NCBI RefSeq assembly: GCF_013283195.1
Contig: NZ_JABEKT010000001.1
Span: 3,049,473-3,113,472, forward strand
DNA from: Ensifer adhaerens
GTDB taxonomy: Bacteria; Pseudomonadota; Alphaproteobacteria; Rhizobiales; Rhizobiaceae
Length of the DNA stretch: 64,000 nucleotides
Reading direction: 5' to 3'
Shown here: one piece after another, positions 1 through 64,000 of the stretch
How positions within the stretch are numbered: position 1 is the first letter of the stretch
Layout of the letters: each line of letters starts with the position of its first letter
The notes under the pieces: model-generated
Seen by the model: the letters and a program-made list of their open reading frames with translations, nothing else
What the model was told of the DNA's origin: nothing
Database searches by the model: none
Position numbers and translations under genes: made by a program

Positions 1-660
1 GCGGTTGATGGCGGCGTCCGTCTGGATGAAATTGTCGTAGGGGCCAGCATTGATGTTGCGACCGCGCGCCGAGATGATGCCGACGGACACCGAGCCGCCG
101 AAGCCGAACGGGTTGCCGATCGCCATGACCCAGTCGCCGATGCGCATCTTGCGGGAATCGCCGAAAGGTACCGCCTTCAGGGGCGCTTTCGGCTCGACCT
201 TCAGCACCGCGAGATCGGTCTTGGTATCCTTGCCGACGAGCTTGGCCTTCAGCTTGCTGCCGTTGGCAAAGATCACCTCGATATCGTCGGCACCTTCGAT
301 CACGTGATTGTTGGTGACGATGACGCCGGCGGGATCGATGACGAAGCCGGAGCCCAGCGAATTGACGGTGCGCTGGCGGTTGCCGCCCTTGTCTGCCTGC
401 CCCTTGAAGAATTCATCGAAGAAGTCCTGGTAGGGCGAGCCCTCGGGCACCTGCGGCGTCGGCGCATCGTCGTCGTTCTTGACGCGCTGGGACGTCGAAA
501 TGTTCACGACCGCATCAAGCAGGCCGGCGGCAAGGTCGGCGACGGATGCGGGGCCATTGCTCGGCGGGCGAACGGCGGCCGTCTGCGCCATCGCGACATT
601 GGACAGAAGCAGCGAGGCGGCCAGCGCCAGGGCGCCGAGGGATTTCGATCGAGTGGACAA
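1..660 (-). CDS. Do/HtrA-family periplasmic serine protease (3' end outside window)
   Basis: Periplasmic quality-control protease of the DegP/DegQ type; only the first 220 codons are inside the window. A TTG start at 660 is chosen because GGAG stands about 9 bases upstream and the protein then begins with a typical signal peptide (hydrophobic core, AMA-Q cleavage site near residue 25). Two of the three catalytic residues are visible: His119 in NNHVIEG and Asp149 in TDLAVLKV. The serine (GNSGG) and the PDZ domains would lie beyond the left edge. It follows hflKC and its small partners on the same strand after a 293-base gap, a neighbourhood that makes sense for envelope proteolysis. Confidence 0.93.
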   Translation of the reverse strand, partial: MSTRSKSLGALALAASLLLSNVAMAQTAAVRPPSNGPASVADLAAGLLDAVVNISTSQRVKNDDDAPTPQVPEGSPYQDFFDEFFKGQADKGGNRQRTVNSLGSGFVIDPAGVIVTNNHVIEGADDIEVIFANGSKLKAKLVGKDTKTDLAVLKVEPKAPLKAVPFGDSRKMRIGDWVMAIGNPFGFGGSVSVGIISARGRNINAGPYDNFIQTDAAINR

Positions 661-953
661 TTCGCGGAGCTCCTCACATTGTCTCGGCGGTGCGATACCT
701 CAAAGGATAGCGCGTCATGCGATGCTCTGCAGCCCCACGCGCCCAACAGACGCAAGGATCGCTGCAGCGACCTTGATTTTCAGCATACCCTAATCCTTCG
801 ACCGATGCCGGTCGTAGGCGTCATGCAGCTGGTAACAGCGACGCGATCCGGGGATCCCGTTCCGCCCGATCCTCCTTTGAAGATACGGCGGAATTCAGAA
901 GCGTCCAGACACGATTTTCTGATCCACCCAAAAGAGCGGATAGGGACCGACGA
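661..953. other. Intergenic region between the ACT-domain gene and the Do protease gene
   Basis: This 293-base gap probably contains the promoter of the Do-type protease. I see no convincing -35/-10 pair, no terminator hairpin with a U-run and no credible small gene. Open frames crossing it lack a ribosome binding site. Confidence 0.4.
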
Positions 954-1340
954 TCAGATCGTGATCTCGTGCCCATGTTCTTTCAGCGCCTGCACCGCCT
1001 TGTCGAGATCGGAACCGGGCACGAAGATGTAGTCGGTGCTGAAGGTCGAATTGGCAAAGACGCCGATGCCTGCGGCCGAAAGCGGCCTGAGCACGGAAGA
1101 AAGCACGCCCGGCACGTCAACGCTGAAGTGCTGTTCGATGCGGAAGCAGCGCCAGCCGAGCGAGCTCTGGGTGCTGGAAGGCACGCGCGCGGCGCGGCAG
1201 ACGAGGGTCATTTCCTCTCGCGAGCTGGACACGGTCCAGAAACCCGGCCCCGGCAGCCATTCCGGCATCTGGGAACCGACATTGAGACGGGTGATCGCAT
1301 ATTCGGCATCGACCAGCCGGATCAGCAGTTTATGTGGCAT
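954..1340 (-). CDS. ACT-domain protein, 128 aa
   Basis: Small soluble protein built of two ACT-like halves. The C-terminal half contains the HFSVDVPGVLSSVLRPLSAAGIGVF segment (split here: HFSVDVPGVL then SSVLRPLSAAG), typical of ACT_7/CASTOR-like domains that bind amino acids or act as regulatory modules. No catalytic domain is fused to it. The ATG has GAGGATAA upstream and lies 6 bases after the stop of the DUF2065 gene, so it is probably the last member of the hflK-hflC-DUF2065 transcript. Ligand and role are unknown. Confidence 0.85.
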   Translation of the reverse strand: MPHKLLIRLVDAEYAITRLNVGSQMPEWLPGPGFWTVSSSREEMTLVCRAARVPSSTQSSLGWRCFRIEQHFSVDVPGVLSSVLRPLSAAGIGVFANSTFSTDYIFVPGSDLDKAVQALKEHGHEITI

Positions 1341-1346
1341 TTCGCA

Positions 1347-1532
1347 TTATCCTCGAAGCAACCAGACAAGTCCGACACCGGCGGCAACGGAAAATACCCC
1401 GGCCAGTCGAAGCTGATGCTCCGGGACATACGGCAAACGCTTCGCCAATTCCACTAAAACCAAAGGGGCCAGTGCGTACACCAGCCCCTCGATGATCAGG
1501 AAGAAAGCGATCCCGGTCAGAAAGTCGGACAT
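1347..1532 (-). CDS. DUF2065 family small membrane protein, 61 aa
   Basis: Two predicted membrane helices (about residues 2-22 and 40-60) separated by a short loop with LAKRLPYVPEHQLRLAG match the DUF2065 family, small inner-membrane proteins usually next to hflC. The start at 1532 (MSDFLTG) is preferred over upstream alternatives, which would add a very arginine-rich, family-atypical extension. It begins 7 bases after the hflC stop, so the two are co-transcribed. It may accompany the HflKC complex; function unknown. Confidence 0.85.
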   Translation of the reverse strand: MSDFLTGIAFFLIIEGLVYALAPLVLVELAKRLPYVPEHQLRLAGVFSVAAGVGLVWLLRG

Positions 1533-1539
1533 AGTCCGC

Positions 1540-2463
1540 TTAGTTCCCGGTCGCCGGTTGCGTCGTTGTCGCAGCCGGCGGGTTGCCTTCCGAGTCATTG
1601 AAATAACGGAAGAACTCCGAATGCGGCGACAGCACGAGCGTCGTGTCCGAGCTGCCGATCGACTCCGTATAGGCGGTCATCGAACGGTAGAATTCGAAGA
1701 ACTTCGGATCGCGTGCGAATGCGTCGGCAAAGGTCTTCGTCCGTGCGGCTTCGCCTTCACCGCGCAGGATTTCCGATTCGCGCTGGGCGTCGGCGACGAT
1801 CTCGACGACCTGACGGTCGGCGATGGCGCGGCGACGCTGGCCGGCTTCATTACCACGGGCGCGGATCAGCTCGGCTTCCGCCAGACGCTCGGCCTTCATG
1901 CGGTCGAAGGTCTGCTGCGAGACTTCCTGCGTCAGGTCCGTGCGACGGATGCGAACGTCCTCGATCCTGAGGCCGAGCGTTTCGGCATCGGCCTGGAGGT
2001 CGGCACGAACTTCGCGCATCATCGATGCACGCTCGTCGGAGAGTGCTGCCTCGAAACCGCGCAGACCGTAGACGCGACGCAGCGATGCGTCGAGACGAGT
2101 GCGCAACCGAGCCTCGGCCGAGTCGCGGTCGCCCGAAACGGTTTCGCGGAAGCGGCGGGGGTCGGCGATCTTGTAGACGACGAAGGCGTCGACTTCATAG
2201 AACTTGCCGCCCGAGACCTGGACGCGGATGTTGTCGAGATCGAAGCGCAGGGCCTGGTCCTCGACGTACTGTACGCGATCGGCATCCATGAAGGCGAAGG
2301 GCAGTTTGAAGTAGAGGCCCGGCTCGGTCTTGACGTCCTGGATCTGACCGAAGCGGACGACGACCGCCTGCTGGCGCTCGTTGACCACGAAGACCGACGA
2401 GTAGAGACCGACGAAGACGACCGCGAGCAGGATCAGGATGATTGAAGTACGATTGTTGATCAC
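1540..2463 (-). CDS. hflC: HflC, SPFH/band-7 regulator of FtsH protease
   Basis: A 307-aa inner-membrane protein with an N-terminal membrane helix (residues about 7-24) followed by an SPFH/prohibitin domain and an alanine/arginine-rich helical region (ARGNEAGQRRRAIADRQ). HflC and HflK form a large periplasmic cage around the AAA protease FtsH and modulate its membrane-protein turnover. The GTG start overlaps the hflK stop by 4 bases (GTGA), the classical translationally coupled arrangement. Length and order fit the family. Confidence 0.97.
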   Translation of the reverse strand: MINNRTSIILILLAVVFVGLYSSVFVVNERQQAVVVRFGQIQDVKTEPGLYFKLPFAFMDADRVQYVEDQALRFDLDNIRVQVSGGKFYEVDAFVVYKIADPRRFRETVSGDRDSAEARLRTRLDASLRRVYGLRGFEAALSDERASMMREVRADLQADAETLGLRIEDVRIRRTDLTQEVSQQTFDRMKAERLAEAELIRARGNEAGQRRRAIADRQVVEIVADAQRESEILRGEGEAARTKTFADAFARDPKFFEFYRSMTAYTESIGSSDTTLVLSPHSEFFRYFNDSEGNPPAATTTQPATGN

Positions 2464-3563
2464 TGTGCGGCTCCCGTCTGTGCCGGCCGACCGATTTCGT
2501 TCAGCGGCAGATAGGGCACGACGCCCTGCCCGTTCTTCTCGTCGATGATGACCTTCTTCGACTTGCCGAGCACGCCCTGCATCGTTTCGAGATAGAGACG
2601 CTTGCGGGTCACGTCGGGCGCCTTGGAATACTCGTCGTAGACCGAGATGAAGCGCTGGGCTTCACCGTCCGCTTCCTTGACGATGCGATCCTTGTAGGCG
2701 GCTGCCTCTTCGCGGATCTGCGCGCCCTGACCGCGGGCCTTGCCGAGGATCTGGTTGGCATACTGGTTGGCTTCTTCGACGAAGCGATCTTCGTCCTGCT
2801 CGGCGCGCTGCACTTCGTCGAACGCGTCGGCAACTTCGCGCGGCGGAGCCGCATCCTCGATCGCCACGGTGTTGACCGAGATGCCGGCACCGTAGCTGTC
2901 CATCGTCGCCTGGATCGTGCTCTTCACGTCGGCGGCGATCGCCTGACGGTTATCACGGAAAATGTCCTGGGCCGGACGACGGCCGACCACTTCGCGCATG
3001 GCGCTTTCGGCAACCTGCTGCAGCGTGTCGGACGGATTTTCGACGTTGAACAGGTAGTGCTTCGGGTCCGTGACGGAATACAGCACCGAGAACTGGACGT
3101 TGACGATGTTCTGGTCGCCGGTGAGCATCAGGCCGGCATTCGACTGACCGCTGTTGCGACCGCCGATGTTCTGCTGCTGCTCGGTAATCTTGACGAACTC
3201 GACGGTTTCGAGCGGCCAGAAATGGTAGTGCAGGCCCGGCATCGAGATCTCGTCCTTCGGCTTGCCGAAGCGCATTTCGACGCCCCGTTCATCCGGCTGG
3301 ACGGTATAGATCGAGTTGATCAGGATGAAGCCGACGATCAGCAGGCCGACGATGGCGAAGACGCCGCCGTTAAAGCCGCCGGGAACGACGTTCTTCAGCT
3401 GATCCTGGCCACGGCGAATGATCTCTTCGAGATCCGGCGGGCCGCCTTTGCCACCACCACCGCGCGGGCGGTTCGGCCCCTGGCCCCATGGACCCTGATT
3501 GCCTCCGCCGCCGCCGCCGCCACCCCAAGGGCCGCCGCCGCCATTCTGATTGCTCCAGGGCAT
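2460..3563 (-). CDS. hflK: HflK, SPFH/band-7 regulator of FtsH protease
   Basis: A 367-aa partner of HflC. It has a cytoplasmic N-terminal tail that is extremely rich in Gly, Pro and Asn (residues 1-42), a membrane helix at about 67-87, then the SPFH domain with the HflK-typical VQPDERGVEMRFGK segment and a long coiled helical region. The ATG at 3563 is preferred over the TTG one codon upstream; AGAGAGG lies just before it. First gene of the hflK-hflC-DUF2065 operon, transcribed from the promoter at 3636-3664. Confidence 0.97.
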   Translation of the reverse strand: MPWSNQNGGGGPWGGGGGGGGNQGPWGQGPNRPRGGGGKGGPPDLEEIIRRGQDQLKNVVPGGFNGGVFAIVGLLIVGFILINSIYTVQPDERGVEMRFGKPKDEISMPGLHYHFWPLETVEFVKITEQQQNIGGRNSGQSNAGLMLTGDQNIVNVQFSVLYSVTDPKHYLFNVENPSDTLQQVAESAMREVVGRRPAQDIFRDNRQAIAADVKSTIQATMDSYGAGISVNTVAIEDAAPPREVADAFDEVQRAEQDEDRFVEEANQYANQILGKARGQGAQIREEAAAYKDRIVKEADGEAQRFISVYDEYSKAPDVTRKRLYLETMQGVLGKSKKVIIDEKNGQGVVPYLPLNEIGRPAQTGAAQ

Positions 3564-3635
3564 CAAAACCTCTCTTTTGAATACTGCTCACGATGAACTG
3601 CCGCGCGAATGCACGGACGTCCACGATGTGAACCC

Positions 3636-3664
3636 GTTATAGGTATGACATGCATCGCTTTCAA
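3636..3664 (-). promoter_or_regulatory. Predicted housekeeping-sigma promoter of the hflKC operon
   Basis: On the minus strand TTGAAA (3664-3659) and TATAAC (3641-3636) are separated by exactly 17 bases, about 70 bases upstream of the hflK start. This is the best -35/-10 pair in the 250-base gap to folA. Transcription start would be near 3629. A heat-shock sigma cannot be excluded by eye. Confidence 0.65.
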
Positions 3665-3819
3665 CGCGATAGGCCAGAGTTCACCGTAAATGGTTCAAAA
3701 TAGTTGACGAATAGGCCGTTACAGCGCCGCGCGTCGCATCTGCCGCACCAAAGCGCTGTGACACCTCGAACGTGCAGCGGCACCTTCGCCGTCGGCCGGC
3801 GCCGATCAATGATCCCAGA

Positions 3820-4356
3820 TCAACCTGCGCTACGCCGGCGCCAGGTCACGAAATGCATGGCATGGCTGTCCTTCTCGCTCTGCGGCAGATCCTCTTCGAA
3901 CACCTTGTCGAAGACGGCGGGATCGATTTCGGGAAAGCGCGCATCGCCTTCGACTTCGGCCGGAACCTCGGTGATATGAAGGATATCCGCCGCACCGATC
4001 GCCTGGCGATAGATCTCGCCGCCGCCGACGACGCAGACCTCGTCCGCACCGGTTGCCTCAGCTTCTCGCCGCGCCGCGGCGAGCGCTTCTTCCAGCGAAT
4101 GCACGACGATCGCGCCCTCGGCGGAGTAATCAGCGCTGCGGCTGATGACGATGTTCGCCCGGCCCGGCAGCGGACGCCCGATCGAGGCCCAGGTCTTGCG
4201 CCCCATGATCACGGGCTTGCCGATCGTCAGCGCCTTGAAGCGCTTGAGGTCGGTCGGAAGCCGCCAGGGCAGATCACCCTCGCGGCCGATCACGCCGTTG
4301 GCGGCAACCGCTGCAATGAGGGAGACTTTCGGTTCGTTGGTGCTGGTATCAGTCAT
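3820..4356 (-). CDS. folA: Dihydrofolate reductase
   Basis: Reduces dihydrofolate to tetrahydrofolate with NADPH, the regenerating step after thymidylate synthase. The 178-aa protein shows the diagnostic segments: VAANGVIGREGDLPWRLP (substrate pocket), IMGRKTWASIG and VVGGGEIYR (NADPH binding). The start at 4356 (MTDTS) overlaps the end of the upstream glutathione transferase gene by 8 bases; an ATG at 4365 is an alternative, and neither has a strong ribosome binding site, suggesting translational coupling. It lies near thyA, with one gene between. Confidence 0.95.
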   Translation of the reverse strand: MTDTSTNEPKVSLIAAVAANGVIGREGDLPWRLPTDLKRFKALTIGKPVIMGRKTWASIGRPLPGRANIVISRSADYSAEGAIVVHSLEEALAAARREAEATGADEVCVVGGGEIYRQAIGAADILHITEVPAEVEGDARFPEIDPAVFDKVFEEDLPQSEKDSHAMHFVTWRRRSAG

Positions 4357-4954
4357 GGAACCCATTCGGTTTGCTGTCGATTTCACTTGCCCTGACAAGG
4401 GCCGGACGGTCCGTCACCACCCTTATGTAGCGGTCGACGACCTCGCTCTCGGGCAGGATCTTGCGCATCCATTGCAGCGCACTGGCCAAAAGCAGATCGG
4501 CGGCACTCATCGTCGCGCCGAGCAGATAGGCCTGCCGGCTGAGCACGTCGATCACATGCCCGCACATTTCGCTGTAGAGCCGCGCCTGCGCCGGATTGCT
4601 GATCGTCGCCCCGGTGATGTGCGCCAGCGCCGTCGGCTCGATCACGCCGGCATAATAGGCGAGCCAGGAGAGATAGGCGCCGCGCTCGGGATGGCCGGGC
4701 GACCGCCCGAGGCTGCATTCGGGATGAAGGTCGGTGAGGTATTGCACCACGGCCGCCGATTCCCAGATCAGAGCGTCCTTGTGCAGCAGCGCCGGCACCT
4801 GCTTGTGCGGATGCGGATTGTTTTCGTCGGGCGCACCGGTTCCATCCCAGCGGCGGATCGAGACATAGCGGATCTCGTATTCCGCGCCGATCTCCTCGAG
4901 CAGCCAGACGATCCGCGAGGAGCGCGACTGCGGTGCGTGGATGAGCGTCAGCAT
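4349..4954 (-). CDS. Glutathione S-transferase family protein
   Basis: A 201-aa protein with an N-terminal thioredoxin-like domain (SRSSRIVWLLEE, then KQVPALLHKDALIWESAAVVQYL, where the VPAL and ES pair binds glutathione) and an all-helical C-terminal domain. ATG 4954 is chosen because GGGAGG stands 6 bases before it; longer versions ignore this site. It sits between thyA and folA on one strand and overlaps folA, so it is probably co-transcribed, but no biochemical link to folate metabolism is evident. Substrate unknown. Confidence 0.9.
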   Translation of the reverse strand: MLTLIHAPQSRSSRIVWLLEEIGAEYEIRYVSIRRWDGTGAPDENNPHPHKQVPALLHKDALIWESAAVVQYLTDLHPECSLGRSPGHPERGAYLSWLAYYAGVIEPTALAHITGATISNPAQARLYSEMCGHVIDVLSRQAYLLGATMSAADLLLASALQWMRKILPESEVVDRYIRVVTDRPALVRASEIDSKPNGFHD

Positions 4955-5106
4955 CGAAACCTCCCGACAGCGCGGCGTAAAACAGAACACGCCAAGGTCG
5001 CTGCAACGCCTGAATTACGTCATAGGCGGAAGACCTCCCGGTCTGCCGCCATCACGCGAATGCCCGTATCGATCACGCCGCCCGCACTGCCCGAAGCGGC
5101 GAGCAG

Positions 5107-5901
5107 TCAGACGGCGATCGGCGCCTTGATCGTTGAATCGGCTTCGTAACCGACAAGGGTAAAGTCTTCAAAACGGAACGCAAACAGATCCTTGACATCA
5201 GGATTGATCTGCATGGTCGGCAATGTCTTCGGCGTGCGGGCAAGCTGCAGCCGCGCCTGGTCGAAATGGTTGTGGTAGATGTGCGCGTCGCCGAAGGTGT
5301 GGACGAAATCGCCCGGCTTCAGCCCGGTCACTTGCGCAACCATCATCGTCAGCAACGCGTAGGAGGCGATGTTGAAGGGCACACCGAGGAAGATGTCGGC
5401 CGAGCGCTGGTAGAGTTGGCAGGAAAGCTTGCCGTCGGCGACATAGAACTGGAAAAGGCAATGGCACGGCGGCAGCGCCATCTCGTCGACCAGCGCCGGG
5501 TTCCAGGCCGAAACGATATGCCGGCGCGAATTCGGATTGGTCTTCAGGCTTTCGACGAGACCGGCGATCTGATCGATATGCCGTCCGTCCGGCGCCGGCC
5601 AGGAGCGCCACTGGTAGCCGTAAACAGGGCCGAGATCGCCGTTTTCGTCCGCCCACTCGTCCCAGATGCTGACGCCATTGTCCTTGAGATAGGCGATGTT
5701 GGTCTCGCCCTTCAGGAACCAGAGCAGTTCGTGAATGATCGAGCGCAGGTGCAGCTTCTTGGTGGTCAGCACCGGGAAGCCTTCCGCCAGATCGAAGCGC
5801 ATTTGGTAGCCGAAGACCGAGCGCGTGCCCGTTCCCGTCCGGTCGCCCCGGTCGGTTCCGCTGGTCATCACATGATCGAGGAAGTCGAGATATTGCTGCA
5901 T
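5107..5901 (-). CDS. thyA: Thymidylate synthase
   Basis: Methylates dUMP to dTMP using methylenetetrahydrofolate, producing the dihydrofolate consumed by FolA encoded 0.8 kb downstream. The 264-aa length is standard. Visible signatures are [13 protein letters not shown] near the N terminus, the nucleophile Cys in [12 protein letters not shown], the phosphate-binding [10 protein letters not shown] and [10 protein letters not shown]. The protein ends in the classical IKAPIAV tail. It is the first gene of thyA-GST-folA. Confidence 0.98.
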
Positions 5902-6104
5902 GGTCTGGCGCCGCCGATTCGTGTTGTCCCAAATTTAGGGTGAAGCCGGCGGCAAACCAATGTCTTGGGGATGTTTATCCCGCAAATTTAGCCGCGCTCG
6001 AGCCGGGACCTTGAGGAAACCTGCGCGTTTTCCACCGGCATCCCGCCTCAAGGCATCGGTTCGGTTGATGACCCCGGGGCGATCCGACCCGACCTCACCG
6101 CGAC

Positions 6105-6413
6105 CTACAGCGTCTGCAGCTTGCCGAGGTTCTTGGCCACCAGATAGTAAAAGGTCACGCGCGACTTGGAGCGGTCCGCAGACATCGCCTTCGCCGTGGC
6201 CGAGATGGCTGCGTCCGCGTCCGCACCCGCGACGCCGAGCTTCTTCTCGCACCATTTTTCCCTGACGCGATCGAGCTCCTTGGGGTCGGTGGCCGATACG
6301 AGCGAGGAATCCTTGTTGCGAAGCGCAATGCCGAGATGGCGCACGATCTTGTTCACAACGGCTTCATCGGCGCCGCTGTCATACTTCTGCACATCTGCGA
6401 GATAGTCGGTCAT
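6105..6413 (-). CDS. DUF2853 family protein, 102 aa
   Basis: Small soluble helical protein with the DUF2853 layout: MTDYLADVQKY at the start, a basic REKWCEKKLG segment in the middle and SRVTFYYLVAKNLGK at the end. ATG 6413 has GGAGG 5 bases upstream, so the longer upstream reading (another 32 codons) is rejected. Homologues are widespread in alphaproteobacteria and lack a known function. It stands alone between thyA and ssrA. Confidence 0.88.
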   Translation of the reverse strand: MTDYLADVQKYDSGADEAVVNKIVRHLGIALRNKDSSLVSATDPKELDRVREKWCEKKLGVAGADADAAISATAKAMSADRSKSRVTFYYLVAKNLGKLQTL

Positions 6414-6590
6414 GATGCCTCCACGTTGGGATTGCTCGAAAAACCGCAGCCGTACCCCGCATGCCCCAGCGGCCCGCCTGCAGCAGCCGGAGTTTTTCAT
6501 GGCTGCCAATCATGTCAAGCGTTTTGGAAAAGCAGCGATTTATCCGCTTGCTCCCCTTTTCTTGGGCGCTGGAAAGACCTATATGACAGA

Positions 6591-6918
6591 TGCCGTCTTC
6601 GGGCGGCTATGGCAATAAACGGGCGGTGAAATAAACCCATTGGACCCGGGGGCGGTACCCGGCGCCTCCACCAAAAACCGGTCGACACGTCGATGACCGG
6701 CTTTTGATGGGGGCGAAATAGGATCGACAAGGGCGTAAAGATCGACTTTTTGCTCGGCATTGTACCACCGTTATCGGGCTAAACTTATAGTTGCAAACGA
6801 CAACTATGCTGAAGCACGTCTCGCTGCCTAACGGCGGTGCGACACTTCAAATCAAGTCCTTCCGGGTAGCACCGTAAGGCGGGGTCCGAAGGCACCTGGC
6901 AACAGAAGCCTTCACCTT
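6591..6918 (+). ncRNA. ssrA: Two-piece (circularly permuted) tmRNA
   Basis: Rescues stalled ribosomes and tags the nascent protein for proteolysis. The order is permuted as in other alphaproteobacteria. The tRNA-like 3' half comes first and ends with CCA at 6671-6673. An excised linker at 6674-6708 contains a CCGGTC/GACCGG hairpin. The 5' half starts GGGGGCG at 6709-6715 and pairs 7 bp with CGCCUCC at 6663-6669. The resume codon is GCA at 6793 and the tag frame 6793-6831 reads ANDNYAEARLAA-stop, the known rhizobial tag. The 5' end is placed just before a UUCG-type hairpin, downstream of a CTATAT -10-like box at 6579-6584. The 3' end follows the GAAGGC/GCCTTC hairpin at 6888-6913. Both ends are approximate. 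Confidence 0.95.
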
Positions 6919-7027
6919 CTCCCCCGCTTCGAAATGGTCTATAGATGCTTGGATAATTGACTCGTCATATTCTGACGGGCAATGGAAAGCCGACAGTAGA
7001 ATTGAGTTCGAGAAAGACGGGAATCCC

Positions 7028-7543
7028 ATGGGCCAGGACCACATTCGCTACGACATTCTGGCACAGGATGCGCTTCGCGGCGTCATCCGCAAGGTGCTGA
7101 CCGAGGTTGCCGCCACCGGCCACCTGCCCGGCGAACACCATTTCTTCATCACCTTCCTGACCGGAGCGCCGGGTGTTCGCATCTCGCAGCACCTGAAGTC
7201 CAAGTATCCCGAGCAGATGACCATCGTCGTCCAGCACCAGTTCTGGGAACTCAAGGTCTCCGATATCGGCTTCGAGATCGGCCTTTCCTTCTCCGATACA
7301 CCGGAGCGGCTCGTCATTCCGTTCAATGCCATTCGCGGCTTCTACGACCCCTCGGTCAACTTCGAACTCGAGTTCGACGTGGCCGTGGCCGAAGAGGAAG
7401 AACTCGAATCGGCGGAGATCACCGCCTACCCCGTGCCTGAAACCGACGGCGAAGTGCCGCCCAAGGACGCGGAGAAATCCGGCGAAGCCAAGAATGGCGG
7501 CGGCTCGGTCGTTTCGCTCGATTCCTTCCGCAAGAAGAACTGA
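7028..7543 (+). CDS. sspB: SspB (alpha type), ClpXP adaptor for ssrA-tagged proteins
   Basis: A 171-aa adaptor that binds the ssrA tag and tethers the substrate to ClpX. The N-terminal globular domain (about 1-120) carries the alpha-SspB motifs HHFFITFLTG and MTIVVQHQFWEL. An acidic flexible linker (about 121-160) leads to the C-terminal VVSLDSFRKKN tail, which corresponds to the ClpX-docking (XB) peptide. It lies 110 bases downstream of the tmRNA gene that encodes the tag it recognises. A DUF4169 gene follows after 20 bases on the same strand. Confidence 0.96.
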   Translation: MGQDHIRYDILAQDALRGVIRKVLTEVAATGHLPGEHHFFITFLTGAPGVRISQHLKSKYPEQMTIVVQHQFWELKVSDIGFEIGLSFSDTPERLVIPFNAIRGFYDPSVNFELEFDVAVAEEEELESAEITAYPVPETDGEVPPKDAEKSGEAKNGGGSVVSLDSFRKKN

Positions 7544-7563
7544 GGCAGCTGAAAGGGCGCGGC

Positions 7564-7773
7564 ATGAGTGGTGACGTCGTCAATCTACGCCAGTTCCGCA
7601 AGCGCAATGCCCGCGCCGAAAAAGAGAAGCAGGCCGAACAGAACCGTATCTCGTTCGGCCGCACCAAGGCCGAGAAATCGCTGACCGAAGCCTTGAACGC
7701 GAAAGCGGCAAAAGCCCTCGACCAGGGGCGCCGCCAGCCCGCAGCCGATCGACCCGATGAGGCCGAGGACTGA
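7564..7773 (+). CDS. DUF4169 family protein, 69 aa
   Basis: Small, highly charged, probably helical protein of the DUF4169 family, with no known function. It starts 20 bases after the sspB stop and is presumably co-transcribed. Its residues 5-15, VVNLRQFRKRN, resemble the last 11 residues of SspB, VVSLDSFRKKN (7 of 11 identical), the segment by which SspB docks on ClpX. The rest (FGRTKAEKSL, then an Ala-rich helix and an acidic end) has no catalytic signature. Docking to ClpX is an inference from this similarity, not a known property. Confidence 0.85.
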   Translation: MSGDVVNLRQFRKRNARAEKEKQAEQNRISFGRTKAEKSLTEALNAKAAKALDQGRRQPAADRPDEAED

Positions 7774-7971
7774 GGCACAGGGCGCGTAAGCGGCTGCGAC
7801 CTTCTTCAAATCATCATCGAAACAGATTGTGCGGAACGTCTCACGCGTGAATGCGTTGCTAGAGCATCAAAGCCGGCGCACGGCTCGGCAAAAGCGATTC
7901 TGCCGCAATGACTTGCAGCAGCGTCCCGAATCAAACCGCCAACGACTTGAATCAATTTGCGAGCTCCGGCG

Positions 7972-8208
7972 ATGATCCGAAAACACTCCGCCACCCTGCA
8001 CGGGCACCGCACCAGTTTTTCGCTCGAGGACCCGTTCTGGCTGGAGCTGAAGACGATCGCGGCGACCCGCGCCATGCCGATCGCCCAGCTGATCGTCGAG
8101 ATTGACGACGCGCGCGGCAGTGACAGCAACCTCTCCTCGGCACTTCGGGTCTACGTTCTCGACTGGATCAAGTCGAACGTGCCGCGCTCAGCGGCCGGCG
8201 ACACGTGA
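7972..8208 (+). CDS. Ribbon-helix-helix domain protein, 78 aa
   Basis: Matches the RHH_4-type ribbon-helix-helix family: a short beta strand (HRTSFSLEDPFW) followed by two helices (LELKTIAATRAMPIAQLIVEID, and SNLSSALRVYVLDWI near the C terminus). Proteins of this fold usually dimerise and can bind DNA. The start at 7972 (MIRKHS) is preferred to a TTG five codons upstream. The last 21 bases overlap the 3' end of the convergent diguanylate cyclase gene. Target unknown; possibly autoregulatory. Confidence 0.8.
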   Translation: MIRKHSATLHGHRTSFSLEDPFWLELKTIAATRAMPIAQLIVEIDDARGSDSNLSSALRVYVLDWIKSNVPRSAAGDT

Positions 8209-9060
8209 CACCTCGTCGCCTTGGCTTGCGAACCCGTCGGTCAGGGCGCCGGCGAGGCCCTCGCGCAGCTGGGTCGCCATCGCCCTGATCCCGCCCGGCA
8301 GCCGTGAATACTCGATCAGGCACACCCGGTTGCGCCCCGTGTTCTTGGCGAGGTAGAGCTGGTCGTCCGCGATCTTGAAGATGTCCTCGTACTGTACCGG
8401 ATAGGTAAACAGCGCCACGCCGATGCTGACCGTCACCGGATCGGCATCCGGAGCAATCGCCTGCCCATGCTCGGCCACCGCCAGACGAATGCGCTCGGCC
8501 ATCGCCCCGATCGTTGCGGGGTGGGCATGGTGAACGAACACGCCGAACTCCTCACCGCCGAGACGGCCGATCAGGCCGACATCGCCAACCGCCAAGCGCA
8601 TCTCGGTTGCTATCGCCACCAACGCATCGTCACCGGCGAGATGGCCATGGCGATCATTGATGCGCTTGAAGTGGTCGGCGTCCAACACCATCAGCGCGGA
8701 GGTGGCTGGAAATGGCTTGAGATCCTGTTCGGCAACGAACGCCGTGACATCCGACGTGAACGCAGCGCGATTGAGACAGCCGGTCAGGCCGTCGTAGCGG
8801 CTCGCCAGTGTCAGCAGATCGTTGGCGCATGCAAGCTGCTGGAGCTTGATGCCGATGACGGCGAAAAGCGGGATCGCCAAGAGCAGCGGGATGAACAGGG
8901 CAAGGCGCATCGACGTCGCCATCACCTCAGCTCCGAAGGGGGCGATGTAGTAATAGGTGACGAGAACGGCAACGGTCGTGCAACCGACGGCGCCCGAGAA
9001 CGTCCAGTTCACGATCCAGATGATCGCGCGGCGATCAAGGCCCTCATCCAGCGACGTCAT
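8188..9060 (-). CDS. Membrane-bound diguanylate cyclase (GGDEF)
   Basis: Makes cyclic di-GMP from two GTP. Two membrane helices (about residues 14-37 and 48-72) anchor a C-terminal GGDEF domain with the active-site sequence RLGGEEFGVFV and the metal/nucleotide segment LDADHFKRINDRHGH. The RxxD inhibitory I-site expected just before GGEEF is not present (the Asp position is Gly), so product inhibition at that site seems lost. ATG 9060 has a GGGGGG-TGG stretch before it. No EAL partner is nearby; the sensed signal is unknown. Confidence 0.92.
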   Translation of the reverse strand: MTSLDEGLDRRAIIWIVNWTFSGAVGCTTVAVLVTYYYIAPFGAEVMATSMRLALFIPLLLAIPLFAVIGIKLQQLACANDLLTLASRYDGLTGCLNRAAFTSDVTAFVAEQDLKPFPATSALMVLDADHFKRINDRHGHLAGDDALVAIATEMRLAVGDVGLIGRLGGEEFGVFVHHAHPATIGAMAERIRLAVAEHGQAIAPDADPVTVSIGVALFTYPVQYEDIFKIADDQLYLAKNTGRNRVCLIEYSRLPGGIRAMATQLREGLAGALTDGFASQGDEVSRVAGR

Positions 9061-9443
9061 GCCACCCCCCGTTGCAAGCCACACTGTGAAGGCAGAATGC
9101 TAACTCCTGCTCAATCAATCCATTAGGATTTTAGGGGTTTTGCGCTTCACTGCTGCCACAACAGGCGCCGGCAGCCGAATCAGATTGGCATTCGATCGCT
9201 GCACCAGAGCCGCACACCGGGCAAAGCAGGCCGCGCCAGCCCGCTGAAACATAGACTTTTGATTGCAACGGGAACCCGCCCCTCGCCTTCTGTGTGCCTT
9301 GCGCCACACCTCGCACAATTCCCGCGTGCCGAAACGGAATTTGACGCGAATATGCTTGTTTAGCATCATCTAATTTCGAACAATCGAGGTGCTGCCAGTG
9401 GCCGCAACCTCTGGCGCTCATGCAACATGAGAGGGAGGAAGGC
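9061..9443. other. Intergenic region between divergent diguanylate cyclase and outer-membrane genes
   Basis: A 383-base divergent promoter region. It must carry the start signals for both flanking genes. I see no convincing small gene, RNA or repeat; minus-strand open frames here are cysteine-rich and lack ribosome binding sites. Confidence 0.4.
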
Positions 9444-10235
9444 ATGCAGCTCTATGCTCGGATCGGTCTGGCCACGTGTTTGACCCTGTCATCGGCCGCG
9501 GTCGCCAGCGCCGCCGACATCGCGCCGCTCCTTGCGCCCACGGCGCAGCCGCAGGAGACGGAAAGCGGCTGGCAGTTCACCGTCGCACCCTACTTCTGGA
9601 TGGCGGGCCTGAGGGGCGATACGGCCCAGTTCGGGCTGCCCGAGGTGCATATCGATTCCAGTTTCAGCGACATCTGGGACAATCTCGATTTTGCCTTCAT
9701 GGCGATGGGCGAGGCGCGCAACGGACCCTACAGCATCTTCGGCGACGTCATGTACACCAAGCTGTCCGCCGACGGCAGCACGCCGAACGGTATCCTCGCC
9801 AATAGCGTGGATGTGGACTCGACGTCTTTTGCCGCGCTGCTGGGCGTCGGCTATGCCATTTACGAAGACCAGTCATCCAATCTCGATATCGTCGGTGGCT
9901 TGAGAGTCTGGTCCGTCGACACCACACTTTCGTTCTCCGGCGGCCCGCTGGATGGTGTCAGCCGGGATGACGGTGCCACCTGGGTCGATGCGGTCGCCGG
10001 CCTGCGCGGCACCTATAACTTCACGCCCGAGTTTTATCTGACCGGTTGGGGGCTGGTCGGCGGTGGCGGCGCGGATCTCGATTGGGATGCGGCACTCGGC
10101 CTCGGCTACAAGTTTACCGATACGATCTCGGCCGTCGCCGGCTATCGCGCGCTCGGCGTCAACTACAGCAACGACGGCTTCGAATACGATACGGTGCAGC
10201 ACGGACCGATCCTGGGGGTCGCCATCCGCTTCTGA
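9444..10235 (+). CDS. Outer-membrane beta-barrel protein with signal peptide
   Basis: A 263-aa exported protein. A signal peptide ends at ASA near residue 23, followed by alternating strands (QFTVAPYFWMAGLRG, YSIFGDVMYTKLS, FAALLGVGYAIYED, VAGLRGTYNF, AVAGYRALGVNY) and a C-terminal phenylalanine (VAIRF), the signature of BAM substrates. ATG 9444 has GAGGGAGGAAGG just upstream. The strand pattern suggests an 8- to 12-strand barrel of unknown function. Monocistronic; no specific substrate can be inferred. Confidence 0.85.
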   Translation: MQLYARIGLATCLTLSSAAVASAADIAPLLAPTAQPQETESGWQFTVAPYFWMAGLRGDTAQFGLPEVHIDSSFSDIWDNLDFAFMAMGEARNGPYSIFGDVMYTKLSADGSTPNGILANSVDVDSTSFAALLGVGYAIYEDQSSNLDIVGGLRVWSVDTTLSFSGGPLDGVSRDDGATWVDAVAGLRGTYNFTPEFYLTGWGLVGGGGADLDWDAALGLGYKFTDTISAVAGYRALGVNYSNDGFEYDTVQHGPILGVAIRF

Positions 10236-10637
10236 TCCGACGCGTTGCGGCGGTCGGCGACGAGCGATCTATGGCACGGCAGGTGTTCCGCTTCATTTTC
10301 TCCTCAAGTCGCACGCGACCTGGGGAGGCGGCAGAATGCCTGAAGTTCGACAGCAGCCTCGGCGCGCACAGCTGACAAGTGGCACCTGCAAGGCCCCCGG
10401 ACGCGTCAGCCAAGCGCCGGCGATCAAGCCGCTGCCGCGACATGGAGAGACGCACAGCATCTCTGCCTCTGCGTTCCGCTCCACTGCCGCAGTCCAGGAA
10501 AAATGCAAAGCGTCGCCCAGCAGGAAAGACGTGAAAACAAAGCGATCGCGCGTTTCCCCGGCCCGCCTTCTGCATGTTTCCTTAAATCGTACCTGGCTTA
10601 ACGATGAGCATGCGGCAATTCAAAGCGCTATAGCGCC
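10236..10637. other. Intergenic region, convergent ends of the outer-membrane protein and AsmA-like genes
   Basis: A 402-base gap between convergent genes. The only element seen is a perfect 12-base palindrome GCGCTATAGCGC at 10625-10636, next to the AsmA stop, without a U-run. Short open frames here lack ribosome binding sites and codon bias. Confidence 0.4.
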
Positions 10638-13600
10638 CTATTGCACCGTGACATCGGGCAGCACGTCGAAATTCAGCCCCTGCCCACCCGGCTTCTGAGG
10701 CCCGTCGACAGTTCCCGGCGGCACCTGCGACGGGGCGCCCAGTTGCTGTTGCTGCTGGCGTTCGCGTTCGATACGTGCGGCTTCTTCCGCTGCCTTGCGC
10801 GCGGCCTCTTCCGCCGCCTTTCGTTCAGCCTCTGCGCGGGCCGCCAGATCCGCCTTCACCCGTTCCGCCTCAACTGCCGCCGCTGCACGCCGGCGCTCTT
10901 CGGCGACCGCCCGCAGGCGCTCGACTTCACGCTGCTGCGCCTTTGCCTTGTAAAGCTGAACCTCGCGACGCAGCCGTTGCTTCTCAAGCACGTTGGCCTG
11001 CAGCGTCTCGACGCGCCGGCGCTCGCGCTCAAACGCCCGAAGCGACAGGAAATTCGAGAGATCGGCAACATCGAGGTTCACGCCCGGTGACGAAAGCAGG
11101 CCGGCATAACTCAGCCGCACACGCGGCTCGGCCCCGGCCAGCGCCTCGTCGCCCGGCCGGAAGGTCATGTCGATGTTCGCGTCGAGACGCTCCGCCGCCA
11201 GATCCACCGATGCTTCGCCGACAAAGGCCGCGTTGCCGTCGGCAGCCGTGACGTTCTGCGCCCTGAGCACGCCACCGGCGATGCTGAAGGGGACCTTGAC
11301 CACACCGACGACCGACTGGCCGGAAAACACGGCTGCCTCCGCCGCCTGGCGGATTGCGTCAGCCGAAATCTCCGTCTTCATGGCGTCGGCAGTTGCCATC
11401 AGCTGCGGCAGCGCCGCGCTGTTGACGCCGTTGAGCGTCACGCCGTTGAAGGTGGCGGTGCCCGAGCCGCTTGCGGAATGGGCCATGGCTTGCGCGTTCG
11501 CACCCGAGGCCTCGAGCGCTACCGAAACGTCGAAGGTGCCGGTGGCGACCGGGGCGCCCGCATGCGTCCAACCAGCCTGCGCCAGATCCCCGCCCTTGAC
11601 GTCGAGCCGCGAGCGCAGGAAGCCGGAGCCATTGGCATTGCCGAGCTGCAACCGGCCTTCGAGCTTGCCGCCGAGCCAGTCGCCGGTCGCATCGGTAAAA
11701 GCGATCTCGTCGCCCTTCCACTCAAGCTTGCCGGCAAAGTTGCCGATGGCGCCGTAGAACCCCGGCCAGAAGTTCGCGGCCTGCACATCGAGCGCCACGT
11801 TGAAACCGGTCCAGGCGGGTTGCGTCACGGGGGTTTTCGACAGCGCTCCGCTCGACATGTCCTGAACATGGCCAAGGATGCCCTCGGCCAGCCAGGCGAG
11901 ATCGAGCGTTGCGACACTGATCTGGCCTTCGGCCTTGCCCGGCACCTTGCGGTCGATCGTCAGGGCGCCTTCAAAGCCGTTGTTGTCGGCCTTGCCTTCG
12001 ACGGTCGTAAAGGCGATCGCCTCCGGTGTCGTCGCCACGTCGGCCGAAACCGAGATCGGCAGGCCGGTGCCCGTCTGCGGCAACGCGATGCCCTGCTGCA
12101 GCAGATAGGGTTCGAGGTCTTCGGTCTGGAGTGTCAGTTTGGCCTGGCCCTCGAGGAAATGGTCTCGCGAGAGATCGAAGCTGCCTTTGGCGGCAAGCGA
12201 CGTCTTCTCGGTGGTAAAGGTCACCGTGCCATTGGCGTTGGAGCCATCGGTGCTCTGCAGCTTGATGGAGAGGATGCCATTGGCATCGGCATCGAAAGGC
12301 AGCGGGTCGAACCCGGCCTGGCCGAGAAGCAGCAGCGTCTGCGGGTTTTCGAGCGTCGCTTCGAGCAGCATGCCCTTGCCGGAAAGCGCCTGTGCCATGT
12401 CGGGCGCCTGATAGCTGGCAGCGATCTTTGTGCCGTTGGCCGTGCCGAAAATGCCGAAGGTCGCCGGCGCGTTGCCTTCCTTGTTACCGGCAGTCAGCGT
12501 CACGTCGAAGGCAGCGTCCGTATAGAATGGTCCGGCCCGGGTCAGGCGGCGAAGGGCCGGATGATCGACGGCGTGCCGACCGATCATTTCCAGAAACGGT
12601 GTCAGGTCCTTGGCCGCCAGCTTCATCTTGGCCGAAATCACCGGCTTTTCGAGATCGCCGCTGGCGCGCCCGGAAAAGGCAAGTTGCGCGCCGGCAAGCG
12701 AACCGATCGCCACGCGCTCGGCCTGAAGCTGGCCATTCTTGAATGTCACCACCGCCTGAACGTCGCGCGCGTCCTCACCGAAGGCGGAGAACTCGTCGGC
12801 GGAAAGGTCGGCGGCAATCGCATGCTGCATCAGCGTCGAGGCCGAAGCATCGCCGGCAACCAGACCCGCCAGCGCCTGCAGGGCTTCGAGGTCGATGCGA
12901 TTGCCGTTCAGCTGCAGCGACAGGTTCGGCTGCTGTTCGGCGAAGGACTGACGCTCGAGCCGCCCCTTGAGGCTGGCGTCGCCGGCGGCCACTTCCAGGT
13001 TTTCGAACTGCTGCAGCGTGTCGGTCAGGTTGACGGTTGCCGAAAAGCCCGCGGTCTTCAGCTTGCGGATCGCCGGATCGACGGAGCCCGCCAGCCAGCT
13101 CGCCAGGCCCGAAGGCTGGTTGGACGCGAGAAGCAGGTCGCCGCGGAACGAGCGCTGGCCCTTGAGGTTGAGCCGTCCCTTGGCCTCCAGCTGGGTGCGC
13201 CCGGGCAGAAGGGCCACGACATTGTCGATCACCCACCCGGCACCATCCGGCTGCACGTCGATGCGCACGTCGCGCACGGTCGTATCGCCGATGACGATCG
13301 CCGGCAGTTTCAGGCTGGCCCGTCCCGGCACCTGCGGAATGGGGATGTCGGCGGCAATCGCCAGCATCGCTTCCAGCCGCTGGCGCATGGAAATCGCCGG
13401 GTCGCGCCCGGTCTTGCCGTTGCTGCCGGAATTGCCGATGCGGCTGACGTCGATCTGCTGGCCGTCGGCGATCAGCAGGAACTTCTGATCCTTGCCGGTA
13501 TCAAGCGTCGCCTCGCCGGTCACCACGTAAGGATCGTCCGCGGGGCCGATCTCGAACCGGTATTCCGGCACGCGGATACTCTCATTGGTCAGCTGGAAAT

Positions 13601-14393
13601 CACCGTTGATGCGCAGCGGCGCATGGCCGTCCGCATCCTTTGCCTCGCCCTGCGGGCGATTTTCGGTCAGCGTGAAGCGACCGCCGTAGACCGGCTTGAA
13701 GTCGACGATCTTTAATGCACCGTCGAGCTCGACGCCGAAGGGACGCTTGTCCGGCGTCACCCGCGCCTTGAGGCTCAGCGCACCCGTCTCGTCCACCTCG
13801 TTGCTGGAAAAGGCGAAACTGCCGGCCTCGCCATCAAGCGCAGCCCGCCCCTCCACCTTCCAGGGGCCAGCCAGGGTACGGGCGGAAAGATCGGCGGAAA
13901 GGTCGGTCACGCGCCGGGTGCGGCCGGTCTGCTCGTCGATGAACTCGATCTCGCCGTTGGTGATCTCGACGTTTTCCAGCACCACCGTCTTGGCGGGGAT
14001 CGCCGTGCGCGTGCCGCGCGCCCAGTCGAGGGTGCCATCAGGGAGAAGCCTGACCTTGGCCTTCGGCCGGTCGAGGCGCATATCGAAGATCAGGGCTTCG
14101 CCGCTCAGGAACGGCGCCAGTTCCGCGCTCATCGAGAACTGCGCGACCTGGATCAGCGGCTCGCCCTTGTCGCTGCCGCCGACGCGCACGTCATTGAGCG
14201 TGACCGTCGGGAACGGGATCAGCCGTGCGTCGACGCTGCCGTGGACGACGACAGGCTTGCCCATGATGCGGCTTGCCTCGCGTTCGAATTCCTTGCGGAA
14301 TCCCGTCCAGTCGATGAACCACGGGGCGATCAGCGCCGCAAAAAGCGCAATGACCACAAGACCGCCGATGGCAACCAGAATTCGCGAAAGCAC
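10638..14393 (-). CDS. AsmA family protein, 1251 aa
   Basis: Giant inner-membrane protein anchored by an N-terminal helix (about 2-24) with a long periplasmic beta-rich body. The N terminus has the AsmA pattern DWTGFRKEFEREASRIMGKPVVVHGSVD and the C-terminal third the AsmA_2-like GSGTATFNGVTLNGVN. AsmA-like proteins form bridge-like grooves for phospholipid transport between membranes. After the last beta region comes an unusual 110-residue tail of alternating Arg/Glu/Ala/Lys (coiled-coil-like) and a Gln/Pro-rich end. Start is GTG at 14393; no strong ribosome binding site. Confidence 0.9.
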   Translation of the reverse strand: MLSRILVAIGGLVVIALFAALIAPWFIDWTGFRKEFEREASRIMGKPVVVHGSVDARLIPFPTVTLNDVRVGGSDKGEPLIQVAQFSMSAELAPFLSGEALIFDMRLDRPKAKVRLLPDGTLDWARGTRTAIPAKTVVLENVEITNGEIEFIDEQTGRTRRVTDLSADLSARTLAGPWKVEGRAALDGEAGSFAFSSNEVDETGALSLKARVTPDKRPFGVELDGALKIVDFKPVYGGRFTLTENRPQGEAKDADGHAPLRINGDFQLTNESIRVPEYRFEIGPADDPYVVTGEATLDTGKDQKFLLIADGQQIDVSRIGNSGSNGKTGRDPAISMRQRLEAMLAIAADIPIPQVPGRASLKLPAIVIGDTTVRDVRIDVQPDGAGWVIDNVVALLPGRTQLEAKGRLNLKGQRSFRGDLLLASNQPSGLASWLAGSVDPAIRKLKTAGFSATVNLTDTLQQFENLEVAAGDASLKGRLERQSFAEQQPNLSLQLNGNRIDLEALQALAGLVAGDASASTLMQHAIAADLSADEFSAFGEDARDVQAVVTFKNGQLQAERVAIGSLAGAQLAFSGRASGDLEKPVISAKMKLAAKDLTPFLEMIGRHAVDHPALRRLTRAGPFYTDAAFDVTLTAGNKEGNAPATFGIFGTANGTKIAASYQAPDMAQALSGKGMLLEATLENPQTLLLLGQAGFDPLPFDADANGILSIKLQSTDGSNANGTVTFTTEKTSLAAKGSFDLSRDHFLEGQAKLTLQTEDLEPYLLQQGIALPQTGTGLPISVSADVATTPEAIAFTTVEGKADNNGFEGALTIDRKVPGKAEGQISVATLDLAWLAEGILGHVQDMSSGALSKTPVTQPAWTGFNVALDVQAANFWPGFYGAIGNFAGKLEWKGDEIAFTDATGDWLGGKLEGRLQLGNANGSGFLRSRLDVKGGDLAQAGWTHAGAPVATGTFDVSVALEASGANAQAMAHSASGSGTATFNGVTLNGVNSAALPQLMATADAMKTEISADAIRQAAEAAVFSGQSVVGVVKVPFSIAGGVLRAQNVTAADGNAAFVGEASVDLAAERLDANIDMTFRPGDEALAGAEPRVRLSYAGLLSSPGVNLDVADLSNFLSLRAFERERRRVETLQANVLEKQRLRREVQLYKAKAQQREVERLRAVAEERRRAAAAVEAERVKADLAARAEAERKAAEEAARKAAEEAARIERERQQQQQLGAPSQVPPGTVDGPQKPGGQGLNFDVLPDVTVQ

Positions 14394-14576
14394 CGTGCCT
14401 ACATTCCCATCAAGTTCTCAAGGCGCCCGTCGGCGCCGTCTGCGTCCATATGAACGCCAAAGCGACGTCTTCGTCCATTACATTTGGACGCCTTCGTCCT
14501 TATCCATTGCGAGGGCGTTGCCTGCCGCCCCACCGGGCGGCTGCAGCACCGCTCTCCCCTCGTCCGTCCACTCGCG

Positions 14577-15983
14577 TCAGGCGAAGATCTTGCCGGGGTT
14601 GAAGATGCCCTGCGGATCGAGCGAACGCTTGACCTGCCGCATCAGATCCAGCGCGTCGCCAAGCTCGGCTTCGAGAAACGGCATCTTGCCCTGACCGATG
14701 CCGTGCTCGCCGGTGCAGGTGCCATCCATCGACAGCGCCCGCGCGTTCAGCCTCTCGACGAAGGCCTCGGCCCGCGCCACGTCGGCGGCGTCCTTGTCGT
14801 CAAACAGCAGCCCGACATGGAAGTTGCCGTCGCCGGCATGTCCGACGATCGGGGCCGTCAGGCCGTGTGCCGCGATGTCCTCATGGGTCGCCGCCACGCA
14901 ATCGGCCAGCCGCGAGATCGGCACGCACACATCGGTGGAAAGAATGGCTGCCCCGGGGATCAGGCTCTTCTGGGCCCAGTAGGCGTTGTGCCGCGCCTTC
15001 CACAGCCGCGCCCGCTCTTCGGGGTTGGTGGTCCAGATGAAGCCGCTGGAGCCGAAGTCGGCCGCAATTTCGGCAAAATGCCGCGACTGCATTTCGACGC
15101 TCTCGCTGTTGCCGTGGAATTCGACGAACAGCGTCGGCGTCTCCTCGTAGGAAAGGCCGGAATAGTTGTTGCAGGCCCTCATCTGCAGCGCGTCCAACAG
15201 CTCGATGCGGGCAACCGGAATGCCGGATTGAATCGTCAGGATCACCGCATTGCAGGCATCCGCAATCGTCGGGAACGGGCAGACGCCGCCGGAGATGACT
15301 TCGGGAATGCCCTGGAGCCGGAGCGTGATCGAGGTGATGATGCCAAGCGTGCCCTCGGCACCGACGAACAACCGGGTAAGGTCGTAGCCGGCCGACGACT
15401 TGCGGGCCCGATGCGCCGTGCGCACCTCGCGACCGTCTGCCGTCACCACTGTCAGCGCCAGCACATTGTCCTTCATGGTGCCGTAGCGCACCGCATTGGT
15501 GCCGGATGCACGCGTCGAGGCCATGCCGCCGATCGAGGCGTTGGCGCCAGGGTCGATCGGGAAGAACAGGCCCGTGTCGCGCAGATAGGTGTTGAGCTCT
15601 TCGCGGGTGATGCCGGGCTCGACCCGGCAGTCCAGATCTTCCGCGTTGACTTCGAGCACGCGGTTCATGCGCATCATGTCGACGGAGATGCCGCCGTGCG
15701 GCGCGTTGACATGGCCCTCGAGCGACGAGCCGGTGCCGAAGGGAATGAGCGGCACGGTGTTGGCCGCGGCGATTGCGACGATCTCGCGGACTTCGTCTGC
15801 ACTTTCTGGAAAGACGACGCCGTCGGGAAGCTGCGCCGGGATATAGGTGGTGGTGTGGGCATGCTGGGCGCGGATCGCTTCGCCCGTCTGGAACCGATCG
15901 CCGAATCGGGCGGCAAGCTGCGCCTTTACGGTATCGATCCCGGTTTCGTTTCGCGAGCCAGCCCTGATCGCCTTCAATGCCAC
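14577..15983 (-). CDS. FAD-binding oxidoreductase, D-lactate dehydrogenase/GlcD type
   Basis: A 468-aa flavoenzyme of the D-lactate dehydrogenase (cytochrome)/glycolate oxidase GlcD family. An N-terminal FAD_binding_4 domain (about 45-225) contains PFGTGSSLEGHVNA and DPGANASIGGMASTRASGTNA. The C-terminal FAD-oxidase domain carries GHAGDGNFHVGLLFDD and CTGEHGIGQGK, which bind the metal and the 2-hydroxyacid. The start is GTG 15983 with AAGAAGGGA upstream. It stands alone, with no glcE/glcF partner, favouring the single-subunit D-lactate dehydrogenase; D-2-hydroxyglutarate is an alternative substrate. Confidence 0.9.
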   Translation of the reverse strand: MALKAIRAGSRNETGIDTVKAQLAARFGDRFQTGEAIRAQHAHTTTYIPAQLPDGVVFPESADEVREIVAIAAANTVPLIPFGTGSSLEGHVNAPHGGISVDMMRMNRVLEVNAEDLDCRVEPGITREELNTYLRDTGLFFPIDPGANASIGGMASTRASGTNAVRYGTMKDNVLALTVVTADGREVRTAHRARKSSAGYDLTRLFVGAEGTLGIITSITLRLQGIPEVISGGVCPFPTIADACNAVILTIQSGIPVARIELLDALQMRACNNYSGLSYEETPTLFVEFHGNSESVEMQSRHFAEIAADFGSSGFIWTTNPEERARLWKARHNAYWAQKSLIPGAAILSTDVCVPISRLADCVAATHEDIAAHGLTAPIVGHAGDGNFHVGLLFDDKDAADVARAEAFVERLNARALSMDGTCTGEHGIGQGKMPFLEAELGDALDLMRQVKRSLDPQGIFNPGKIFA

Positions 15984-16337
15984 GGAAAACGTCCCTTCTT
16001 CATGCCATCCGCACCGCCCCGTTCCGACCTTGGGGAAGCGCTTTCATTTCAAGGCGCTACTGTGCAAATCGGAATCACTTTGTCCAGACGTTGACGCAGT
16101 CTCTAGCAGACTATCGCGTGAAAACGCCGGTGGTGAGACCTGAGTGTCACAAAGCTTTCGTCTTGTGACGGGAAACGCCCCCGAGGGCGGACCTTGGGCA
16201 GCAGGCGTTGTGCCGACGACACCGGCCTGTCACAACATCCTGCCAACACAACAATCTGGCCCTTTCCTGCGACAAACGGGATAGAGAAGAAGCCCGGTCG
16301 GCTGGCCGCTCCCGGCACTACATGAGGAAAAAGAACT
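15984..16337. other. Intergenic region between divergent flavoenzyme and DUF1772 genes
   Basis: A 354-base divergent promoter region. AGGAAAAAG before 16338 is the ribosome binding site of the plus-strand gene. No RNA gene, repeat or small coding sequence stands out. Confidence 0.4.
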
Positions 16338-16778
16338 ATGTTCGGTCTGCTCGCTTTGCTGACGGCCTCGATATTCTTCGGCGCCGCCATCTACATCAAC
16401 GTGGCTGAACAGCCGGCAAGGCTTCGGCTCGACAACCGCGCAGCGCTGACGCAATGGGTCCCGGCCTACCGTCGCGGTTTCCAGATGCAGGCCTCGCTCG
16501 CGATCATCTCGGGCCTGCTTGGTCTTGCCGCCTGGTGGCAGAGCGGCAATGGGCTCTGGGGCTTCGGCGCAGCAGTCATTCTCCTGAACTGGCCCTTTAC
16601 GATCCTCTTGATCATGCCGATCAACCGGCGCCTGGAGGCAACGCGGCCAGAGGAAGTCAACGAGGAAACCCGCGGGCTTCTCGTTCACTGGGGCAGGCTG
16701 CACGCCGGCAGGAGCGCGTTCGGCGCTATCGCCATGCTGGTCTACCTCCTCGCCGTCTGGCTGGAGCTTCGGGGCTAG
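16338..16778 (+). CDS. DUF1772 family integral membrane protein, 146 aa
   Basis: Four predicted membrane helices (about 1-20, 50-70, 76-96, 124-143), with the DUF1772-typical IYINVAEQPARL after helix 1 and WNWPFTILLIMPINRRL-like NWPFTILLIMPINRRL before the central loop. The family (anthrone oxygenase-like superfamily) has no settled function in bacteria. Ribosome binding site AGGAAAAAG precedes ATG 16338. It is a single gene facing the flavoenzyme gene and converging on the RND pump gene. Confidence 0.85.
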   Translation: MFGLLALLTASIFFGAAIYINVAEQPARLRLDNRAALTQWVPAYRRGFQMQASLAIISGLLGLAAWWQSGNGLWGFGAAVILLNWPFTILLIMPINRRLEATRPEEVNEETRGLLVHWGRLHAGRSAFGAIAMLVYLLAVWLELRG

Positions 16779-16877
16779 CGCATCCCGCTTTCAAGCGGAG
16801 CCATGGAAGGCCGGCAAGCTGCCCTATAGCCAAAGTGCTGGCGCATCCTTGGGCCGGTTGCGCCACGCGGGCCGCCG

Positions 16878-19800
16878 TTACTTCGCTTCGAGCGCGGCGG
16901 CGGCCTCCATTTCCTCGTGCAACTTGCGCTCCTCGTCCGCATGCGGCTTGGTAAGCCCGGCAATGACGAGATAGGCAACCGGCGTCAGGTAAAGCGTCAC
17001 GACCACCGCAAGGCCGAGACCGCCGACCAGCACCCAGCCGAGCGCGATGCGCGCCTCCGCACCGGCACCGCTTGCCATCACCAGCGGCACCGCGCCGACG
17101 ATGGTGGCGATCATTGTCATCATCACCGGCCTGAGGCGGATGTTGGCAGCATTCTCGATCGCGGTTCGCACATCCTGGCCACGGTCGCGCAGCTGGTTGG
17201 CGAATTCGACGATCAGGATGCCGTTCTTCGCCATAATGCCGACGAGCATCACCAGGCCGATCTGGCTGTAGATGTTGAGCGTATTGCCGGTGAGGATCAT
17301 CGCAAAGACCGCGCAGGCGAGCCCCAGCGGCACCGTCGCCATGATGATCAGGCCGCTGACGAAGCTTTCGAACTGTGCGGCCAGCACCAGGAAGATGATG
17401 ACGAGGGCAAAGCCGAAGGTGACGATGAGACCGTTGGCGTTCTCGTTGAGGGTCGCAGCTTCCGCAAGCGGCATGATGCGCGAGCCCGGCGGCAACAGCG
17501 GTTCCGCCATTTGCTCGACCATGGTCAAGGCTTCGCCGAGCGCGAGGTCAGACTTGAGCCCCGCCGACAGCGACACGGCGCGAAGCTGCGATTCCCGCGA
17601 CAGCTGCGGCGCCACGGCCGTTTCCTCGACGCTGGCAATCGTCGACATCGGCACGATCTTGCCGTCGCCGGCCTTCAGGAAGATGTTCTGCAGGTCGGTC
17701 GGGTCATTGACTGGATTGGTCGAGGACAGAAGCTTGACCGGGTAAGATTCGCCGTCGACGAAGACATCGACGACGCTGTTGCCGTCGAGCATCGCCTGCA
17801 ACGCCCAGGCCAGGCCACCGATATCGACGCCCATGTCGGATGCGCGCTCGCGGTCGATGGTGATCGAAAGCTGCGCCTGGTTGGCCTCGTAGTTCAGCCG
17901 CACGTTCTCGAAGCGACCGCTGTCTTCCATCTGGCGCACGAGCTTTGCGGCGGCATCGCCAAGCTTGGTGTAGTCGTTTCCGACCAGCGCCACCTGCAGG
18001 CCGCTGCCGGCGCCGCGAATGCCAAGGCTGTTGGGCTGCATCGCAAACACCCGCACCGAGGGAATGCGCGCGGTCACCTTGTTGATCTCCGCGACGATCT
18101 GCTGCTGGCTGCGTTCGCGTTCGCCCCAGGGCGCCAGCGTCAGCACCATGAAGCCGCTATTGGCCGAGCCGCCCTGGCCGGAGATCGAGAAGATGTTGTC
18201 GATCTCGCCGGATTTGACCAGCGGCTGCAACCCGTCCTCGATCCGGCGCATCTGCGCCTGCGCGTATTCGAGCGACACGCCCTGCGGCGCGTTGATACGC
18301 ATCATCACTTGCGAGCGGTCCTCGCTCGGCGTCAGCTCCGATTTCAGCGTCATGAAGCCGATACCGCCCATGGCCGTGAAGAAGGCGGCAACGACGAAGA
18401 CGATCAGTGGCGCATTGAGGCAGCCGCGCAGGGTGACGCGATAGAATTCGGACGCACGCGCGCCGAAACGGCGCATCGGCCCGGGTTTGGAATGGTTCTC
18501 CTGCGTCAGCATGCGCGATGCCAGCATCGGGCAGAGCGTCAGCGACACGAAGGATGACAAGAGGATCGAGAAAGCGAGCACGAAGCCGAACTCGCGGAAA
18601 AGACCGCCGGTCTGCCCCGGAAGAAACGACAGCGGAATGAACACAGCGGCAAGCGTCGCCGTCGTCGCCAGCACCGCGAAGAACACTTCGAGCGTGCCGT
18701 GCACGGCCGCGGCCCTCGGCCCCAGCCCCTCGGCCCGTCGCCGCACGATGTTTTCCAGGACCACGATCGCGTCGTCGACCACAAGACCTGTCGCAAGCAC
18801 GATGGCGAGCAGCGTCAGGATGTTGATCGAGAAGCCGGCCATGTAGATCGCCGCTACGGTACCGATCAGCGCAATAGGCATGGTGATCGTCGGGATCAGC
18901 GTCGCCCGCCAGTCGAGCAGGAACATGTAGATGACGAGTGTGACGATGAAGATCGCCACGACCAGCGCGATTTCCACCTCGTGGATGGCGCCGTTGATGA
19001 ACACCGCATCGTCGCTGGTGATCCTGAGCTGCGTGCCCTCGGGAAGGATTTCCGTCTGGATCGTCTCGACAACCTTGCGCACGCCTTCCGAAATATCGAC
19101 AGTGTTGGACTGTGCCTGGCGGATGATGCCAAGGCCGATGCCCTGGCGACCGTTGGAGCGCAGCGCCGTCGAGCCGGTATCAGGCCCGAGCGTCACCGTG
19201 CCGATATCGCGCAGCCGCACATTGTTGACAAGGATCAGGTTTTCGAACTGCTCCGGCGTCTGCAGGTCGGCGGTGGCGCGCACCGAAATGTCCTGGCTGG
19301 CGCTCGTCAGCTTGCCGGCCGGCACGTCATAGGAGGCGTTGGCAAGCGCCGTCCTGAGGTTTGCCACCGTCACCCCGCGCCCGGCGAGCTTGGCCTGGTC
19401 GAGGTCGATGCGGAAGATCTTTTCCTGGTCGCCGTAAACGGCGACGTCGGCGACACCCTCGACAGCGGCGAGCCGGTCGCTGATCTCGTTTTCGACCAGC
19501 AGCGTCATGTCTTCCATCGACATGGTGTCGGAGGTCAGCGCCAGGCGCATGATCGGCTGGCTATCGGCATCCGCCTTGACGATGCTCGGCTCGTCGACAT
19601 CTTCCGGCAACTGGTTGCGCACGCGGCCGAGCGCGTCGCGAATGTCGTTGGCCGCCTGGCCGATATCGGTGGTGTCGGAAAACTGCAGCGTTACCCGGCT
19701 GCGGCCGAAGGACGATGTCGAGGAAATGTCCTTGATGCCCTGAACGCGCGAGACGGCGCCCTCGACCACCGAGGTCACCTCGCGGTCCATCGTTTCGGGC

Positions 19801-20015
19801 GCAGCACCATCGAGCGTCGTCGTGACCGATATGACCGGCTGGTCGACCTGTGGCAGCTCGCGGATTTCGATGCCGTTCCAGGCCGCAAGGCCGGCAACGA
19901 CGATCAGCGTATTGACCACCAGCGCGAAGATCGGCCGGCGAATGAAAAGGGCGGTGAAGCCGGTCTTGCCGGCCTCGCGGGCGGTTTGGTGTCCCGGTTC
20001 CTTGGCGCCGCTCAC
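16878..20015 (-). CDS. RND efflux pump inner-membrane transporter (AcrB/MexF-like)
   Basis: Proton-driven inner-membrane component of a tripartite export system, 1045 aa. The N terminus shows FTALFIRRPIFALVVN and PQVDQPVISVTT. Membrane segments include the TM4 region IALIGTVAAIYMAGFSINILTLLA followed by GLVVDDAIVVLEN, with the two adjacent Asp of the proton relay. The second half repeats the pattern (IGLVMLVGIMAKNGILIVEFANQLR). The GTG start at 20015 overlaps the adaptor stop by 4 bases (GTGA); the extra 76 upstream codons in the same frame are arginine-rich read-through, not protein. Probably a multidrug pump. Confidence 0.95.
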   Translation of the reverse strand: MSGAKEPGHQTAREAGKTGFTALFIRRPIFALVVNTLIVVAGLAAWNGIEIRELPQVDQPVISVTTTLDGAAPETMDREVTSVVEGAVSRVQGIKDISSTSSFGRSRVTLQFSDTTDIGQAANDIRDALGRVRNQLPEDVDEPSIVKADADSQPIMRLALTSDTMSMEDMTLLVENEISDRLAAVEGVADVAVYGDQEKIFRIDLDQAKLAGRGVTVANLRTALANASYDVPAGKLTSASQDISVRATADLQTPEQFENLILVNNVRLRDIGTVTLGPDTGSTALRSNGRQGIGLGIIRQAQSNTVDISEGVRKVVETIQTEILPEGTQLRITSDDAVFINGAIHEVEIALVVAIFIVTLVIYMFLLDWRATLIPTITMPIALIGTVAAIYMAGFSINILTLLAIVLATGLVVDDAIVVLENIVRRRAEGLGPRAAAVHGTLEVFFAVLATTATLAAVFIPLSFLPGQTGGLFREFGFVLAFSILLSSFVSLTLCPMLASRMLTQENHSKPGPMRRFGARASEFYRVTLRGCLNAPLIVFVVAAFFTAMGGIGFMTLKSELTPSEDRSQVMMRINAPQGVSLEYAQAQMRRIEDGLQPLVKSGEIDNIFSISGQGGSANSGFMVLTLAPWGERERSQQQIVAEINKVTARIPSVRVFAMQPNSLGIRGAGSGLQVALVGNDYTKLGDAAAKLVRQMEDSGRFENVRLNYEANQAQLSITIDRERASDMGVDIGGLAWALQAMLDGNSVVDVFVDGESYPVKLLSSTNPVNDPTDLQNIFLKAGDGKIVPMSTIASVEETAVAPQLSRESQLRAVSLSAGLKSDLALGEALTMVEQMAEPLLPPGSRIMPLAEAATLNENANGLIVTFGFALVIIFLVLAAQFESFVSGLIIMATVPLGLACAVFAMILTGNTLNIYSQIGLVMLVGIMAKNGILIVEFANQLRDRGQDVRTAIENAANIRLRPVMMTMIATIVGAVPLVMASGAGAEARIALGWVLVGGLGLAVVVTLYLTPVAYLVIAGLTKPHADEERKLHEEMEAAAALEAK

Positions 20016-21196
20016 TTCACGTCCTCCGCGACCTTCTGCGCGGTATCGCGGCGCTCGCGCCCGGCGATGCGGACTTCGCCGCCATCGCGCAGCCGCTGCA
20101 CGCCTTCGGTGACGACTTCGTCGCCTTCGCTCAAGGCCGCATCGACCAGCACCTTGTCCGGGTTGCGCTGGATGATCTTGACTGGAACACGCTCGCTCTT
20201 GTCGGCGCTCACGCGCCAGACATAGGAGCCGTCGGAGCTCCACTGGATGGCGAGCGGATCGACGGTCGGATAGGTGTCGCCATCGAAGGCCATCGTTACC
20301 GAGAAGGACATGCCCGCCCGCAATGTGTCGTCAGGGTTTTCCAGACGTGCCCGGACCCGCAACGTGCGGCTTGCCTGGTCCAGTCGGTTGTCGATGGCAT
20401 GGATGACGCCGTCGAGCTGGCTGCCCGGCTGGGCGATGGCATGCGCCGTCACAGGCTGGCCGACGACGATCTTGTTGGCAAAACGCTCCGGTACCCAGAA
20501 GTCGACGAGGATCTCCGAACGGTCGTCGACGACGGCAATCGGCGTCGTCGTGGTGACGTAGTCGCCGACATTGACGGTGATGATGCCGACGACGCCCTTC
20601 GACGGCGCGACGATATCGCGGCGCTTCAAATCGAGCTCGGCTGTCTTGAGTGCCAGTTCGGCGGTCTGCATGGCGATTTCGGCGTCGCGCACTTCGACGG
20701 CCGTCACCGCGCGCGCTGTGCTGAGGTTGCGGTAGCGTTCCACCTTTTCCTTTGCGCTGTCGCGCGTCAGACGCGCCTGGTCGGCGGCAATCTTCTGGTC
20801 GTCGCTGTCGAGCTTGGCGATCACCTGGCCCTCAGCCACCCTATCGCCGGAACGCACGAGAATTTCGGTGAGATTGCCTGTGGCCGTCGGTGTCACGGTG
20901 ACGGAGTGGATCGCCTCGCCATTGCCGATAGCGTTCAGCCGGTCGTTGACGACGGCCGTTGCCGACGGACGCACCATGACGAGCACGGCATCGTTGCCGC
21001 CTTGCCTGCGCGCGCCGCCACCCTGACCGCCCTCGCCGCCAGCACCGCCGTCCTGCTTGGAGAGAGCATCGATCAAAGGGTGCGAAACACCGATCGCCGC
21101 CAACGTTTCGCCTGCCCCGGGCACGAACCGCACCCAGACGCCGGCACCCACCAAAAGCACAACGGCGCTGACCGCCAGCTGTTTCCAAACCCGCAT
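20012..21196 (-). CDS. RND efflux periplasmic adaptor (membrane fusion protein)
   Basis: Links the RND transporter to an outer-membrane channel. The 394-aa protein has an N-terminal membrane anchor (about 6-24). A Gly/Arg-rich linker near residues 51-70 follows, then the HlyD/AcrA barrel-sandwich halves around a coiled-coil (VIAKLDSDDQKIAADQARLTRDSAKEKVERY in the first half, DIVAPSKGVVGIITVNVGDYV in the second) and a membrane-proximal domain. First gene of the two-gene operon. No outer-membrane channel gene and no TetR/LysR regulator lies beside it, so both must be elsewhere. Confidence 0.93.
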   Translation of the reverse strand: MRVWKQLAVSAVVLLVGAGVWVRFVPGAGETLAAIGVSHPLIDALSKQDGGAGGEGGQGGGARRQGGNDAVLVMVRPSATAVVNDRLNAIGNGEAIHSVTVTPTATGNLTEILVRSGDRVAEGQVIAKLDSDDQKIAADQARLTRDSAKEKVERYRNLSTARAVTAVEVRDAEIAMQTAELALKTAELDLKRRDIVAPSKGVVGIITVNVGDYVTTTTPIAVVDDRSEILVDFWVPERFANKIVVGQPVTAHAIAQPGSQLDGVIHAIDNRLDQASRTLRVRARLENPDDTLRAGMSFSVTMAFDGDTYPTVDPLAIQWSSDGSYVWRVSADKSERVPVKIIQRNPDKVLVDAALSEGDEVVTEGVQRLRDGGEVRIAGRERRDTAQKVAEDVK

Positions 21197-21512
21197 TCAT
21201 GTCTCCAAATATGCAAAACACGCTCCAGCGCGGCACGCACCGGCGGAACGTTCCGATTTGCCCCAAGTATCGTTGTTCGGGCCTTTGGGGGCAACGACGG
21301 AATGCCATCATTACGCAATTGTAATAAAAGCGAATTTGTTGGCGGTATGATGTCATCCGGACCATCATCGCACCAGCAGCGGCGATATCGTGTTATTCCC
21401 TAGAAAAACACTAGACAATCACCGTTTACAGTCACGGCGACTGAGGTATCCTGCAACCGCCGGCAGCCATTGCCATCAGGTTTCGACCGGTTCTTGAGAG
21501 GGGAGCAAAGTC
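21197..21512. other. Divergent promoter region of the RND pump and Tat-exported cyclase genes
   Basis: A 316-base gap with two inverted repeats that could be operators: CGGAACGTTCCG (21244-21255, perfect 12-base palindrome) about 50 bases before the adaptor start, and ATTAC-N6-GTAAT (21310-21325) near the middle. The 21340-21420 stretch is AT-rich for this genome. No gene seen. Confidence 0.45.
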
Positions 21513-22334
21513 ATGTGCGATGCGTGTGTCATGGAATCCGTAAAGCAGAAAATGTTGTCCCGCCGCAGCTTCTTTAAAGCTGCAGCCGTCGGAACGGCGG
21601 GCATCGCAGCGGCAAGTGCGGGCATCGCGCCGCCGGCGCTGGCCCAGGGACACGCCAGCGTTACCGACCTCACCCACGAACTCTACGAGGAGTTCCCGAC
21701 CTTCTTCGGCCAGCAGCAATTCTTCCGCGAGGAGAAATTCAACTACGCCAAGGACAAGTTCAACATGTTCGAGCTCCGGGTGAACGAGCACACCGGCACC
21801 CATGTCGACGCGCCGCTGCATTTCTCCGCCGACGGCCTGTCCGTGGCCGAACTGCCGGTCGAGAAGCTGGTCGTGCCGCTCGCAGTCATCGACATCCGCC
21901 AGAAGGCCTCTGCCGACGCCGATGCCCAAGTGACGCCCGACGACATCAAGGCCTGGGTCGCCGCCAATGGCGACATTCCTGAAAACGCCTGCGTCGCCAT
22001 GCTCTCGGGCTGGGGCGTGCATCTCGGCACCGACAAGTTCCGCAACGCCGATGCCGACGGCAAGCTCCATTTCCCCGGCTTCCACGTCGAGGCGGCAAAG
22101 TATCTGCTGGAAGAGACCAAGGCCGCCGGCATCGCCGTCGACACGCTGTCGCTCGATCACGGCCCTTCGCCCGATTTCGCCACCCACTATGCCTGGCTGC
22201 CGGAAGGCCGCTGGGGGCTGGAGGCCGCCGCCAACCTCGACAAGGTGCCGGCCAAGGGCGCGACCCTGGTGCTCGGCGCGCCGAAGCATCGTGGCGGCAC
22301 CGGCGGCCCTGCGCGCGTGTTTGCGCTCATCTGA
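21513..22334 (+). CDS. Tat-exported cyclase family protein (kynurenine formamidase-like fold)
   Basis: A 273-aa metal-dependent hydrolase of the cyclase family. The N terminus carries a twin-arginine signal (SRRSFFK, residues 16-22; hydrophobic stretch; ALA-Q cleavage near residue 45), so it is exported folded. The metal motif HTGTHVDAPLH at residues 93-103 is complete, as in kynurenine formamidases and related cyclic amide/ester hydrolases. Export and the downstream AhpD-like gene, 57 bases away, argue against tryptophan catabolism; the substrate is unknown. Ribosome binding site GAGGGGAG is close to the ATG. Confidence 0.9.
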   Translation: MCDACVMESVKQKMLSRRSFFKAAAVGTAGIAAASAGIAPPALAQGHASVTDLTHELYEEFPTFFGQQQFFREEKFNYAKDKFNMFELRVNEHTGTHVDAPLHFSADGLSVAELPVEKLVVPLAVIDIRQKASADADAQVTPDDIKAWVAANGDIPENACVAMLSGWGVHLGTDKFRNADADGKLHFPGFHVEAAKYLLEETKAAGIAVDTLSLDHGPSPDFATHYAWLPEGRWGLEAAANLDKVPAKGATLVLGAPKHRGGTGGPARVFALI

Positions 22335-22391
22335 ACCCGTTTTCCTACCGATCCGGCGGCACGCGCCGCCGGACAATGACCCGGAGACATC

Positions 22392-22796
22392 ATGAGCACC
22401 ATTACCCCACCCGCCGATCCGGAATCCGACCCGCGCGTCAAGGCCGTGTTCGACGACATCCGCACCACCCGCAAATCGGACTTCATCAACAACATGTGGC
22501 TGTGGCTCGCCTTCGATCCGGATCTGCTGGAGCAGACCTGGCGCGACGTCAAGGCAGTGATGGCAACGCCCTCGGCCCTCGATCCGCTGGTCAAGGAAAT
22601 GCTCTACATCGCCGTTTCCGTCAGCAATGGCTGCGGCTACTGCGCCCATTCCCATACGGCGGCAGCGAAGGCCAAGGGCATGACCGACGCCGAACATGCC
22701 GATCTCCTCCGGGTGATCTCGCTTGCCGCCAGAACCAACCAGTTGGCGACCGCCTTGCAGGTGCCGGTGGACTCCGCCTTCGACAGGACGGCCTGA
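22392..22796 (+). CDS. Carboxymuconolactone decarboxylase/AhpD-like protein
   Basis: A 134-aa helical protein with the AhpD-type active site: Cys81 and Cys84 in NGCGYCAHSH with His86/His88. In AhpD-like peroxidase-related proteins this CxxC...H set performs disulfide chemistry. ATG 22392 follows GGAGACATC. It is co-oriented with and 57 bases after the Tat-exported cyclase gene, so the two probably form an operon; no signal peptide is visible here, so the two products would be in different compartments. Confidence 0.9.
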   Translation: MSTITPPADPESDPRVKAVFDDIRTTRKSDFINNMWLWLAFDPDLLEQTWRDVKAVMATPSALDPLVKEMLYIAVSVSNGCGYCAHSHTAAAKAKGMTDAEHADLLRVISLAARTNQLATALQVPVDSAFDRTA

Positions 22797-22943
22797 CGAC
22801 GGCTCGCAGTCGAACTTGAGGGAGAATAAGCGGCTTCGAAATCGCCTGTCTTTCCACAGGCTTGGTGCGGCTGGCGCAGAAAACGGAATAAAAGAAGAAC
22901 ATCCTTTCTGGCCTTTCGCCTCCGAATCACTACATTGAGCCGC

Positions 22944-25391
22944 ATGATGAGTGGTTTCGACGACATACCCTTCTTCGACGAAGAGCCGGCCCCGCGTAAG
23001 CCGCAGCCGCCGGCAACGGGCGGCATCGCCGCGCGCGCCATGGCAGCGCGCGACCGGCAGCAGCGCCCGGACTATCTCTCCGGCCTCAACCCGGAGCAGG
23101 CCGAAGCGGTGGAATCGCTCGACGGCCCGGTGCTTGTTCTCGCTGGCGCCGGCACGGGCAAGACCCGTGTGCTCACCACCCGCATCGCGCATATTCTCTC
23201 CACCGGCCGCGCCTTCCCCTCGCAGATCCTGTCGGTGACCTTCACCAACAAGGCTGCGCGCGAGATGAAGGAACGCATCGGCGTGCTCGTCGGCCATGCG
23301 GTCGAGGGCATGCCCTGGCTCGGCACCTTCCACTCGATCGGCGTCAAGCTTCTGCGCCGCCACGCCGAGCTCGTGGGCCTGCGCTCCGATTTCACCATTC
23401 TAGACACCGACGACGTCATCCGGTTGATCAAGCAGATCATCCAGGCCGAGGGTCTCGACGACAAGCGCTGGCCGGCCAAGCAGTTCGCCGGCATGATCGA
23501 CGGCTGGAAGAACAAGGGGCTCGACCCCGCGCAGATCCCCGAGGGCGATGCTCGCGCCTTTGCCAACGGCAAGGGCCGCGAGCTTTACGCCGCTTACCAG
23601 AACCGCCTGCGCACCCTGAACGCCTGCGACTTCGGAGACCTGCTGCTGCACCCGATCCGCATGTTCCGCAGCAATCCGGATGTGCTGAAGGAGTATCACG
23701 ACAAGTTCCGCTACATCCTCGTCGACGAGTATCAGGACACCAACACCGCACAGTACATGTGGCTGCGGCTCCTGGCGCAGCGCCCCAAGGGCGTGCCGCA
23801 GAACGTCTGCTGTGTCGGCGACGACGACCAGTCGATCTATGGCTGGCGCGGCGCGGAAGTGGACAATATCCTGCGCTTCGAGAAGGATTTCCCGGGCGCC
23901 AAAGTGATCAAGCTCGAGCGCAACTACCGCTCGACCGAGCATATTCTCGGTGCTGCCGCCCATCTGATCGCCCATAACGAGGGGCGGCTCGGCAAGACGC
24001 TGTTCACCGAACGCACCGACCCGGATGACGAGAAGGTGCAGGTGCACGCGGCCTGGGATTCCGAGGAGGAAGCCCGCGCCGTCGGCGAGGAAATCGAGCA
24101 GCTGCAGCGCAAGAGCCACAAGCTCAACGACATGGCGATCCTGGTGCGCGCCTCGTTCCAGATGCGCGAGTTTGAAGACCGCTTCGTCACGCTCGGCCTC
24201 AACTACCGCGTCATCGGCGGCCCGCGCTTTTATGAGCGGCTCGAGATCCGCGACGCCATGGCCTATTTCCGGCTCGTCTGCCAGCCGGCCGACGATCTCG
24301 CCTTCGAACGCATCGTCAACACGCCGAAACGCGGCCTTGGCGACACCACCATCCGCACCCTGCACGACTATGCCCGCGCCCGCGACATTCCCATGCTGGC
24401 GGCGGCAACCGATATCATCGAGACCGACGAGCTGAAGCCGAAGGCCCGAAAAGGCCTGTTCGACGTCGTTGCCGATTTCCGCCGCTGGCAGGGCCTGCTC
24501 GAAACCACCCCTCATACCGAACTTGCCGAGCAGATCCTCGACGAGAGCGGCTATACCGCGATGTGGCAGAACGACAAATCGGCCGAAGCGCCGGGGCGGC
24601 TGGAAAACCTGAAGGAACTCATCCGCTCGATGGAAGCCTTCGAGAGCCTGCGTGGCTTCCTCGAACACGTCTCGCTGGTGATGGACGCCGAGCAGAACGA
24701 AAACCTCGATGCCGTCTCGATCATGACGCTGCATTCGGCCAAGGGGCTGGAATTCGACACCGTATTCCTGCCCGGCTGGGAGGAAGGCCTGTTTCCGCAC
24801 CAGCGCGCGCTGGACGAAGGCGGCCGCTCCGGCCTCGAGGAAGAACGGCGCCTTGCCTATGTCGGCATCACCCGGGCAAAGCACCGCTGCCACATCTGGT
24901 TCGTCTCCAACCGCCGCATCCATGGCCTGTGGCAATCCACCCTGCCCTCACGCTTCCTCGACGAACTGCCGATCACCCATGTCGACGTCGCCGAGAGCGA
25001 GCAATCCTATGGCGGGTACGGCCGCGGCGGCTACGGCCAGTCGCGCTTCGACAAGGCCGACCCGTTCCAGAACAACTACTCGACCCCCGGCTGGAAGCGC
25101 GCCCAGCAGAACCGTTCGGATGCGACGCGCGACAACTGGGGCTCACGCTCCGGCCACGCCGTCGAACGCATCGGCTACGGCGAAAGCGGCCCGCGCAGCC
25201 GCACCATCGACGGCGAACTGGTGGCAAAATCGACCAGCACCGAGCCCTCGCGCTTCACCGTCGGCGACCGCGTCTTCCACATGAAGTTCGGCAACGGCAA
25301 CATTTCGGCGATCGAAGGCAACAAGCTGACGATCGACTTCGACAAGGCCGGGCAGAAGCGCGTGCTGGATGGGTTCGTCGAGAAGGTGTGA
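22944..25391 (+). CDS. UvrD/PcrA-type superfamily 1 DNA helicase
   Basis: ATP-dependent 3'-5' DNA helicase for repair and fork maintenance, 815 aa. Motifs in order: Q motif LNPEQAEAV, Walker A GAGTGKTR (68-75), motif II DEYQDTN, motif III GDDDQSIYGWRGA, motif IV LERNYRST, motif V TLHSAKGLEFD, motif VI YVGITRAKHR. A Gly/Tyr-rich disordered stretch and a C-terminal tudor-like domain (RFTVGDRVFHMKFGNG) follow, as in PcrA/UvrD. The start is ambiguous: ATG 22944, ATG 22947 or TTG 22935, none with a clear ribosome binding site. Confidence 0.95.
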   Translation: MMSGFDDIPFFDEEPAPRKPQPPATGGIAARAMAARDRQQRPDYLSGLNPEQAEAVESLDGPVLVLAGAGTGKTRVLTTRIAHILSTGRAFPSQILSVTFTNKAAREMKERIGVLVGHAVEGMPWLGTFHSIGVKLLRRHAELVGLRSDFTILDTDDVIRLIKQIIQAEGLDDKRWPAKQFAGMIDGWKNKGLDPAQIPEGDARAFANGKGRELYAAYQNRLRTLNACDFGDLLLHPIRMFRSNPDVLKEYHDKFRYILVDEYQDTNTAQYMWLRLLAQRPKGVPQNVCCVGDDDQSIYGWRGAEVDNILRFEKDFPGAKVIKLERNYRSTEHILGAAAHLIAHNEGRLGKTLFTERTDPDDEKVQVHAAWDSEEEARAVGEEIEQLQRKSHKLNDMAILVRASFQMREFEDRFVTLGLNYRVIGGPRFYERLEIRDAMAYFRLVCQPADDLAFERIVNTPKRGLGDTTIRTLHDYARARDIPMLAAATDIIETDELKPKARKGLFDVVADFRRWQGLLETTPHTELAEQILDESGYTAMWQNDKSAEAPGRLENLKELIRSMEAFESLRGFLEHVSLVMDAEQNENLDAVSIMTLHSAKGLEFDTVFLPGWEEGLFPHQRALDEGGRSGLEEERRLAYVGITRAKHRCHIWFVSNRRIHGLWQSTLPSRFLDELPITHVDVAESEQSYGGYGRGGYGQSRFDKADPFQNNYSTPGWKRAQQNRSDATRDNWGSRSGHAVERIGYGESGPRSRTIDGELVAKSTSTEPSRFTVGDRVFHMKFGNGNISAIEGNKLTIDFDKAGQKRVLDGFVEKV

Positions 25392-25401
25392 GCAATTGGT
25401 C

Positions 25402-25422
25402 TAGGCGGCGGCCAGCCGCCTA
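25402..25422. terminator. Hairpin between convergent helicase and DUF488 genes
   Basis: TAGGCGGC (25402-25409) pairs perfectly with GCCGCCTA (25415-25422), overlapping the DUF488 stop codon. There is no U-run on either side, so intrinsic termination is uncertain. Confidence 0.35.
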
Positions 25423-25866
25423 AAGGTGCTCGACGCTGAGCCGTCCGCCCCAGCGGTCGTTGAGGTATTCGCAGACGAGCGTGCGGTGGCAGCGGTGCGG
25501 CTTGTCCTCGGCGCAGAGCAGGCAGGCGCCCTGAAGCGCCTCCGGCTTTACCTGCTGCTCGATCTTGCGCTCGGCCATCAAATCCAGAAAGTCCCGAGAA
25601 AAGGTCTTCCAGTCGCCCTTGTCGGTCTTGTAGGCCTTCATGATTGCTTCGGTCGGCGCGAAAAGCGGCTGGTGCACATAGTCGATGCCGCCGATCCGCT
25701 TCAGGAAGAAGGCAAGATCAGCGGCCTTGGCAAAGCCGGCGAGCTGCGAGGTGTTGTGCAGCCTGACATCGACAATCGTCCTGACGCCGGCCTTCTGCAG
25801 GCGATCGAAGAAATCTTCGGCCGACGATTTCGTGAAGCCGATCGTCGAAACCTGCACGTTGCCCAT
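25420..25866 (-). CDS. DUF488 domain protein, 148 aa
   Basis: Member of the DUF488 family, recognisable by STIGFTKSSAEDFFDRLQ at the N terminus, VRTIVDVRLHNTSQLAGFAK, and a Cys-rich CLLCAEDKPHRCHRTLVCEYL segment near the C terminus that could hold a metal or be redox-active. Soluble, with no signal peptide. It is followed downstream only by the convergent helicase gene; the upstream GNAT gene is on the same strand 38 bases away. Function unknown. Confidence 0.85.
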   Translation of the reverse strand: MGNVQVSTIGFTKSSAEDFFDRLQKAGVRTIVDVRLHNTSQLAGFAKAADLAFFLKRIGGIDYVHQPLFAPTEAIMKAYKTDKGDWKTFSRDFLDLMAERKIEQQVKPEALQGACLLCAEDKPHRCHRTLVCEYLNDRWGGRLSVEHL

Positions 25867-25904
25867 GGCGCTCCCCCTGTCCGTGGCCCCAGCCCGGCTG
25901 AAGC

Positions 25905-26366
25905 CTAGACCATCTTTCGGTAGACGAGAAAGCCGGACTTCTCCGCCACCTTGTCATAGAGCTTCATCGCCGTCTCGTTGGTCTCGTGCGTCTGCCAGTA
26001 AACCCGCGTCGATCCGGCCTGGCGAGCAGCCTCGTAGACGCCTTCGATCAGCGCTGCGCCGACACCCTTGCCGCGCGCAGCCTCGCTGGTGAACAGATCC
26101 TGGAGATAGCAGTTCGGGCCGATCGCCGTCGTGTTGCGGTGAAAGAGATAATGGGTGAGCCCAACGAGCCGCCCATGACTTTCAGCCACCAGCGCATGCA
26201 CCGGCTCATAGCCGTCAAAGAAGCGCGACCAGGTCATCGCGGTAATCGCCGGGTCCAGCGCCGTTGCGCCGGAGCGGCCATAGAAGGCGTTATAGCCATC
26301 CCAGAGCGGCAGCCATTGCTCGTAATCATCGCGGGCAATCGGGCGGATGCTAAGTGCGTCGGTCAT
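25905..26366 (-). CDS. GNAT family N-acetyltransferase
   Basis: A 153-aa acetyl-CoA-dependent acetyltransferase. The fold is readable: N-terminal strand ALSIRPIARDDYEQW, strand 4 GRLVGLTHYLFH, the acetyl-CoA pyrophosphate loop in LFTSEAARGKGVGAALIEGVYE (R/Q-x-x-G-x-G/A), and YWQTHETNETAMKLYDKVAEKSGF at the C terminus. ATG 26366 with AGGAACC upstream is preferred to a longer basic extension. Substrate unknown. Confidence 0.9.
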   Translation of the reverse strand: MTDALSIRPIARDDYEQWLPLWDGYNAFYGRSGATALDPAITAMTWSRFFDGYEPVHALVAESHGRLVGLTHYLFHRNTTAIGPNCYLQDLFTSEAARGKGVGAALIEGVYEAARQAGSTRVYWQTHETNETAMKLYDKVAEKSGFLVYRKMV

Positions 26367-26658
26367 GTCGGTTCCTGTTTTTGGTTGAGCACGGGCCTTT
26401 GCCCGACAGCATCTGCGAATTGTGCGCGCAACGCATCTTTGAGACTGACTTTTCCCCTGCAATTTGAAAACATTAGGCGCGACTGATGTTGTCGCGAACT
26501 GCCTGTCTCAACGATCAGGTGGCGACATGCCTTGCGCAAGCACGATAGGTGGATTGGCGGAACCGAGCCTGAGTGAACCGTGCGCGGCAGACCGACCGGA
26601 ACCGGTCCGCTAACAGCGCATCTTCATGCCGGACACTGGGCTTTGCGGGCAGAGGCCG
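26367..26658. other. Intergenic region upstream of the GNAT gene
   Basis: About 290 bases holding the GNAT promoter and the 3' flank of the isochorismatase-like gene. No terminator, repeat or RNA gene is evident. Confidence 0.35.
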
Positions 26659-27321
26659 TCAGGCGACACGCCGGCCCGTTGACGACCCCCTTGCCATCTG
26701 CCCGATGATCTCGTCGACGCCGGTCAGGATCGCGTCGCCCATGAAGGCGATGTTGTCCATCGACCGTTCGCCAGCCTCGTGATGCCCGGCGCCGCAGGCG
26801 TCGCGGATGACGATGGGCACGAGCCCGAGATCGGCGCCATGACGCACGGTCGGGTCGATGCCGATTTCCGTAGCAATGCCGCAGATGGCAAACGACGTCA
26901 GCCCGAGATCGCGCAGGATGATGGCAAGCGGCGTGCCCTCGAAGGCGGAAAACGTGATCTTGTCGAGGATCGCCTCATCCTCGCGTGGCGCCAGTTCCGG
27001 CACCAGCTCGAAGCCGGGCGTGTTGCGCAGGAACCAGGGCCTGACCGCATCCGGATCGTCCGTGCGCTGCCAGGCCATCGCCTGGCGCATCTGGAACGCG
27101 CCCATCAGCGGCTTCGGCATCGACAGGTGCCTGAGGAAGATGACGGGATAGCCGCCGGCGCGCGCCGCCTCCAGCACCTTCAGCACCTCGGCCAGGATCG
27201 CCGGACCATTCTTGACCTGGTTGGTGATCCCCACCTGCATGTCATAGACGACAAGCGCCATCCGCTCCGGCCGGCAAAAATCGGCAAGCGTTTTCCCAAT
27301 GTCCCGTGAAACTACCATCAT
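26659..27321 (-). CDS. Isochorismatase-like cysteine hydrolase
   Basis: A 220-aa member of the isochorismatase/nicotinamidase superfamily. The catalytic set is visible: Asp in VVYDMQVGI, Lys in LDKITFSAF and the nucleophile Cys in ICGIATEIGID with the preceding cis-peptide region. The start at 27321 (MMVVSRD) is preceded by GAGGGGA; longer versions begin with a charged tail that ignores it. The C terminus is basic (STGRRVA). Substrate not predictable (nicotinamide, carbamoyl compounds or isochorismate-like). Confidence 0.88.
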   Translation of the reverse strand: MMVVSRDIGKTLADFCRPERMALVVYDMQVGITNQVKNGPAILAEVLKVLEAARAGGYPVIFLRHLSMPKPLMGAFQMRQAMAWQRTDDPDAVRPWFLRNTPGFELVPELAPREDEAILDKITFSAFEGTPLAIILRDLGLTSFAICGIATEIGIDPTVRHGADLGLVPIVIRDACGAGHHEAGERSMDNIAFMGDAILTGVDEIIGQMARGSSTGRRVA

Positions 27322-27448
27322 TCCCCTCTTTCGGCCCACCTCCTCAGGCGGCCGTCCCCCACGCTTCAATCAAGCACTGGGAATGTGGCGCGGCGGTTGC
27401 AAGGTTTCAATACGGTCCGGATCTGAGGACGGCGGCGGCACCACCGTC

Positions 27449-28123
27449 TCAAGCGCCCTCACCTTCGCCGTGCCTCGCCTTGCGGAGCAAGGCCATGACT
27501 TCCGCATCCGAGGTCTGCTCGAAGTCGCGATAGTGCAGACCGACGGCGCGGAAGAAGGCTGGCGTCGAAAGACAGACGATGGCCTCGACCGACGGGCGCA
27601 GGCTTGCGATTGCGCTCGCCGGCGCGACCGGAACCGCCAGCAGCAGACTACCCACATCGGCGCGGCGCAGCGCCTGGATCGCGGCGCGGATCGTGCCGCC
27701 GGTCGCGATGCCGTCATCGACGAGCACCACGTTGCGCCCCTTTGGCGACAGTGGCTCACGGTCGCCGAGATAGAGCACCCGCCGCCGTGCGATTTCGGCA
27801 CGTTGTCGTTCGGCTTCGGCGGCGATGTAGCCGCGTGCCGGCCGGACGAGGCGCACCGCCTCGCGGTTCAGAACCAGCTCCGCCTCCTCGCCGTCGACCA
27901 GGGCGCCAAGGCCGAACTCCTGGTGTCCGGGCGCGCCGATCTTGCGCACGATCAGCACTTCAAGCGGTGCGTCGAGGTGCAGGGCGATCTCGAAGGCAAC
28001 CGGCACGCCGCCACGCGGCAACGCCATCACCAGGGGAGCCGGCGGGACGGAGGCTGCCACCGCCAGCGCCAGCCGACGGCCGGCATCGGCCCTGTCTTCG
28101 AAGAACACCGGTCCCGTGAACAT
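27449..28123 (-). CDS. Phosphoribosyltransferase family protein
   Basis: A 224-aa protein with a type I phosphoribosyltransferase domain. ALPRGGVPVAFEIA forms the PPi loop region and NVVLVDDGIATGGT is the 13-residue PRPP-binding motif with its two acidic residues. ATG 28123 has GGGAGAGG upstream. Such stand-alone proteins, related to ComF and to predicted PRTases encoded with dienelactone hydrolases, have no assigned base substrate. It follows 128 bases upstream of the isochorismatase-like gene on the same strand. Confidence 0.9.
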   Translation of the reverse strand: MFTGPVFFEDRADAGRRLALAVAASVPPAPLVMALPRGGVPVAFEIALHLDAPLEVLIVRKIGAPGHQEFGLGALVDGEEAELVLNREAVRLVRPARGYIAAEAERQRAEIARRRVLYLGDREPLSPKGRNVVLVDDGIATGGTIRAAIQALRRADVGSLLLAVPVAPASAIASLRPSVEAIVCLSTPAFFRAVGLHYRDFEQTSDAEVMALLRKARHGEGEGA

Positions 28124-28370
28124 ATCGCCTCTCCCGGCCGGAAAAAGGCCGCTTGAACCGTCCCGTGCAAGGTCGTAACCGGCAAAACAACGCACCGTCC
28201 GTCAGTTGTCACTCGGCGTCGGTGGACAACCGTTCCAATCACGGCAATCGCTAAAATTGCAGCGATTTTCGCCGGATTTCATTAAGGCGCCAAAGCTACC
28301 AATTGACCCTGCATATCTGACTTTGCCGCAAGCCGCCTTCCTCGATTTTAGCACGACAGGCCGTTTCGAA

Positions 28371-29615
28371 ATGAGCTTTCTTCCTGCCTTATCGATCATC
28401 TCCCTTTTGGTGATGCTACCGGTTCTGCTGTCGCTGCGGAAAGGCGCGACGCCAGGGGCTGCGGAGTTCGCTTCAGGCTGTGTAACCACGGCTGTGGCCA
28501 TGGCGTTGGTGATGGTATCCGGGCTTCCGTCGCTCCAGCCGCTGGCGTTGGTCGGCTATGCATTCCTTGCCATCGCCTGTCTTTTCGTGCTCGCCGGCTT
28601 CCGGGCGTTCTTCGCGCTGCCCAGCTGGTGGCCGGCAATCCTGTCGCTCGGTACGACCTTGGCTGCCACCCTTTCGGTCTTGGCCGCATCAGGCTCGCAC
28701 AGTTTCGCGGCTCGGGCGCTGATCGCGCTCGGCATAGCGGCTGCCGTGTTCGTGATCGCCTCCATTTCCGTCCTGAGATTGCGCACCGCCAGCGACCCGA
28801 CGGCACGCCGAGCGATCGTCATCGGAAGTGCGGTTGCCGGTGTAACGCTTCTGCATATCGCTGCACATTTGCCGGCTGCCACCGTCGACCAGACAGGCCC
28901 GGTCGCCGAGGTCGCCTGGAATTTCGCGCTGGCGTCCATGTGGCTGCTCTACATGCCGATCCTTTATCTCGGCGTCGTCCTCATGGCGCATGATCGCGTC
29001 ATCGCCGAACTCAAGTCCACGATCGCCCGCGACGAGCTGACGGGAGCGCTGTCGCGACGCGCCTTTACCGACCTCGGCGAGCGCCTGCTCGCATCGTGCC
29101 TCGCCCGAACGCGCCCGGCCGCATTCCTGTTGCTGGACCTCGATTATTTCAAGCAGATCAACGACCGTTACGGCCATGCTGCCGGCGATGCGGCACTTGG
29201 TCACTTCGCCGGTATCGTCACCGCTTGCCTTGCCGGGCGCGGCACTTTCGGGCGCATCGGCGGCGAGGAGTTCGGCATCGTCCTGTCCGATCATACCGAA
29301 GGGGAAGCGTTTCTCCTGGCCGAGGAGATCGGGCGCACGGTCCGCGACACGCCGGTCGGCCGCTTTGGCCAACCGATCCGATTGACGGTCAGCATCGGCA
29401 TTGCCAGTGCGAGCACCGGCGATACCATGACCGACGTGATGGTTCGGGCCGACATGGCGCTCTACGCTTCCAAGGCAGACGGTCGCGACCGCTGCACCAT
29501 CGCAGGCCGGCTGCAGCCGGATGCGAGCGCCCGCGTGCTGGCCGCTGCCGCAGCCCAGCTTCGTGCTGCCGAAGACTATTCTCTCACGCCGCAGTTGCTG
29601 CGCGATACCGGCTGA
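28371..29615 (+). CDS. Diguanylate cyclase with six-helix membrane sensor
   Basis: A 414-aa protein. The first half has about six hydrophobic segments (from SFLPALSIISLLVML to SMWLLYMPILYLGVVLM), a MASE-like membrane sensor. The second half is a GGDEF domain with LDLDYFKQINDRYGH and RIGGEEFGIVL, so it should make c-di-GMP. As in the other cyclase at 8.2-9.1 kb, the RxxD I-site before GGEEF is missing. ATG 28371 is used; upstream readings cross an unlikely region. No operon partner. Confidence 0.92.
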   Translation: MSFLPALSIISLLVMLPVLLSLRKGATPGAAEFASGCVTTAVAMALVMVSGLPSLQPLALVGYAFLAIACLFVLAGFRAFFALPSWWPAILSLGTTLAATLSVLAASGSHSFAARALIALGIAAAVFVIASISVLRLRTASDPTARRAIVIGSAVAGVTLLHIAAHLPAATVDQTGPVAEVAWNFALASMWLLYMPILYLGVVLMAHDRVIAELKSTIARDELTGALSRRAFTDLGERLLASCLARTRPAAFLLLDLDYFKQINDRYGHAAGDAALGHFAGIVTACLAGRGTFGRIGGEEFGIVLSDHTEGEAFLLAEEIGRTVRDTPVGRFGQPIRLTVSIGIASASTGDTMTDVMVRADMALYASKADGRDRCTIAGRLQPDASARVLAAAAAQLRAAEDYSLTPQLLRDTG

Positions 29616-29722
29616 ACCAGCCTGTCCTGTCAAAGCCTGAACCGCCGGGCCGCCATGCAGTTTCATCTTGCATTGACCGCGGCAGAACCTATGTGAACGG
29701 TGCAATCCACCGGAGGAAATCC

Positions 29723-30217
29723 ATGTCCCGTTCGTTCCGCGTCTCGATGCTTGCCGGCCTTGCCGCCCTCGTGACGACCCTCGCCCACGCCGAAACCGTC
29801 GGCGAAGTCGGGGTCGACTGGCTCGGCAACGACATCATCGTCGACGCGGTCAGCGACCCCAAGGTCAAGGGCGTCACCTGCCACGTCACCTATTTCGATC
29901 GCGGCGTCATCGATCGGCTGAAGAACGGCAACTGGTTTGAGGACCCTTCCAACAACTCGATCGCCTGCCGCCAGACGGGCCCGATCGAGATCGGCGACAT
30001 CGAGCTGTCAAAGGAAGGCGAGGAAGTCTTCCGCTCCGGCCTGTCGCTGATCTGGAAAGACCTGCTCGTCACCCGGATCTACGACCGCAAGAACGACACG
30101 CTGATCTACCTTGCCCATTCGCGCGAACTGACCGACGGCTCGGCCAAGATGTCGATCACGACGATCCCGCTCTACGGACAGACCGTCAACTGGCAGGAAG
30201 GCAAGCCTGCGCCTTGA
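29723..30217 (+). CDS. CreA family exported protein
   Basis: A 164-aa protein with a signal peptide (AHA-E cleavage near residue 23) and the CreA family body: VGEVGVDWLGNDIIVDAVSDPKVKGVTCHV (quoted in two parts elsewhere as VGVDWLGND and DAVSDPKVKGVTCHV), then LSLIWKDLLVTRIYD and a C-terminal IPLYGQTVNW. Two Cys probably form a periplasmic disulfide. GGAGGAAATCC precedes the ATG. The family is widespread and functionally uncharacterised. The terminator at 30264-30297 ends its transcript. Confidence 0.92.
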   Translation: MSRSFRVSMLAGLAALVTTLAHAETVGEVGVDWLGNDIIVDAVSDPKVKGVTCHVTYFDRGVIDRLKNGNWFEDPSNNSIACRQTGPIEIGDIELSKEGEEVFRSGLSLIWKDLLVTRIYDRKNDTLIYLAHSRELTDGSAKMSITTIPLYGQTVNWQEGKPAP

Positions 30218-30263
30218 TCGCGCGTCCCGCCGCCAACCCTTCAGACGATTTTGGTTGAAAAAC

Positions 30264-30297
30264 AGCCCCCCGAACGACGTTCCGGGGGGCTTTGTCA
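30264..30297 (+). terminator. Rho-independent terminator after creA-like gene
   Basis: AGCCCCCC (30264-30271) pairs with GGGGGGCT, with additional GAA/TTC pairing across one bulge, followed by TTTGT. It lies about 45 bases after the CreA-like stop and faces the convergent small secreted protein gene. Confidence 0.8.
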
Positions 30298-30335
30298 CTG
30301 GCCAGTCCCCACAACTGGCCGAAAGTCTTCAATGC

Positions 30336-30638
30336 TCAGTACGAGTTAGGAGGGACGATACCCTGGTAGTATTCGCCGTCGCCACCTTGATAGCTTTCAA
30401 AACTGGGCTGCTGGTAGATGACACGCGGCGGAGCGGTTCTGTAAATGCTGCCGGTCGACATGCGATCAACGGATCCGTTGTCATACATCATCCTCGGCTG
30501 CGCCGTTGTCGTGCGCGGCTTCATGGCATGGGCGTCGATACCCTGGTAGTAGCTGTCGGCAAATGCCGGAGCTGCAATACCGGCGACCGCCGTCGTTAGA
30601 ACCAATACAGCAAGTGAGTTTCTCAGAGACGTTTTCAT
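30336..30638 (-). CDS. Small secreted protein with two YYQGI repeats, 100 aa
   Basis: Not recognised. A clear signal peptide (SLRNSLAVLVLTTAVAGIAAP, AFA-D cleavage near residue 28) leads to a mature part of about 72 residues rich in Tyr, Ser, Pro and Gln. The motif YYQGI occurs twice, right after the cleavage site (DSYYQGIDAHAMKPR) and near the C terminus (EYYQGIVPP); the underlying 15 bases GATACCCTGGTAGTA are identical at both sites. AGGAGTT precedes ATG 30638. No Cys, no enzymatic motif; likely a periplasmic or surface protein. Confidence 0.75.
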   Translation of the reverse strand: MKTSLRNSLAVLVLTTAVAGIAAPAFADSYYQGIDAHAMKPRTTTAQPRMMYDNGSVDRMSTGSIYRTAPPRVIYQQPSFESYQGGDGEYYQGIVPPNSY

Positions 30639-31032
30639 GACATAACTCCTATGTCGTTGTCCTTGCACCACCCGGCCTCCGTTCGGGTACGAGCAAGAAC
30701 GTACCATACACCCACTTGTTCCTCTGATGTAGTTGACGTTTCGCTCACATAATCTCGTGCAACCGTGATGGACATTACGTGACTGTAACTTGACCGGTTT
30801 GCACGCCAAACGCGTCCGGCGCGGGGTCGGGTCAGCAAGCATCTGAAAGAGTGGAATTTTTCGCAGCCGAAACGGCGCGCGCAAGCGCAGTGCCGCGAGC
30901 GATGTCGCCGGAATGATCGGCTATTTCGAGGGAAACCGCTCGCCGTCGCCGAAGGTTCCGCAGAAAAAATAAACGAAAACGGCCCGGAACAATGCTCCGG
31001 GCCGTGGCGCAGAAAGACGCGACTGACTGCGA
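30639..31032. other. Intergenic region upstream of the small secreted protein gene
   Basis: 394 bases. The left two thirds are the leader/promoter region of the small secreted protein; the right end contains the cheW terminator at 30964-31005. No other gene, RNA or repeat is visible. Confidence 0.4.
30964..31005 (-). terminator. Rho-independent terminator of the chemoreceptor-cheW operon
   Basis: ACGGCCCGGA and TCCGGGCCGT form a perfect 10-bp stem (30979-31005). On the minus strand the stem is followed by TTTTCGTTTATTTTTT. It sits 27 bases after the cheW stop. Confidence 0.88.
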
Positions 31033-31497
31033 TCAGGCCGCCTGGGCCAGCTCGTCGGCAATCACCGTATCCAGGTTGAGGAAGCAGACCATGGTCTTCT
31101 CAAGCGCCACGATGCCGCGGCAGAAGGCGCGCTGCGCTTCCGGGATGATCTCCGGCGCCGGCTGCAGCGCCTCGCTCTTGATCGTCATCATGTCCGAGAC
31201 CTGCTCGACCAGGAGGCCAACGAGCTTGCCGGCGATGTCGGTGACGATGATCGCCGACCGTTCCGACGGTTCGGTCATCTTCATGCCGAGGCGGGCCGCC
31301 ATGTCGATGACCGGGATCACCGCGCCGCGCAGGTTGATGAGGCCGAGCACGTAGGGCGGCGTATGCGGCATCGGCGTTACCGGCGCCCAGCCGCGGATTT
31401 CGCGGATCGCCATGATGTCGATGCAGAACTCCTGGTCGCCCAGATGGAACGAAACGATTTCGAGGTAGGCGCCGGACTGCTTGATTGCGTTGGACAT
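31033..31497 (-). CDS. cheW: CheW-type chemotaxis coupling protein
   Basis: A 154-aa scaffold that couples chemoreceptors to the kinase CheA. Single CheW domain with LEIVSFHLGDQEFCIDIMAIREI at the start, the receptor/kinase contact segment YVLGLINLRGAVIPVIDM in the middle and GLLVEQVSDM. ATG 31497 lies 2 bases after the chemoreceptor stop, so the two are translated from one message. In Sinorhizobium meliloti a second cheW paired with a receptor gene exists outside the main che operon; this looks like the same kind of unit. Confidence 0.96.
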   Translation of the reverse strand: MSNAIKQSGAYLEIVSFHLGDQEFCIDIMAIREIRGWAPVTPMPHTPPYVLGLINLRGAVIPVIDMAARLGMKMTEPSERSAIIVTDIAGKLVGLLVEQVSDMMTIKSEALQPAPEIIPEAQRAFCRGIVALEKTMVCFLNLDTVIADELAQAA

Positions 31498-31499
31498 GA

Positions 31500-33617
31500 T
31501 CAGAATTCTTCCCAATTCTCACCGGAGGCCGAAGTCGATGGCACGGAGCCCGGTTGGTTGCCGAATGCGCCCGCAAGCTTGCCCATGAGGGCCTTGGCGG
31601 GGGATGGAGCTGGACGCGCGGTCGATTTTGCCGAGGCAAGGTTGCGCAGAGGCACGGCCCTGTCGGTGCCCCTGGGCACCAGCCTTGCAGATACCGGCGT
31701 CGATGCCGGCGACGCTGTCGTCTTCGTCTGAACAGGAGGAGGTGTTGCCGGCTTCACGCCGGAGGTCGCCTGCGAAGGCGCGCTGGAGCGCATCGAAGCG
31801 TGAGCGGCGCGGCCTTCGTGGAACTGGCCGACGAGCTGCGTCAGCTTTTCCGCGTCCTGCGCCAGCGTGTGGCTGGAGGCGTTCGTCTGCTCGACCATCG
31901 CGGCGTTCTGCTGGGTCATCTGGTCGAGCTGGCCGACGGCCGTGCTGATTTCGTTGAGCCCGGTCGACTGCTCGCGTGCCGCCATGACGATGGAGCTCAT
32001 ATGTTCGTTGATGCGGGCGACATCGACGCCGATGCGGCCGAGCGCTTCACCCGTCGCCTGCACCAGCCGGACACCGGTGCCGACCTCGTTGCCGGAGCGG
32101 CTGACGAGCGTCTTGATGTCCTTCGCGGCACCGGCGGCGCGCTGCGCCAGTTCGCGCACTTCCTGTGCCACCACGGCAAAGCCCTTGCCGGCTTCCCCTG
32201 CCCGCGCCGCTTCGACGCCGGCGTTCAGCGCCAGCAGATTGGTCTGGAAGGCGATCTCGTCGATGACATTGATGATCTTGCCGATCTCTTTCGACGCATC
32301 CTCGATGCGGGCCATGGCGTCGATCGCCTCGCCGACGATCCGGCCGGATTCCTGCGCATTGGTGCGGGTGTCGTCGACCATGCGGCTCGCCTCTTCGGCG
32401 CGCTGTGTCGCCGTGCGCACGGTCACCGTGATCTCGTCGAGGGCTGCGGAGGTCTGCTCCAGCGAGGCTGCCTGTTTTTCGGTGCGGCGCGCCAGGTCGT
32501 CGGCGGCGCTGCGCATCTGGCGACCGTTCGATTCGATCGAAAGCGCGTTTTCCTTGACGTTGAAGAGCACGTCGCGCAGGCGCTCGACCGTCTGGTTGAA
32601 GTTGCGGCGCAGCGTGTCGAGATTGCCGTCGAACGGCCGATCGATGGTCACGGCCAGATCGCCATCGGCAAGCTGCGTCAGCGCCAGGCCGAGGCTGTCG
32701 ACGGCCGCCTGGATGCGGCGCACCGCTTCGTCGCGCTCGCCCTGCTGCTGCTCGCGCTCCTTCTCGATCTCGCGGCGGCTGGCTGCCGCATTCTGCTCGA
32801 GCGATTGTTTTTCGATGGCCGACACGCGGAAAAGATCGACCGAGCGGGCCATGACCCCGATCTCGTCACCGCGATCGAGCGCTTCGACCTTGGAGCCGAA
32901 CTCGCCCTTCTGGATGCGCTGCATGCTGTCGCGAAGCCCGAGGATACCGCGGCGAAGCGTTGAGCCGTGGAACCAGAGCAGGCCAAGCAAGGTCGCCATG
33001 GCGAGCAGGCCGGCGGCTGTCTGGAGCAGAAGCGCATCGGCCGAAACGGCGCGCGCTTCGTCGACCCGCGTCTGAACCAGCTGGGTCGCAGTCTCAGAGA
33101 GCTGTGCCAGTGCAGCGCCCAGCCGTTCGCCGGCCCCGTCGATCGCGTCGTCGATCTTGCCGAATTCTTCCGTCGAGGCCTTGCCTTCGACCAGCGCCTT
33201 CAGGTCGACACCGATCGCCTGTCGAAGTTCTGCCAGATCCGCGTCGAAGGTGGAGAGCGCGTCGGCACGGCCAAGCAAGCTCGCCAGCGTCTTGATATCG
33301 GCCTTGCTCGCCTCCAACAGACCGAGCGTGGTCGCAATGCCGGCGGCACGCTCAGGATGGACGACGCCTTCGTCGCGGTCGACGATCGTATCCATGGCGT
33401 TGAGGACGAGGTTGGTGGTGGCGAGCCGCATCTCATCGACGGTGGTCAGGCCACGTTGCGCGGTGATCGCGCCGTTCAGCGCCTCGTTCGAGCGCATGTC
33501 TTCGTACCAGCCGACGCCGAGCACCGAGCCGAAGCCGACGAAGGCGGCACCGGCAAGCGTTGCGAGCCGCTGGCTGACGGAGAGGTTCTTCTTGAAAGGA
33601 GCAGACGTTGCGGTCAT
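31500..33617 (-). CDS. Methyl-accepting chemotaxis protein
   Basis: A 705-aa transmembrane receptor. TM1 is about residues 18-36; a small periplasmic four-helix-type sensor follows (about 40-185) and TM2 about 190-210. A HAMP domain comes next, with a second HAMP-like stretch before the cytoplasmic signalling hairpin, whose tip contains VIDEIAFQTNLLALNAGVEAARAGE (split: IDEIAFQTNLL, ALNAGVEAARAGE). A Pro/Thr/Ser-rich tail ends NWEEF, close to the NWETF-type pentapeptide that tethers CheR. Start ATG 33617; ATG 33629 is possible. Ligand unknown. Confidence 0.95.
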   Translation of the reverse strand: MTATSAPFKKNLSVSQRLATLAGAAFVGFGSVLGVGWYEDMRSNEALNGAITAQRGLTTVDEMRLATTNLVLNAMDTIVDRDEGVVHPERAAGIATTLGLLEASKADIKTLASLLGRADALSTFDADLAELRQAIGVDLKALVEGKASTEEFGKIDDAIDGAGERLGAALAQLSETATQLVQTRVDEARAVSADALLLQTAAGLLAMATLLGLLWFHGSTLRRGILGLRDSMQRIQKGEFGSKVEALDRGDEIGVMARSVDLFRVSAIEKQSLEQNAAASRREIEKEREQQQGERDEAVRRIQAAVDSLGLALTQLADGDLAVTIDRPFDGNLDTLRRNFNQTVERLRDVLFNVKENALSIESNGRQMRSAADDLARRTEKQAASLEQTSAALDEITVTVRTATQRAEEASRMVDDTRTNAQESGRIVGEAIDAMARIEDASKEIGKIINVIDEIAFQTNLLALNAGVEAARAGEAGKGFAVVAQEVRELAQRAAGAAKDIKTLVSRSGNEVGTGVRLVQATGEALGRIGVDVARINEHMSSIVMAAREQSTGLNEISTAVGQLDQMTQQNAAMVEQTNASSHTLAQDAEKLTQLVGQFHEGRAAHASMRSSAPSQATSGVKPATPPPVQTKTTASPASTPVSARLVPRGTDRAVPLRNLASAKSTARPAPSPAKALMGKLAGAFGNQPGSVPSTSASGENWEEF

Positions 33618-33860
33618 AGAGCAGTCCATGGTCACGGACCTGCCCAAAGCCAGGCGAAGTCCTCCGTTAAAATCGATGCGGAAAGCCGGGCTCGATCAAA
33701 CCGGATGACGTCATGTCATGTAGAGGTGAAGCACTTCACCCGCGTTGTCGAAACACTGGCAAACAGACCTTAAGCATTCGCTAAGACGGGCACGCAAGTC
33801 TGGGGACAAGCGCGGTTCACCACCCCTTCCCCGCGCAGGTTCAGATGCTATGATGGGGCC

Positions 33861-34019
33861 ATGAACACGAAACCGCAGAGATCGATCCGGCTCCCGCTGC
33901 TTGCAGCTGTCGCGATGACGCTCGCCGTCGTGTCGGTTCTTGCATTCCGCGGCTGGATGGCGAACGGCGCCGACATGTTCCTGGCGCTTGCCCAATCCGG
34001 CCTTGCCTGGTGCCTGTGA
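33861..34019 (+). CDS. Small single-helix membrane protein, 52 aa
   Basis: Not recognised. A 52-codon frame starts at ATG 33861 with GGGG four bases before it. It has a basic N terminus (MNTKPQRSIRLP), one strongly hydrophobic segment (LLAAVAMTLAVVSVLAF) and an amphipathic C-terminal part ending SGLAWCL. This has the composition of a genuine small membrane protein. It lies between the chemoreceptor promoter and a repeat element, on the same strand as the SCO gene 175 bases downstream. Confidence 0.55.
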   Translation: MNTKPQRSIRLPLLAAVAMTLAVVSVLAFRGWMANGADMFLALAQSGLAWCL

Positions 34020-34040
34020 CCTGATGAAGCCGACCGCCTG

Positions 34041-34087
34041 AGCATTTCCAGGAAAAGTCCGAAGCGGTTTTCGTCTGGAAATGCGTC
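34041..34087 (+). repeat. Rhizobial intergenic palindromic repeat (RIME-like), copy 1
   Basis: AGCATTTCCAGG and CTGGAAATGCGT flank AAAAGTCCGAAGCGGTTTTCG. A second, inverted, diverged copy is part of the composite element at 46608-46706. Mobile or structural intergenic repeats of this type are common in Rhizobiaceae; the assignment to a named family is from memory. Confidence 0.75.
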
Positions 34088-34194
34088 AACTTGCCTGCGG
34101 CAATTCTCCCATTTGCGCGGCCGCGATGGAGACGGTATCAAAAGCCGATCAACCTGATAGGGCCGGCTCAGGCCCCAACAAATCGGTAGCACGC

Positions 34195-34794
34195 ATGAAA
34201 ACCATTCGCATCGCCCTTTGGGCCGCTGTCGTCGTCATGGCCGGCGTTCTCGGCTGGCTGACCTACGAGATGACCCAGTCGAAGCAGCAGGCCGCCTCCG
34301 GCCCCTTCGGCGTGCCCTTCACACTGGTGGCGCAGGACGGCAAGGAGATCACCGAAAAGGCCTTCACCGGCAAACCGACAGCGCTGTTCTTCGGCTTCAC
34401 CCATTGCCCGGAGGTTTGCCCGACCACGTTGTTCGAGCTGAACGGCTGGCTGGAAAAGGTCGATCCGGAAGGCAACAAGCTGCAGGCCTATTTCATCACC
34501 GTCGACCCCGAGCGCGACACGCCTGACATTCTCGGCCAGTACGTGTCCAACGTCTCCAAGCGCATCACCGGCATTTCCGGCCCGGCCGAAAAGGTCCTGG
34601 ACATGGTCAAGGGCTACCGCGTCTACGCCAAGAAGGTGCCGCTCGACGAGAAGCAGCCTAACGGAGACTACACCATGGACCATACGGCGTCCGTGTTCCT
34701 GCTTGACGCCGACGGCAAATTCTCCGGCACCATCGCCTATGAGGAGAACCCCGAGACGGCGATCAAGAAGCTCGAGAACCTCGCCAAGGGCTGA
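34195..34794 (+). CDS. SCO1/SenC family copper chaperone
   Basis: A 199-aa membrane-anchored thioredoxin-like protein for copper delivery or thiol reduction during CuA assembly of cytochrome oxidase. N-terminal anchor at about 6-24. The copper ligands are present: Cys71 and Cys75 in HCPEVCPTT and His163 in MDHTASVFLLD; TVDPERDTP is also family-typical. The start ATG 34195 is the one that gives a clean membrane anchor; the ribosome binding site is weak. The prmA gene follows after 155 bases. Confidence 0.95.
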   Translation: MKTIRIALWAAVVVMAGVLGWLTYEMTQSKQQAASGPFGVPFTLVAQDGKEITEKAFTGKPTALFFGFTHCPEVCPTTLFELNGWLEKVDPEGNKLQAYFITVDPERDTPDILGQYVSNVSKRITGISGPAEKVLDMVKGYRVYAKKVPLDEKQPNGDYTMDHTASVFLLDADGKFSGTIAYEENPETAIKKLENLAKG

Positions 34795-34949
34795 GGACGG
34801 CTCCAGCCTCAATCGAATGCTTTTGCAAGCGCCGGCATCGCCCGGCGCTTTGCGTTTGCCCGGCATTCATGCTAGCGGCGGGGGCTTGCAGCGCCGCGCG
34901 CCAGAACGGGCGCGCGAAGATTATGCAGTGTCAGCCGAAGGACAGAGCC

Positions 34950-35825
34950 TTGAGCGAGATCAGACTTTTCGTCACCACCACCGAGAAGCAGGCGGAAGCC
35001 GTGCTCGACCGCTTGAGCGAGGTTTTCGGCGAAGAGGATTTTGCCATCGGCACGACGGAAGTCGACGAAAAGCGTGATGTGTGGGAAGCCTCGATCTACA
35101 TGATGAGGGTTGACGAGGAAGGCGTGAACGAACGCCTGACCGAGGCGCTGGCCGATGGCTTTGCCCATCTGGCGATCACGCGCGAAGTGCTGCCGGATAT
35201 CGACTGGATCGCCAAGTCGCTCGAGGGGTTGGCACCGGTGCGTGCCGGCCGCTTCGTCGTGCACGGCTCCCATGATCGCGACAAGGTCCGCACCGGCGAA
35301 ATCGCCATCGAGATCGAGGCAGGCCAGGCCTTCGGCACCGGCCACCACGGTACCACCGCGGGCTGCCTCGAGGTGCTGGCAACGGTCGCGCGCACCCGCA
35401 CGGTGCGCAATGTGCTCGACCTTGGCACCGGCAGCGGCGTGCTCGCGATCGCCGCCTGGAAGCTCCTGCACGTGCCGGTGCTTGCCACCGACATCGACCC
35501 GATCGCAACCCGCGTCGCCGAGGAAAACGCACGGCGCAACGGTGTCGTCACGGGCATGACCTTTGCGACCGCCCCCGGCTTTCACTCGACCGCCTTCAGC
35601 GGCAACGGCCCGTTCGACCTGATCATCGCCAATATCCTTGCCCGCCCGCTGATGAAGATGGCGCCGCAGCTGACCGCCAACCTCGCCCCCGGCGGCTCGG
35701 TGATCCTCTCGGGTATTCTCGCTGAACAGCGCTGGAAAGTGCTTGCCCACTACAACGGCCAGCACCTGCGCCACGTGCGCACCATCTGGCGCAACGGCTG
35801 GGTGACGATCCACCTGGAGAAGTAA
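34950..35825 (+). CDS. prmA: Ribosomal protein L11 methyltransferase
   Basis: SAM-dependent methyltransferase that trimethylates ribosomal protein L11; 291 aa. An N-terminal L11-binding domain (LSEIRLFVTTTEKQAEAVLD) leads to the methyltransferase core with AFGTGHHGTTAGCLE, motif I NVLDLGTGSGVLAIAA, and the PrmA-type NPP-like loop LIIANILARPL. The TTG at 34950 has AAGGACAG upstream and gives the family's usual N terminus; the in-frame ATG at 34869 would add 27 unlikely residues. Confidence 0.95.
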   Translation: MSEIRLFVTTTEKQAEAVLDRLSEVFGEEDFAIGTTEVDEKRDVWEASIYMMRVDEEGVNERLTEALADGFAHLAITREVLPDIDWIAKSLEGLAPVRAGRFVVHGSHDRDKVRTGEIAIEIEAGQAFGTGHHGTTAGCLEVLATVARTRTVRNVLDLGTGSGVLAIAAWKLLHVPVLATDIDPIATRVAEENARRNGVVTGMTFATAPGFHSTAFSGNGPFDLIIANILARPLMKMAPQLTANLAPGGSVILSGILAEQRWKVLAHYNGQHLRHVRTIWRNGWVTIHLEK

Positions 35826-35854
35826 TTTCGAACTTCGCCGACGCGCGCGCAGCG

Positions 35855-35902
35855 GCCCCTCATCCGCCTACCGGCACCTTCTCCCCGCACGCGGGGAGAA
35901 GG
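35855..35902 (+). repeat. Palindromic intergenic repeat, type with CTTCTCCCCGC
   Basis: CCTCATCCGCCTACCGGCA followed by a perfect hairpin CCTTCTCCCC-GCACGC-GGGGAGAAGG (35877-35902). Elements of this consensus occur in many intergenic regions of Rhizobiales. It lies 30 bases after prmA and may act as its transcript end. Confidence 0.7.
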
Positions 35903-36045
35903 CATCTGTGGCACCGCACCGCCACGTTATTACCTTCCCGCGCACTGGCGGTCTTCGAGCCAGGGCTATGCGCAGAGACGTCCTGTCGTCCGATAAACAA
36001 GCATCTCAGCCCACCGCCTTCCGCTGCGCCAGCCATCGCGCACGT

Positions 36046-36087
36046 CCCCTCGCCCCGCCTGCGGGGAGAGGGTTAGGGTGAGGGGCA
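36046..36087 (-). repeat. Palindromic intergenic repeat, type with CCCTAACCCTCTCCCC
   Basis: Read on the minus strand: TGCCCCTCACCCTAACCCTC then TCCCCGCAGGCGGGGCGAGGGGA, with outer arms CCCCTC/GAGGGG and an inner CCCCGC/GCGGGG hairpin. Related to but distinct from the repeat at 35855-35902 and in opposite orientation. Confidence 0.65.
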
Positions 36088-36200
36088 TTCGCAAACCACA
36101 ATGAGAGCCGGCATCGCACGGATGCCCGAAGGAAAAAGCGATATCAACGCAACCGTCGCGCCTGATGCGCTTCGCGCGCACACACTTTCAAAACCCGGAG

Positions 36201-36381
36201 AAAACGAAAAGGCCGCCACGTCCATCATGACGGGCGGCCCTTCGAAACAAAGGCGATGCCAGGGGCATCGCCTGCTGGTCGGCTTGAGACCGACCATGCC
36301 CGCGAGCCTGAGGAGGAGGAGCGCTCGAGCGGGCGTCTACCGTTCCGAAATTGACCACCCTTGAGGGAGGAGGAGAACAGA
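36201..36381 (-). ncRNA. Candidate small RNA with anti-Shine-Dalgarno loops (cuckoo/alpha-r14-like)
   Basis: No protein gene explains this strongly folded stretch. On the minus strand, 5' to 3': stem A (CUGUUC 36380-36375 with GAACGG 36345-36340) whose loop contains CCUCCUCCC; stem B (GCCCGC with GCGGGC, 36334-36298, plus inner GAGC/GCUC) whose loop contains CUCCUCCUCCUC; stem C, a perfect 7-bp hairpin (36296-36276); stem D, a perfect 10-bp hairpin (36273-36251); and finally a terminator, GGCCGCC with GGCGGCC (36239-36211), then UUUUCGUUUU. CCUCC-type motifs displayed in loops are the hallmark of the alpha-r14/cuckoo trans-acting RNAs of Rhizobiales. The 5' end is not defined; a TATAAG box near 36449-36454 or AATAGT near 36395 could be the -10. 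Confidence 0.7.
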
Positions 36382-36667
36382 ATGATCAACTATTCTCGGA
36401 ACTGCAGGCTTTTGAACCACCGGATGTTCGTCCGTGTTCGTTGAGGCGGCTTATAAACTATTATTCCGATAGAGAAAGCGGCTTCTTGGCATAGGAGCCA
36501 TGCACAAAGCGCATATGTATGGTAAATGAGCAATTGCCCTTCAAATCTGTGCACGCCATGCGGCACACTTGCCCGGCAGGAAGTCGCCTCTTTCCTCATA
36601 AGGGTCGTTTCCGCTAAGATCGCGCATCTTTCCCGCGGTTCTCCGCCCAATTTACCGGAAATCCCTC

Positions 36668-38503
36668 ATGTTTCAGTCCTTTGAAGTCACCTCCACGCCG
36701 CAGTTCGGCAAGGAGCGCACAGAAGCGTTGCGCGCGTCCTTCGCGAGCCTCGGCATCGACGGCTTTCTCGTGCCGCGTGCCGACGAGTTCCAGGGCGAGT
36801 ATGTGCCGGCCTCGTCCGAGCGGCTTTCCTGGCTGACCGGCTTTACCGGTTCGGCCGGTATCGCATTGATCACGCAGAGTCAGGCCGTCGTGTTCGTCGA
36901 TGGACGTTACGTCACCCAATTGAAAGAGCAGGTCGACGGGCAGGTCTTTACCGGCGGCGACCTGATCGGCGAGCCGCCGCATCTGTGGCTGGAAAACAAC
37001 GGCACCAAGGGCTTCAGGCTCGGCATCGACCCGTGGCTGCACACCGGTGCTGAAGTGCGCCGCTTGGAAAAGGCCCTTGCCACGCTCGGCGGCTCGCTGG
37101 TCTTCCTCGATCACAACCCGCTCGACCGCATCTGGACCGGACGCCCGGCGGCCCCGCTCGGCCGCGTCTCCATTCAGCCGATCGAACAGGCCGGTGAACT
37201 GGCCAAGGACAAGATCGCGATCATCGCGGCCGGCCTCGGCAAGGCCGGCGCCGGTGCCGTGGTGCTGACCGACCCCTCGTCCGTCGCCTGGACCTTCAAC
37301 ATCCGCGGCACCGATGTACCGCACACGCCGCATCCGCTCGCCCGCGCCATCGTCCATGCCGATGGCCGCGCCGAAATCTTCCTCGACAAGCGCAAGACCG
37401 GCATCGAGCAGGAAGCCTATCTCACCCAGATCGCCGAGATCGCCGCACCCTCGACCTTCGACGATCGCCTGAAGGCGCTCGGTGCTGCCGGCGCCGCCGT
37501 GATGCTCGACCCGGACCTCGCTTCGTTTGCCATTTCCGAGTTGATCCGCGGCAACGGCGGCAAGGTAGTCGAAGCCGTCGATCCGGCCCGCCTGCCCCGC
37601 GCCCAGAAGAACAAGGCCGAGATCGAGGGTTCCACCCGCGCGCATCTGCAGGACGGCGCTGCCATGGTCGAGTTCCTCGCCTGGCTCGACAGGGCCGAAC
37701 CCGGCACGGTCACCGAGATCGGCGCCGCCAACCAGCTGGAAGCCGCCCGCGCCACTGTCGGCGAGCGCATGCAGAACCCGCTGAAAGACATTTCCTTCGA
37801 CACCATCTCTGGCGCCGGTTCGCATGCGGCGATCATGCACTATCGCGTGACGACCGACACCGACCGCGCCATCGAAGCCGGAACCATGTTCCTGATCGAT
37901 TCCGGCGCGCAATACATCAACGGCACCACCGATATCACCCGCACGGTCGCGATCGGCGCGGTGCCGGAAGAGCAGAAGCGCTTCTTCACCCTGGTGCTGA
38001 AGGGCATGATCGCCATCAGCACGGCGCGTTTCCCCAAGGGCACGCGCGGCGTCGACCTCGACCCCTTGGCCCGCATCGCGCTCTGGAAGGCGGGCGCTGA
38101 TTACGCGCACGGCACCGGCCACGGCGTCGGCTCCTATCTCTCGGTGCATGAGGGCCCACAGCGCATCGCCCGGCTTTCCACCCAGGAGCTGCTGGCCGGC
38201 ATGATCCTTTCGAACGAGCCGGGCTACTACCGCCCTGGCGCCTTCGGTATCCGCATCGAAAACCTGATCGTGGTCCAGCCGGCCGAAGAGATCGCGGGCG
38301 GCGACTTGCCCATGCTCGGCTTCGATACGATCACCTATTGCCCGATCGACCGCCGCCTGGTGCTGCCGGCGCTTTTGACCGACGAGGAACTCGCCTGGTT
38401 CAACGCCTACCATGCCGAGACGCGCGAAAAGCTGATGCCATTGTTGGTCAGCGACGAGACCCGCAACTGGTTGAAGGCAGCAACCGAGGCGCTGAGCCGC
38501 TAA
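36668..38503 (+). CDS. Aminopeptidase P family protein (Xaa-Pro aminopeptidase, M24B)
   Basis: A 611-aa peptidase that removes N-terminal residues before proline. It has the three-domain long form: two creatinase-like N-terminal domains (about 15-305) and a pita-bread catalytic domain (about 315-540) with the metal ligands in DSGAQYINGTTDITRT (two Asp), HGTGHGVGSYLSVHE (His) and IRIENL (Glu), then the C-terminal extension seen in eukaryotic-type APP1. No signal peptide, so cytoplasmic. The ATG at 36668 gives the expected start; ended by the terminator at 38524-38570. Confidence 0.95.
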   Translation: MFQSFEVTSTPQFGKERTEALRASFASLGIDGFLVPRADEFQGEYVPASSERLSWLTGFTGSAGIALITQSQAVVFVDGRYVTQLKEQVDGQVFTGGDLIGEPPHLWLENNGTKGFRLGIDPWLHTGAEVRRLEKALATLGGSLVFLDHNPLDRIWTGRPAAPLGRVSIQPIEQAGELAKDKIAIIAAGLGKAGAGAVVLTDPSSVAWTFNIRGTDVPHTPHPLARAIVHADGRAEIFLDKRKTGIEQEAYLTQIAEIAAPSTFDDRLKALGAAGAAVMLDPDLASFAISELIRGNGGKVVEAVDPARLPRAQKNKAEIEGSTRAHLQDGAAMVEFLAWLDRAEPGTVTEIGAANQLEAARATVGERMQNPLKDISFDTISGAGSHAAIMHYRVTTDTDRAIEAGTMFLIDSGAQYINGTTDITRTVAIGAVPEEQKRFFTLVLKGMIAISTARFPKGTRGVDLDPLARIALWKAGADYAHGTGHGVGSYLSVHEGPQRIARLSTQELLAGMILSNEPGYYRPGAFGIRIENLIVVQPAEEIAGGDLPMLGFDTITYCPIDRRLVLPALLTDEELAWFNAYHAETREKLMPLLVSDETRNWLKAATEALSR

Positions 38504-38523
38504 GCCGGAATACGATCAGAGAC

Positions 38524-38570
38524 AAAACGAAAACGCCGCGGTTCATCAGAACCGCGGCGTTTTCGTTTTG
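38524..38570. terminator. Bidirectional Rho-independent terminator
   Basis: AAAACGCCGCGGTTC and GAACCGCGGCGTTTT form a near-perfect stem around ATCA, with A-rich and T-rich flanks (TTTTCGTTTTG on the plus side). It separates the aminopeptidase P gene from the convergent azlCD operon and can serve both. Confidence 0.9.
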
Positions 38571-38587
38571 GATGCGGGACTGCTCGC

Positions 38588-38902
38588 CTACAGCACCAGG
38601 TGGCGCAGCAGCATCACCACCACCCAGCCGATGACCAGCATGCGCAGGGTGGACAGGTTGAGCCCGAGCGCAATGGCGAAGGCGACAAACATCGAGACCG
38701 CCACGTCGAAGCCGCCATAGACGAAGGCGGGCGCGACCAGCGTCGTCAACACTGCGGCCGGCACGGCATTCAGCGCCGCCTCCAGCCGCGGCGGGATCTG
38801 CTTCATCTGGGTGATGAGCACATAACCGCCGATGCGGGTGACGAAGGTGGCAACGGCCGCCGCGATGATGAGATAGATAAGGTTGAGGTGCTGCGGATCC
38901 AT
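38588..38902 (-). CDS. azlD: AzlD, branched-chain amino acid exporter small subunit
   Basis: A 104-aa membrane protein with four helices, matching the AzlD family (FVTRIGGYVLITQ near the N terminus, then ALNAVPAAVLTTLVAPAF). AzlC and AzlD together export branched-chain amino acids or analogues. ATG 38902 follows the azlC stop by 3 bases and has GGAGG inside the azlC end, so it is translationally coupled. Confidence 0.93.
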   Translation of the reverse strand: MDPQHLNLIYLIIAAAVATFVTRIGGYVLITQMKQIPPRLEAALNAVPAAVLTTLVAPAFVYGGFDVAVSMFVAFAIALGLNLSTLRMLVIGWVVVMLLRHLVL

Positions 38903-38905
38903 GGC

Positions 38906-39625
38906 TCAGGCCTCCTTCTCGATGGCGACGGGCGGTGCAGCCACAGTCTCGACCGGCGGCAGGCAGGCAGCGAGCAGCACACCCGCCAGCGCCCCGATGC
39001 TGACATGCCAGGGCGAGCCGACGAAATGCATGCCGGCAACGGATGCGACGGCCGAAACGGCAACGATCGGCAGGAAGCGGTCGCGCTTGCGAAAACCCAT
39101 GACGAGGCCAAGGAAATAGATTGGCAAGAGCACGTCGAGGCCAATCGCCTTGGGGTCACCGATCATCTGGCCGAAGATCGCGCCCAGCAGCGTGTTGAAG
39201 ATCCAGGGGAAATAGATCACCAGCCCGAAGCCGAGATACCAGGGGAAGGTCACCGGCAGGCCGCGCTCGCCGCGTTTCTCAGTCTCGGCATATTGGGGAT
39301 CGACCAGCAGGAAGAAGGCGAAGAATTTCTGGATCGGCGTGAAATGCCGGATGTATTTGGCGATCGAGGCGGAATAGAGCACGTGGCGGAAGTTGACCGC
39401 GAACACCGAGAGCACCACCAGCCAGGGCTGGACGTGGTTGCCGAACAGCTCGATGCCGACCATCTGGCTCGCGCCGGCATAAACGGTCGCGCTCATGAAC
39501 ACGGTATCGGCGATGGTAAAGCCGTTGTCGACCGCAAGCGCGCCGAACAGCGCGCCGAACGGCGAAGCCGCCAGCATGATCGGAAAGCCGCCGCGCACGC
39601 CCTCCCAGAATTCGTCTTTTCTCAT
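38906..39625 (-). CDS. azlC: AzlC, branched-chain amino acid exporter large subunit
   Basis: A 239-aa membrane protein with about seven helices and the AzlC signature near the N terminus: FWEGVRGGFPIMLAASPFGALFGA (cut here: GVRGGFPIMLAASPFG), then SATVYAGASQMVGIELF. GGGAGGAACCC stands before ATG 39625. First gene of azlCD. No Lrp-type regulator gene is adjacent, but an inverted repeat lies 170 bases upstream. Confidence 0.95.
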   Translation of the reverse strand: MRKDEFWEGVRGGFPIMLAASPFGALFGALAVDNGFTIADTVFMSATVYAGASQMVGIELFGNHVQPWLVVLSVFAVNFRHVLYSASIAKYIRHFTPIQKFFAFFLLVDPQYAETEKRGERGLPVTFPWYLGFGLVIYFPWIFNTLLGAIFGQMIGDPKAIGLDVLLPIYFLGLVMGFRKRDRFLPIVAVSAVASVAGMHFVGSPWHVSIGALAGVLLAACLPPVETVAAPPVAIEKEA

Positions 39626-40062
39626 GGGTTCCTCCCGCGGCGCCTTGTCTCGGCGCCCGCGGCATGCTGCCTTCGATCAAGATCGATCGAGGCCACATGC
39701 AGCATTTCAAACTTGGTGTAACGGCCGTCGCGCGCCTTGGTGCTCACGGCTATCGTCCTGTGCCGGACAGATAGGCGCTTCGCCCCTGCCCAACAATTCA
39801 ATTGCGCTTATACAATGATTGAATTTTATGATGCCTGGCGGCTGCAGGCTTGAACGAAATGCGCATGAGGCCGGCAAACGCTGGCGTTTCGTTGCCGCCG
39901 ACATCCCATGTCCAGACAACCGTCAGGTCAACATGAGGTCAGCCTGAGGCCCATCCGGGATCACCCCGGTGGGATGGGGCGCAGGCCGCATCGACCTGCC
40001 CCCTTGTCACAAGCGCCGTGCTTTCATTCGGCACGGGCAAAGTCGCGTGAAGGCGGAACGCC
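39626..40062. other. Intergenic region between azlC and panB
   Basis: 437 bases containing the azlC upstream region. The main feature is the AATTCAAT/ATTGAATT inverted repeat at 39795-39825, in an AT-rich island. A GCATCCGGGA-like G/C-rich partial palindrome lies near 39950-39975. No coding sequence with a ribosome binding site was found. Confidence 0.45.
39795..39825. promoter_or_regulatory. Candidate operator upstream of azlCD
   Basis: AATTCAAT (39795-39802) and ATTGAATT (39818-39825) are a perfect 8-base inverted repeat with a 15-base spacer containing TTATAC. AT-rich, dyad-symmetric sites of this size suit Lrp/AsnC-family regulators, which control azlCD in Bacillus. It could also carry the promoter. 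Confidence 0.4.
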
Positions 40063-40884
40063 TTAGCGCTTGACCTGGAACGTATGTTCGATGCCCGGGA
40101 AGCTGCGCGCCTTCACCTCCGCCGCATATTCCTCGGCCGCCTTGGAAATCGCCGGAGCCAGCTCGGCGAAATGCTTGACGAAGCGCGGCTTGAAGTCGTT
40201 GAACAGGCCGAGCATGTCGTCGGAGACGAGGATCTGGCCATCACAGGCCGGCGACGCGCCGATGCCGATCGTCGGCGAACGCAACTCGCCGGTGATTTCG
40301 CGGGCAACCGGCTCGACCGTGCCTTCAACGACGATCGCAAACGCACCGGCATCATCGATCGCCTTGGCGTCGCGGCGGATCTTCGCCACTTCCTTCTCGT
40401 TGCGGCCGACCGAGCGATAGCCGCCGGTGGTGTTGACGAGCTGCGGCATCAGGCCGACATGACCGAGGACCGGAATGCCGCGGCTGACGAGGAAATCGAC
40501 GGTCTCGGCCATCTCGGCGCCACCTTCGAGCTTCACCGCGCTACAGCCGGTTTCCTTCAGGATGCGGGCGGCACTGCGGAAGGCCTGTTCCTTGGATTCC
40601 TGATAGGAGCCGAACGGCAGATCGATGACGATGCAGGAGCGCTCCGAACCGCGCATGACCGCCTGGCCATGGGCGATCATCATGTCGAGCGTGACGCCGA
40701 CGGTGGTGTCGAGACCGTAGAGCACCATGCCGAGCGAATCGCCGACCAGCAGGAAATCGACATGCGGATCGAGCAGCCGGGCGATCGGCGTCGTATAGGC
40801 CGTCAGGCTGACGATCGGGCGTTCGCCCTTCAGCGCTTCGATGCTGGCGGGGCTCAGGCGGCGTTTCGAGGACTGTACGCTCAT
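40063..40884 (-). CDS. panB: 3-methyl-2-oxobutanoate hydroxymethyltransferase
   Basis: First step of pantothenate synthesis: transfers a hydroxymethyl group to alpha-ketoisovalerate to give ketopantoate. The 273-aa length is typical. Signatures: [30 protein letters not shown] (metal Asp), [12 protein letters not shown], and [16 protein letters not shown] with its catalytic Glu. It starts 2 bases after the panC stop and is co-transcribed with it. Confidence 0.97.
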
Positions 40885-40886
40885 TC

Positions 40887-41762
40887 TCAGGCAACCTTTG
40901 CAAAACGTGCGGATTTGGACGCAATCACGCGGTTATCGAGCAGCTTCGTCGTGCCGAAGCGGACGAAGAGCAACAGGAGGACCGGCTTTTTACCGACCTC
41001 GTGAATGGTTTCGAGCGTGTCGGGGTCGCGCAGCGCCACGACTTCGGGCCGTGCGAGCGGCTCGGTCGAGAGAAATGCGATAACCGCCTTTTCCACCTCG
41101 GCAGCGTCGGTGATGCCGGACGCCACCAGCCGTTCGGCCTCGGCAAGCGCCTTCGGCACGATGGCCGCCGCCCGGCGTTCTTCTGCCGTCAGATAGACAT
41201 TGCGCGACGAACAGGCGAGCCCGTCGGCCTCGCGCACCGTCGGAACGCCGACGACGGAAACCGGCTGAGCGAGATCTTCGACCATGCGGCGAATGATCTG
41301 CAGCTGCTGGAAATCCTTCTCGCCGAAATAGGCTCGGTCCGGCTGAACGATGTTGAACAGCTTGGTGACGACGGTCGAAACGCCGGCAAAGTGGCCAGGA
41401 CGCACCGAGCCTTCGAGCTCGGAACCGAGCTTCGGCACGTCGACGACCGTTTCCATCGGGCGCGGATACATGTCGGACACGTCAGGCGAAAACAGGAAGT
41501 CGACGCCGCCCTGCTCCAGCATCGCCTGGTCGCGTGCGAGATCGCGCGGATACTTGCTGAGATCTTCGTTGGGGCCGAACTGCAGCGGGTTGACGAAGAT
41601 GCTGGCAACCACGACATCGTTGTCTTCACGCGCGCGTCGCACAAGTTCCATATGGCCGACATGAAGATAGCCCATGGTCGGCACGAGCCCGACCGTTCGG
41701 CCTGCACGGCGGTGCTCGGAAAGGGCTGCGCGCAGCTCGGCAATGGTGGTGATGGTCTTCAA
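40887..41762 (-). CDS. panC: Pantothenate synthetase
   Basis: Condenses pantoate and beta-alanine with ATP to pantothenate; 291 aa. The HxGH-type nucleotide motif is HVGHMEL (34-40) after [24 protein letters not shown] and ACSSRN-like CSSRNVYL (KMSKS-equivalent) are present. The start is TTG at 41762, with GGAGGGT 7-9 bases upstream; a TTG five codons earlier would include that site. First gene of panCB. Confidence 0.96.
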
Positions 41763-41814
41763 ATCCGGACCCTCCAATCCGCGAAGGCGCCGATCGCGCC
41801 CCGCCCCGCGGCAT

Positions 41815-41982
41815 ATGGCGCTTGGCCCGCTCCGCGAAAAGGCAATTGCACAAAATTTGGCTGCAAACCTCTATCTTGTGCAGCGCAAAAAGACAAACGG
41901 AAATGGTGCCGCTGCGAATGGGAACAACCCGGTCATCGACGTCGCACCGGCCAGACGCAAAAGTGCGGTACCGCTCCGATGA
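41815..41982 (+). CDS. Doubtful small ORF, 55 aa
   Basis: An ATG frame between the panC start and the VOC gene. It encodes a hydrophilic, Asn/Ala-rich peptide ([20 protein letters not shown] then [21 protein letters not shown]). Composition is protein-like, but there is no ribosome binding site and codon bias is weak. It could be a real small gene or chance; it occupies most of the panC promoter region on the opposite strand. Confidence 0.3.
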
Positions 41983-42009
41983 ACTTGCGCCCCCTTGGCA
42001 CGCTGAGGC

Positions 42010-42396
42010 TCACTGAGCCGCAGACGCTGGCACCCGCCAAGGTGGATCGAGCCTGTTGGTTCCGGCGAAATAGAGCACGATACGGTTGCCGGCGGGATCA
42101 AAAACTTCGGCTTCCCGCCAGAGCCAGCTTCTGTCAGCAGGGCCGCTTGCAAACAGGATGCCGGCCTCGATCAGCCGGCTGACGGTCAGATCCAGATCAT
42201 CGCACTCGAAATAGACGGTGGTCCCGCCCGCCCTCGCCTCGCCCTGATGCAGCGAAAATGAACTGCCTCCGTCAGGGCAGACGAAGCGCACATAATGCGG
42301 CCTTGCATCGACGATCGGCTCCAGGCCGAGTGTCCGGTAGAATTTCCACCCGGCATCGAGATCGGGCATCGTCACCGTTACCTGGTTCAAGCGCAT
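42010..42396 (-). CDS. VOC family protein (glyoxalase/dioxygenase superfamily)
   Basis: A 128-aa protein with paired beta-alpha-beta-beta-beta modules: MRLNQVTVTMPDLDAGWKFYRTLGLEP and later VFDPAGNRIVLYFAG, whose Asp/Glu-x-N region is typical. The expected metal ligands are incomplete: the first-strand position is Asn-Gln-Val rather than His, so catalytic activity is uncertain. Monocistronic. Substrate unknown. Confidence 0.85.
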   Translation of the reverse strand: MRLNQVTVTMPDLDAGWKFYRTLGLEPIVDARPHYVRFVCPDGGSSFSLHQGEARAGGTTVYFECDDLDLTVSRLIEAGILFASGPADRSWLWREAEVFDPAGNRIVLYFAGTNRLDPPWRVPASAAQ

Positions 42397-42564
42397 GATG
42401 TTTCCTCATGTCAAAGGCCCGCGGCCCGGTTCCTCCTGTCTCGCAGCACCCCTCAGCAGGGTCTGGAGACCACGGAACATCGGTCAGAAACATTCGCGGT
42501 GCAAATGATAAGCGCCCTGCCGGAAACCGTTGGTCCGAAGGGCGGCAAAGCCGGCAAAGTTCAG

Positions 42565-42595
42565 TGTGTCGCGCCGAAAAAATCGGCGCGACACA
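42565..42595 (-). terminator. Hairpin after the NAD(P)-binding reductase gene
   Basis: TGTGTCGCGCCG (42565-42576) pairs perfectly over 12 bp with CGGCGCGACACA (42584-42595). It lies 37 bases after the stop of the minus-strand gene. The U-run is weak (ACTGAACTTT), so termination is likely but not certain. Confidence 0.55.
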
Positions 42596-42631
42596 CCCGC
42601 GGGATTGGGCAGAGATCGGCTCCGGCGCCCC

Positions 42632-43231
42632 CTAGCCGAACTTGACGAGATTGATCGCCGGCAACGGCCCGCCCGGAAACTGCGCGAGCTTGGCCCCGAC
42701 CGCAAGCGACCCGAGATCGATACCGAAGAAGCCGAGCCGGTCGATCAGTCGGGCAACGTCGGCCTTTGCGCTCTGGTCGTCACCGGAGAAAAACAGCACG
42801 CGGTTGCCGCCTTCTGCCTCCGGATCACCCGAGAGGAGCTGTGCCAGCAGATGGTTGAAGGCCTTGACGACGCGGGCGCCGGGCACGAGGTCGGCAAAGA
42901 TCTCGCTCGACAATCGGCCGTCAAGCTCGGCCGGCTTGAACAGCGGCGCCTCGATCGGGTTGTTGGCGTCGATGGCGATGCGACCGTTCCAGGCTGGCAG
43001 GCCGGCAAGTGCTTTCGGCAATTTCGACCAGTTGACGGCAACGAGCACGATGTCGGCGCTTGCCGCCTCCTCCCGCGTGCCGGCGGTGATGAATGGCGAA
43101 AGTTCATCTGTCAGCGCCTTCAGGCTTTCCGGCCCGCGGCTGTTGGCGATGGTTGCAGGGATCGACGCTTTGGCGAGCGCCCGGGCGAAGGCCGACCCGA
43201 TGTTGCCGGATCCGATAATACCGATGGACAT
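42632..43231 (-). CDS. NADPH-dependent F420 reductase-like oxidoreductase
   Basis: A 199-aa Rossmann-fold protein of the F420_oxidored/NADP oxidoreductase coenzyme F420-dependent family. SIGIIGSGNIGSAFARALAK (dinucleotide loop GxGxxG), IANSRGPESL, VLVAVNWSKLP and ARVVKAFNHLL are visible. In bacteria without F420 such proteins are NADP-binding reductases of unknown substrate. The ATG at 43231 is preferred because GGAG is then 7 bases upstream; the ATG two codons earlier is too close to it. Confidence 0.88.
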   Translation of the reverse strand: MSIGIIGSGNIGSAFARALAKASIPATIANSRGPESLKALTDELSPFITAGTREEAASADIVLVAVNWSKLPKALAGLPAWNGRIAIDANNPIEAPLFKPAELDGRLSSEIFADLVPGARVVKAFNHLLAQLLSGDPEAEGGNRVLFFSGDDQSAKADVARLIDRLGFFGIDLGSLAVGAKLAQFPGGPLPAINLVKFG

Positions 43232-43358
43232 GGACATTCTCCTTGGTACGCGCCGCTGGTAGCAGCCGATTTCTTGGGGCTGCGGCGACGCTGATCAGGG
43301 TTGAGGAGTGTTGACGGGGCGCCGACCGGCACACCCGTTTCTCATCGACGTGGACCGG

Positions 43359-44111
43359 TCAGGCGGTAAAGCCGCCGTCGGCAACGATGTCGGCGCCGGT
43401 GACGAAGGCAGCCTCCGGGCTTGCCAGATAAGAGACGACGCTGGCGATCTCCTCCGGCTTGCCATAGCGCCCGATCGCCATGCCGGGACCGACGATCTTG
43501 GAGACGGGTCCGCCGTCCGGGTTCATGTCGGTATCGGTCGGCCCCGGATGCACCGTGTTGACGGTGATGCCGCGAGGGCCGAGATCGCGCACCAGGCTGC
43601 GGTTGAAGCCGGCGACCGCACCCTTGGTCAGCGTGTAAAGCGAGGCGGTTGGAAAGGCGGCGTAACGCACCATCGACGAGCCGATATGAATGACGCGGCC
43701 ACCCGGCTTCATCCGGCGCACGGCCTCCTGCGTGGCGACGAAGACGCCGGTGACGTTGACGGCGATCATGCGGTTGTAATCGGCGTCAGTGATCTCGTCG
43801 ATCGGACCGCCCAGCGCAATGCCGGCGTTGTTGACGAGGATATCGACGCCTCCGAGCGTCTTTGCCACCTCGTTGACAGCGGCGCGCACCGCACCGGCAT
43901 CGCCGGCATCCGCCCTGATGGCAAGCGCATGGCCGCCCGCAGCCTCGATCTCCGAGACCACCGCGGCCGCCTTTTCCGGCGAACCGTGATAGGTGATGGC
44001 GACAGCCGCACCGTCGGTTGCGAGGCGCTTTGCGACGGCGGCGCCGATCGAGCGCGAACCTCCCGTCACCAACGCCACCTTGCCTTCCAGCGTCTTTCTA
44101 TTCTCGGTCAT
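43359..44111 (-). CDS. Short-chain dehydrogenase/reductase (SDR)
   Basis: A classical 250-aa SDR. The cofactor loop reads TGGSRSIG (16-23), with Ser where most members have the second Gly; NNAG (94-97), Ser145/146 and the catalytic YTLTK (Tyr159, Lys163) are present. ATG 44111 with GGAGTT upstream is preferred to a longer reading. It is divergent from a LysR-type regulator gene over a 109-base gap with inverted repeats, the standard arrangement for regulator and target. Substrate unknown. Confidence 0.93.
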   Translation of the reverse strand: MTENRKTLEGKVALVTGGSRSIGAAVAKRLATDGAAVAITYHGSPEKAAAVVSEIEAAGGHALAIRADAGDAGAVRAAVNEVAKTLGGVDILVNNAGIALGGPIDEITDADYNRMIAVNVTGVFVATQEAVRRMKPGGRVIHIGSSMVRYAAFPTASLYTLTKGAVAGFNRSLVRDLGPRGITVNTVHPGPTDTDMNPDGGPVSKIVGPGMAIGRYGKPEEIASVVSYLASPEAAFVTGADIVADGGFTA

Positions 44112-44146
44112 GACATCAACTCCTTCAGTGTTTCGATGGAGTGGAT

Positions 44147-44181
44147 ATTGCCATTTCATTCCGCCAGCATAAGCTGGCAAT
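44147..44181. promoter_or_regulatory. Candidate LysR operator between SDR and lysR-type genes
   Basis: Two nested inverted repeats: GCCAGC-ATAA-GCTGGC (44163-44178, perfect) and ATTGCC...GGCAAT (44147-44152 and 44176-44181). They lie 40-75 bases from both divergent starts, where a LysR-type protein would bind. Confidence 0.45.
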
Positions 44182-44220
44182 CGCTTTCATCATCTTCAAC
44201 GATTGCTTGAATATTTGACC

Positions 44221-45150
44221 ATGGAAACACTCGCCAATCTCGAATCCTTCGTGCGCAGCGCCGAACTCGGCGGCTTTTCCGGCGCGGCGCGAAAATTGGC
44301 GCTGACGCCGGCGGCGGTCAGCCGCAACGTCGCGATGCTGGAGCGGAACCTAGGCGTTCGCCTGTTTCATCGATCGACGCGTAAGTTGACGTTGACCGAG
44401 GAAGGCGAGCGCTTCCTCGCTTCCATCCGTGACAATCTCGAGGGCCTGCAAAACGCGATCGCTGGCATGTCGGCCGAAGGCGGCGCACCCGCGGGCCTGC
44501 TCAAGGTCAGCCTCAGCCCTACCTTCGGCATCGATCACATCCTGCCGCTGGTGCCGGCGTTCCTGGAGAGATATCCGGCTGTCCGCCTCGACTGGCAATT
44601 CGATAACCGGCAGGTGGATCTGGTCGCCGAAGGTTTCGACGCGGCGATCGGCGGCGGCTTCGAGCTTTCGCCCGGCATCATCGCGCGGCCGATCGCACCG
44701 GCGCACATCATCGCGGTCGCCTCGCCCGCCTACCTGAAGAAACATCCTTTTCCGCTGGACCCTTCGGGGCTCGCCGACCTTGATGGCATCGTCATGCGTG
44801 CCAGCGGCACCGGACGCATCCGCCACTGGACGATGCGCAACGTGAGCGGCGATGAAATGAGCGCCACGCCGCGCGAATCCCTCGTCGTCAACGACCCGAC
44901 CGCCATGTGCCGGGCGGCCCTCATCGGCCTCGGCGTGACCCTGATCGCCGTTCCCGATGTGCTCGGCCACCTCGAAAGCGGCGCCCTCGTGCGGCTCGTT
45001 CCCAAATGGTATGCCGATGCAGGCCCGATCTCGATCTACTACGGCAGCCGGACGCTGTTGCCGGCAAAGACCCGTGTCTTCGTCGACTTCATCGCCGAGC
45101 ATTTCAAACGCCACCGCCTCGCCGAGCGCTTTGCCGGCAGCCTTGGGTGA
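44221..45150 (+). CDS. LysR-type transcriptional regulator
   Basis: A 309-aa regulator. The N-terminal winged helix-turn-helix is METLANLESFVRSAELGGFSGAARKLALTPAAVSRNVAMLE (read as NLESFVRSAELGGFSGAARK and TPAAVSRNVAMLE); the C-terminal effector-binding domain starts near residue 90 (GLLKVSLSPTFGIDHILP). ATG 44221 is the second candidate start and gives the usual length. Divergent from the SDR gene, which it probably controls together with itself. Inducer unknown. Confidence 0.95.
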   Translation: METLANLESFVRSAELGGFSGAARKLALTPAAVSRNVAMLERNLGVRLFHRSTRKLTLTEEGERFLASIRDNLEGLQNAIAGMSAEGGAPAGLLKVSLSPTFGIDHILPLVPAFLERYPAVRLDWQFDNRQVDLVAEGFDAAIGGGFELSPGIIARPIAPAHIIAVASPAYLKKHPFPLDPSGLADLDGIVMRASGTGRIRHWTMRNVSGDEMSATPRESLVVNDPTAMCRAALIGLGVTLIAVPDVLGHLESGALVRLVPKWYADAGPISIYYGSRTLLPAKTRVFVDFIAEHFKRHRLAERFAGSLG

Positions 45151-45301
45151 GCCAGGAATTCTTGAAAACCGCTGATTGCGCACCACCTCAGCACTGACAC
45201 ATCGCATTCCTCAAAAAAATGTCTGACCGGCTGTCGGCTGCGTGTCCAGCCGTTCGTCCTAGTAATGTCCAACCAAGAAAATCCCTTATGAGGAGCATTC
45301 C

Positions 45302-45709
45302 ATGCGCATGATTTTTGTGAACCTGCCCGTCAAGGACCTGAAGGCGTCGCGGAGCTTTTTCGCGGCACTCGGCTATACCTTCAACGAGCAGTTCTCCGAC
45401 GACACGGCCGCCTGCACGGTGATCTCGGACAACATCTTCGTCATGCTTTTGACCGAACCGAAGTTCCGCAATTTCATCACCGGCGAGATCAGCGACACGT
45501 CAAAGGGCACGGAAGTCATCACGGCGCTGTCGGCTTCAAGCCGTGCCGAATGCGACGACCTGCTCGCCAAGGCGCTCGCCGCCGGCGCCAAGCCCTGGAA
45601 GCCGGCCATCGATTACGGCTTCATGTACGGCATCAGTTTCCAGGATCTGGATGGCCACGTCTGGGAATATATGTGGATGGACATGGCAGCCCAGCAGCAG
45701 GCCTCCTGA
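45302..45709 (+). CDS. VOC family protein
   Basis: A 135-aa vicinal oxygen chelate protein resembling the glyoxalase/bleomycin-resistance-like group often annotated as 'lactoylglutathione lyase-like': MIFVNLPVKDLKASRSFFAALGYTFN at the start, DNIFVMLLTEPKF in the middle and YGISFQDLDGHVWEYMWMD at the end, with the C-terminal metal-ligand Glu in WEY. GAGGAGC precedes the ATG. Terminator at 45733-45763. Substrate unknown. Confidence 0.9.
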   Translation: MRMIFVNLPVKDLKASRSFFAALGYTFNEQFSDDTAACTVISDNIFVMLLTEPKFRNFITGEISDTSKGTEVITALSASSRAECDDLLAKALAAGAKPWKPAIDYGFMYGISFQDLDGHVWEYMWMDMAAQQQAS

Positions 45710-45732
45710 TCTGACGCGATGCCCCTGCCTTG

Positions 45733-45763
45733 CGCCCGCCGCTTTCAGCGGCGGGCGTTTTTG
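45733..45763 (+). terminator. Rho-independent terminator after VOC gene
   Basis: CGCCCGCCGCT and AGCGGCGGGCG form an 11-bp stem around TTC, followed by TTTTTG; 24 bases after the stop. Confidence 0.92.
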
Positions 45764-45914
45764 TGTGATCGAATGGCCGCAGCACCGGCCGAAGCCGTCG
45801 CTCGGCGGCCATTTCTGGAAGAAGTTGCACCGGAAATCCGATAGTTGGGGAGCGGATACGAATGGCAAGCGAATGATAGCCACCGCTTGCAAGCATGTAG
45901 AAAGAGGAAGCCCC

Positions 45915-46568
45915 ATGTCCACGACTGTCGAAGCCAAGCATTGGTCCAAGGTCGAGCTTTTGCACGAGACCGTGCGCAACCCGAACATCCACGTGCGCGG
46001 CACCAACAGCTACTATAGCAACGCCTGGACGGGCTCTTTCGAAGAGAGCGTCGTTCGCTACCTCTATGGCGACGACTACAGCCTGAAGGCCTGGGAGCCG
46101 CAATGGCCGATCGACCAGTTGCGCATCGGCGACTACGTCGCGATCGGCGCCGAGGCCGTGATCCTGATGGGCGGCAACCACACCCACCGGACCGATTGGG
46201 TGAGCCTCTATCCCTTCCTCGACGTCATCGGCGAAGCCTATATCGGCAAGGGCGACACCGTCATCGGCGATGGCGCCTGGATCGGCATGCGTGCCATGAT
46301 CATGCCGGGCGTCACGCTGGGCGAAGGTGCCATCATCGCATCCGGCGCAATCGTCACCAAGGATGTGGCGCCCTATACCATTGTTGCCGGCAATCCGGCC
46401 CGGCCGGTGCGCCAGCGCTTTTCCGAAACCGACATCGAGACGTTGCTCCGTCTCGGCATCTACCAATGGGAGAAGGCGAAATTCGAAGCGCTACGGCGCT
46501 TTATCTGCGCCGACGACATTTCCGCGCTGAAAGCCGCATCAGAAGCCTACGATCGAGAGCAGGCGTAA
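45915..46568 (+). CDS. Hexapeptide-repeat xenobiotic acetyltransferase (Vat/CatB-like)
   Basis: A 217-aa left-handed beta-helix acetyltransferase. It shows the XAT pattern: PNIHVRGTNSYYSN, GDYVAIGAEAVILMGGNHTHRTDWVSLYPF with the catalytic His in the NHTHR loop, hexapeptide rungs GDTVIGDGAWIGMRAMIMPGV, and AGNPARPVRQRFSE. Known members acetylate streptogramin A or chloramphenicol; environmental homologues may have other substrates. AGAGGAAG precedes ATG 45915. It stands alone between two transcription-end signals. Confidence 0.9.
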   Translation: MSTTVEAKHWSKVELLHETVRNPNIHVRGTNSYYSNAWTGSFEESVVRYLYGDDYSLKAWEPQWPIDQLRIGDYVAIGAEAVILMGGNHTHRTDWVSLYPFLDVIGEAYIGKGDTVIGDGAWIGMRAMIMPGVTLGEGAIIASGAIVTKDVAPYTIVAGNPARPVRQRFSETDIETLLRLGIYQWEKAKFEALRRFICADDISALKAASEAYDREQA

Positions 46569-46607
46569 CCACGACGCCTGCCGGTCGCGCCTGATCGGCA
46601 GGCATCA

Positions 46608-46705
46608 GAGCGTTTCCAGTCCGAACGACCCCGCGGAAACGCTCTATCTCCTTGTTTTACGCATGTCTTGACGAAAAGCCGCTTCGCACTTTTCCTGGAA
46701 ATGCA

Positions 46706-46706
<1 letters not shown>
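46608..46706 (-). repeat. Composite rhizobial intergenic repeat (RIME-like), copy 2
   Basis: Two parts. AGAGCGTTTCC (46608-46618) and GGAAACGCTCT (46636-46646) form a perfect 11-base inverted repeat. The adjoining 46660-46706 stretch is a diverged inverted copy of the element at 34041-34087 (minus strand GCATTTCCAGGAAAAGTGCG, then AAGCGGCTTTTCG). The element reaches the last base of the ligA stop codon. Confidence 0.75.
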
Positions 46707-48889
<2,183 letters not shown>

Positions 48890-48940
48890 TTAGAGCAACT
48901 GCCGGGAAAGAAAAGAGCGACCGCGAGCAAGCTCCCCTGA

Positions 48941-49903
48941 TCATCCGGCGGAAACGACACTCGGTGCGACATCGGCGCAGCGGCGGATCTCCAGTTCGCA
49001 CCAGCGTTCATATCGCTTCTGGTAGCGGGCGCGTATCACCTCCAGATCCTGCCGGTGAATGCCGCGTCGGGTGTAGATCCATTTGCCTTCGGCAAGGCCT
49101 CGCATGACACGACCGACCGGCTCCAGCCCGAACATCTTCAGGATGGCGGCGCCGCCCTTGTCCCAGCCGATGCCGTAGAGGTCGATACCTTCAGGCGGAA
49201 ACTCCTGGTACTCCAGGATCGCCGACACCGTCGCCCAGCCAAGAATGCCGTTTTGCCGTCGGCGTTCGCTGCGCATGGAATCGAGCAGGTAGCTCAGATT
49301 AAGGATGGTGGCGAGATAGACCACCTTGGCCTTGCGCGCCTTCGGATGGGCGAGCAGCCCGTTGGCAAGCAGATCGTCGAAGCCGTAGTCGCCTTGCAGG
49401 AACAGCTTGAAGTGGTTCTTCTCGAAGACGTAGTAGTCGGTGAAACCGAAGATATGGTCGTCAGAATCCTGCAGGCAGATCAGGCTGTAGGGATCGGAGA
49501 AGAAGGCCTTCATATCCTCCTCCGGATCGATCGCGTCGCTCTGGAAGACATCCTGCGCCTTGCGGATCACATCATAGGCAACCGCGGTCGAAGGCGGGAT
49601 ACGAACCAGATACGGACGCTCGTCCTCCATGCTGGAACGCAGAAGGCCGGGCGACTCGATCCAGCCATCGCTTTCCTCCGGCAATTCGATGCTGCGCAGA
49701 CCTGAAAGCCGCGCGACCACAAAAGGAAGGACCGCGGTCGCGCCGACCACTGTCAGAATACCAAGCGCTCCGAGCTGTTTGTCCGCTTCCTTTATCGTCA
49801 GGATGTAACCGACGAAGGCGAGCGAATAGATCACGATCAGCTCTGGATGCTTACGCATCTGCTCCAGCCGAAGCTGAAGTCGCTGCTGTAGTCTCTCCCA
49901 CAT
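48941..49903 (-). CDS. Unrecognised membrane-anchored protein, 320 aa
   Basis: Not recognised by family. After a basic amphipathic N terminus (ERLQQRLQLRLEQMRKH) come two hydrophobic segments, about 22-38 and 46-66, then a soluble domain of about 230 residues. Two stretches, DDHIFGFTDYYVFEKN and DKGGAAILKMFGLEPVGR, resemble strand 4 and the C-terminal part of GNAT acyltransferases, but the acetyl-CoA loop is not obvious. The gene splits recN from ligA, which are commonly close neighbours in Rhizobiales. Codon use is like its surroundings. Confidence 0.75.
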   Translation of the reverse strand: MWERLQQRLQLRLEQMRKHPELIVIYSLAFVGYILTIKEADKQLGALGILTVVGATAVLPFVVARLSGLRSIELPEESDGWIESPGLLRSSMEDERPYLVRIPPSTAVAYDVIRKAQDVFQSDAIDPEEDMKAFFSDPYSLICLQDSDDHIFGFTDYYVFEKNHFKLFLQGDYGFDDLLANGLLAHPKARKAKVVYLATILNLSYLLDSMRSERRRQNGILGWATVSAILEYQEFPPEGIDLYGIGWDKGGAAILKMFGLEPVGRVMRGLAEGKWIYTRRGIHRQDLEVIRARYQKRYERWCELEIRRCADVAPSVVSAG

Positions 49904-49989
49904 GCGCTATGCCGCCCGCCAATCCGCCAAAGACGAATAAAAACACGGACGCGGAGGGCCCGGCAACCTGGCGAGAAGACGTAGGAGTC

Positions 49990-51663
49990 CTAACCGTTGC
50001 CGGACAGCAACCTTGCGGCAGCCGCCCTCGCCTCTTCGGTGATCGAGGCGCCGGCGAGCATGCGGGCGATTTCCTCCGTGCGGGCCTTGTCGTCCATGCG
50101 GGCGACGCGGGTCGAGATCATCTCGGCCTTCTCGGCCGATGGCCCCTTGGAGATCAGGAGATGTGTTGCCGCGCGTGCGGCCACCTGCGGCGCGTGGGTG
50201 ACGGAAAGCACCTGCACCGTGCCGGAAAGCCGCTTCAGCCGCTGGCCGATCGCATCGGCAACCGCGCCACCGACGCCGGTATCGATTTCGTCGAAGACGA
50301 GTGTCGGCGCCGAGCCGCGGTCGGCAAGCGCCACCTTCAGCGCCAGCAGGAAGCGCGAAAGCTCGCCCCCGGACGCCACCTTCATGATCGGTCCCGGCCG
50401 GGTGCCCGGATTGGTCTGGACATGGAATTCGACGAGATCGATTCCGTCTGCGGTCGGCTGCGCGGCGTCGCTCTGCACTTCCACCATGAAGCGGGCGCGC
50501 TCGAGCTTCAGTGCCGGCAGCTCGGCCATGACGGCGGCCGACAGCGCCGACGCGGTGCTTTGGCGCTTGTCGGACAGCGTGCGCGCGGCAGCGTCGAAGG
50601 CCACCCCTGCAGCGCCCACCTGCGCGTCGAGCTGCTTCAGTTTCTCTTCACCGGCGTCGAGGTCGGCGAGATCGGAAATCATCCGGACGGCCAGTGCCGG
50701 AAGCTCGGCGACCGGCACGGAATATTTGCGGCTGGCGCCACGAAGTGCAAACAGGCGTTCTTCTACCCGCTCCAGCTCCTTCGGATCGAATTCGGTGTTG
50801 CGCAACGCCCGCTCGACGGCCATCTGAGCGTCGGAAAGCTGGTTGAGCGCGCCGTCGAGCAGCTCGACGGTTTCTTCGAGCAGGCCGGGCGCCTCATGGC
50901 TCTTGCGCTCGAGCCGGCGCACGAGAGAGGCGATAAGCGGGACAGGCGAGCCATTGCCGTTCAGGAATTCGGACGCTTCGTTGATGTCGCCGGCAATGCG
51001 CTCGGACTTCATCATTCGGGCGCGCTTTTCGGCGAGCTCATCCTCTTCACCGTCGCGCGGATTGAGTTTTTCCAGTTCTTCGACCGACGAGCGCAGATAG
51101 TCGGCCTCGCGGGCCGCGGCCTCGACGCGCTCGCGGTGTTTCTTCAGCCCGCGTTCGGCGTCCTTCCAGGCACGGTAGAGACCGGAAACCTGCTCGGCCT
51201 CGTCGGTCGTGCCGCCGAAGGCGTCGAGCAGCGTGCGGTGGGCGTCGATATCGACCAGCGCCCGGTCGTCATGCTGTCCGTGGATTTCGACCAGCGTCTG
51301 GCCGAGCTGCCGCATCAGCTGCACGCTGACCGGTTGGTCGTTGACGAAAGCTTTTGTGCGGCCATCGGCCGACTGCACCCGACGGAAGATCAGGTCGCCG
51401 TCATCGTCGATGCCATTGTCGCGCAGCATCAGCCGCGCCGAGTGCCCCATCGGCACGTCGAACACCGCCGTCACCTGCCCCTTGTCGGAACCATGACGCA
51501 CCAGCGAGCCGTCGCCGCGCCCGCCAAGGGCGAGCGACAGACTGTCGAGCAGAATGGATTTACCCGCGCCGGTCTCACCGGTCAGCACGGACAGTCCGGC
51601 CTCGAACGCCAGATCAAGCCGTTCAATCAGGACGATATCGCGGATCGAAATCTGGGCGAGCAT
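49990..51663 (-). CDS. recN: DNA repair protein RecN
   Basis: SMC-like ATPase for double-strand break repair, 557 aa. Walker A GETGAGKS is at 29-36, long coiled-coil arms lie in the middle, and the C-terminal signature and Walker B are SGGELSRFLLALKV and LVFDEIDTGVGG. The DNA-binding N terminus MLAQISIRDIVLIERLDL is typical. It follows bamD by 20 bases on the same strand, probably one transcript. Confidence 0.97.
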   Translation of the reverse strand: MLAQISIRDIVLIERLDLAFEAGLSVLTGETGAGKSILLDSLSLALGGRGDGSLVRHGSDKGQVTAVFDVPMGHSARLMLRDNGIDDDGDLIFRRVQSADGRTKAFVNDQPVSVQLMRQLGQTLVEIHGQHDDRALVDIDAHRTLLDAFGGTTDEAEQVSGLYRAWKDAERGLKKHRERVEAAAREADYLRSSVEELEKLNPRDGEEDELAEKRARMMKSERIAGDINEASEFLNGNGSPVPLIASLVRRLERKSHEAPGLLEETVELLDGALNQLSDAQMAVERALRNTEFDPKELERVEERLFALRGASRKYSVPVAELPALAVRMISDLADLDAGEEKLKQLDAQVGAAGVAFDAAARTLSDKRQSTASALSAAVMAELPALKLERARFMVEVQSDAAQPTADGIDLVEFHVQTNPGTRPGPIMKVASGGELSRFLLALKVALADRGSAPTLVFDEIDTGVGGAVADAIGQRLKRLSGTVQVLSVTHAPQVAARAATHLLISKGPSAEKAEMISTRVARMDDKARTEEIARMLAGASITEEARAAAARLLSGNG

Positions 51664-51683
51664 CCGGGGTCAAATCTTCCGTA

Positions 51684-52550
51684 TCAGGCGCCGATCAGCT
51701 TCTTGCCTGCGCGCGCAATCCAGGAACTTCCGCTTTCGCGTGGCTCGAGACCACCCGACTGCAGCAGCTTGAACGAATCACCATACCACTGGCTGTCAGG
51801 ATAGTTGTGTCCGAGGACGGCGGCAGCGGTCTGCGCTTCGGAGGTCACGCCCATGGCGTAGTAAGCTTCGACCAGACGGGCCAGAGCCTCTTCGACCTGG
51901 TTGGTATTGGGATACTGCTCGACGACGGTGCGGAAACGCGACACGGCGGCGAGGTATTCCTTGCGCTCGAGATAGTAGCGGCCGACCTGCATTTCCTTGC
52001 CGGCGAGCTGGTCGCGGGCAAAGCGGATCTTCGACTGCGCATCCTCGACATATTGCGAGTCCGGATACCTGTCGACGACGGCCTGCATCGCCTCGATCGC
52101 CTTGAAGGCCGGCTTCTGATCCTGCGTCACCGCCGGGATCTGCTTGGTATAGGCAAGGCCCTGGATGTACTGCGCGTAGGCAGCATCTTCGGACTGCGGA
52201 TAGAGGTTGAGGTAGCGACCGGTGGCGTTGATCGCCTCCTGGTACTGACCGTTACGGTAGGAAACGAACGCGTTCATCACCAGCGCCTTGCGGGCGTATT
52301 CGGAGAACGGGTGCTGCCTGTCGAGCGCTTCGAACTTGCGCGCCGCCTCGCCGGTCTTGCCGGCATTGAGGTTGGCAAGACCCTGGTTGTACAGCACTTC
52401 CGGCGGATCGGTCTCGGCCGTCAGCTTGGTGATGTCGATATCGGGATCGTTCTGGCAGGCGGTAATCAGGGCGCTGCCGGCAACGGCCGCGACAACCACG
52501 GCGAACACACGCGCTGACTTCTTCAAATCAACAGAAACTGCAAGAACCAT
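51684..52550 (-). CDS. bamD: Outer-membrane assembly lipoprotein BamD
   Basis: Essential lipoprotein of the BAM complex that inserts beta-barrels; 288 aa. The lipobox is LITAC, with the acylated Cys near residue 32, followed by five TPR-like repeats (for example [38 protein letters not shown]). ATG 52550 has GGGA 8 bases upstream and is preferred over two earlier codons. Located downstream of lpxC and upstream of recN as in other rhizobia. Confidence 0.95.
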
Positions 52551-52670
52551 CGGATATTCCCGTTCCATTCTGCGGGCATGGACCCCGCCAGACATGCGCT
52601 TTTAGAGCAAGTTGCCTCAAGACCGCAACGTCATGATCGGTGATTCATGCAAATTTGTGGCGGCGCCGAC

Positions 52671-52696
52671 ATGAAAATGCCGGCCTTTCGGCCGGC
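52671..52696 (-). terminator. Terminator-like hairpin after lpxC
   Basis: GCCGGCC-TTTC-GGCCGGC (52679-52696) followed on the minus strand by ATTTTCAT. It lies 27 bases after the lpxC stop, in the 172-base gap before bamD. Confidence 0.6.
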
Positions 52697-52722
52697 GACT
52701 GGAGGAGAGTGTCCTTTTGTTG

Positions 52723-53676
52723 TTATGCGGACCAGGGCGCGAAGCCCGGAACTGCAACCGCAACCATGTCGCGCGCACGGGTGCGCTGGCGTGGTGTGGC
52801 GGTTTCGACAACCTCGTAGGCCGAGGGATCGCTGAGCAGAGCCTTGAGCGCATTTGCGTTCATCTTGTGACCACCGCGGTAGGAACGGTAGCAGCCGATG
52901 AACGGCGCGCCGGCAAGCGACAGGTCGCCAACAGCGTCGAGCGTCTTGTGGCGCACGAATTCGTCTGTGTAGCGAAGGCCTTCGACGTTGATGACCGAAT
53001 TGTCGTCGGAAATCACGACCGAATTTTCGAGCGACGAACCCAGAGCGTAGCCGGCCGCCCAGAGGCGCTCGACGTCGCGCATGAAGCCGAAGGTGCGGGC
53101 ACGCGACAGTTCGCGCTTGAACACCGAAGGCGTCATGTCGCCCTTCCAGGCCTGGCGTCCGATCAACGGGCAATCGAAATCGATCTCCACCTCGAAGCGC
53201 ATGCCGTCATAGGGCGTGAACTCCGACCAGGACGCGCCCGATTCGATTCTGACCGGCTTGATCACGCGGATGTAGCGACGCTTGACCGCAAGCGCACGAA
53301 CGCCGACCTGTTCGATCGCGTCGATAAAGGGTTCGGAGCTGCCGTCCATGATCGGCATCTCGGCGCCGTGAACCTCGATGGTGAGGTTGTCGAGGCCGAG
53401 CGCGTAGATAGCCGCCATCACATGCTCGATCGTCGCGATCGAGGTGGCCGGCGACATGCCGAGAACAGTGCAGAGATCGGTATTGCCGACCTGCGACGAC
53501 ACCGCCTTGAACTCGCTCAGGCGACCGTTGGAAAGAACGCGCTGGAAAACGATGCCCGCATCGGCTTCGGCCGGATGGAAGGTGATTTCCACCTCAGCGC
53601 CGGAATGAACGCCAATTCCCTTGAGCGTTACCGGGCTAGCAATCGTGGTCTGAAACCCGAGCAATTCGATTCCCAT
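52723..53676 (-). CDS. lpxC: UDP-3-O-acyl-N-acetylglucosamine deacetylase
   Basis: Committed step of lipid A synthesis, zinc-dependent deacetylation; 317 aa. Zinc and catalytic motifs: IEHVMAA (His), RRHKTLDAVGD-like VRHKTLDAVGDLSLAG (His, Asp) and the C-terminal RGGHKMN (catalytic His). The start ATG 53676 (MGIELLGFQTT) matches the family; a TTG six codons upstream is possible. It lies between ftsZ and bamD; in many bacteria lpxC also follows ftsZ. Confidence 0.97.
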   Translation of the reverse strand: MGIELLGFQTTIASPVTLKGIGVHSGAEVEITFHPAEADAGIVFQRVLSNGRLSEFKAVSSQVGNTDLCTVLGMSPATSIATIEHVMAAIYALGLDNLTIEVHGAEMPIMDGSSEPFIDAIEQVGVRALAVKRRYIRVIKPVRIESGASWSEFTPYDGMRFEVEIDFDCPLIGRQAWKGDMTPSVFKRELSRARTFGFMRDVERLWAAGYALGSSLENSVVISDDNSVINVEGLRYTDEFVRHKTLDAVGDLSLAGAPFIGCYRSYRGGHKMNANALKALLSDPSAYEVVETATPRQRTRARDMVAVAVPGFAPWSA

Positions 53677-54014
53677 TCTCGTCGTCACTTTCAATACCTA
53701 TGGCCCCAAGGCCCAAACATCAGGCGGATGCAGCGGTTTTCAGGGCACAAGAAAGGCGCCCGAGAGTTTCGACACAAAGGTCGGAACTCTGCGTTTCGAA
53801 CAGACAGCGCGTGATCGAATCGCATGCATCCCCAATTCCGAGTCTGAAAATAGAGGTTCTGAGGCACCATTCCAAATCACTGTTCGTTTCGCTTTGTTAC
53901 GCATTTGCGACGGACGAGGCAGCCGAAGCAACCTATTGAAAAAATGACGGAAATGCAAAAATGCCCGGGCGTTAGCCCGGGCACTCGGCAAGGTGAAGGA
54001 ACGGGCCTTCAAGA
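53677..54014. other. Intergenic region between ftsZ and lpxC
   Basis: 338 bases. The left part is the lpxC upstream region with an AT-rich centre (53850-53950) that may hold its promoter; the right end carries the ftsZ terminator. No gene or RNA was recognised. Confidence 0.45.
53952..53983 (-). terminator. Rho-independent terminator after ftsZ
   Basis: TGCCCGGGC-GTTA-GCCCGGGCA... forms a 9-bp GC stem (53962-53983); on the minus strand TTTTTGCATTT follows. It lies about 31 bases after the ftsZ stop, so lpxC needs its own promoter. Confidence 0.88.
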
Positions 54015-55784
54015 TCAGTTCGATTGACGGCGCAGGAACGCCGGGATCTCGAGCTGATCATCTTCGTGCGAGCGCGCCTGCGGTGCGGCGCGACCGTGAT
54101 CGTCAAGCTGGCCGCGACGCGGCGCATAGAGGCTGGCTTCGGGCGACAGCGGACGGCGCTGCTGGGAAGCAGCAGCCGGCGCACCGGCCGTCATGTCGGC
54201 GGAAACGCTGTGGCTTTCCTTTTCACGCAGGCCGAGCGAGCTGGTGATGCGGTTCAAGAGGCCCATCGGGCCGCGTTCTTCCGGCATCTGCGGCGCCGGC
54301 TGGGCGCGCTGGTCCATCTCGGCCTTCACGACCGGCGGGAAGTCTTCGACCTTCGGCATGCGAACCGGCTCGGCCTGCTGGCGGATGACCGGAGCGATCG
54401 GCTCCTGGCGCTGAACCGGCTGCGGCTGGACCTGTGCGTGAACAGGCATTTCGACCGGACGCTGAACCGGGGCCGGCTGGCGCATGACAGGAGCGGCCTC
54501 TACCGGTGCAGCACCGGCAAAAAGCTTGCTCTGGGGACGGAAGTCCTCATGGGCCTGCTGCATCGGTGCTGGTGCCTGGGTGGCGGCACGGGTCGCGATA
54601 TCGAGTTCGCGTTCCATTTCCGCTTCGCGGATCGCAAGCGCGATCTGGTCGACGGAGTTCTGCTGCTGCACCGGCTGGGCGACCGGCTGCTGAACCGGAG
54701 CGGGCTGGTGGTGAGCGACAGCCGGCTGCTGGGCCGGAATGGCTGCCGACGGGCGGATGATCGGCTTCTGGGCTGCTACCGAACGAAAGTCAGCCGAACG
54801 ACCGGCTACCTCCGCGGCCGTGCGATCGATGCCGGTCGCAACGACCGATACGCGGATCAGGCCTTCGAGTTCTTCGTCGAATGTGGCGCCGAGGATGATG
54901 TTGGCGTCCGGGTCGACTTCTTCGCGGATGCGGGTTGCAGCTTCGTCGAGTTCGAACAGCGTCAGGTCGCGACCGCCGGTGATGGAGATCAGCAGGCCCT
55001 GCGCGCCCTTCATCGAGGTTTCGTCGAGCAGCGGGTTGGCGATAGCAGCTTCGGCGGCGGCCATTGCACGGCCCTCGCCCGAGGCTTCGCCGGTGCCCAT
55101 CATGGCGCGGCCCATTTCACGCATCACCGAGCGGACGTCGGCGAAGTCGAGGTTGATGAGGCCTTCCTTGACCATGAGGTCGGTGATGCAGGCAACGCCC
55201 GAATAGAGGACCTGGTCGGCCATCGCGAACGCATCGGCAAACGTCGTGCGGTCATTGGCGATGCGGAAAAGGTTCTGGTTCGGGATAACGATCAGGGTGT
55301 CGACCGACTTCTGCAGTTCGGCAATGCCCTGGTCAGCCAGACGCATGCGGCGCTGGCCTTCGAAATGGAACGGCTTGGTGACGACGCCGACCGTCAGGAT
55401 GCCCTTGTTGCGGGCAGCCTGTGCGACGATCGGGGCTGCACCGGTGCCGGTGCCGCCGCCCATGCCGGCGGTGACGAAGCACATGTGGGTGCCGTGCAGG
55501 TGATCGATGATCTCGTCGATGCACTCTTCGGCAGCCGCACGGCCGACTTCCGGCTGCGAGCCGGCGCCAAGACCTTCGGTCACGGCGACACCCATCTGGA
55601 TGACGCGCTCTGCCTTGGTCATGGTCAGCGCCTGCGCGTCGGTGTTGGCAACGACGAAGTCGACGCCTTCAAGACCCGCGGTGATCATGTTGTTGACGGC
55701 ATTGCCGCCGCCGCCGCCAACACCAAAGACGGTGATGCGGGGCTTCAGCTCCGTGATATCCGGCTTCTGCAAGTTGATAGTCAT
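54015..55784 (-). CDS. ftsZ: Cell division protein FtsZ (long-linker rhizobial form)
   Basis: Tubulin-like GTPase that forms the division ring; 589 aa, long because of a Gln/Pro/Ala-rich disordered linker (about 330-570) typical of Rhizobiales. The GTPase core has [13 protein letters not shown] (21-33), the tubulin signature [10 protein letters not shown] (109-118) and [14 protein letters not shown]. The conserved C-terminal peptide [10 protein letters not shown], which binds FtsA and other partners, is present. AGAAGGAAC precedes the ATG. Follows ftsA after 106 bases. Confidence 0.98.
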
Positions 55785-55890
55785 AGTACCCGTTCCTTCT
55801 GTTTTCTGGCCGCCTTGCCGAGCCGACCAAATCCTTGAAATTCCAACTTTGTCTTCACCGGGCGCCGTCCCTGTTCGGCACCCGCGTTAC

Positions 55891-57222
55891 TCAAAAACTT
55901 TCCTTCAGCCACTGGCCCATGCGGGCGATGCGGCCGTTGCCGTTGCCGATCGACGAAAACATGCCGCCATGGGTCGCATGTGTTTCGAGGTCGGCGACCT
56001 GCGGGTAGATCATCAGGCCGACGGCCGTGGAGAACGCCGGTCCCTTGGCAGCAGCCGGCAGCCCGGAAACGCCGAGCGGACGGCCGATACGAACGTTGCG
56101 TGCGAGGATGCGGCGCGCCGCTTCCGGCAGGCCGGTCAGCTGGCTGGCGCCACCGGTCAGGACGATGCGCTTGCCGACGATCGGGCTGAAGCCCGAGCGC
56201 TGGATGCGATCGCGGATGAGTTCCAGCGTTTCCTCGATGCGGGCACGCACGATCCGCGATACGAGCGCGCGCGGCACATGGGTCGGCTGATCGCGGTCGT
56301 CCTCGCCGATCGGCGGGACCGAGACGATGTCGCGCTCGTCGGCGCTGTTCGGAAGTGCCGAACCGTGCACGACCTTCAGCCGCTCGGCGTCTTCGATGCG
56401 GGTCGAAAGACCGCGCGCCAGATCCGTCGTCACATGGTGGCCGCCAAGGTTGACCGCGTCCGCATGAACCAGCTTGCCGTCGGCAAAGACCGAGATCGTC
56501 GTGGTGCCGCCGCCCATGTCGATCGCGGCACAGCCGAGTTCGACTTCATCGTCGACGAGAGCCGCCAGACCGCTGGCATAGGGCGTCGCAACGATGCCTT
56601 CGACCGAGAGATGCGCTCGGTTGACGCAAAGTTCGAGATTCTTCAGCGCGGCCCGCTCAGCCGTCAGCACGTGCATGTCGACGCCCAGAACGTCGCCGAA
56701 CATGGCGAGTGGATCGCGGATGCCGCGCTCGCCGTCGAGCGAGAAGCCGGTCGGCAGCGAATGCAGGATGGCGCGGTCGGAGCGCAGCGACTGCTGGCCG
56801 GCGGCCGAAAGCACCCGCTTCAGATCGCTTGCATCGACCTCCTGGCCACCGAGATCGATGGTCGCGGTATAGACGTCGCTCTGCAGGCGGCCGGCGGAAA
56901 TGTTGACGATCAGGCTGTCGATCGTCAGGCCCGCCATGCGCTCGGCCGCATCGACGGCAAGCCGCACGACGCTTTCGACCGCATCGAGATCGGCGACAAC
57001 GCCGTTCTTCACGCCGCGGGATTTCTGATGGCCGATGCCGATGATCTCGACGCTATGCGTGCGATTGGGCAAGATCTGGCTTTCGGCGCGCGGCGTCAGC
57101 CGGCCGATCATGCACACGATCTTGGTCGAACCGATATCCAGCACCGAGACGACATGAGACCGCTTCGAAGAAAGCGGCTTCAGGCGCGGCAGGCCAAAGC
57201 TGGAGGAACCGAACAAACTCAT
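55891..57222 (-). CDS. ftsA: Cell division protein FtsA
   Basis: Actin-like ATPase that tethers FtsZ to the membrane; 443 aa. SVLDIGSTKIVCMIGRL is the first phosphate loop, CAAIDMGGGTTTISVFADG the second, and RIVLTGGASQLTGLPEAA the adenosine segment; an SHS2 (1C) domain lies in between. The C terminus GRMGQWLKESF-like ARMGQWLKESF is the amphipathic membrane-targeting helix. The ATG overlaps the ftsQ stop by 4 bases. Confidence 0.98.
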   Translation of the reverse strand: MSLFGSSSFGLPRLKPLSSKRSHVVSVLDIGSTKIVCMIGRLTPRAESQILPNRTHSVEIIGIGHQKSRGVKNGVVADLDAVESVVRLAVDAAERMAGLTIDSLIVNISAGRLQSDVYTATIDLGGQEVDASDLKRVLSAAGQQSLRSDRAILHSLPTGFSLDGERGIRDPLAMFGDVLGVDMHVLTAERAALKNLELCVNRAHLSVEGIVATPYASGLAALVDDEVELGCAAIDMGGGTTTISVFADGKLVHADAVNLGGHHVTTDLARGLSTRIEDAERLKVVHGSALPNSADERDIVSVPPIGEDDRDQPTHVPRALVSRIVRARIEETLELIRDRIQRSGFSPIVGKRIVLTGGASQLTGLPEAARRILARNVRIGRPLGVSGLPAAAKGPAFSTAVGLMIYPQVADLETHATHGGMFSSIGNGNGRIARMGQWLKESF

Positions 57223-58169
57223 ATCCGCCCCTCTTTCTTCTTCTCCGTCTCCTGCGCCTTCAACATCTTGTCCCTCGCCTTCAAGGCAACTTCGCGCCGG
57301 CTGACCGCACCCGGCGTCAATTGAACTGTGGTCCGATCTTCCAGCCTGAGATCGACGGCTGCGATGTCGCGCTCAAGCAGCTGATGCTGGCTTTCCATGC
57401 CGGACAGAACCTGCATCGCGCGGGCGACATCGTGTTCCGGCAGCTTGACGACGATGCCGTTATCGAGACGCAGGTCCCAGCGACGGCCGGCAACGCGCAC
57501 GAAGGCCTTCACCCGCGAGCGGATTTCAGGCCAGCGGGAAAACTCGTCGTAGAAATCGGCCGCCGCCGTCTCGGCGTCACGACCGACGAACAGCGGTAGG
57601 GCCGCAAACTTGTTGTCGCGCAGCGGCGCGATCGCGCTGCCGCTGCGCTCGATCAGCGACAGGTCGGAACCGTGCTGCCAGATACCGAAGGCCTTGCGCT
57701 CGGTGAGCGTCACTTCGATCGTGCTGGGGTAGACCTTGCGGACGGTCACGCCCTGAACCCAGGGCAGTTCGGCGATCAGCTTGCGAGCTTCGATGATGTC
57801 GAGCGCCACCAGCGACGTCGTGCCGTCAAGGCCGAGTTGCTGAAGGATATCGATCTCGGAAGTCTGCTCGTTGCCGGAGACGCGCACATCCTCGATGGCA
57901 AAGCCGGCCGCGGTCGTCGATGCCTGCGCGACGTTCTGCGTGTGACCGCCGAGCGACATGCCGTAAAAACCGGTAGCGGCAAAAAAGGCGATGGCGGCGA
58001 TCGTACCGGTGTGGGCAGGAAAGCGGACACGGCCGCTACCGAGGCTGACCAGGAAGCGCACGGCCTTGCGAAGCGGACGCGGCAGAACGCGTGCGCCATC
58101 CGCCTCGGCGGCAACTGCGCCCAGCGGATCACGAACTCTCTTGCCCCTTTTGCCCCTTACCGCAAGCAC
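57219..58169 (-). CDS. ftsQ: Cell division protein FtsQ
   Basis: Bitopic membrane protein of the divisome; 316 aa with an Arg/Lys-rich cytoplasmic N terminus, one membrane helix (about 57-76) and a periplasmic POTRA domain ([21 protein letters not shown]) followed by the beta domain. A GTG start at 58169 is chosen because GGAGG stands 6-8 bases upstream; it overlaps the ddl stop by 13 bases. Coupled to ftsA through a 4-base overlap. Confidence 0.95.
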
Positions 58170-59083
58170 GAAGCGTCCTCCACCATCCAAGTCAGAAACT
58201 CGCCAAAGCCAAGGCCCGCATGCTGAGCCATTTCAGGCACCAGGGAGGTCGGGGTCATGCCGGGCTGGGTGTTGATTTCCAGCCAGATCAGTTCGCCTTC
58301 ATCGGAACCACGGTCGTCGAAGCGAAAGTCGGATCGGCTGACGCCGCGGCAACCGATTGCCTGATGCGCCTTCAATGCGAGTGTTTGTATTTTTTGGTAA
58401 ATATTTGGTGAAATCTGTGCCGGAATGACGTGTTGCGAGCCACCTTTTACGTATTTGGAATCGTAATCGTAGAAGGCGTGGCCCTGCGGGATGATTTCGG
58501 TGACGCCAAGCGCCTTGTCGCCCATGACGCCGCACGTGAGTTCGCGGCCGGCGACATAACGCTCGACCATGATTCGGTCGCCATAACGCCACTCGCTGGA
58601 GGTCACGACCTGCGGCGGGTGCGACTGATCTTCCTTGACGATGACAACGCCGAAGCTCGAGCCCTCGCAGACCGGCTTGACGACGTAAGGCGGCTTCATC
58701 GGATGCTTCGGGCCAAATGCCTGGCGATCCATGACGAGCGCTTCGGCAACCGGAATGCCGGACGCGGCAGCGACATGCTTTGCCTGCGCCTTGTCCATGG
58801 CGAGCGCCGAGGCCAGCACGCCGGAATGGGTGTAGGGAATTTCCAGATATTCGAGAATGCCCTGGATCGTGCCATCCTCGCCGAAGGGACCATGCAGCGC
58901 ATTGAAGGCGACATCCGGACGCAACGCGGCAAGAACCGAAGCGACGTCGCGCGCGACGTCTACACGCGTAACGCGGAAACCTTCCGCTTCCAGAGCATCG
59001 GCGCACGCAGCCCCGGACGACAGGCTAACCGGTCGCTCCGAAGAAAATCCGCCCATAAGGACAGCTACATGCTTGCCGTTCAT
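58157..59083 (-). CDS. ddl: D-alanine--D-alanine ligase
   Basis: ATP-grasp ligase that makes D-Ala-D-Ala for peptidoglycan; 308 aa. [19 protein letters not shown] at the N terminus, ATP-binding [26 protein letters not shown], and metal-binding [22 protein letters not shown] near the C terminus. An internal stretch (about 58380-58450, residues around [13 protein letters not shown]) is unusually AT-rich with rare codons such as ATA. First gene of ddl-ftsQ-ftsA, driven from 59183-59215. Confidence 0.97.
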
Positions 59084-59182
59084 TCATACCCCCGAAAATA
59101 CGCCACTATCGCAGCGCTTGCTTGCGTCTGGCTTGTTCCGGCATCGCGAGTCGCCGGTGGCCATTGGGGGCACTAGAGCGGC

Positions 59183-59215
59183 ATTATAGTTAATGAACCG
59201 TTTACTTTTATTAAC
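59183..59215 (-). promoter_or_regulatory. ddl-ftsQA promoter with overlapping CtrA-like box
   Basis: On the minus strand a perfect TATAAT (59188-59183) is directly preceded by TAAA-N7-TTAAC (59204-59189), one mismatch from the CtrA consensus TTAA-N7-TTAAC, with another TTAA at 59214-59211. The box occupies the -35 region, as at CtrA-controlled promoters. About 100 bases upstream of the ddl start. Confidence 0.6.
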
Positions 59216-59325
59216 CTTAGTCGGGAAACGATCGGCAGCGGCGCGCGAAAACGCAGTGAATACAACACTTTCCGGCGCGAAATCAGCGACTTGCCGCGAC
59301 CTGCTTACACAGAACACAAACTACT

Positions 59326-59364
59326 GAAAAATGAAGGCCCCGCACCAGTTCGATGCGGGGCCTT
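59326..59364 (-). terminator. Rho-independent terminator after aquaporin gene
   Basis: AAGGCCCCGCA (59334-59344) pairs perfectly with TGCGGGGCCTT (59354-59364); on the minus strand CATTTTTC follows. It lies 91 bases after the aquaporin stop. Confidence 0.85.
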
Positions 59365-59455
59365 GGTGATTGGCGGCATTTTCAGCGGACCGCCAAGCGT
59401 CAGGCGTGATGTGTGAAGACGCCGAACAGCTCAGACTTGCTGCACGATATTCTCG

Positions 59456-60181
59456 TCAGGCCAATTTCTCTTTAAGGGAATTATGCGCGAGCGATACCTC
59501 GTCTTCACCGACAATCTTCCAGACGATACCAGCGATCGCCGCACCGACGATCGGAGCCAGCCAGAAGAGCCAGAGCTGCGAAAGCGCCCAGTCGCCGACG
59601 AACAGCGCCTGCCCCGTCGAGCGGGCCGGATTGACCGACGTGTTGGTGACCGGGATCGATACCAGATGGATCAACGTCAGCGCCAGACCGATGGCGATCG
59701 GTGCGAAACCGGAGGGCACGCGGCCATGGGTGGCGCCGAGAATGATGAACAGGAAGAAGAAGGTCATCACCACTTCGATGACCAGCGCCGCGGTCAGCGA
59801 ATAGCCGCCGGGCGAATGCTCGCCGTAACCGTTGGCGGCAAAGCCGCCGAGTTGGAAGTCCGCCTTGCCGCTGGCAACGACATAGAGAACCGCTGCAGCG
59901 ACGATGGCGCCCGCCACCTGGGCGATGATGTAGCCGATCAGGCTGGACGCCGGGAACTTGCCGGCAACGGTCAGCCCGACCGAAACGGCCGGGTTGAAAT
60001 GTCCGCCGGAAATGCCGCCGACGGCATAGGCCATGGTGAGAACGGTGAGACCAAAAGCGAAGGAGACGCCGAGCAGGCCGATGCCGACTTCAGGAAAGGC
60101 AGCCGCCAGCACCGCACTGCCGCAACCGCCGAAAACGAGCCAGAATGTACCGAGAAATTCCGCAGAAAGCTTCTTGAACAT
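59456..60181 (-). CDS. aqpZ: Aquaporin Z-like water channel
   Basis: A 241-aa six-helix channel. Both half-helices carry intact NPA motifs: HFNPAVSVG (NPA 63-65) and [10 protein letters not shown] (NPA 184-186) with the selectivity-filter Arg187; the second-helix [18 protein letters not shown] is typical of AqpZ. ATG 60181 has GGGAGAG upstream; a longer reading adds 60 unlikely residues. It interrupts the murB-ddl order of the dcw region and has its own terminator. Confidence 0.95.
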
Positions 60182-60503
60182 GCACTCTCTCCCGAAAACC
60201 GAAGCCCATTGCTTCAGTCGGCCAGAGTTTGCCACATTTTGATTCCGGTCAACCCCGGTTGCGGCGGACCGCCAGCGCCCGCAAAACACGAAATCGGACA
60301 CAGCACACGCGCTGCAGTGCCTATTTCGGCGGCAACGAATCCCTCGATCCGCCGAAGCCATGCAGCCTCGGAATAATGCTGCGTCACCTCAGGGATTCGT
60401 TCGCACTTCTTACGAATTCAGGGTTTCATCGCACAGAAACTTGCGTTAAGACGCCCAAACCGCCTCCCAAGACGGCATGACATCCACATCAGGAACGACA
60501 ACA
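60182..60503. other. Divergent promoter region of aquaporin and symporter genes
   Basis: About 320 bases between divergent starts; presumably both promoters. An ATG at 60477 in frame with the symporter is an alternative start. No repeat, RNA or further gene was recognised. Confidence 0.4.
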
Positions 60504-61814
60504 ATGACAGACGCGACACCCTCCCTGTCGCCGAAGGATAGCGCGTTGCAGACGCCGGCAGTGAACTCCCCTGCCCGGGTGCTGTTCGCCAGCCTCGTCG
60601 GCACCACCATCGAATTCTTCGACTTCTACGTTTACGCCACCGCAGCCGTGCTGGTCTTCCCGCACCTCTTCTTCCCGACGTCAGACCCGACATCGGCGAT
60701 GCTGCAGTCCTTTGCCACCTTCTCCATCGCCTTCTTCGCCCGGCCGTTCGGCGCGGTGATCTTCGGCCATTTCGGCGACAAGGTCGGCCGCAAGGCGACA
60801 CTGGTCGCCGCCCTGATGACCATGGGCATCTCCACCGTCGTCATCGGCCTCCTGCCGACCTACGCGTCGATCGGCGTCGCGGCCCCGCTGCTGCTTGCCC
60901 TTTGCCGTTTCGGCCAGGGTCTCGGCCTCGGCGGTGAATGGGGCGGCGCCGTGCTGCTTGCCACCGAGAATGCGCCGGAAGGCAAGCGCACATGGTATGC
61001 CATGTTCCCGCAGCTCGGCGCGCCGATCGGCTTCATCCTGTCGGCCGGCACCTTCCTTATCCTTGGCGAAGTCATGACCGACGAGGCCTTCCTCGCCTGG
61101 GGATGGCGCGTGCCCTTCGTTGCCAGCATTCTGCTTGTGATCGTCGGCCTCTATGTCCGCCTGAAGATCACCGAGACGCCGGAATTCCAGAAGGCGATCG
61201 ACAAGCACGAGCGCGTCCAGGTTCCGATCGCCCAGATCTTCCGCTTCCACAAGCGCAGCCTCGTGCTCGGCACCTTCGTGGCGCTCGCCACCTTCGTCCT
61301 GTTCTACCTGATGACGGTGTTCTCGCTGTCCTGGGGCACGGCCAAGCTCGGCTATTCGCGTGAACAGTTCCTCGTGGTGCAGATGACCGGCGTCGTGTTC
61401 TTCGGCCTGATGATCCCGGTTTCGGGCATCCTGTCGGACCGCTATGGCCGCCGCCTGGTGCTGATCGTCACCACCATCGCCATCGGTGCATTCGGCCTCG
61501 TCATGGCCCCGCTCATGGCGGGCGGTCTTGGCGGCGCCTTCCTGTTCTCCATCCTCGGCCTCGGCCTGATGGGGCTCACCTATGGTCCGATCGGCGCAGC
61601 ACTTGCCGCCCCGTTCCCGACCTCGGTGCGCTACACCGGCGCGTCGATGACCTTCAACCTCGCCGGCATCTTCGGCGCGTCGCTCGCGCCCTATATCGCC
61701 ACCTGGCTCGCGACCAACTACAGCCTTGATTATGTCGGCTACTACCTGCTGGCAGCCGCCGCGATCACACTGGTGTGCCTGGTGCTGTCGACCGAGGAAG
61801 AGGTTTCGGCCTGA
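60504..61814 (+). CDS. MFS transporter, metabolite:H+ symporter (MHS) family
   Basis: A 436-aa protein with 12 membrane helices. MHS features: VGTTIEFFDFYVYATAAVLVFPHLFFP at helix 1 (read as GTTIEFFDFYVYATAA), FGHFGDKVGRKATLVAALMTMG (the MFS loop 2-3 motif), GLGLGGEWGGAVLLATENAP in helix 4-5 and RRLVLIVTTIAIG. Relatives carry shikimate, proline/betaine, alpha-ketoglutarate or citrate; the substrate cannot be read. Start at 60504 (AGGAAC upstream) or 60477. Strong terminator at 61857-61895. Confidence 0.93.
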   Translation: MTDATPSLSPKDSALQTPAVNSPARVLFASLVGTTIEFFDFYVYATAAVLVFPHLFFPTSDPTSAMLQSFATFSIAFFARPFGAVIFGHFGDKVGRKATLVAALMTMGISTVVIGLLPTYASIGVAAPLLLALCRFGQGLGLGGEWGGAVLLATENAPEGKRTWYAMFPQLGAPIGFILSAGTFLILGEVMTDEAFLAWGWRVPFVASILLVIVGLYVRLKITETPEFQKAIDKHERVQVPIAQIFRFHKRSLVLGTFVALATFVLFYLMTVFSLSWGTAKLGYSREQFLVVQMTGVVFFGLMIPVSGILSDRYGRRLVLIVTTIAIGAFGLVMAPLMAGGLGGAFLFSILGLGLMGLTYGPIGAALAAPFPTSVRYTGASMTFNLAGIFGASLAPYIATWLATNYSLDYVGYYLLAAAAITLVCLVLSTEEEVSA

Positions 61815-61856
61815 GCCAAACATCTGTTGCGCTTCGGCGCGTCAGGAACACCAAAA

Positions 61857-61895
61857 AGAAGGGCCGCAGCGGCGACGCTGCGGCCCTTCTTTTTT
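61857..61895 (+). terminator. Rho-independent terminator after MHS symporter gene
   Basis: AGAAGGGCCGCAGC (61857-61870) pairs over 14 bp with GCTGCGGCCCTTCT (61877-61890), followed by TTTTT. The A-rich left flank makes it usable in both directions. Confidence 0.93.
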
Positions 61896-62272
61896 GCCCG
61901 GCTCTGCCGGCAAAGCTTCCGACGGACGGCCAAATCTGTGCGGGCTTCCCGTTCCCGAACCAGAAAACCTCGATCTTCGTCAATGTGGTGTCGTGAGGTC
62001 TGGATCGTCGCCACAGTCCCCGGTCATTGCACAGCTCGAACCGATCTGCCGAGCCGGTTTGGGAAGTCGGGCAATCAGCTCACAACGATGCATCGATTCA
62101 GCAAACGTGTTATCGACTTCAGTGCCGTCGATCATTATCACACCATTTCGAATGGCTGGCTGGGTGCCGTCCGCGATCAATATCGCAATGAGCCTGATGC
62201 CAATGTTGGCGTGATGGCATGGCCCTATAGAAAGCCCGATTTGCTCCAAGTTGGGGATCTTATCCAGACGGC
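61896..62272. other. Unassigned stretch between symporter and murB regions
   Basis: About 375 bases without a recognisable gene. Both strands have medium-length open frames (for example minus 61980-62249 with ANIGIRLIAILIADGTQ, plus 62089-62276 with MHRFSKRVIDFSAVDHYH), but neither has a ribosome binding site, an obvious family or the G/C-third-position bias of the neighbours. Base composition is closer to 52-55% GC than the surrounding 60-65%, by eye. It could be gene debris. Confidence 0.35.
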
Positions 62273-62425
62273 CTAAGAAATCTTCATGTCGATCTGTTCG
62301 GCCAGCTTCATAAGCCCGGCCTGATCGCCTGATTTCACGAAATCGGCAACCTCGATTTCGAGACGCTGCGCTTCAGCACCGTCGCCCAGCGAAGCCACAG
62401 CAGCGCGCAGGCGCACCTCGTCCAT
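62273..62425 (-). CDS. Possible small protein of unknown function, 50 aa
   Basis: From ATG 62425 (AAGG just upstream) a 50-aa hydrophilic peptide, MDEVRLRAAVASLGDGAEAQ then RLEIEVADFVKSGDQAGLMK, LAEQIDMKIS. The frame is open upstream to 62515; that extension (RSLFFRALLVNFALVAPAKA before the Met) looks like a signal peptide, so a TTG/GTG start around 62490-62515 is an alternative. Not recognised; composition is protein-like. Confidence 0.4.
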   Translation of the reverse strand: MDEVRLRAAVASLGDGAEAQRLEIEVADFVKSGDQAGLMKLAEQIDMKIS

Positions 62426-62613
62426 TGCCTTGGCTGGCGCGACGAGTGCGAAATTGACCAACAGGGCGCGAAAAAAGAGCGACCTCACGCGTGACAGTTT
62501 TTGCAGGCAACGCACTCGGGCTTCCCTCCTGGGACGTCATCATAGAGCTGGGATTCCAGAGTTCTTCCACAGAGCAGAGTGATGCAGCTCTACCGTTCGC
62601 CAGATAAGCAAAG

Positions 62614-62637
62614 GGCCGCAGTGTCGCCACTGCGGCC
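62614..62637 (-). terminator. Rho-independent terminator after murB
   Basis: GGCCGCAGTG and CACTGCGGCC form a 10-bp stem; on the minus strand it is followed by CTTTGCTTATC. It lies 28 bases after the murB stop, so murCB transcription ends before the aquaporin-symporter insertion. Confidence 0.7.
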
Positions 62638-62664
62638 TAATCTTTTGGGCTACCCTCTCCAGCC

Positions 62665-63639
<975 letters not shown>

Positions 63640-63641
63640 AC

Positions 63642-64000
63642 TCAATTTCCTGAAATGTCTGCGAGTTCCCGTGGCAATGCGGCAGCCCAGTAGGTGATGC
63701 TGCCAGCCCCCAAGAGAACCACAAAATCACCCGGCTGCGCAATCTTGCTGACAACCGGCGCGATTGTTTCGGGGCCGACCACATACCGGGCGTCGCGATG
63801 ACCGCCCGCCTTGATGCGATTGACAAGCTCTTCGGCGTTGATGCCGTCGATGGCATCTTCACCCGCCGCATAGACAGGCGCGATCAGGATCGTATCGGCG
63901 TCGTTGAAGCAGGCGGAAAAATCTTCAAACAGGCTCGCAAGCCGCGAGTAGCGGTGCGGCTGGTGCACGGCGATGATCCGGCCCTGGCAGGCCTCGCGCG
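63642..64000 (-). CDS. murC: UDP-N-acetylmuramate--L-alanine ligase, C-terminal part
   Basis: Only the last 119 codons are inside the window; the start lies beyond the right edge. The visible part is the Mur ligase C-terminal domain: [22 protein letters not shown] (read as [14 protein letters not shown]), [16 protein letters not shown], and [20 protein letters not shown]. MurC adds L-Ala to UDP-MurNAc. The stop is 2 bases before murB, giving the usual murC-murB pair. Confidence 0.95.

Follow-up and report, generated by a model that had tools for sequence, protein, structure and literature searches.

A peptide resembling the SspB tail at the N-terminus of DUF4169, a small alphaproteobacterial protein often encoded near sspB

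The window analysed here, a 64,000-nucleotide stretch of an Ensifer adhaerens genome, carries ssrA, sspB and a DUF4169 gene consecutively on its plus strand, an arrangement given by an earlier sequence-only reading and borne out by ARAGORN, Rfam and Pfam, with every coordinate exact (Table 1). The SspB protein has a solved relative, 2nys_A (molecule name AGR_C_3712p), at an E-value of 1.8e-86, and its C-terminal tail, as in SspB proteins of this class, is what we take to be the ClpX-docking element. The DUF4169 protein is a clear member of PF13770, scoring 81 bits across residues 3-57 against a curated cut-off of 25; it shows no match to the SspB family (PF04386), and PF13770 is its sole match up to an E-value of 1. 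NCBIfam holds no family for the SspB, DUF4169 or RHH_4 proteins of the window up to an E-value of 1, and no solved relatives of DUF4169 appear up to an E-value of 10. Its closest homologues among the matches listed, 96% and 93% identical, both come from Ensifer genomes. Pfam describes DUF4169 as a family of unknown function.

Table 1. Features of the cluster and its upstream neighbour, with positions counted in the window
Feature	Position	Strand	Evidence
DUF2853 gene, divergent, just upstream of ssrA	6105-6434	minus	
ssrA, permuted (two-piece) alphaproteobacterial tmRNA gene	6579..6922	+	ARAGORN; tag peptide ANDNYAEARLAA
ssrA, Rfam matches	6553-6916; 6611-6831		alpha_tmRNA RF01849 (6553-6916), 309 bits; RF04321 (6611-6831)
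sspB, alphaproteobacterial type, 171 aa	7028..7543	+	PF04386, E 1.3e-47
SspB C-terminal tail VVSLDSFRKKN, presumed ClpX N-domain docking peptide	7508..7540	+	sequence
DUF4169 gene, 69 aa	7564..7773	+	PF13770, E 7.8e-23
SspB-tail-like peptide VVNLRQFRKRN, DUF4169 residues 5-15	7576..7608	+	SspB-tail profile, 21.7 bits
RHH_4 ribbon-helix-helix gene, fourth in the cluster	7972..8208	+	PF13467, E 3.7e-24

The sequence-only reading had aligned the SspB tail with residues 5-15 of the DUF4169 protein and counted seven identities in eleven positions, and the count is exact. For a comparison across the class, 93 SspB ORFs were found and reduced to one per genome, which left 90 complete tails out of 127 SspB genomes, and these were set beside the DUF4169 cores of 54 genomes. 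The cores were chosen by a loose regular expression requiring two adjacent hydrophobic residues, N/S/D, L/F and a further two residues of basic type; that the loose core occurs in 54/54 genomes is therefore built into the expression that found them. In the SspB tails, the nine positions read V/I (90), V/I/L (90), S/A/T (82), L (84), D/E (87), a variable residue, F (85), R (89) and K (77), and the pattern [VI][VI]xLxxFR occurs in 80 of the 90. The DUF4169 cores read I/V/L (54), V/I (53), N (49), L (52), N or R (46), R, K or Q (48), a mixed seventh position (A 18, F 12, Y 7, V 7, others 10), R (49) and K (53), and in 42/54 the core begins three residues past a methionine.

Common to both families is thus the pattern hydrophobic-hydrophobic-x-L-x-x-x-R-K, with N3 as a mark of DUF4169 and D5 and F7 as marks of SspB. 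Position 5 is acidic in 87/90 SspB tails against 0/54 DUF4169 cores, position 3 is N in 49/54 DUF4169 cores against 3/90 tails, and F at position 7, found in 85/90 tails, is present in 12/54 DUF4169 cores, with Y in a further 7/54. The first V/I, present in 90/90 SspB tails, can be replaced by L, T or P in the DUF4169 family, which has a class-wide signature of its own, x-[VI]-N-L-x-x-x-R-K. The window peptide VVNLRQFRK carries the shared pattern together with F7; it differs from the full class consensus of SspB, which combines D/E5 with F7, by its R at position 5. F7 in DUF4169 is found in 59 of 67 listed loci of Rhizobiaceae and relatives against the 12/54 seen class-wide, and the near-identity of the two window peptides is partly a Rhizobiaceae feature. 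The missing D5, the mostly missing F7 and the P, T or L in place of the first V count against an identical binding mode.

The strict form [VI][VI]xLxxxRK occurs in 45/54 DUF4169 genomes of the class. A second set, 20 loci out of the 34 DUF4169 genomes that were new in a 200-genome sample of the phylum, contains it in 13/20; the seven deviants read T-I-N-L, I-T-N-L, L-V-N-L, P-V-N-L (two), P-I-N-L and P-L-N-L, and in the P-L-N-L locus K replaces R as well. The parallel between the motifs, the conservation that the sequence-only reading had asked for and the gene cluster all stood; the differences at D5, F7 and the first V/I speak against the simple view that the two proteins carry the same peptide.

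How far the resemblance exceeds chance was assessed with a nine-column profile built from the 90 SspB tails and a background of 253,326 9-mers, taken from stop-to-stop frames 150 codons long or longer, whether coding or not. The window DUF4169 peptide scores 21.7 bits and the highest-scoring background 9-mer reaches 10.5 bits; omitting the window tail from the profile changes neither. Across the 54 genomes the DUF4169 cores score between -1.7 and 25.7 bits, with 13.2 bits as the median; against a profile built without the window tail, 32/54 exceed the background maximum and 22/54 do not. The lower quartile, 7.3 bits, is equalled by four background 9-mers, and the lowest core, at -1.7 bits, by 211. 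In the reverse test, with a profile of DUF4169 cores, the median SspB tail is equalled by about four per million background 9-mers and the worst by 4% of them.

Scans with a degenerate DNA motif pattern, loose enough to accept M in place of V, F in place of L and S in place of R, gave a similar picture. In the 7.07-Mb window genome it has six matches, against one for the reversed pattern used as a control. The neighbouring sspB and DUF4169 genes account for two of these; a third falls early in a LysR-like ORF (named from our reading of the sequence) and has S for R, two fall inside 35-codon open stretches, both with S for R, and the last is in the interior of an open stretch of 169 codons. Over 58 genomes of the class the pattern has 136 matches (31 SspB, 7 DUF4169 and 98 other) against 96 for the reversed control, an excess of about what the two families supply. 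Strict in-frame matches to [VI][VI]xLxxFRK in the same 58 genomes number 67, comprising 30 in SspB, 7 in DUF4169 and 30 others; among 13 of these 30 others that were read in context, none occupies the end of a recognisable gene, and three are placed close to one end of short open stretches (L250, of 14 codons; L255, at residue 12 of 92; L257, at the end of 19 codons). The resemblance between the SspB tail and the DUF4169 N-terminus is real, non-random and conserved, and it occurs in a conserved cluster.

That cluster is most compact in Rhizobiaceae and their relatives. At least 67 such loci exist; among the matches listed for the window protein, ssrA, sspB and DUF4169 occur together in 67/67, and in 66/67 of these sspB lies upstream with 5-149 bases between its stop and the DUF4169 start, the exception being a Bosea locus (L215) with a gap of 1418 bases. 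In the second set of 20 loci, L288 comes from a 1.5-Mb genome (G211) of the window's own family, in which the three genes are adjacent and the core reads TINLRQFRK; this suggests that DUF4169 is important even after genome reduction. The RHH_4 gene also accompanies sspB and DUF4169 across the class. It is found in 65/67 listed loci, one of the two others (L199) being an incomplete locus, and in 54/54 DUF4169 genomes of the class; when all 104 RHH_4 matches are considered, a same-strand RHH_4 gene lies no more than 6 kb from DUF4169 in 28/54, from sspB in 27/54 and from at least one of the two in 36/54.

Across the class, linkage is looser. DUF4169 is present in 54 and SspB in 127 of 142 sampled genomes (G127, with DUF4169 on two contigs, is counted once), and in the 200-genome sample of the phylum all 43 genomes with DUF4169 belong to the window's class, none being seen outside Alphaproteobacteria. 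Every one of the 54 DUF4169 genomes has SspB, against 73/88 of the others (p 5e-4), a co-occurrence to which we attach little importance, since small genomes make up most of those lacking SspB. Measured between match starts, sspB lies 0.3 to 13 kb from DUF4169 on the same strand in 22/54, upstream in 22/22; the two are far apart on one contig in 5/54 and on different contigs in 27/54, a split that need not mean distance where the assembly is a draft. Loss of the motif where sspB lies elsewhere was named in the sequence-only reading as one refutation of its proposal, and such loss is not seen: the strict core is found in 28/32 genomes in which the two genes are either unlinked or not shown to be linked, against 17/22 with linkage. 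Being as common without shown linkage, the motif is independent of adjacency.

An AlphaFold2 model of DUF4169, computed from a 54-row alignment, predicts two helices at residues 8-31 and 35-54 (mean pLDDT 82.8, pTM 0.42). Residues 1-7, including V-V-N, lie outside the helices, and L-x-x-F-R-K opens the first. The body is basic, its first helix strongly so, with a median net charge of +7 over residues 7-48. A Foldseek search with the model returned one match, at an E-value of 10 and of no use. In two genomes, G009 and G121 (loci L080 and L084), about 7 and about 13 extra residues stand between the peptide, here IVDFGSARK and VVDLASVKR, and the conserved helix, the G121 gene being read with a provisional start codon. 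Such extra residues are what a separable linear motif would allow.

We interpret DUF4169 as a predicted two-helix protein whose N-terminal SspB-tail-like peptide may be a ligand of the ClpX N domain, a reading that we take seriously while placing it somewhat short of probable. The resemblance suggests that SspB and DUF4169 may both bind the same protease. The likeness to the SspB tail (XB, the ClpX-binding peptide) extends from the hydrophobic pair-x-L-x-x-x-R-K to a terminal position, a frequent gene neighbourhood and the same bacterial class. The DUF4169 peptide differs in being N-terminal where that of SspB is C-terminal, and in running, in most cases, into a predicted helix where that of SspB follows a long linker, besides lacking D5, mostly lacking F7 and carrying N3. 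The window genome encodes a ClpX whose zinc-binding N domain has matching counterparts in solved ClpX structures, among them 1ovx and 2ds5/2ds8. According to the portion of text available, the zinc-binding domain of ClpX binds the E. coli SspB peptide wherever it stands in the polypeptide (PMC12373786). Excerpts of a second source describe one hydrophobic region of this domain as the site used both by lambda O and by two adaptors, SspB and RssB (PMC7804408). In Caulobacter, as stated in the accessible part of a third, ClpXP control is essential and requires the ClpX N domain, whose role is essential and species-specific, and CpdR, RcdA and PopA form an adaptor hierarchy that depends on it (PMC5422525). 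These adaptors are alphaproteobacterial and N-domain-dependent, as proposed for DUF4169, which we liken to them by description only. With a ClpX N domain encoded in the genome and precedents from E. coli and Caulobacter, docking of the DUF4169 peptide is plausible.

We envision DUF4169 as a small, basic, presumably two-helix alphaproteobacterial protein with an N-terminal linear peptide of the SspB-tail class. The peptide would dock on the zinc-binding domain at the N-terminus of ClpX and the helical body might contact cargo or nucleic acid, so that DUF4169 could either tether something to ClpX or share or contest the N domain with SspB. As to its role, our guess sets an adaptor or tether slightly ahead of a competitor or an N-terminally docked substrate, with no firm ranking among them. 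A more specific version, in which DUF4169 would be a second dedicated ligand of the ClpX N domain, an N-terminal counterpart of the SspB tail that shares or contests its site and so regulates delivery of tmRNA-tagged proteins, is to our mind possible, on the unlikely side. If the peptide does dock on ClpX, the DUF4169 family would gain a partner, its linkage to sspB would be accounted for and ClpXP control would have one more participant; if DUF4169 is indeed a second N-domain ligand, a previously unnoticed small protein would regulate the delivery of tmRNA-tagged proteins. A reading of the DUF4169 N-terminus as SspB-like, including the string VVNLRQFRK, was not found in the open-licence papers searched. 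The available portions of a review on protein quality control in Caulobacter do not mention DUF4169 (PMC8119881), and the one paper among those searched that names DUF4169 lists it among differentially expressed genes (PMC13207237).

The foremost alternative is that the DUF4169 N-terminus serves another partner, such as RNA, the ribosome or the RHH_4 protein, in which case the peptide would be convergent and the near-identity in Rhizobiaceae a lineage accident. The family-specific x-[VI]-N-L-x-x-x-R-K signature, with N3 fixed and neither D5 nor a fixed F7, is consistent with this, as are the concentration of F7 in the listed loci of Rhizobiaceae and relatives and the RHH_4 gene that lies close by on the same strand in 28/54 genomes. 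So is the strongly basic body: the R-K of the peptide, placed inside a predicted helix of that body, may serve nucleic-acid binding. A purely convergent peptide sits less easily with a median class member that outscores all 253,326 background 9-mers, with a motif excess over the reversed control that SspB and DUF4169 supply between them, and with two genes that often adjoin. We regard this alternative as just as likely as docking on ClpX, and likewise somewhat short of probable.

Under a second alternative, the peptide would be an N-terminal degron for the ClpX N domain, DUF4169 merely a ClpXP substrate and its linkage with sspB a matter of shared regulation. Lambda O offers the precedent, since the text available describes a substrate with an N-terminal recognition sequence that can depend on the ClpX N domain (PMC7804408); this is the arrangement proposed for DUF4169, to which lambda O, a phage replication protein and substrate, is likened by arrangement alone. 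The position of the core, so often three residues past a methionine, would also suit a degron. A plain degron would not, however, be expected to track the tail of an adaptor so closely, and we consider this alternative improbable.

There remains the idea that the 3' end of sspB was duplicated into the next gene, giving both the same peptide. The sequence-only reading had pointed to TTCCGCAAG as common to the two genes, and it is indeed present in both; as an argument it is weak, since codon usage yields the same. In eight window genes TTC accounts for 90/114, CGC for 89/155 and AAG for 90/102 of the respective codons, and the two 33-base stretches that encode the peptides agree at 18 positions, so TTCCGCAAG is expected and is not a sign of DNA duplication. 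Although the genes adjoin and seven of eleven residues are identical, we reject duplication as the origin of the peptide and hold it to be very improbable, given the 18/33 agreement, shared codons that follow usage, motif-bearing DUF4169 genes spread across the class mostly away from sspB, and the fumarase-like genes that separate sspB from DUF4169 in two genomes (G041, with class I; G022, with class II among others; names from our reading of the sequences).

With such genes standing between sspB and DUF4169, the compact Rhizobiaceae cluster may descend, in condensed form, from an older block. The two fumarase-containing loci (L269 and L270) come from two other families. In G041, thyA- and dfrA-like genes, likewise named by reading the sequences, lie near sspB, as they do in the window.
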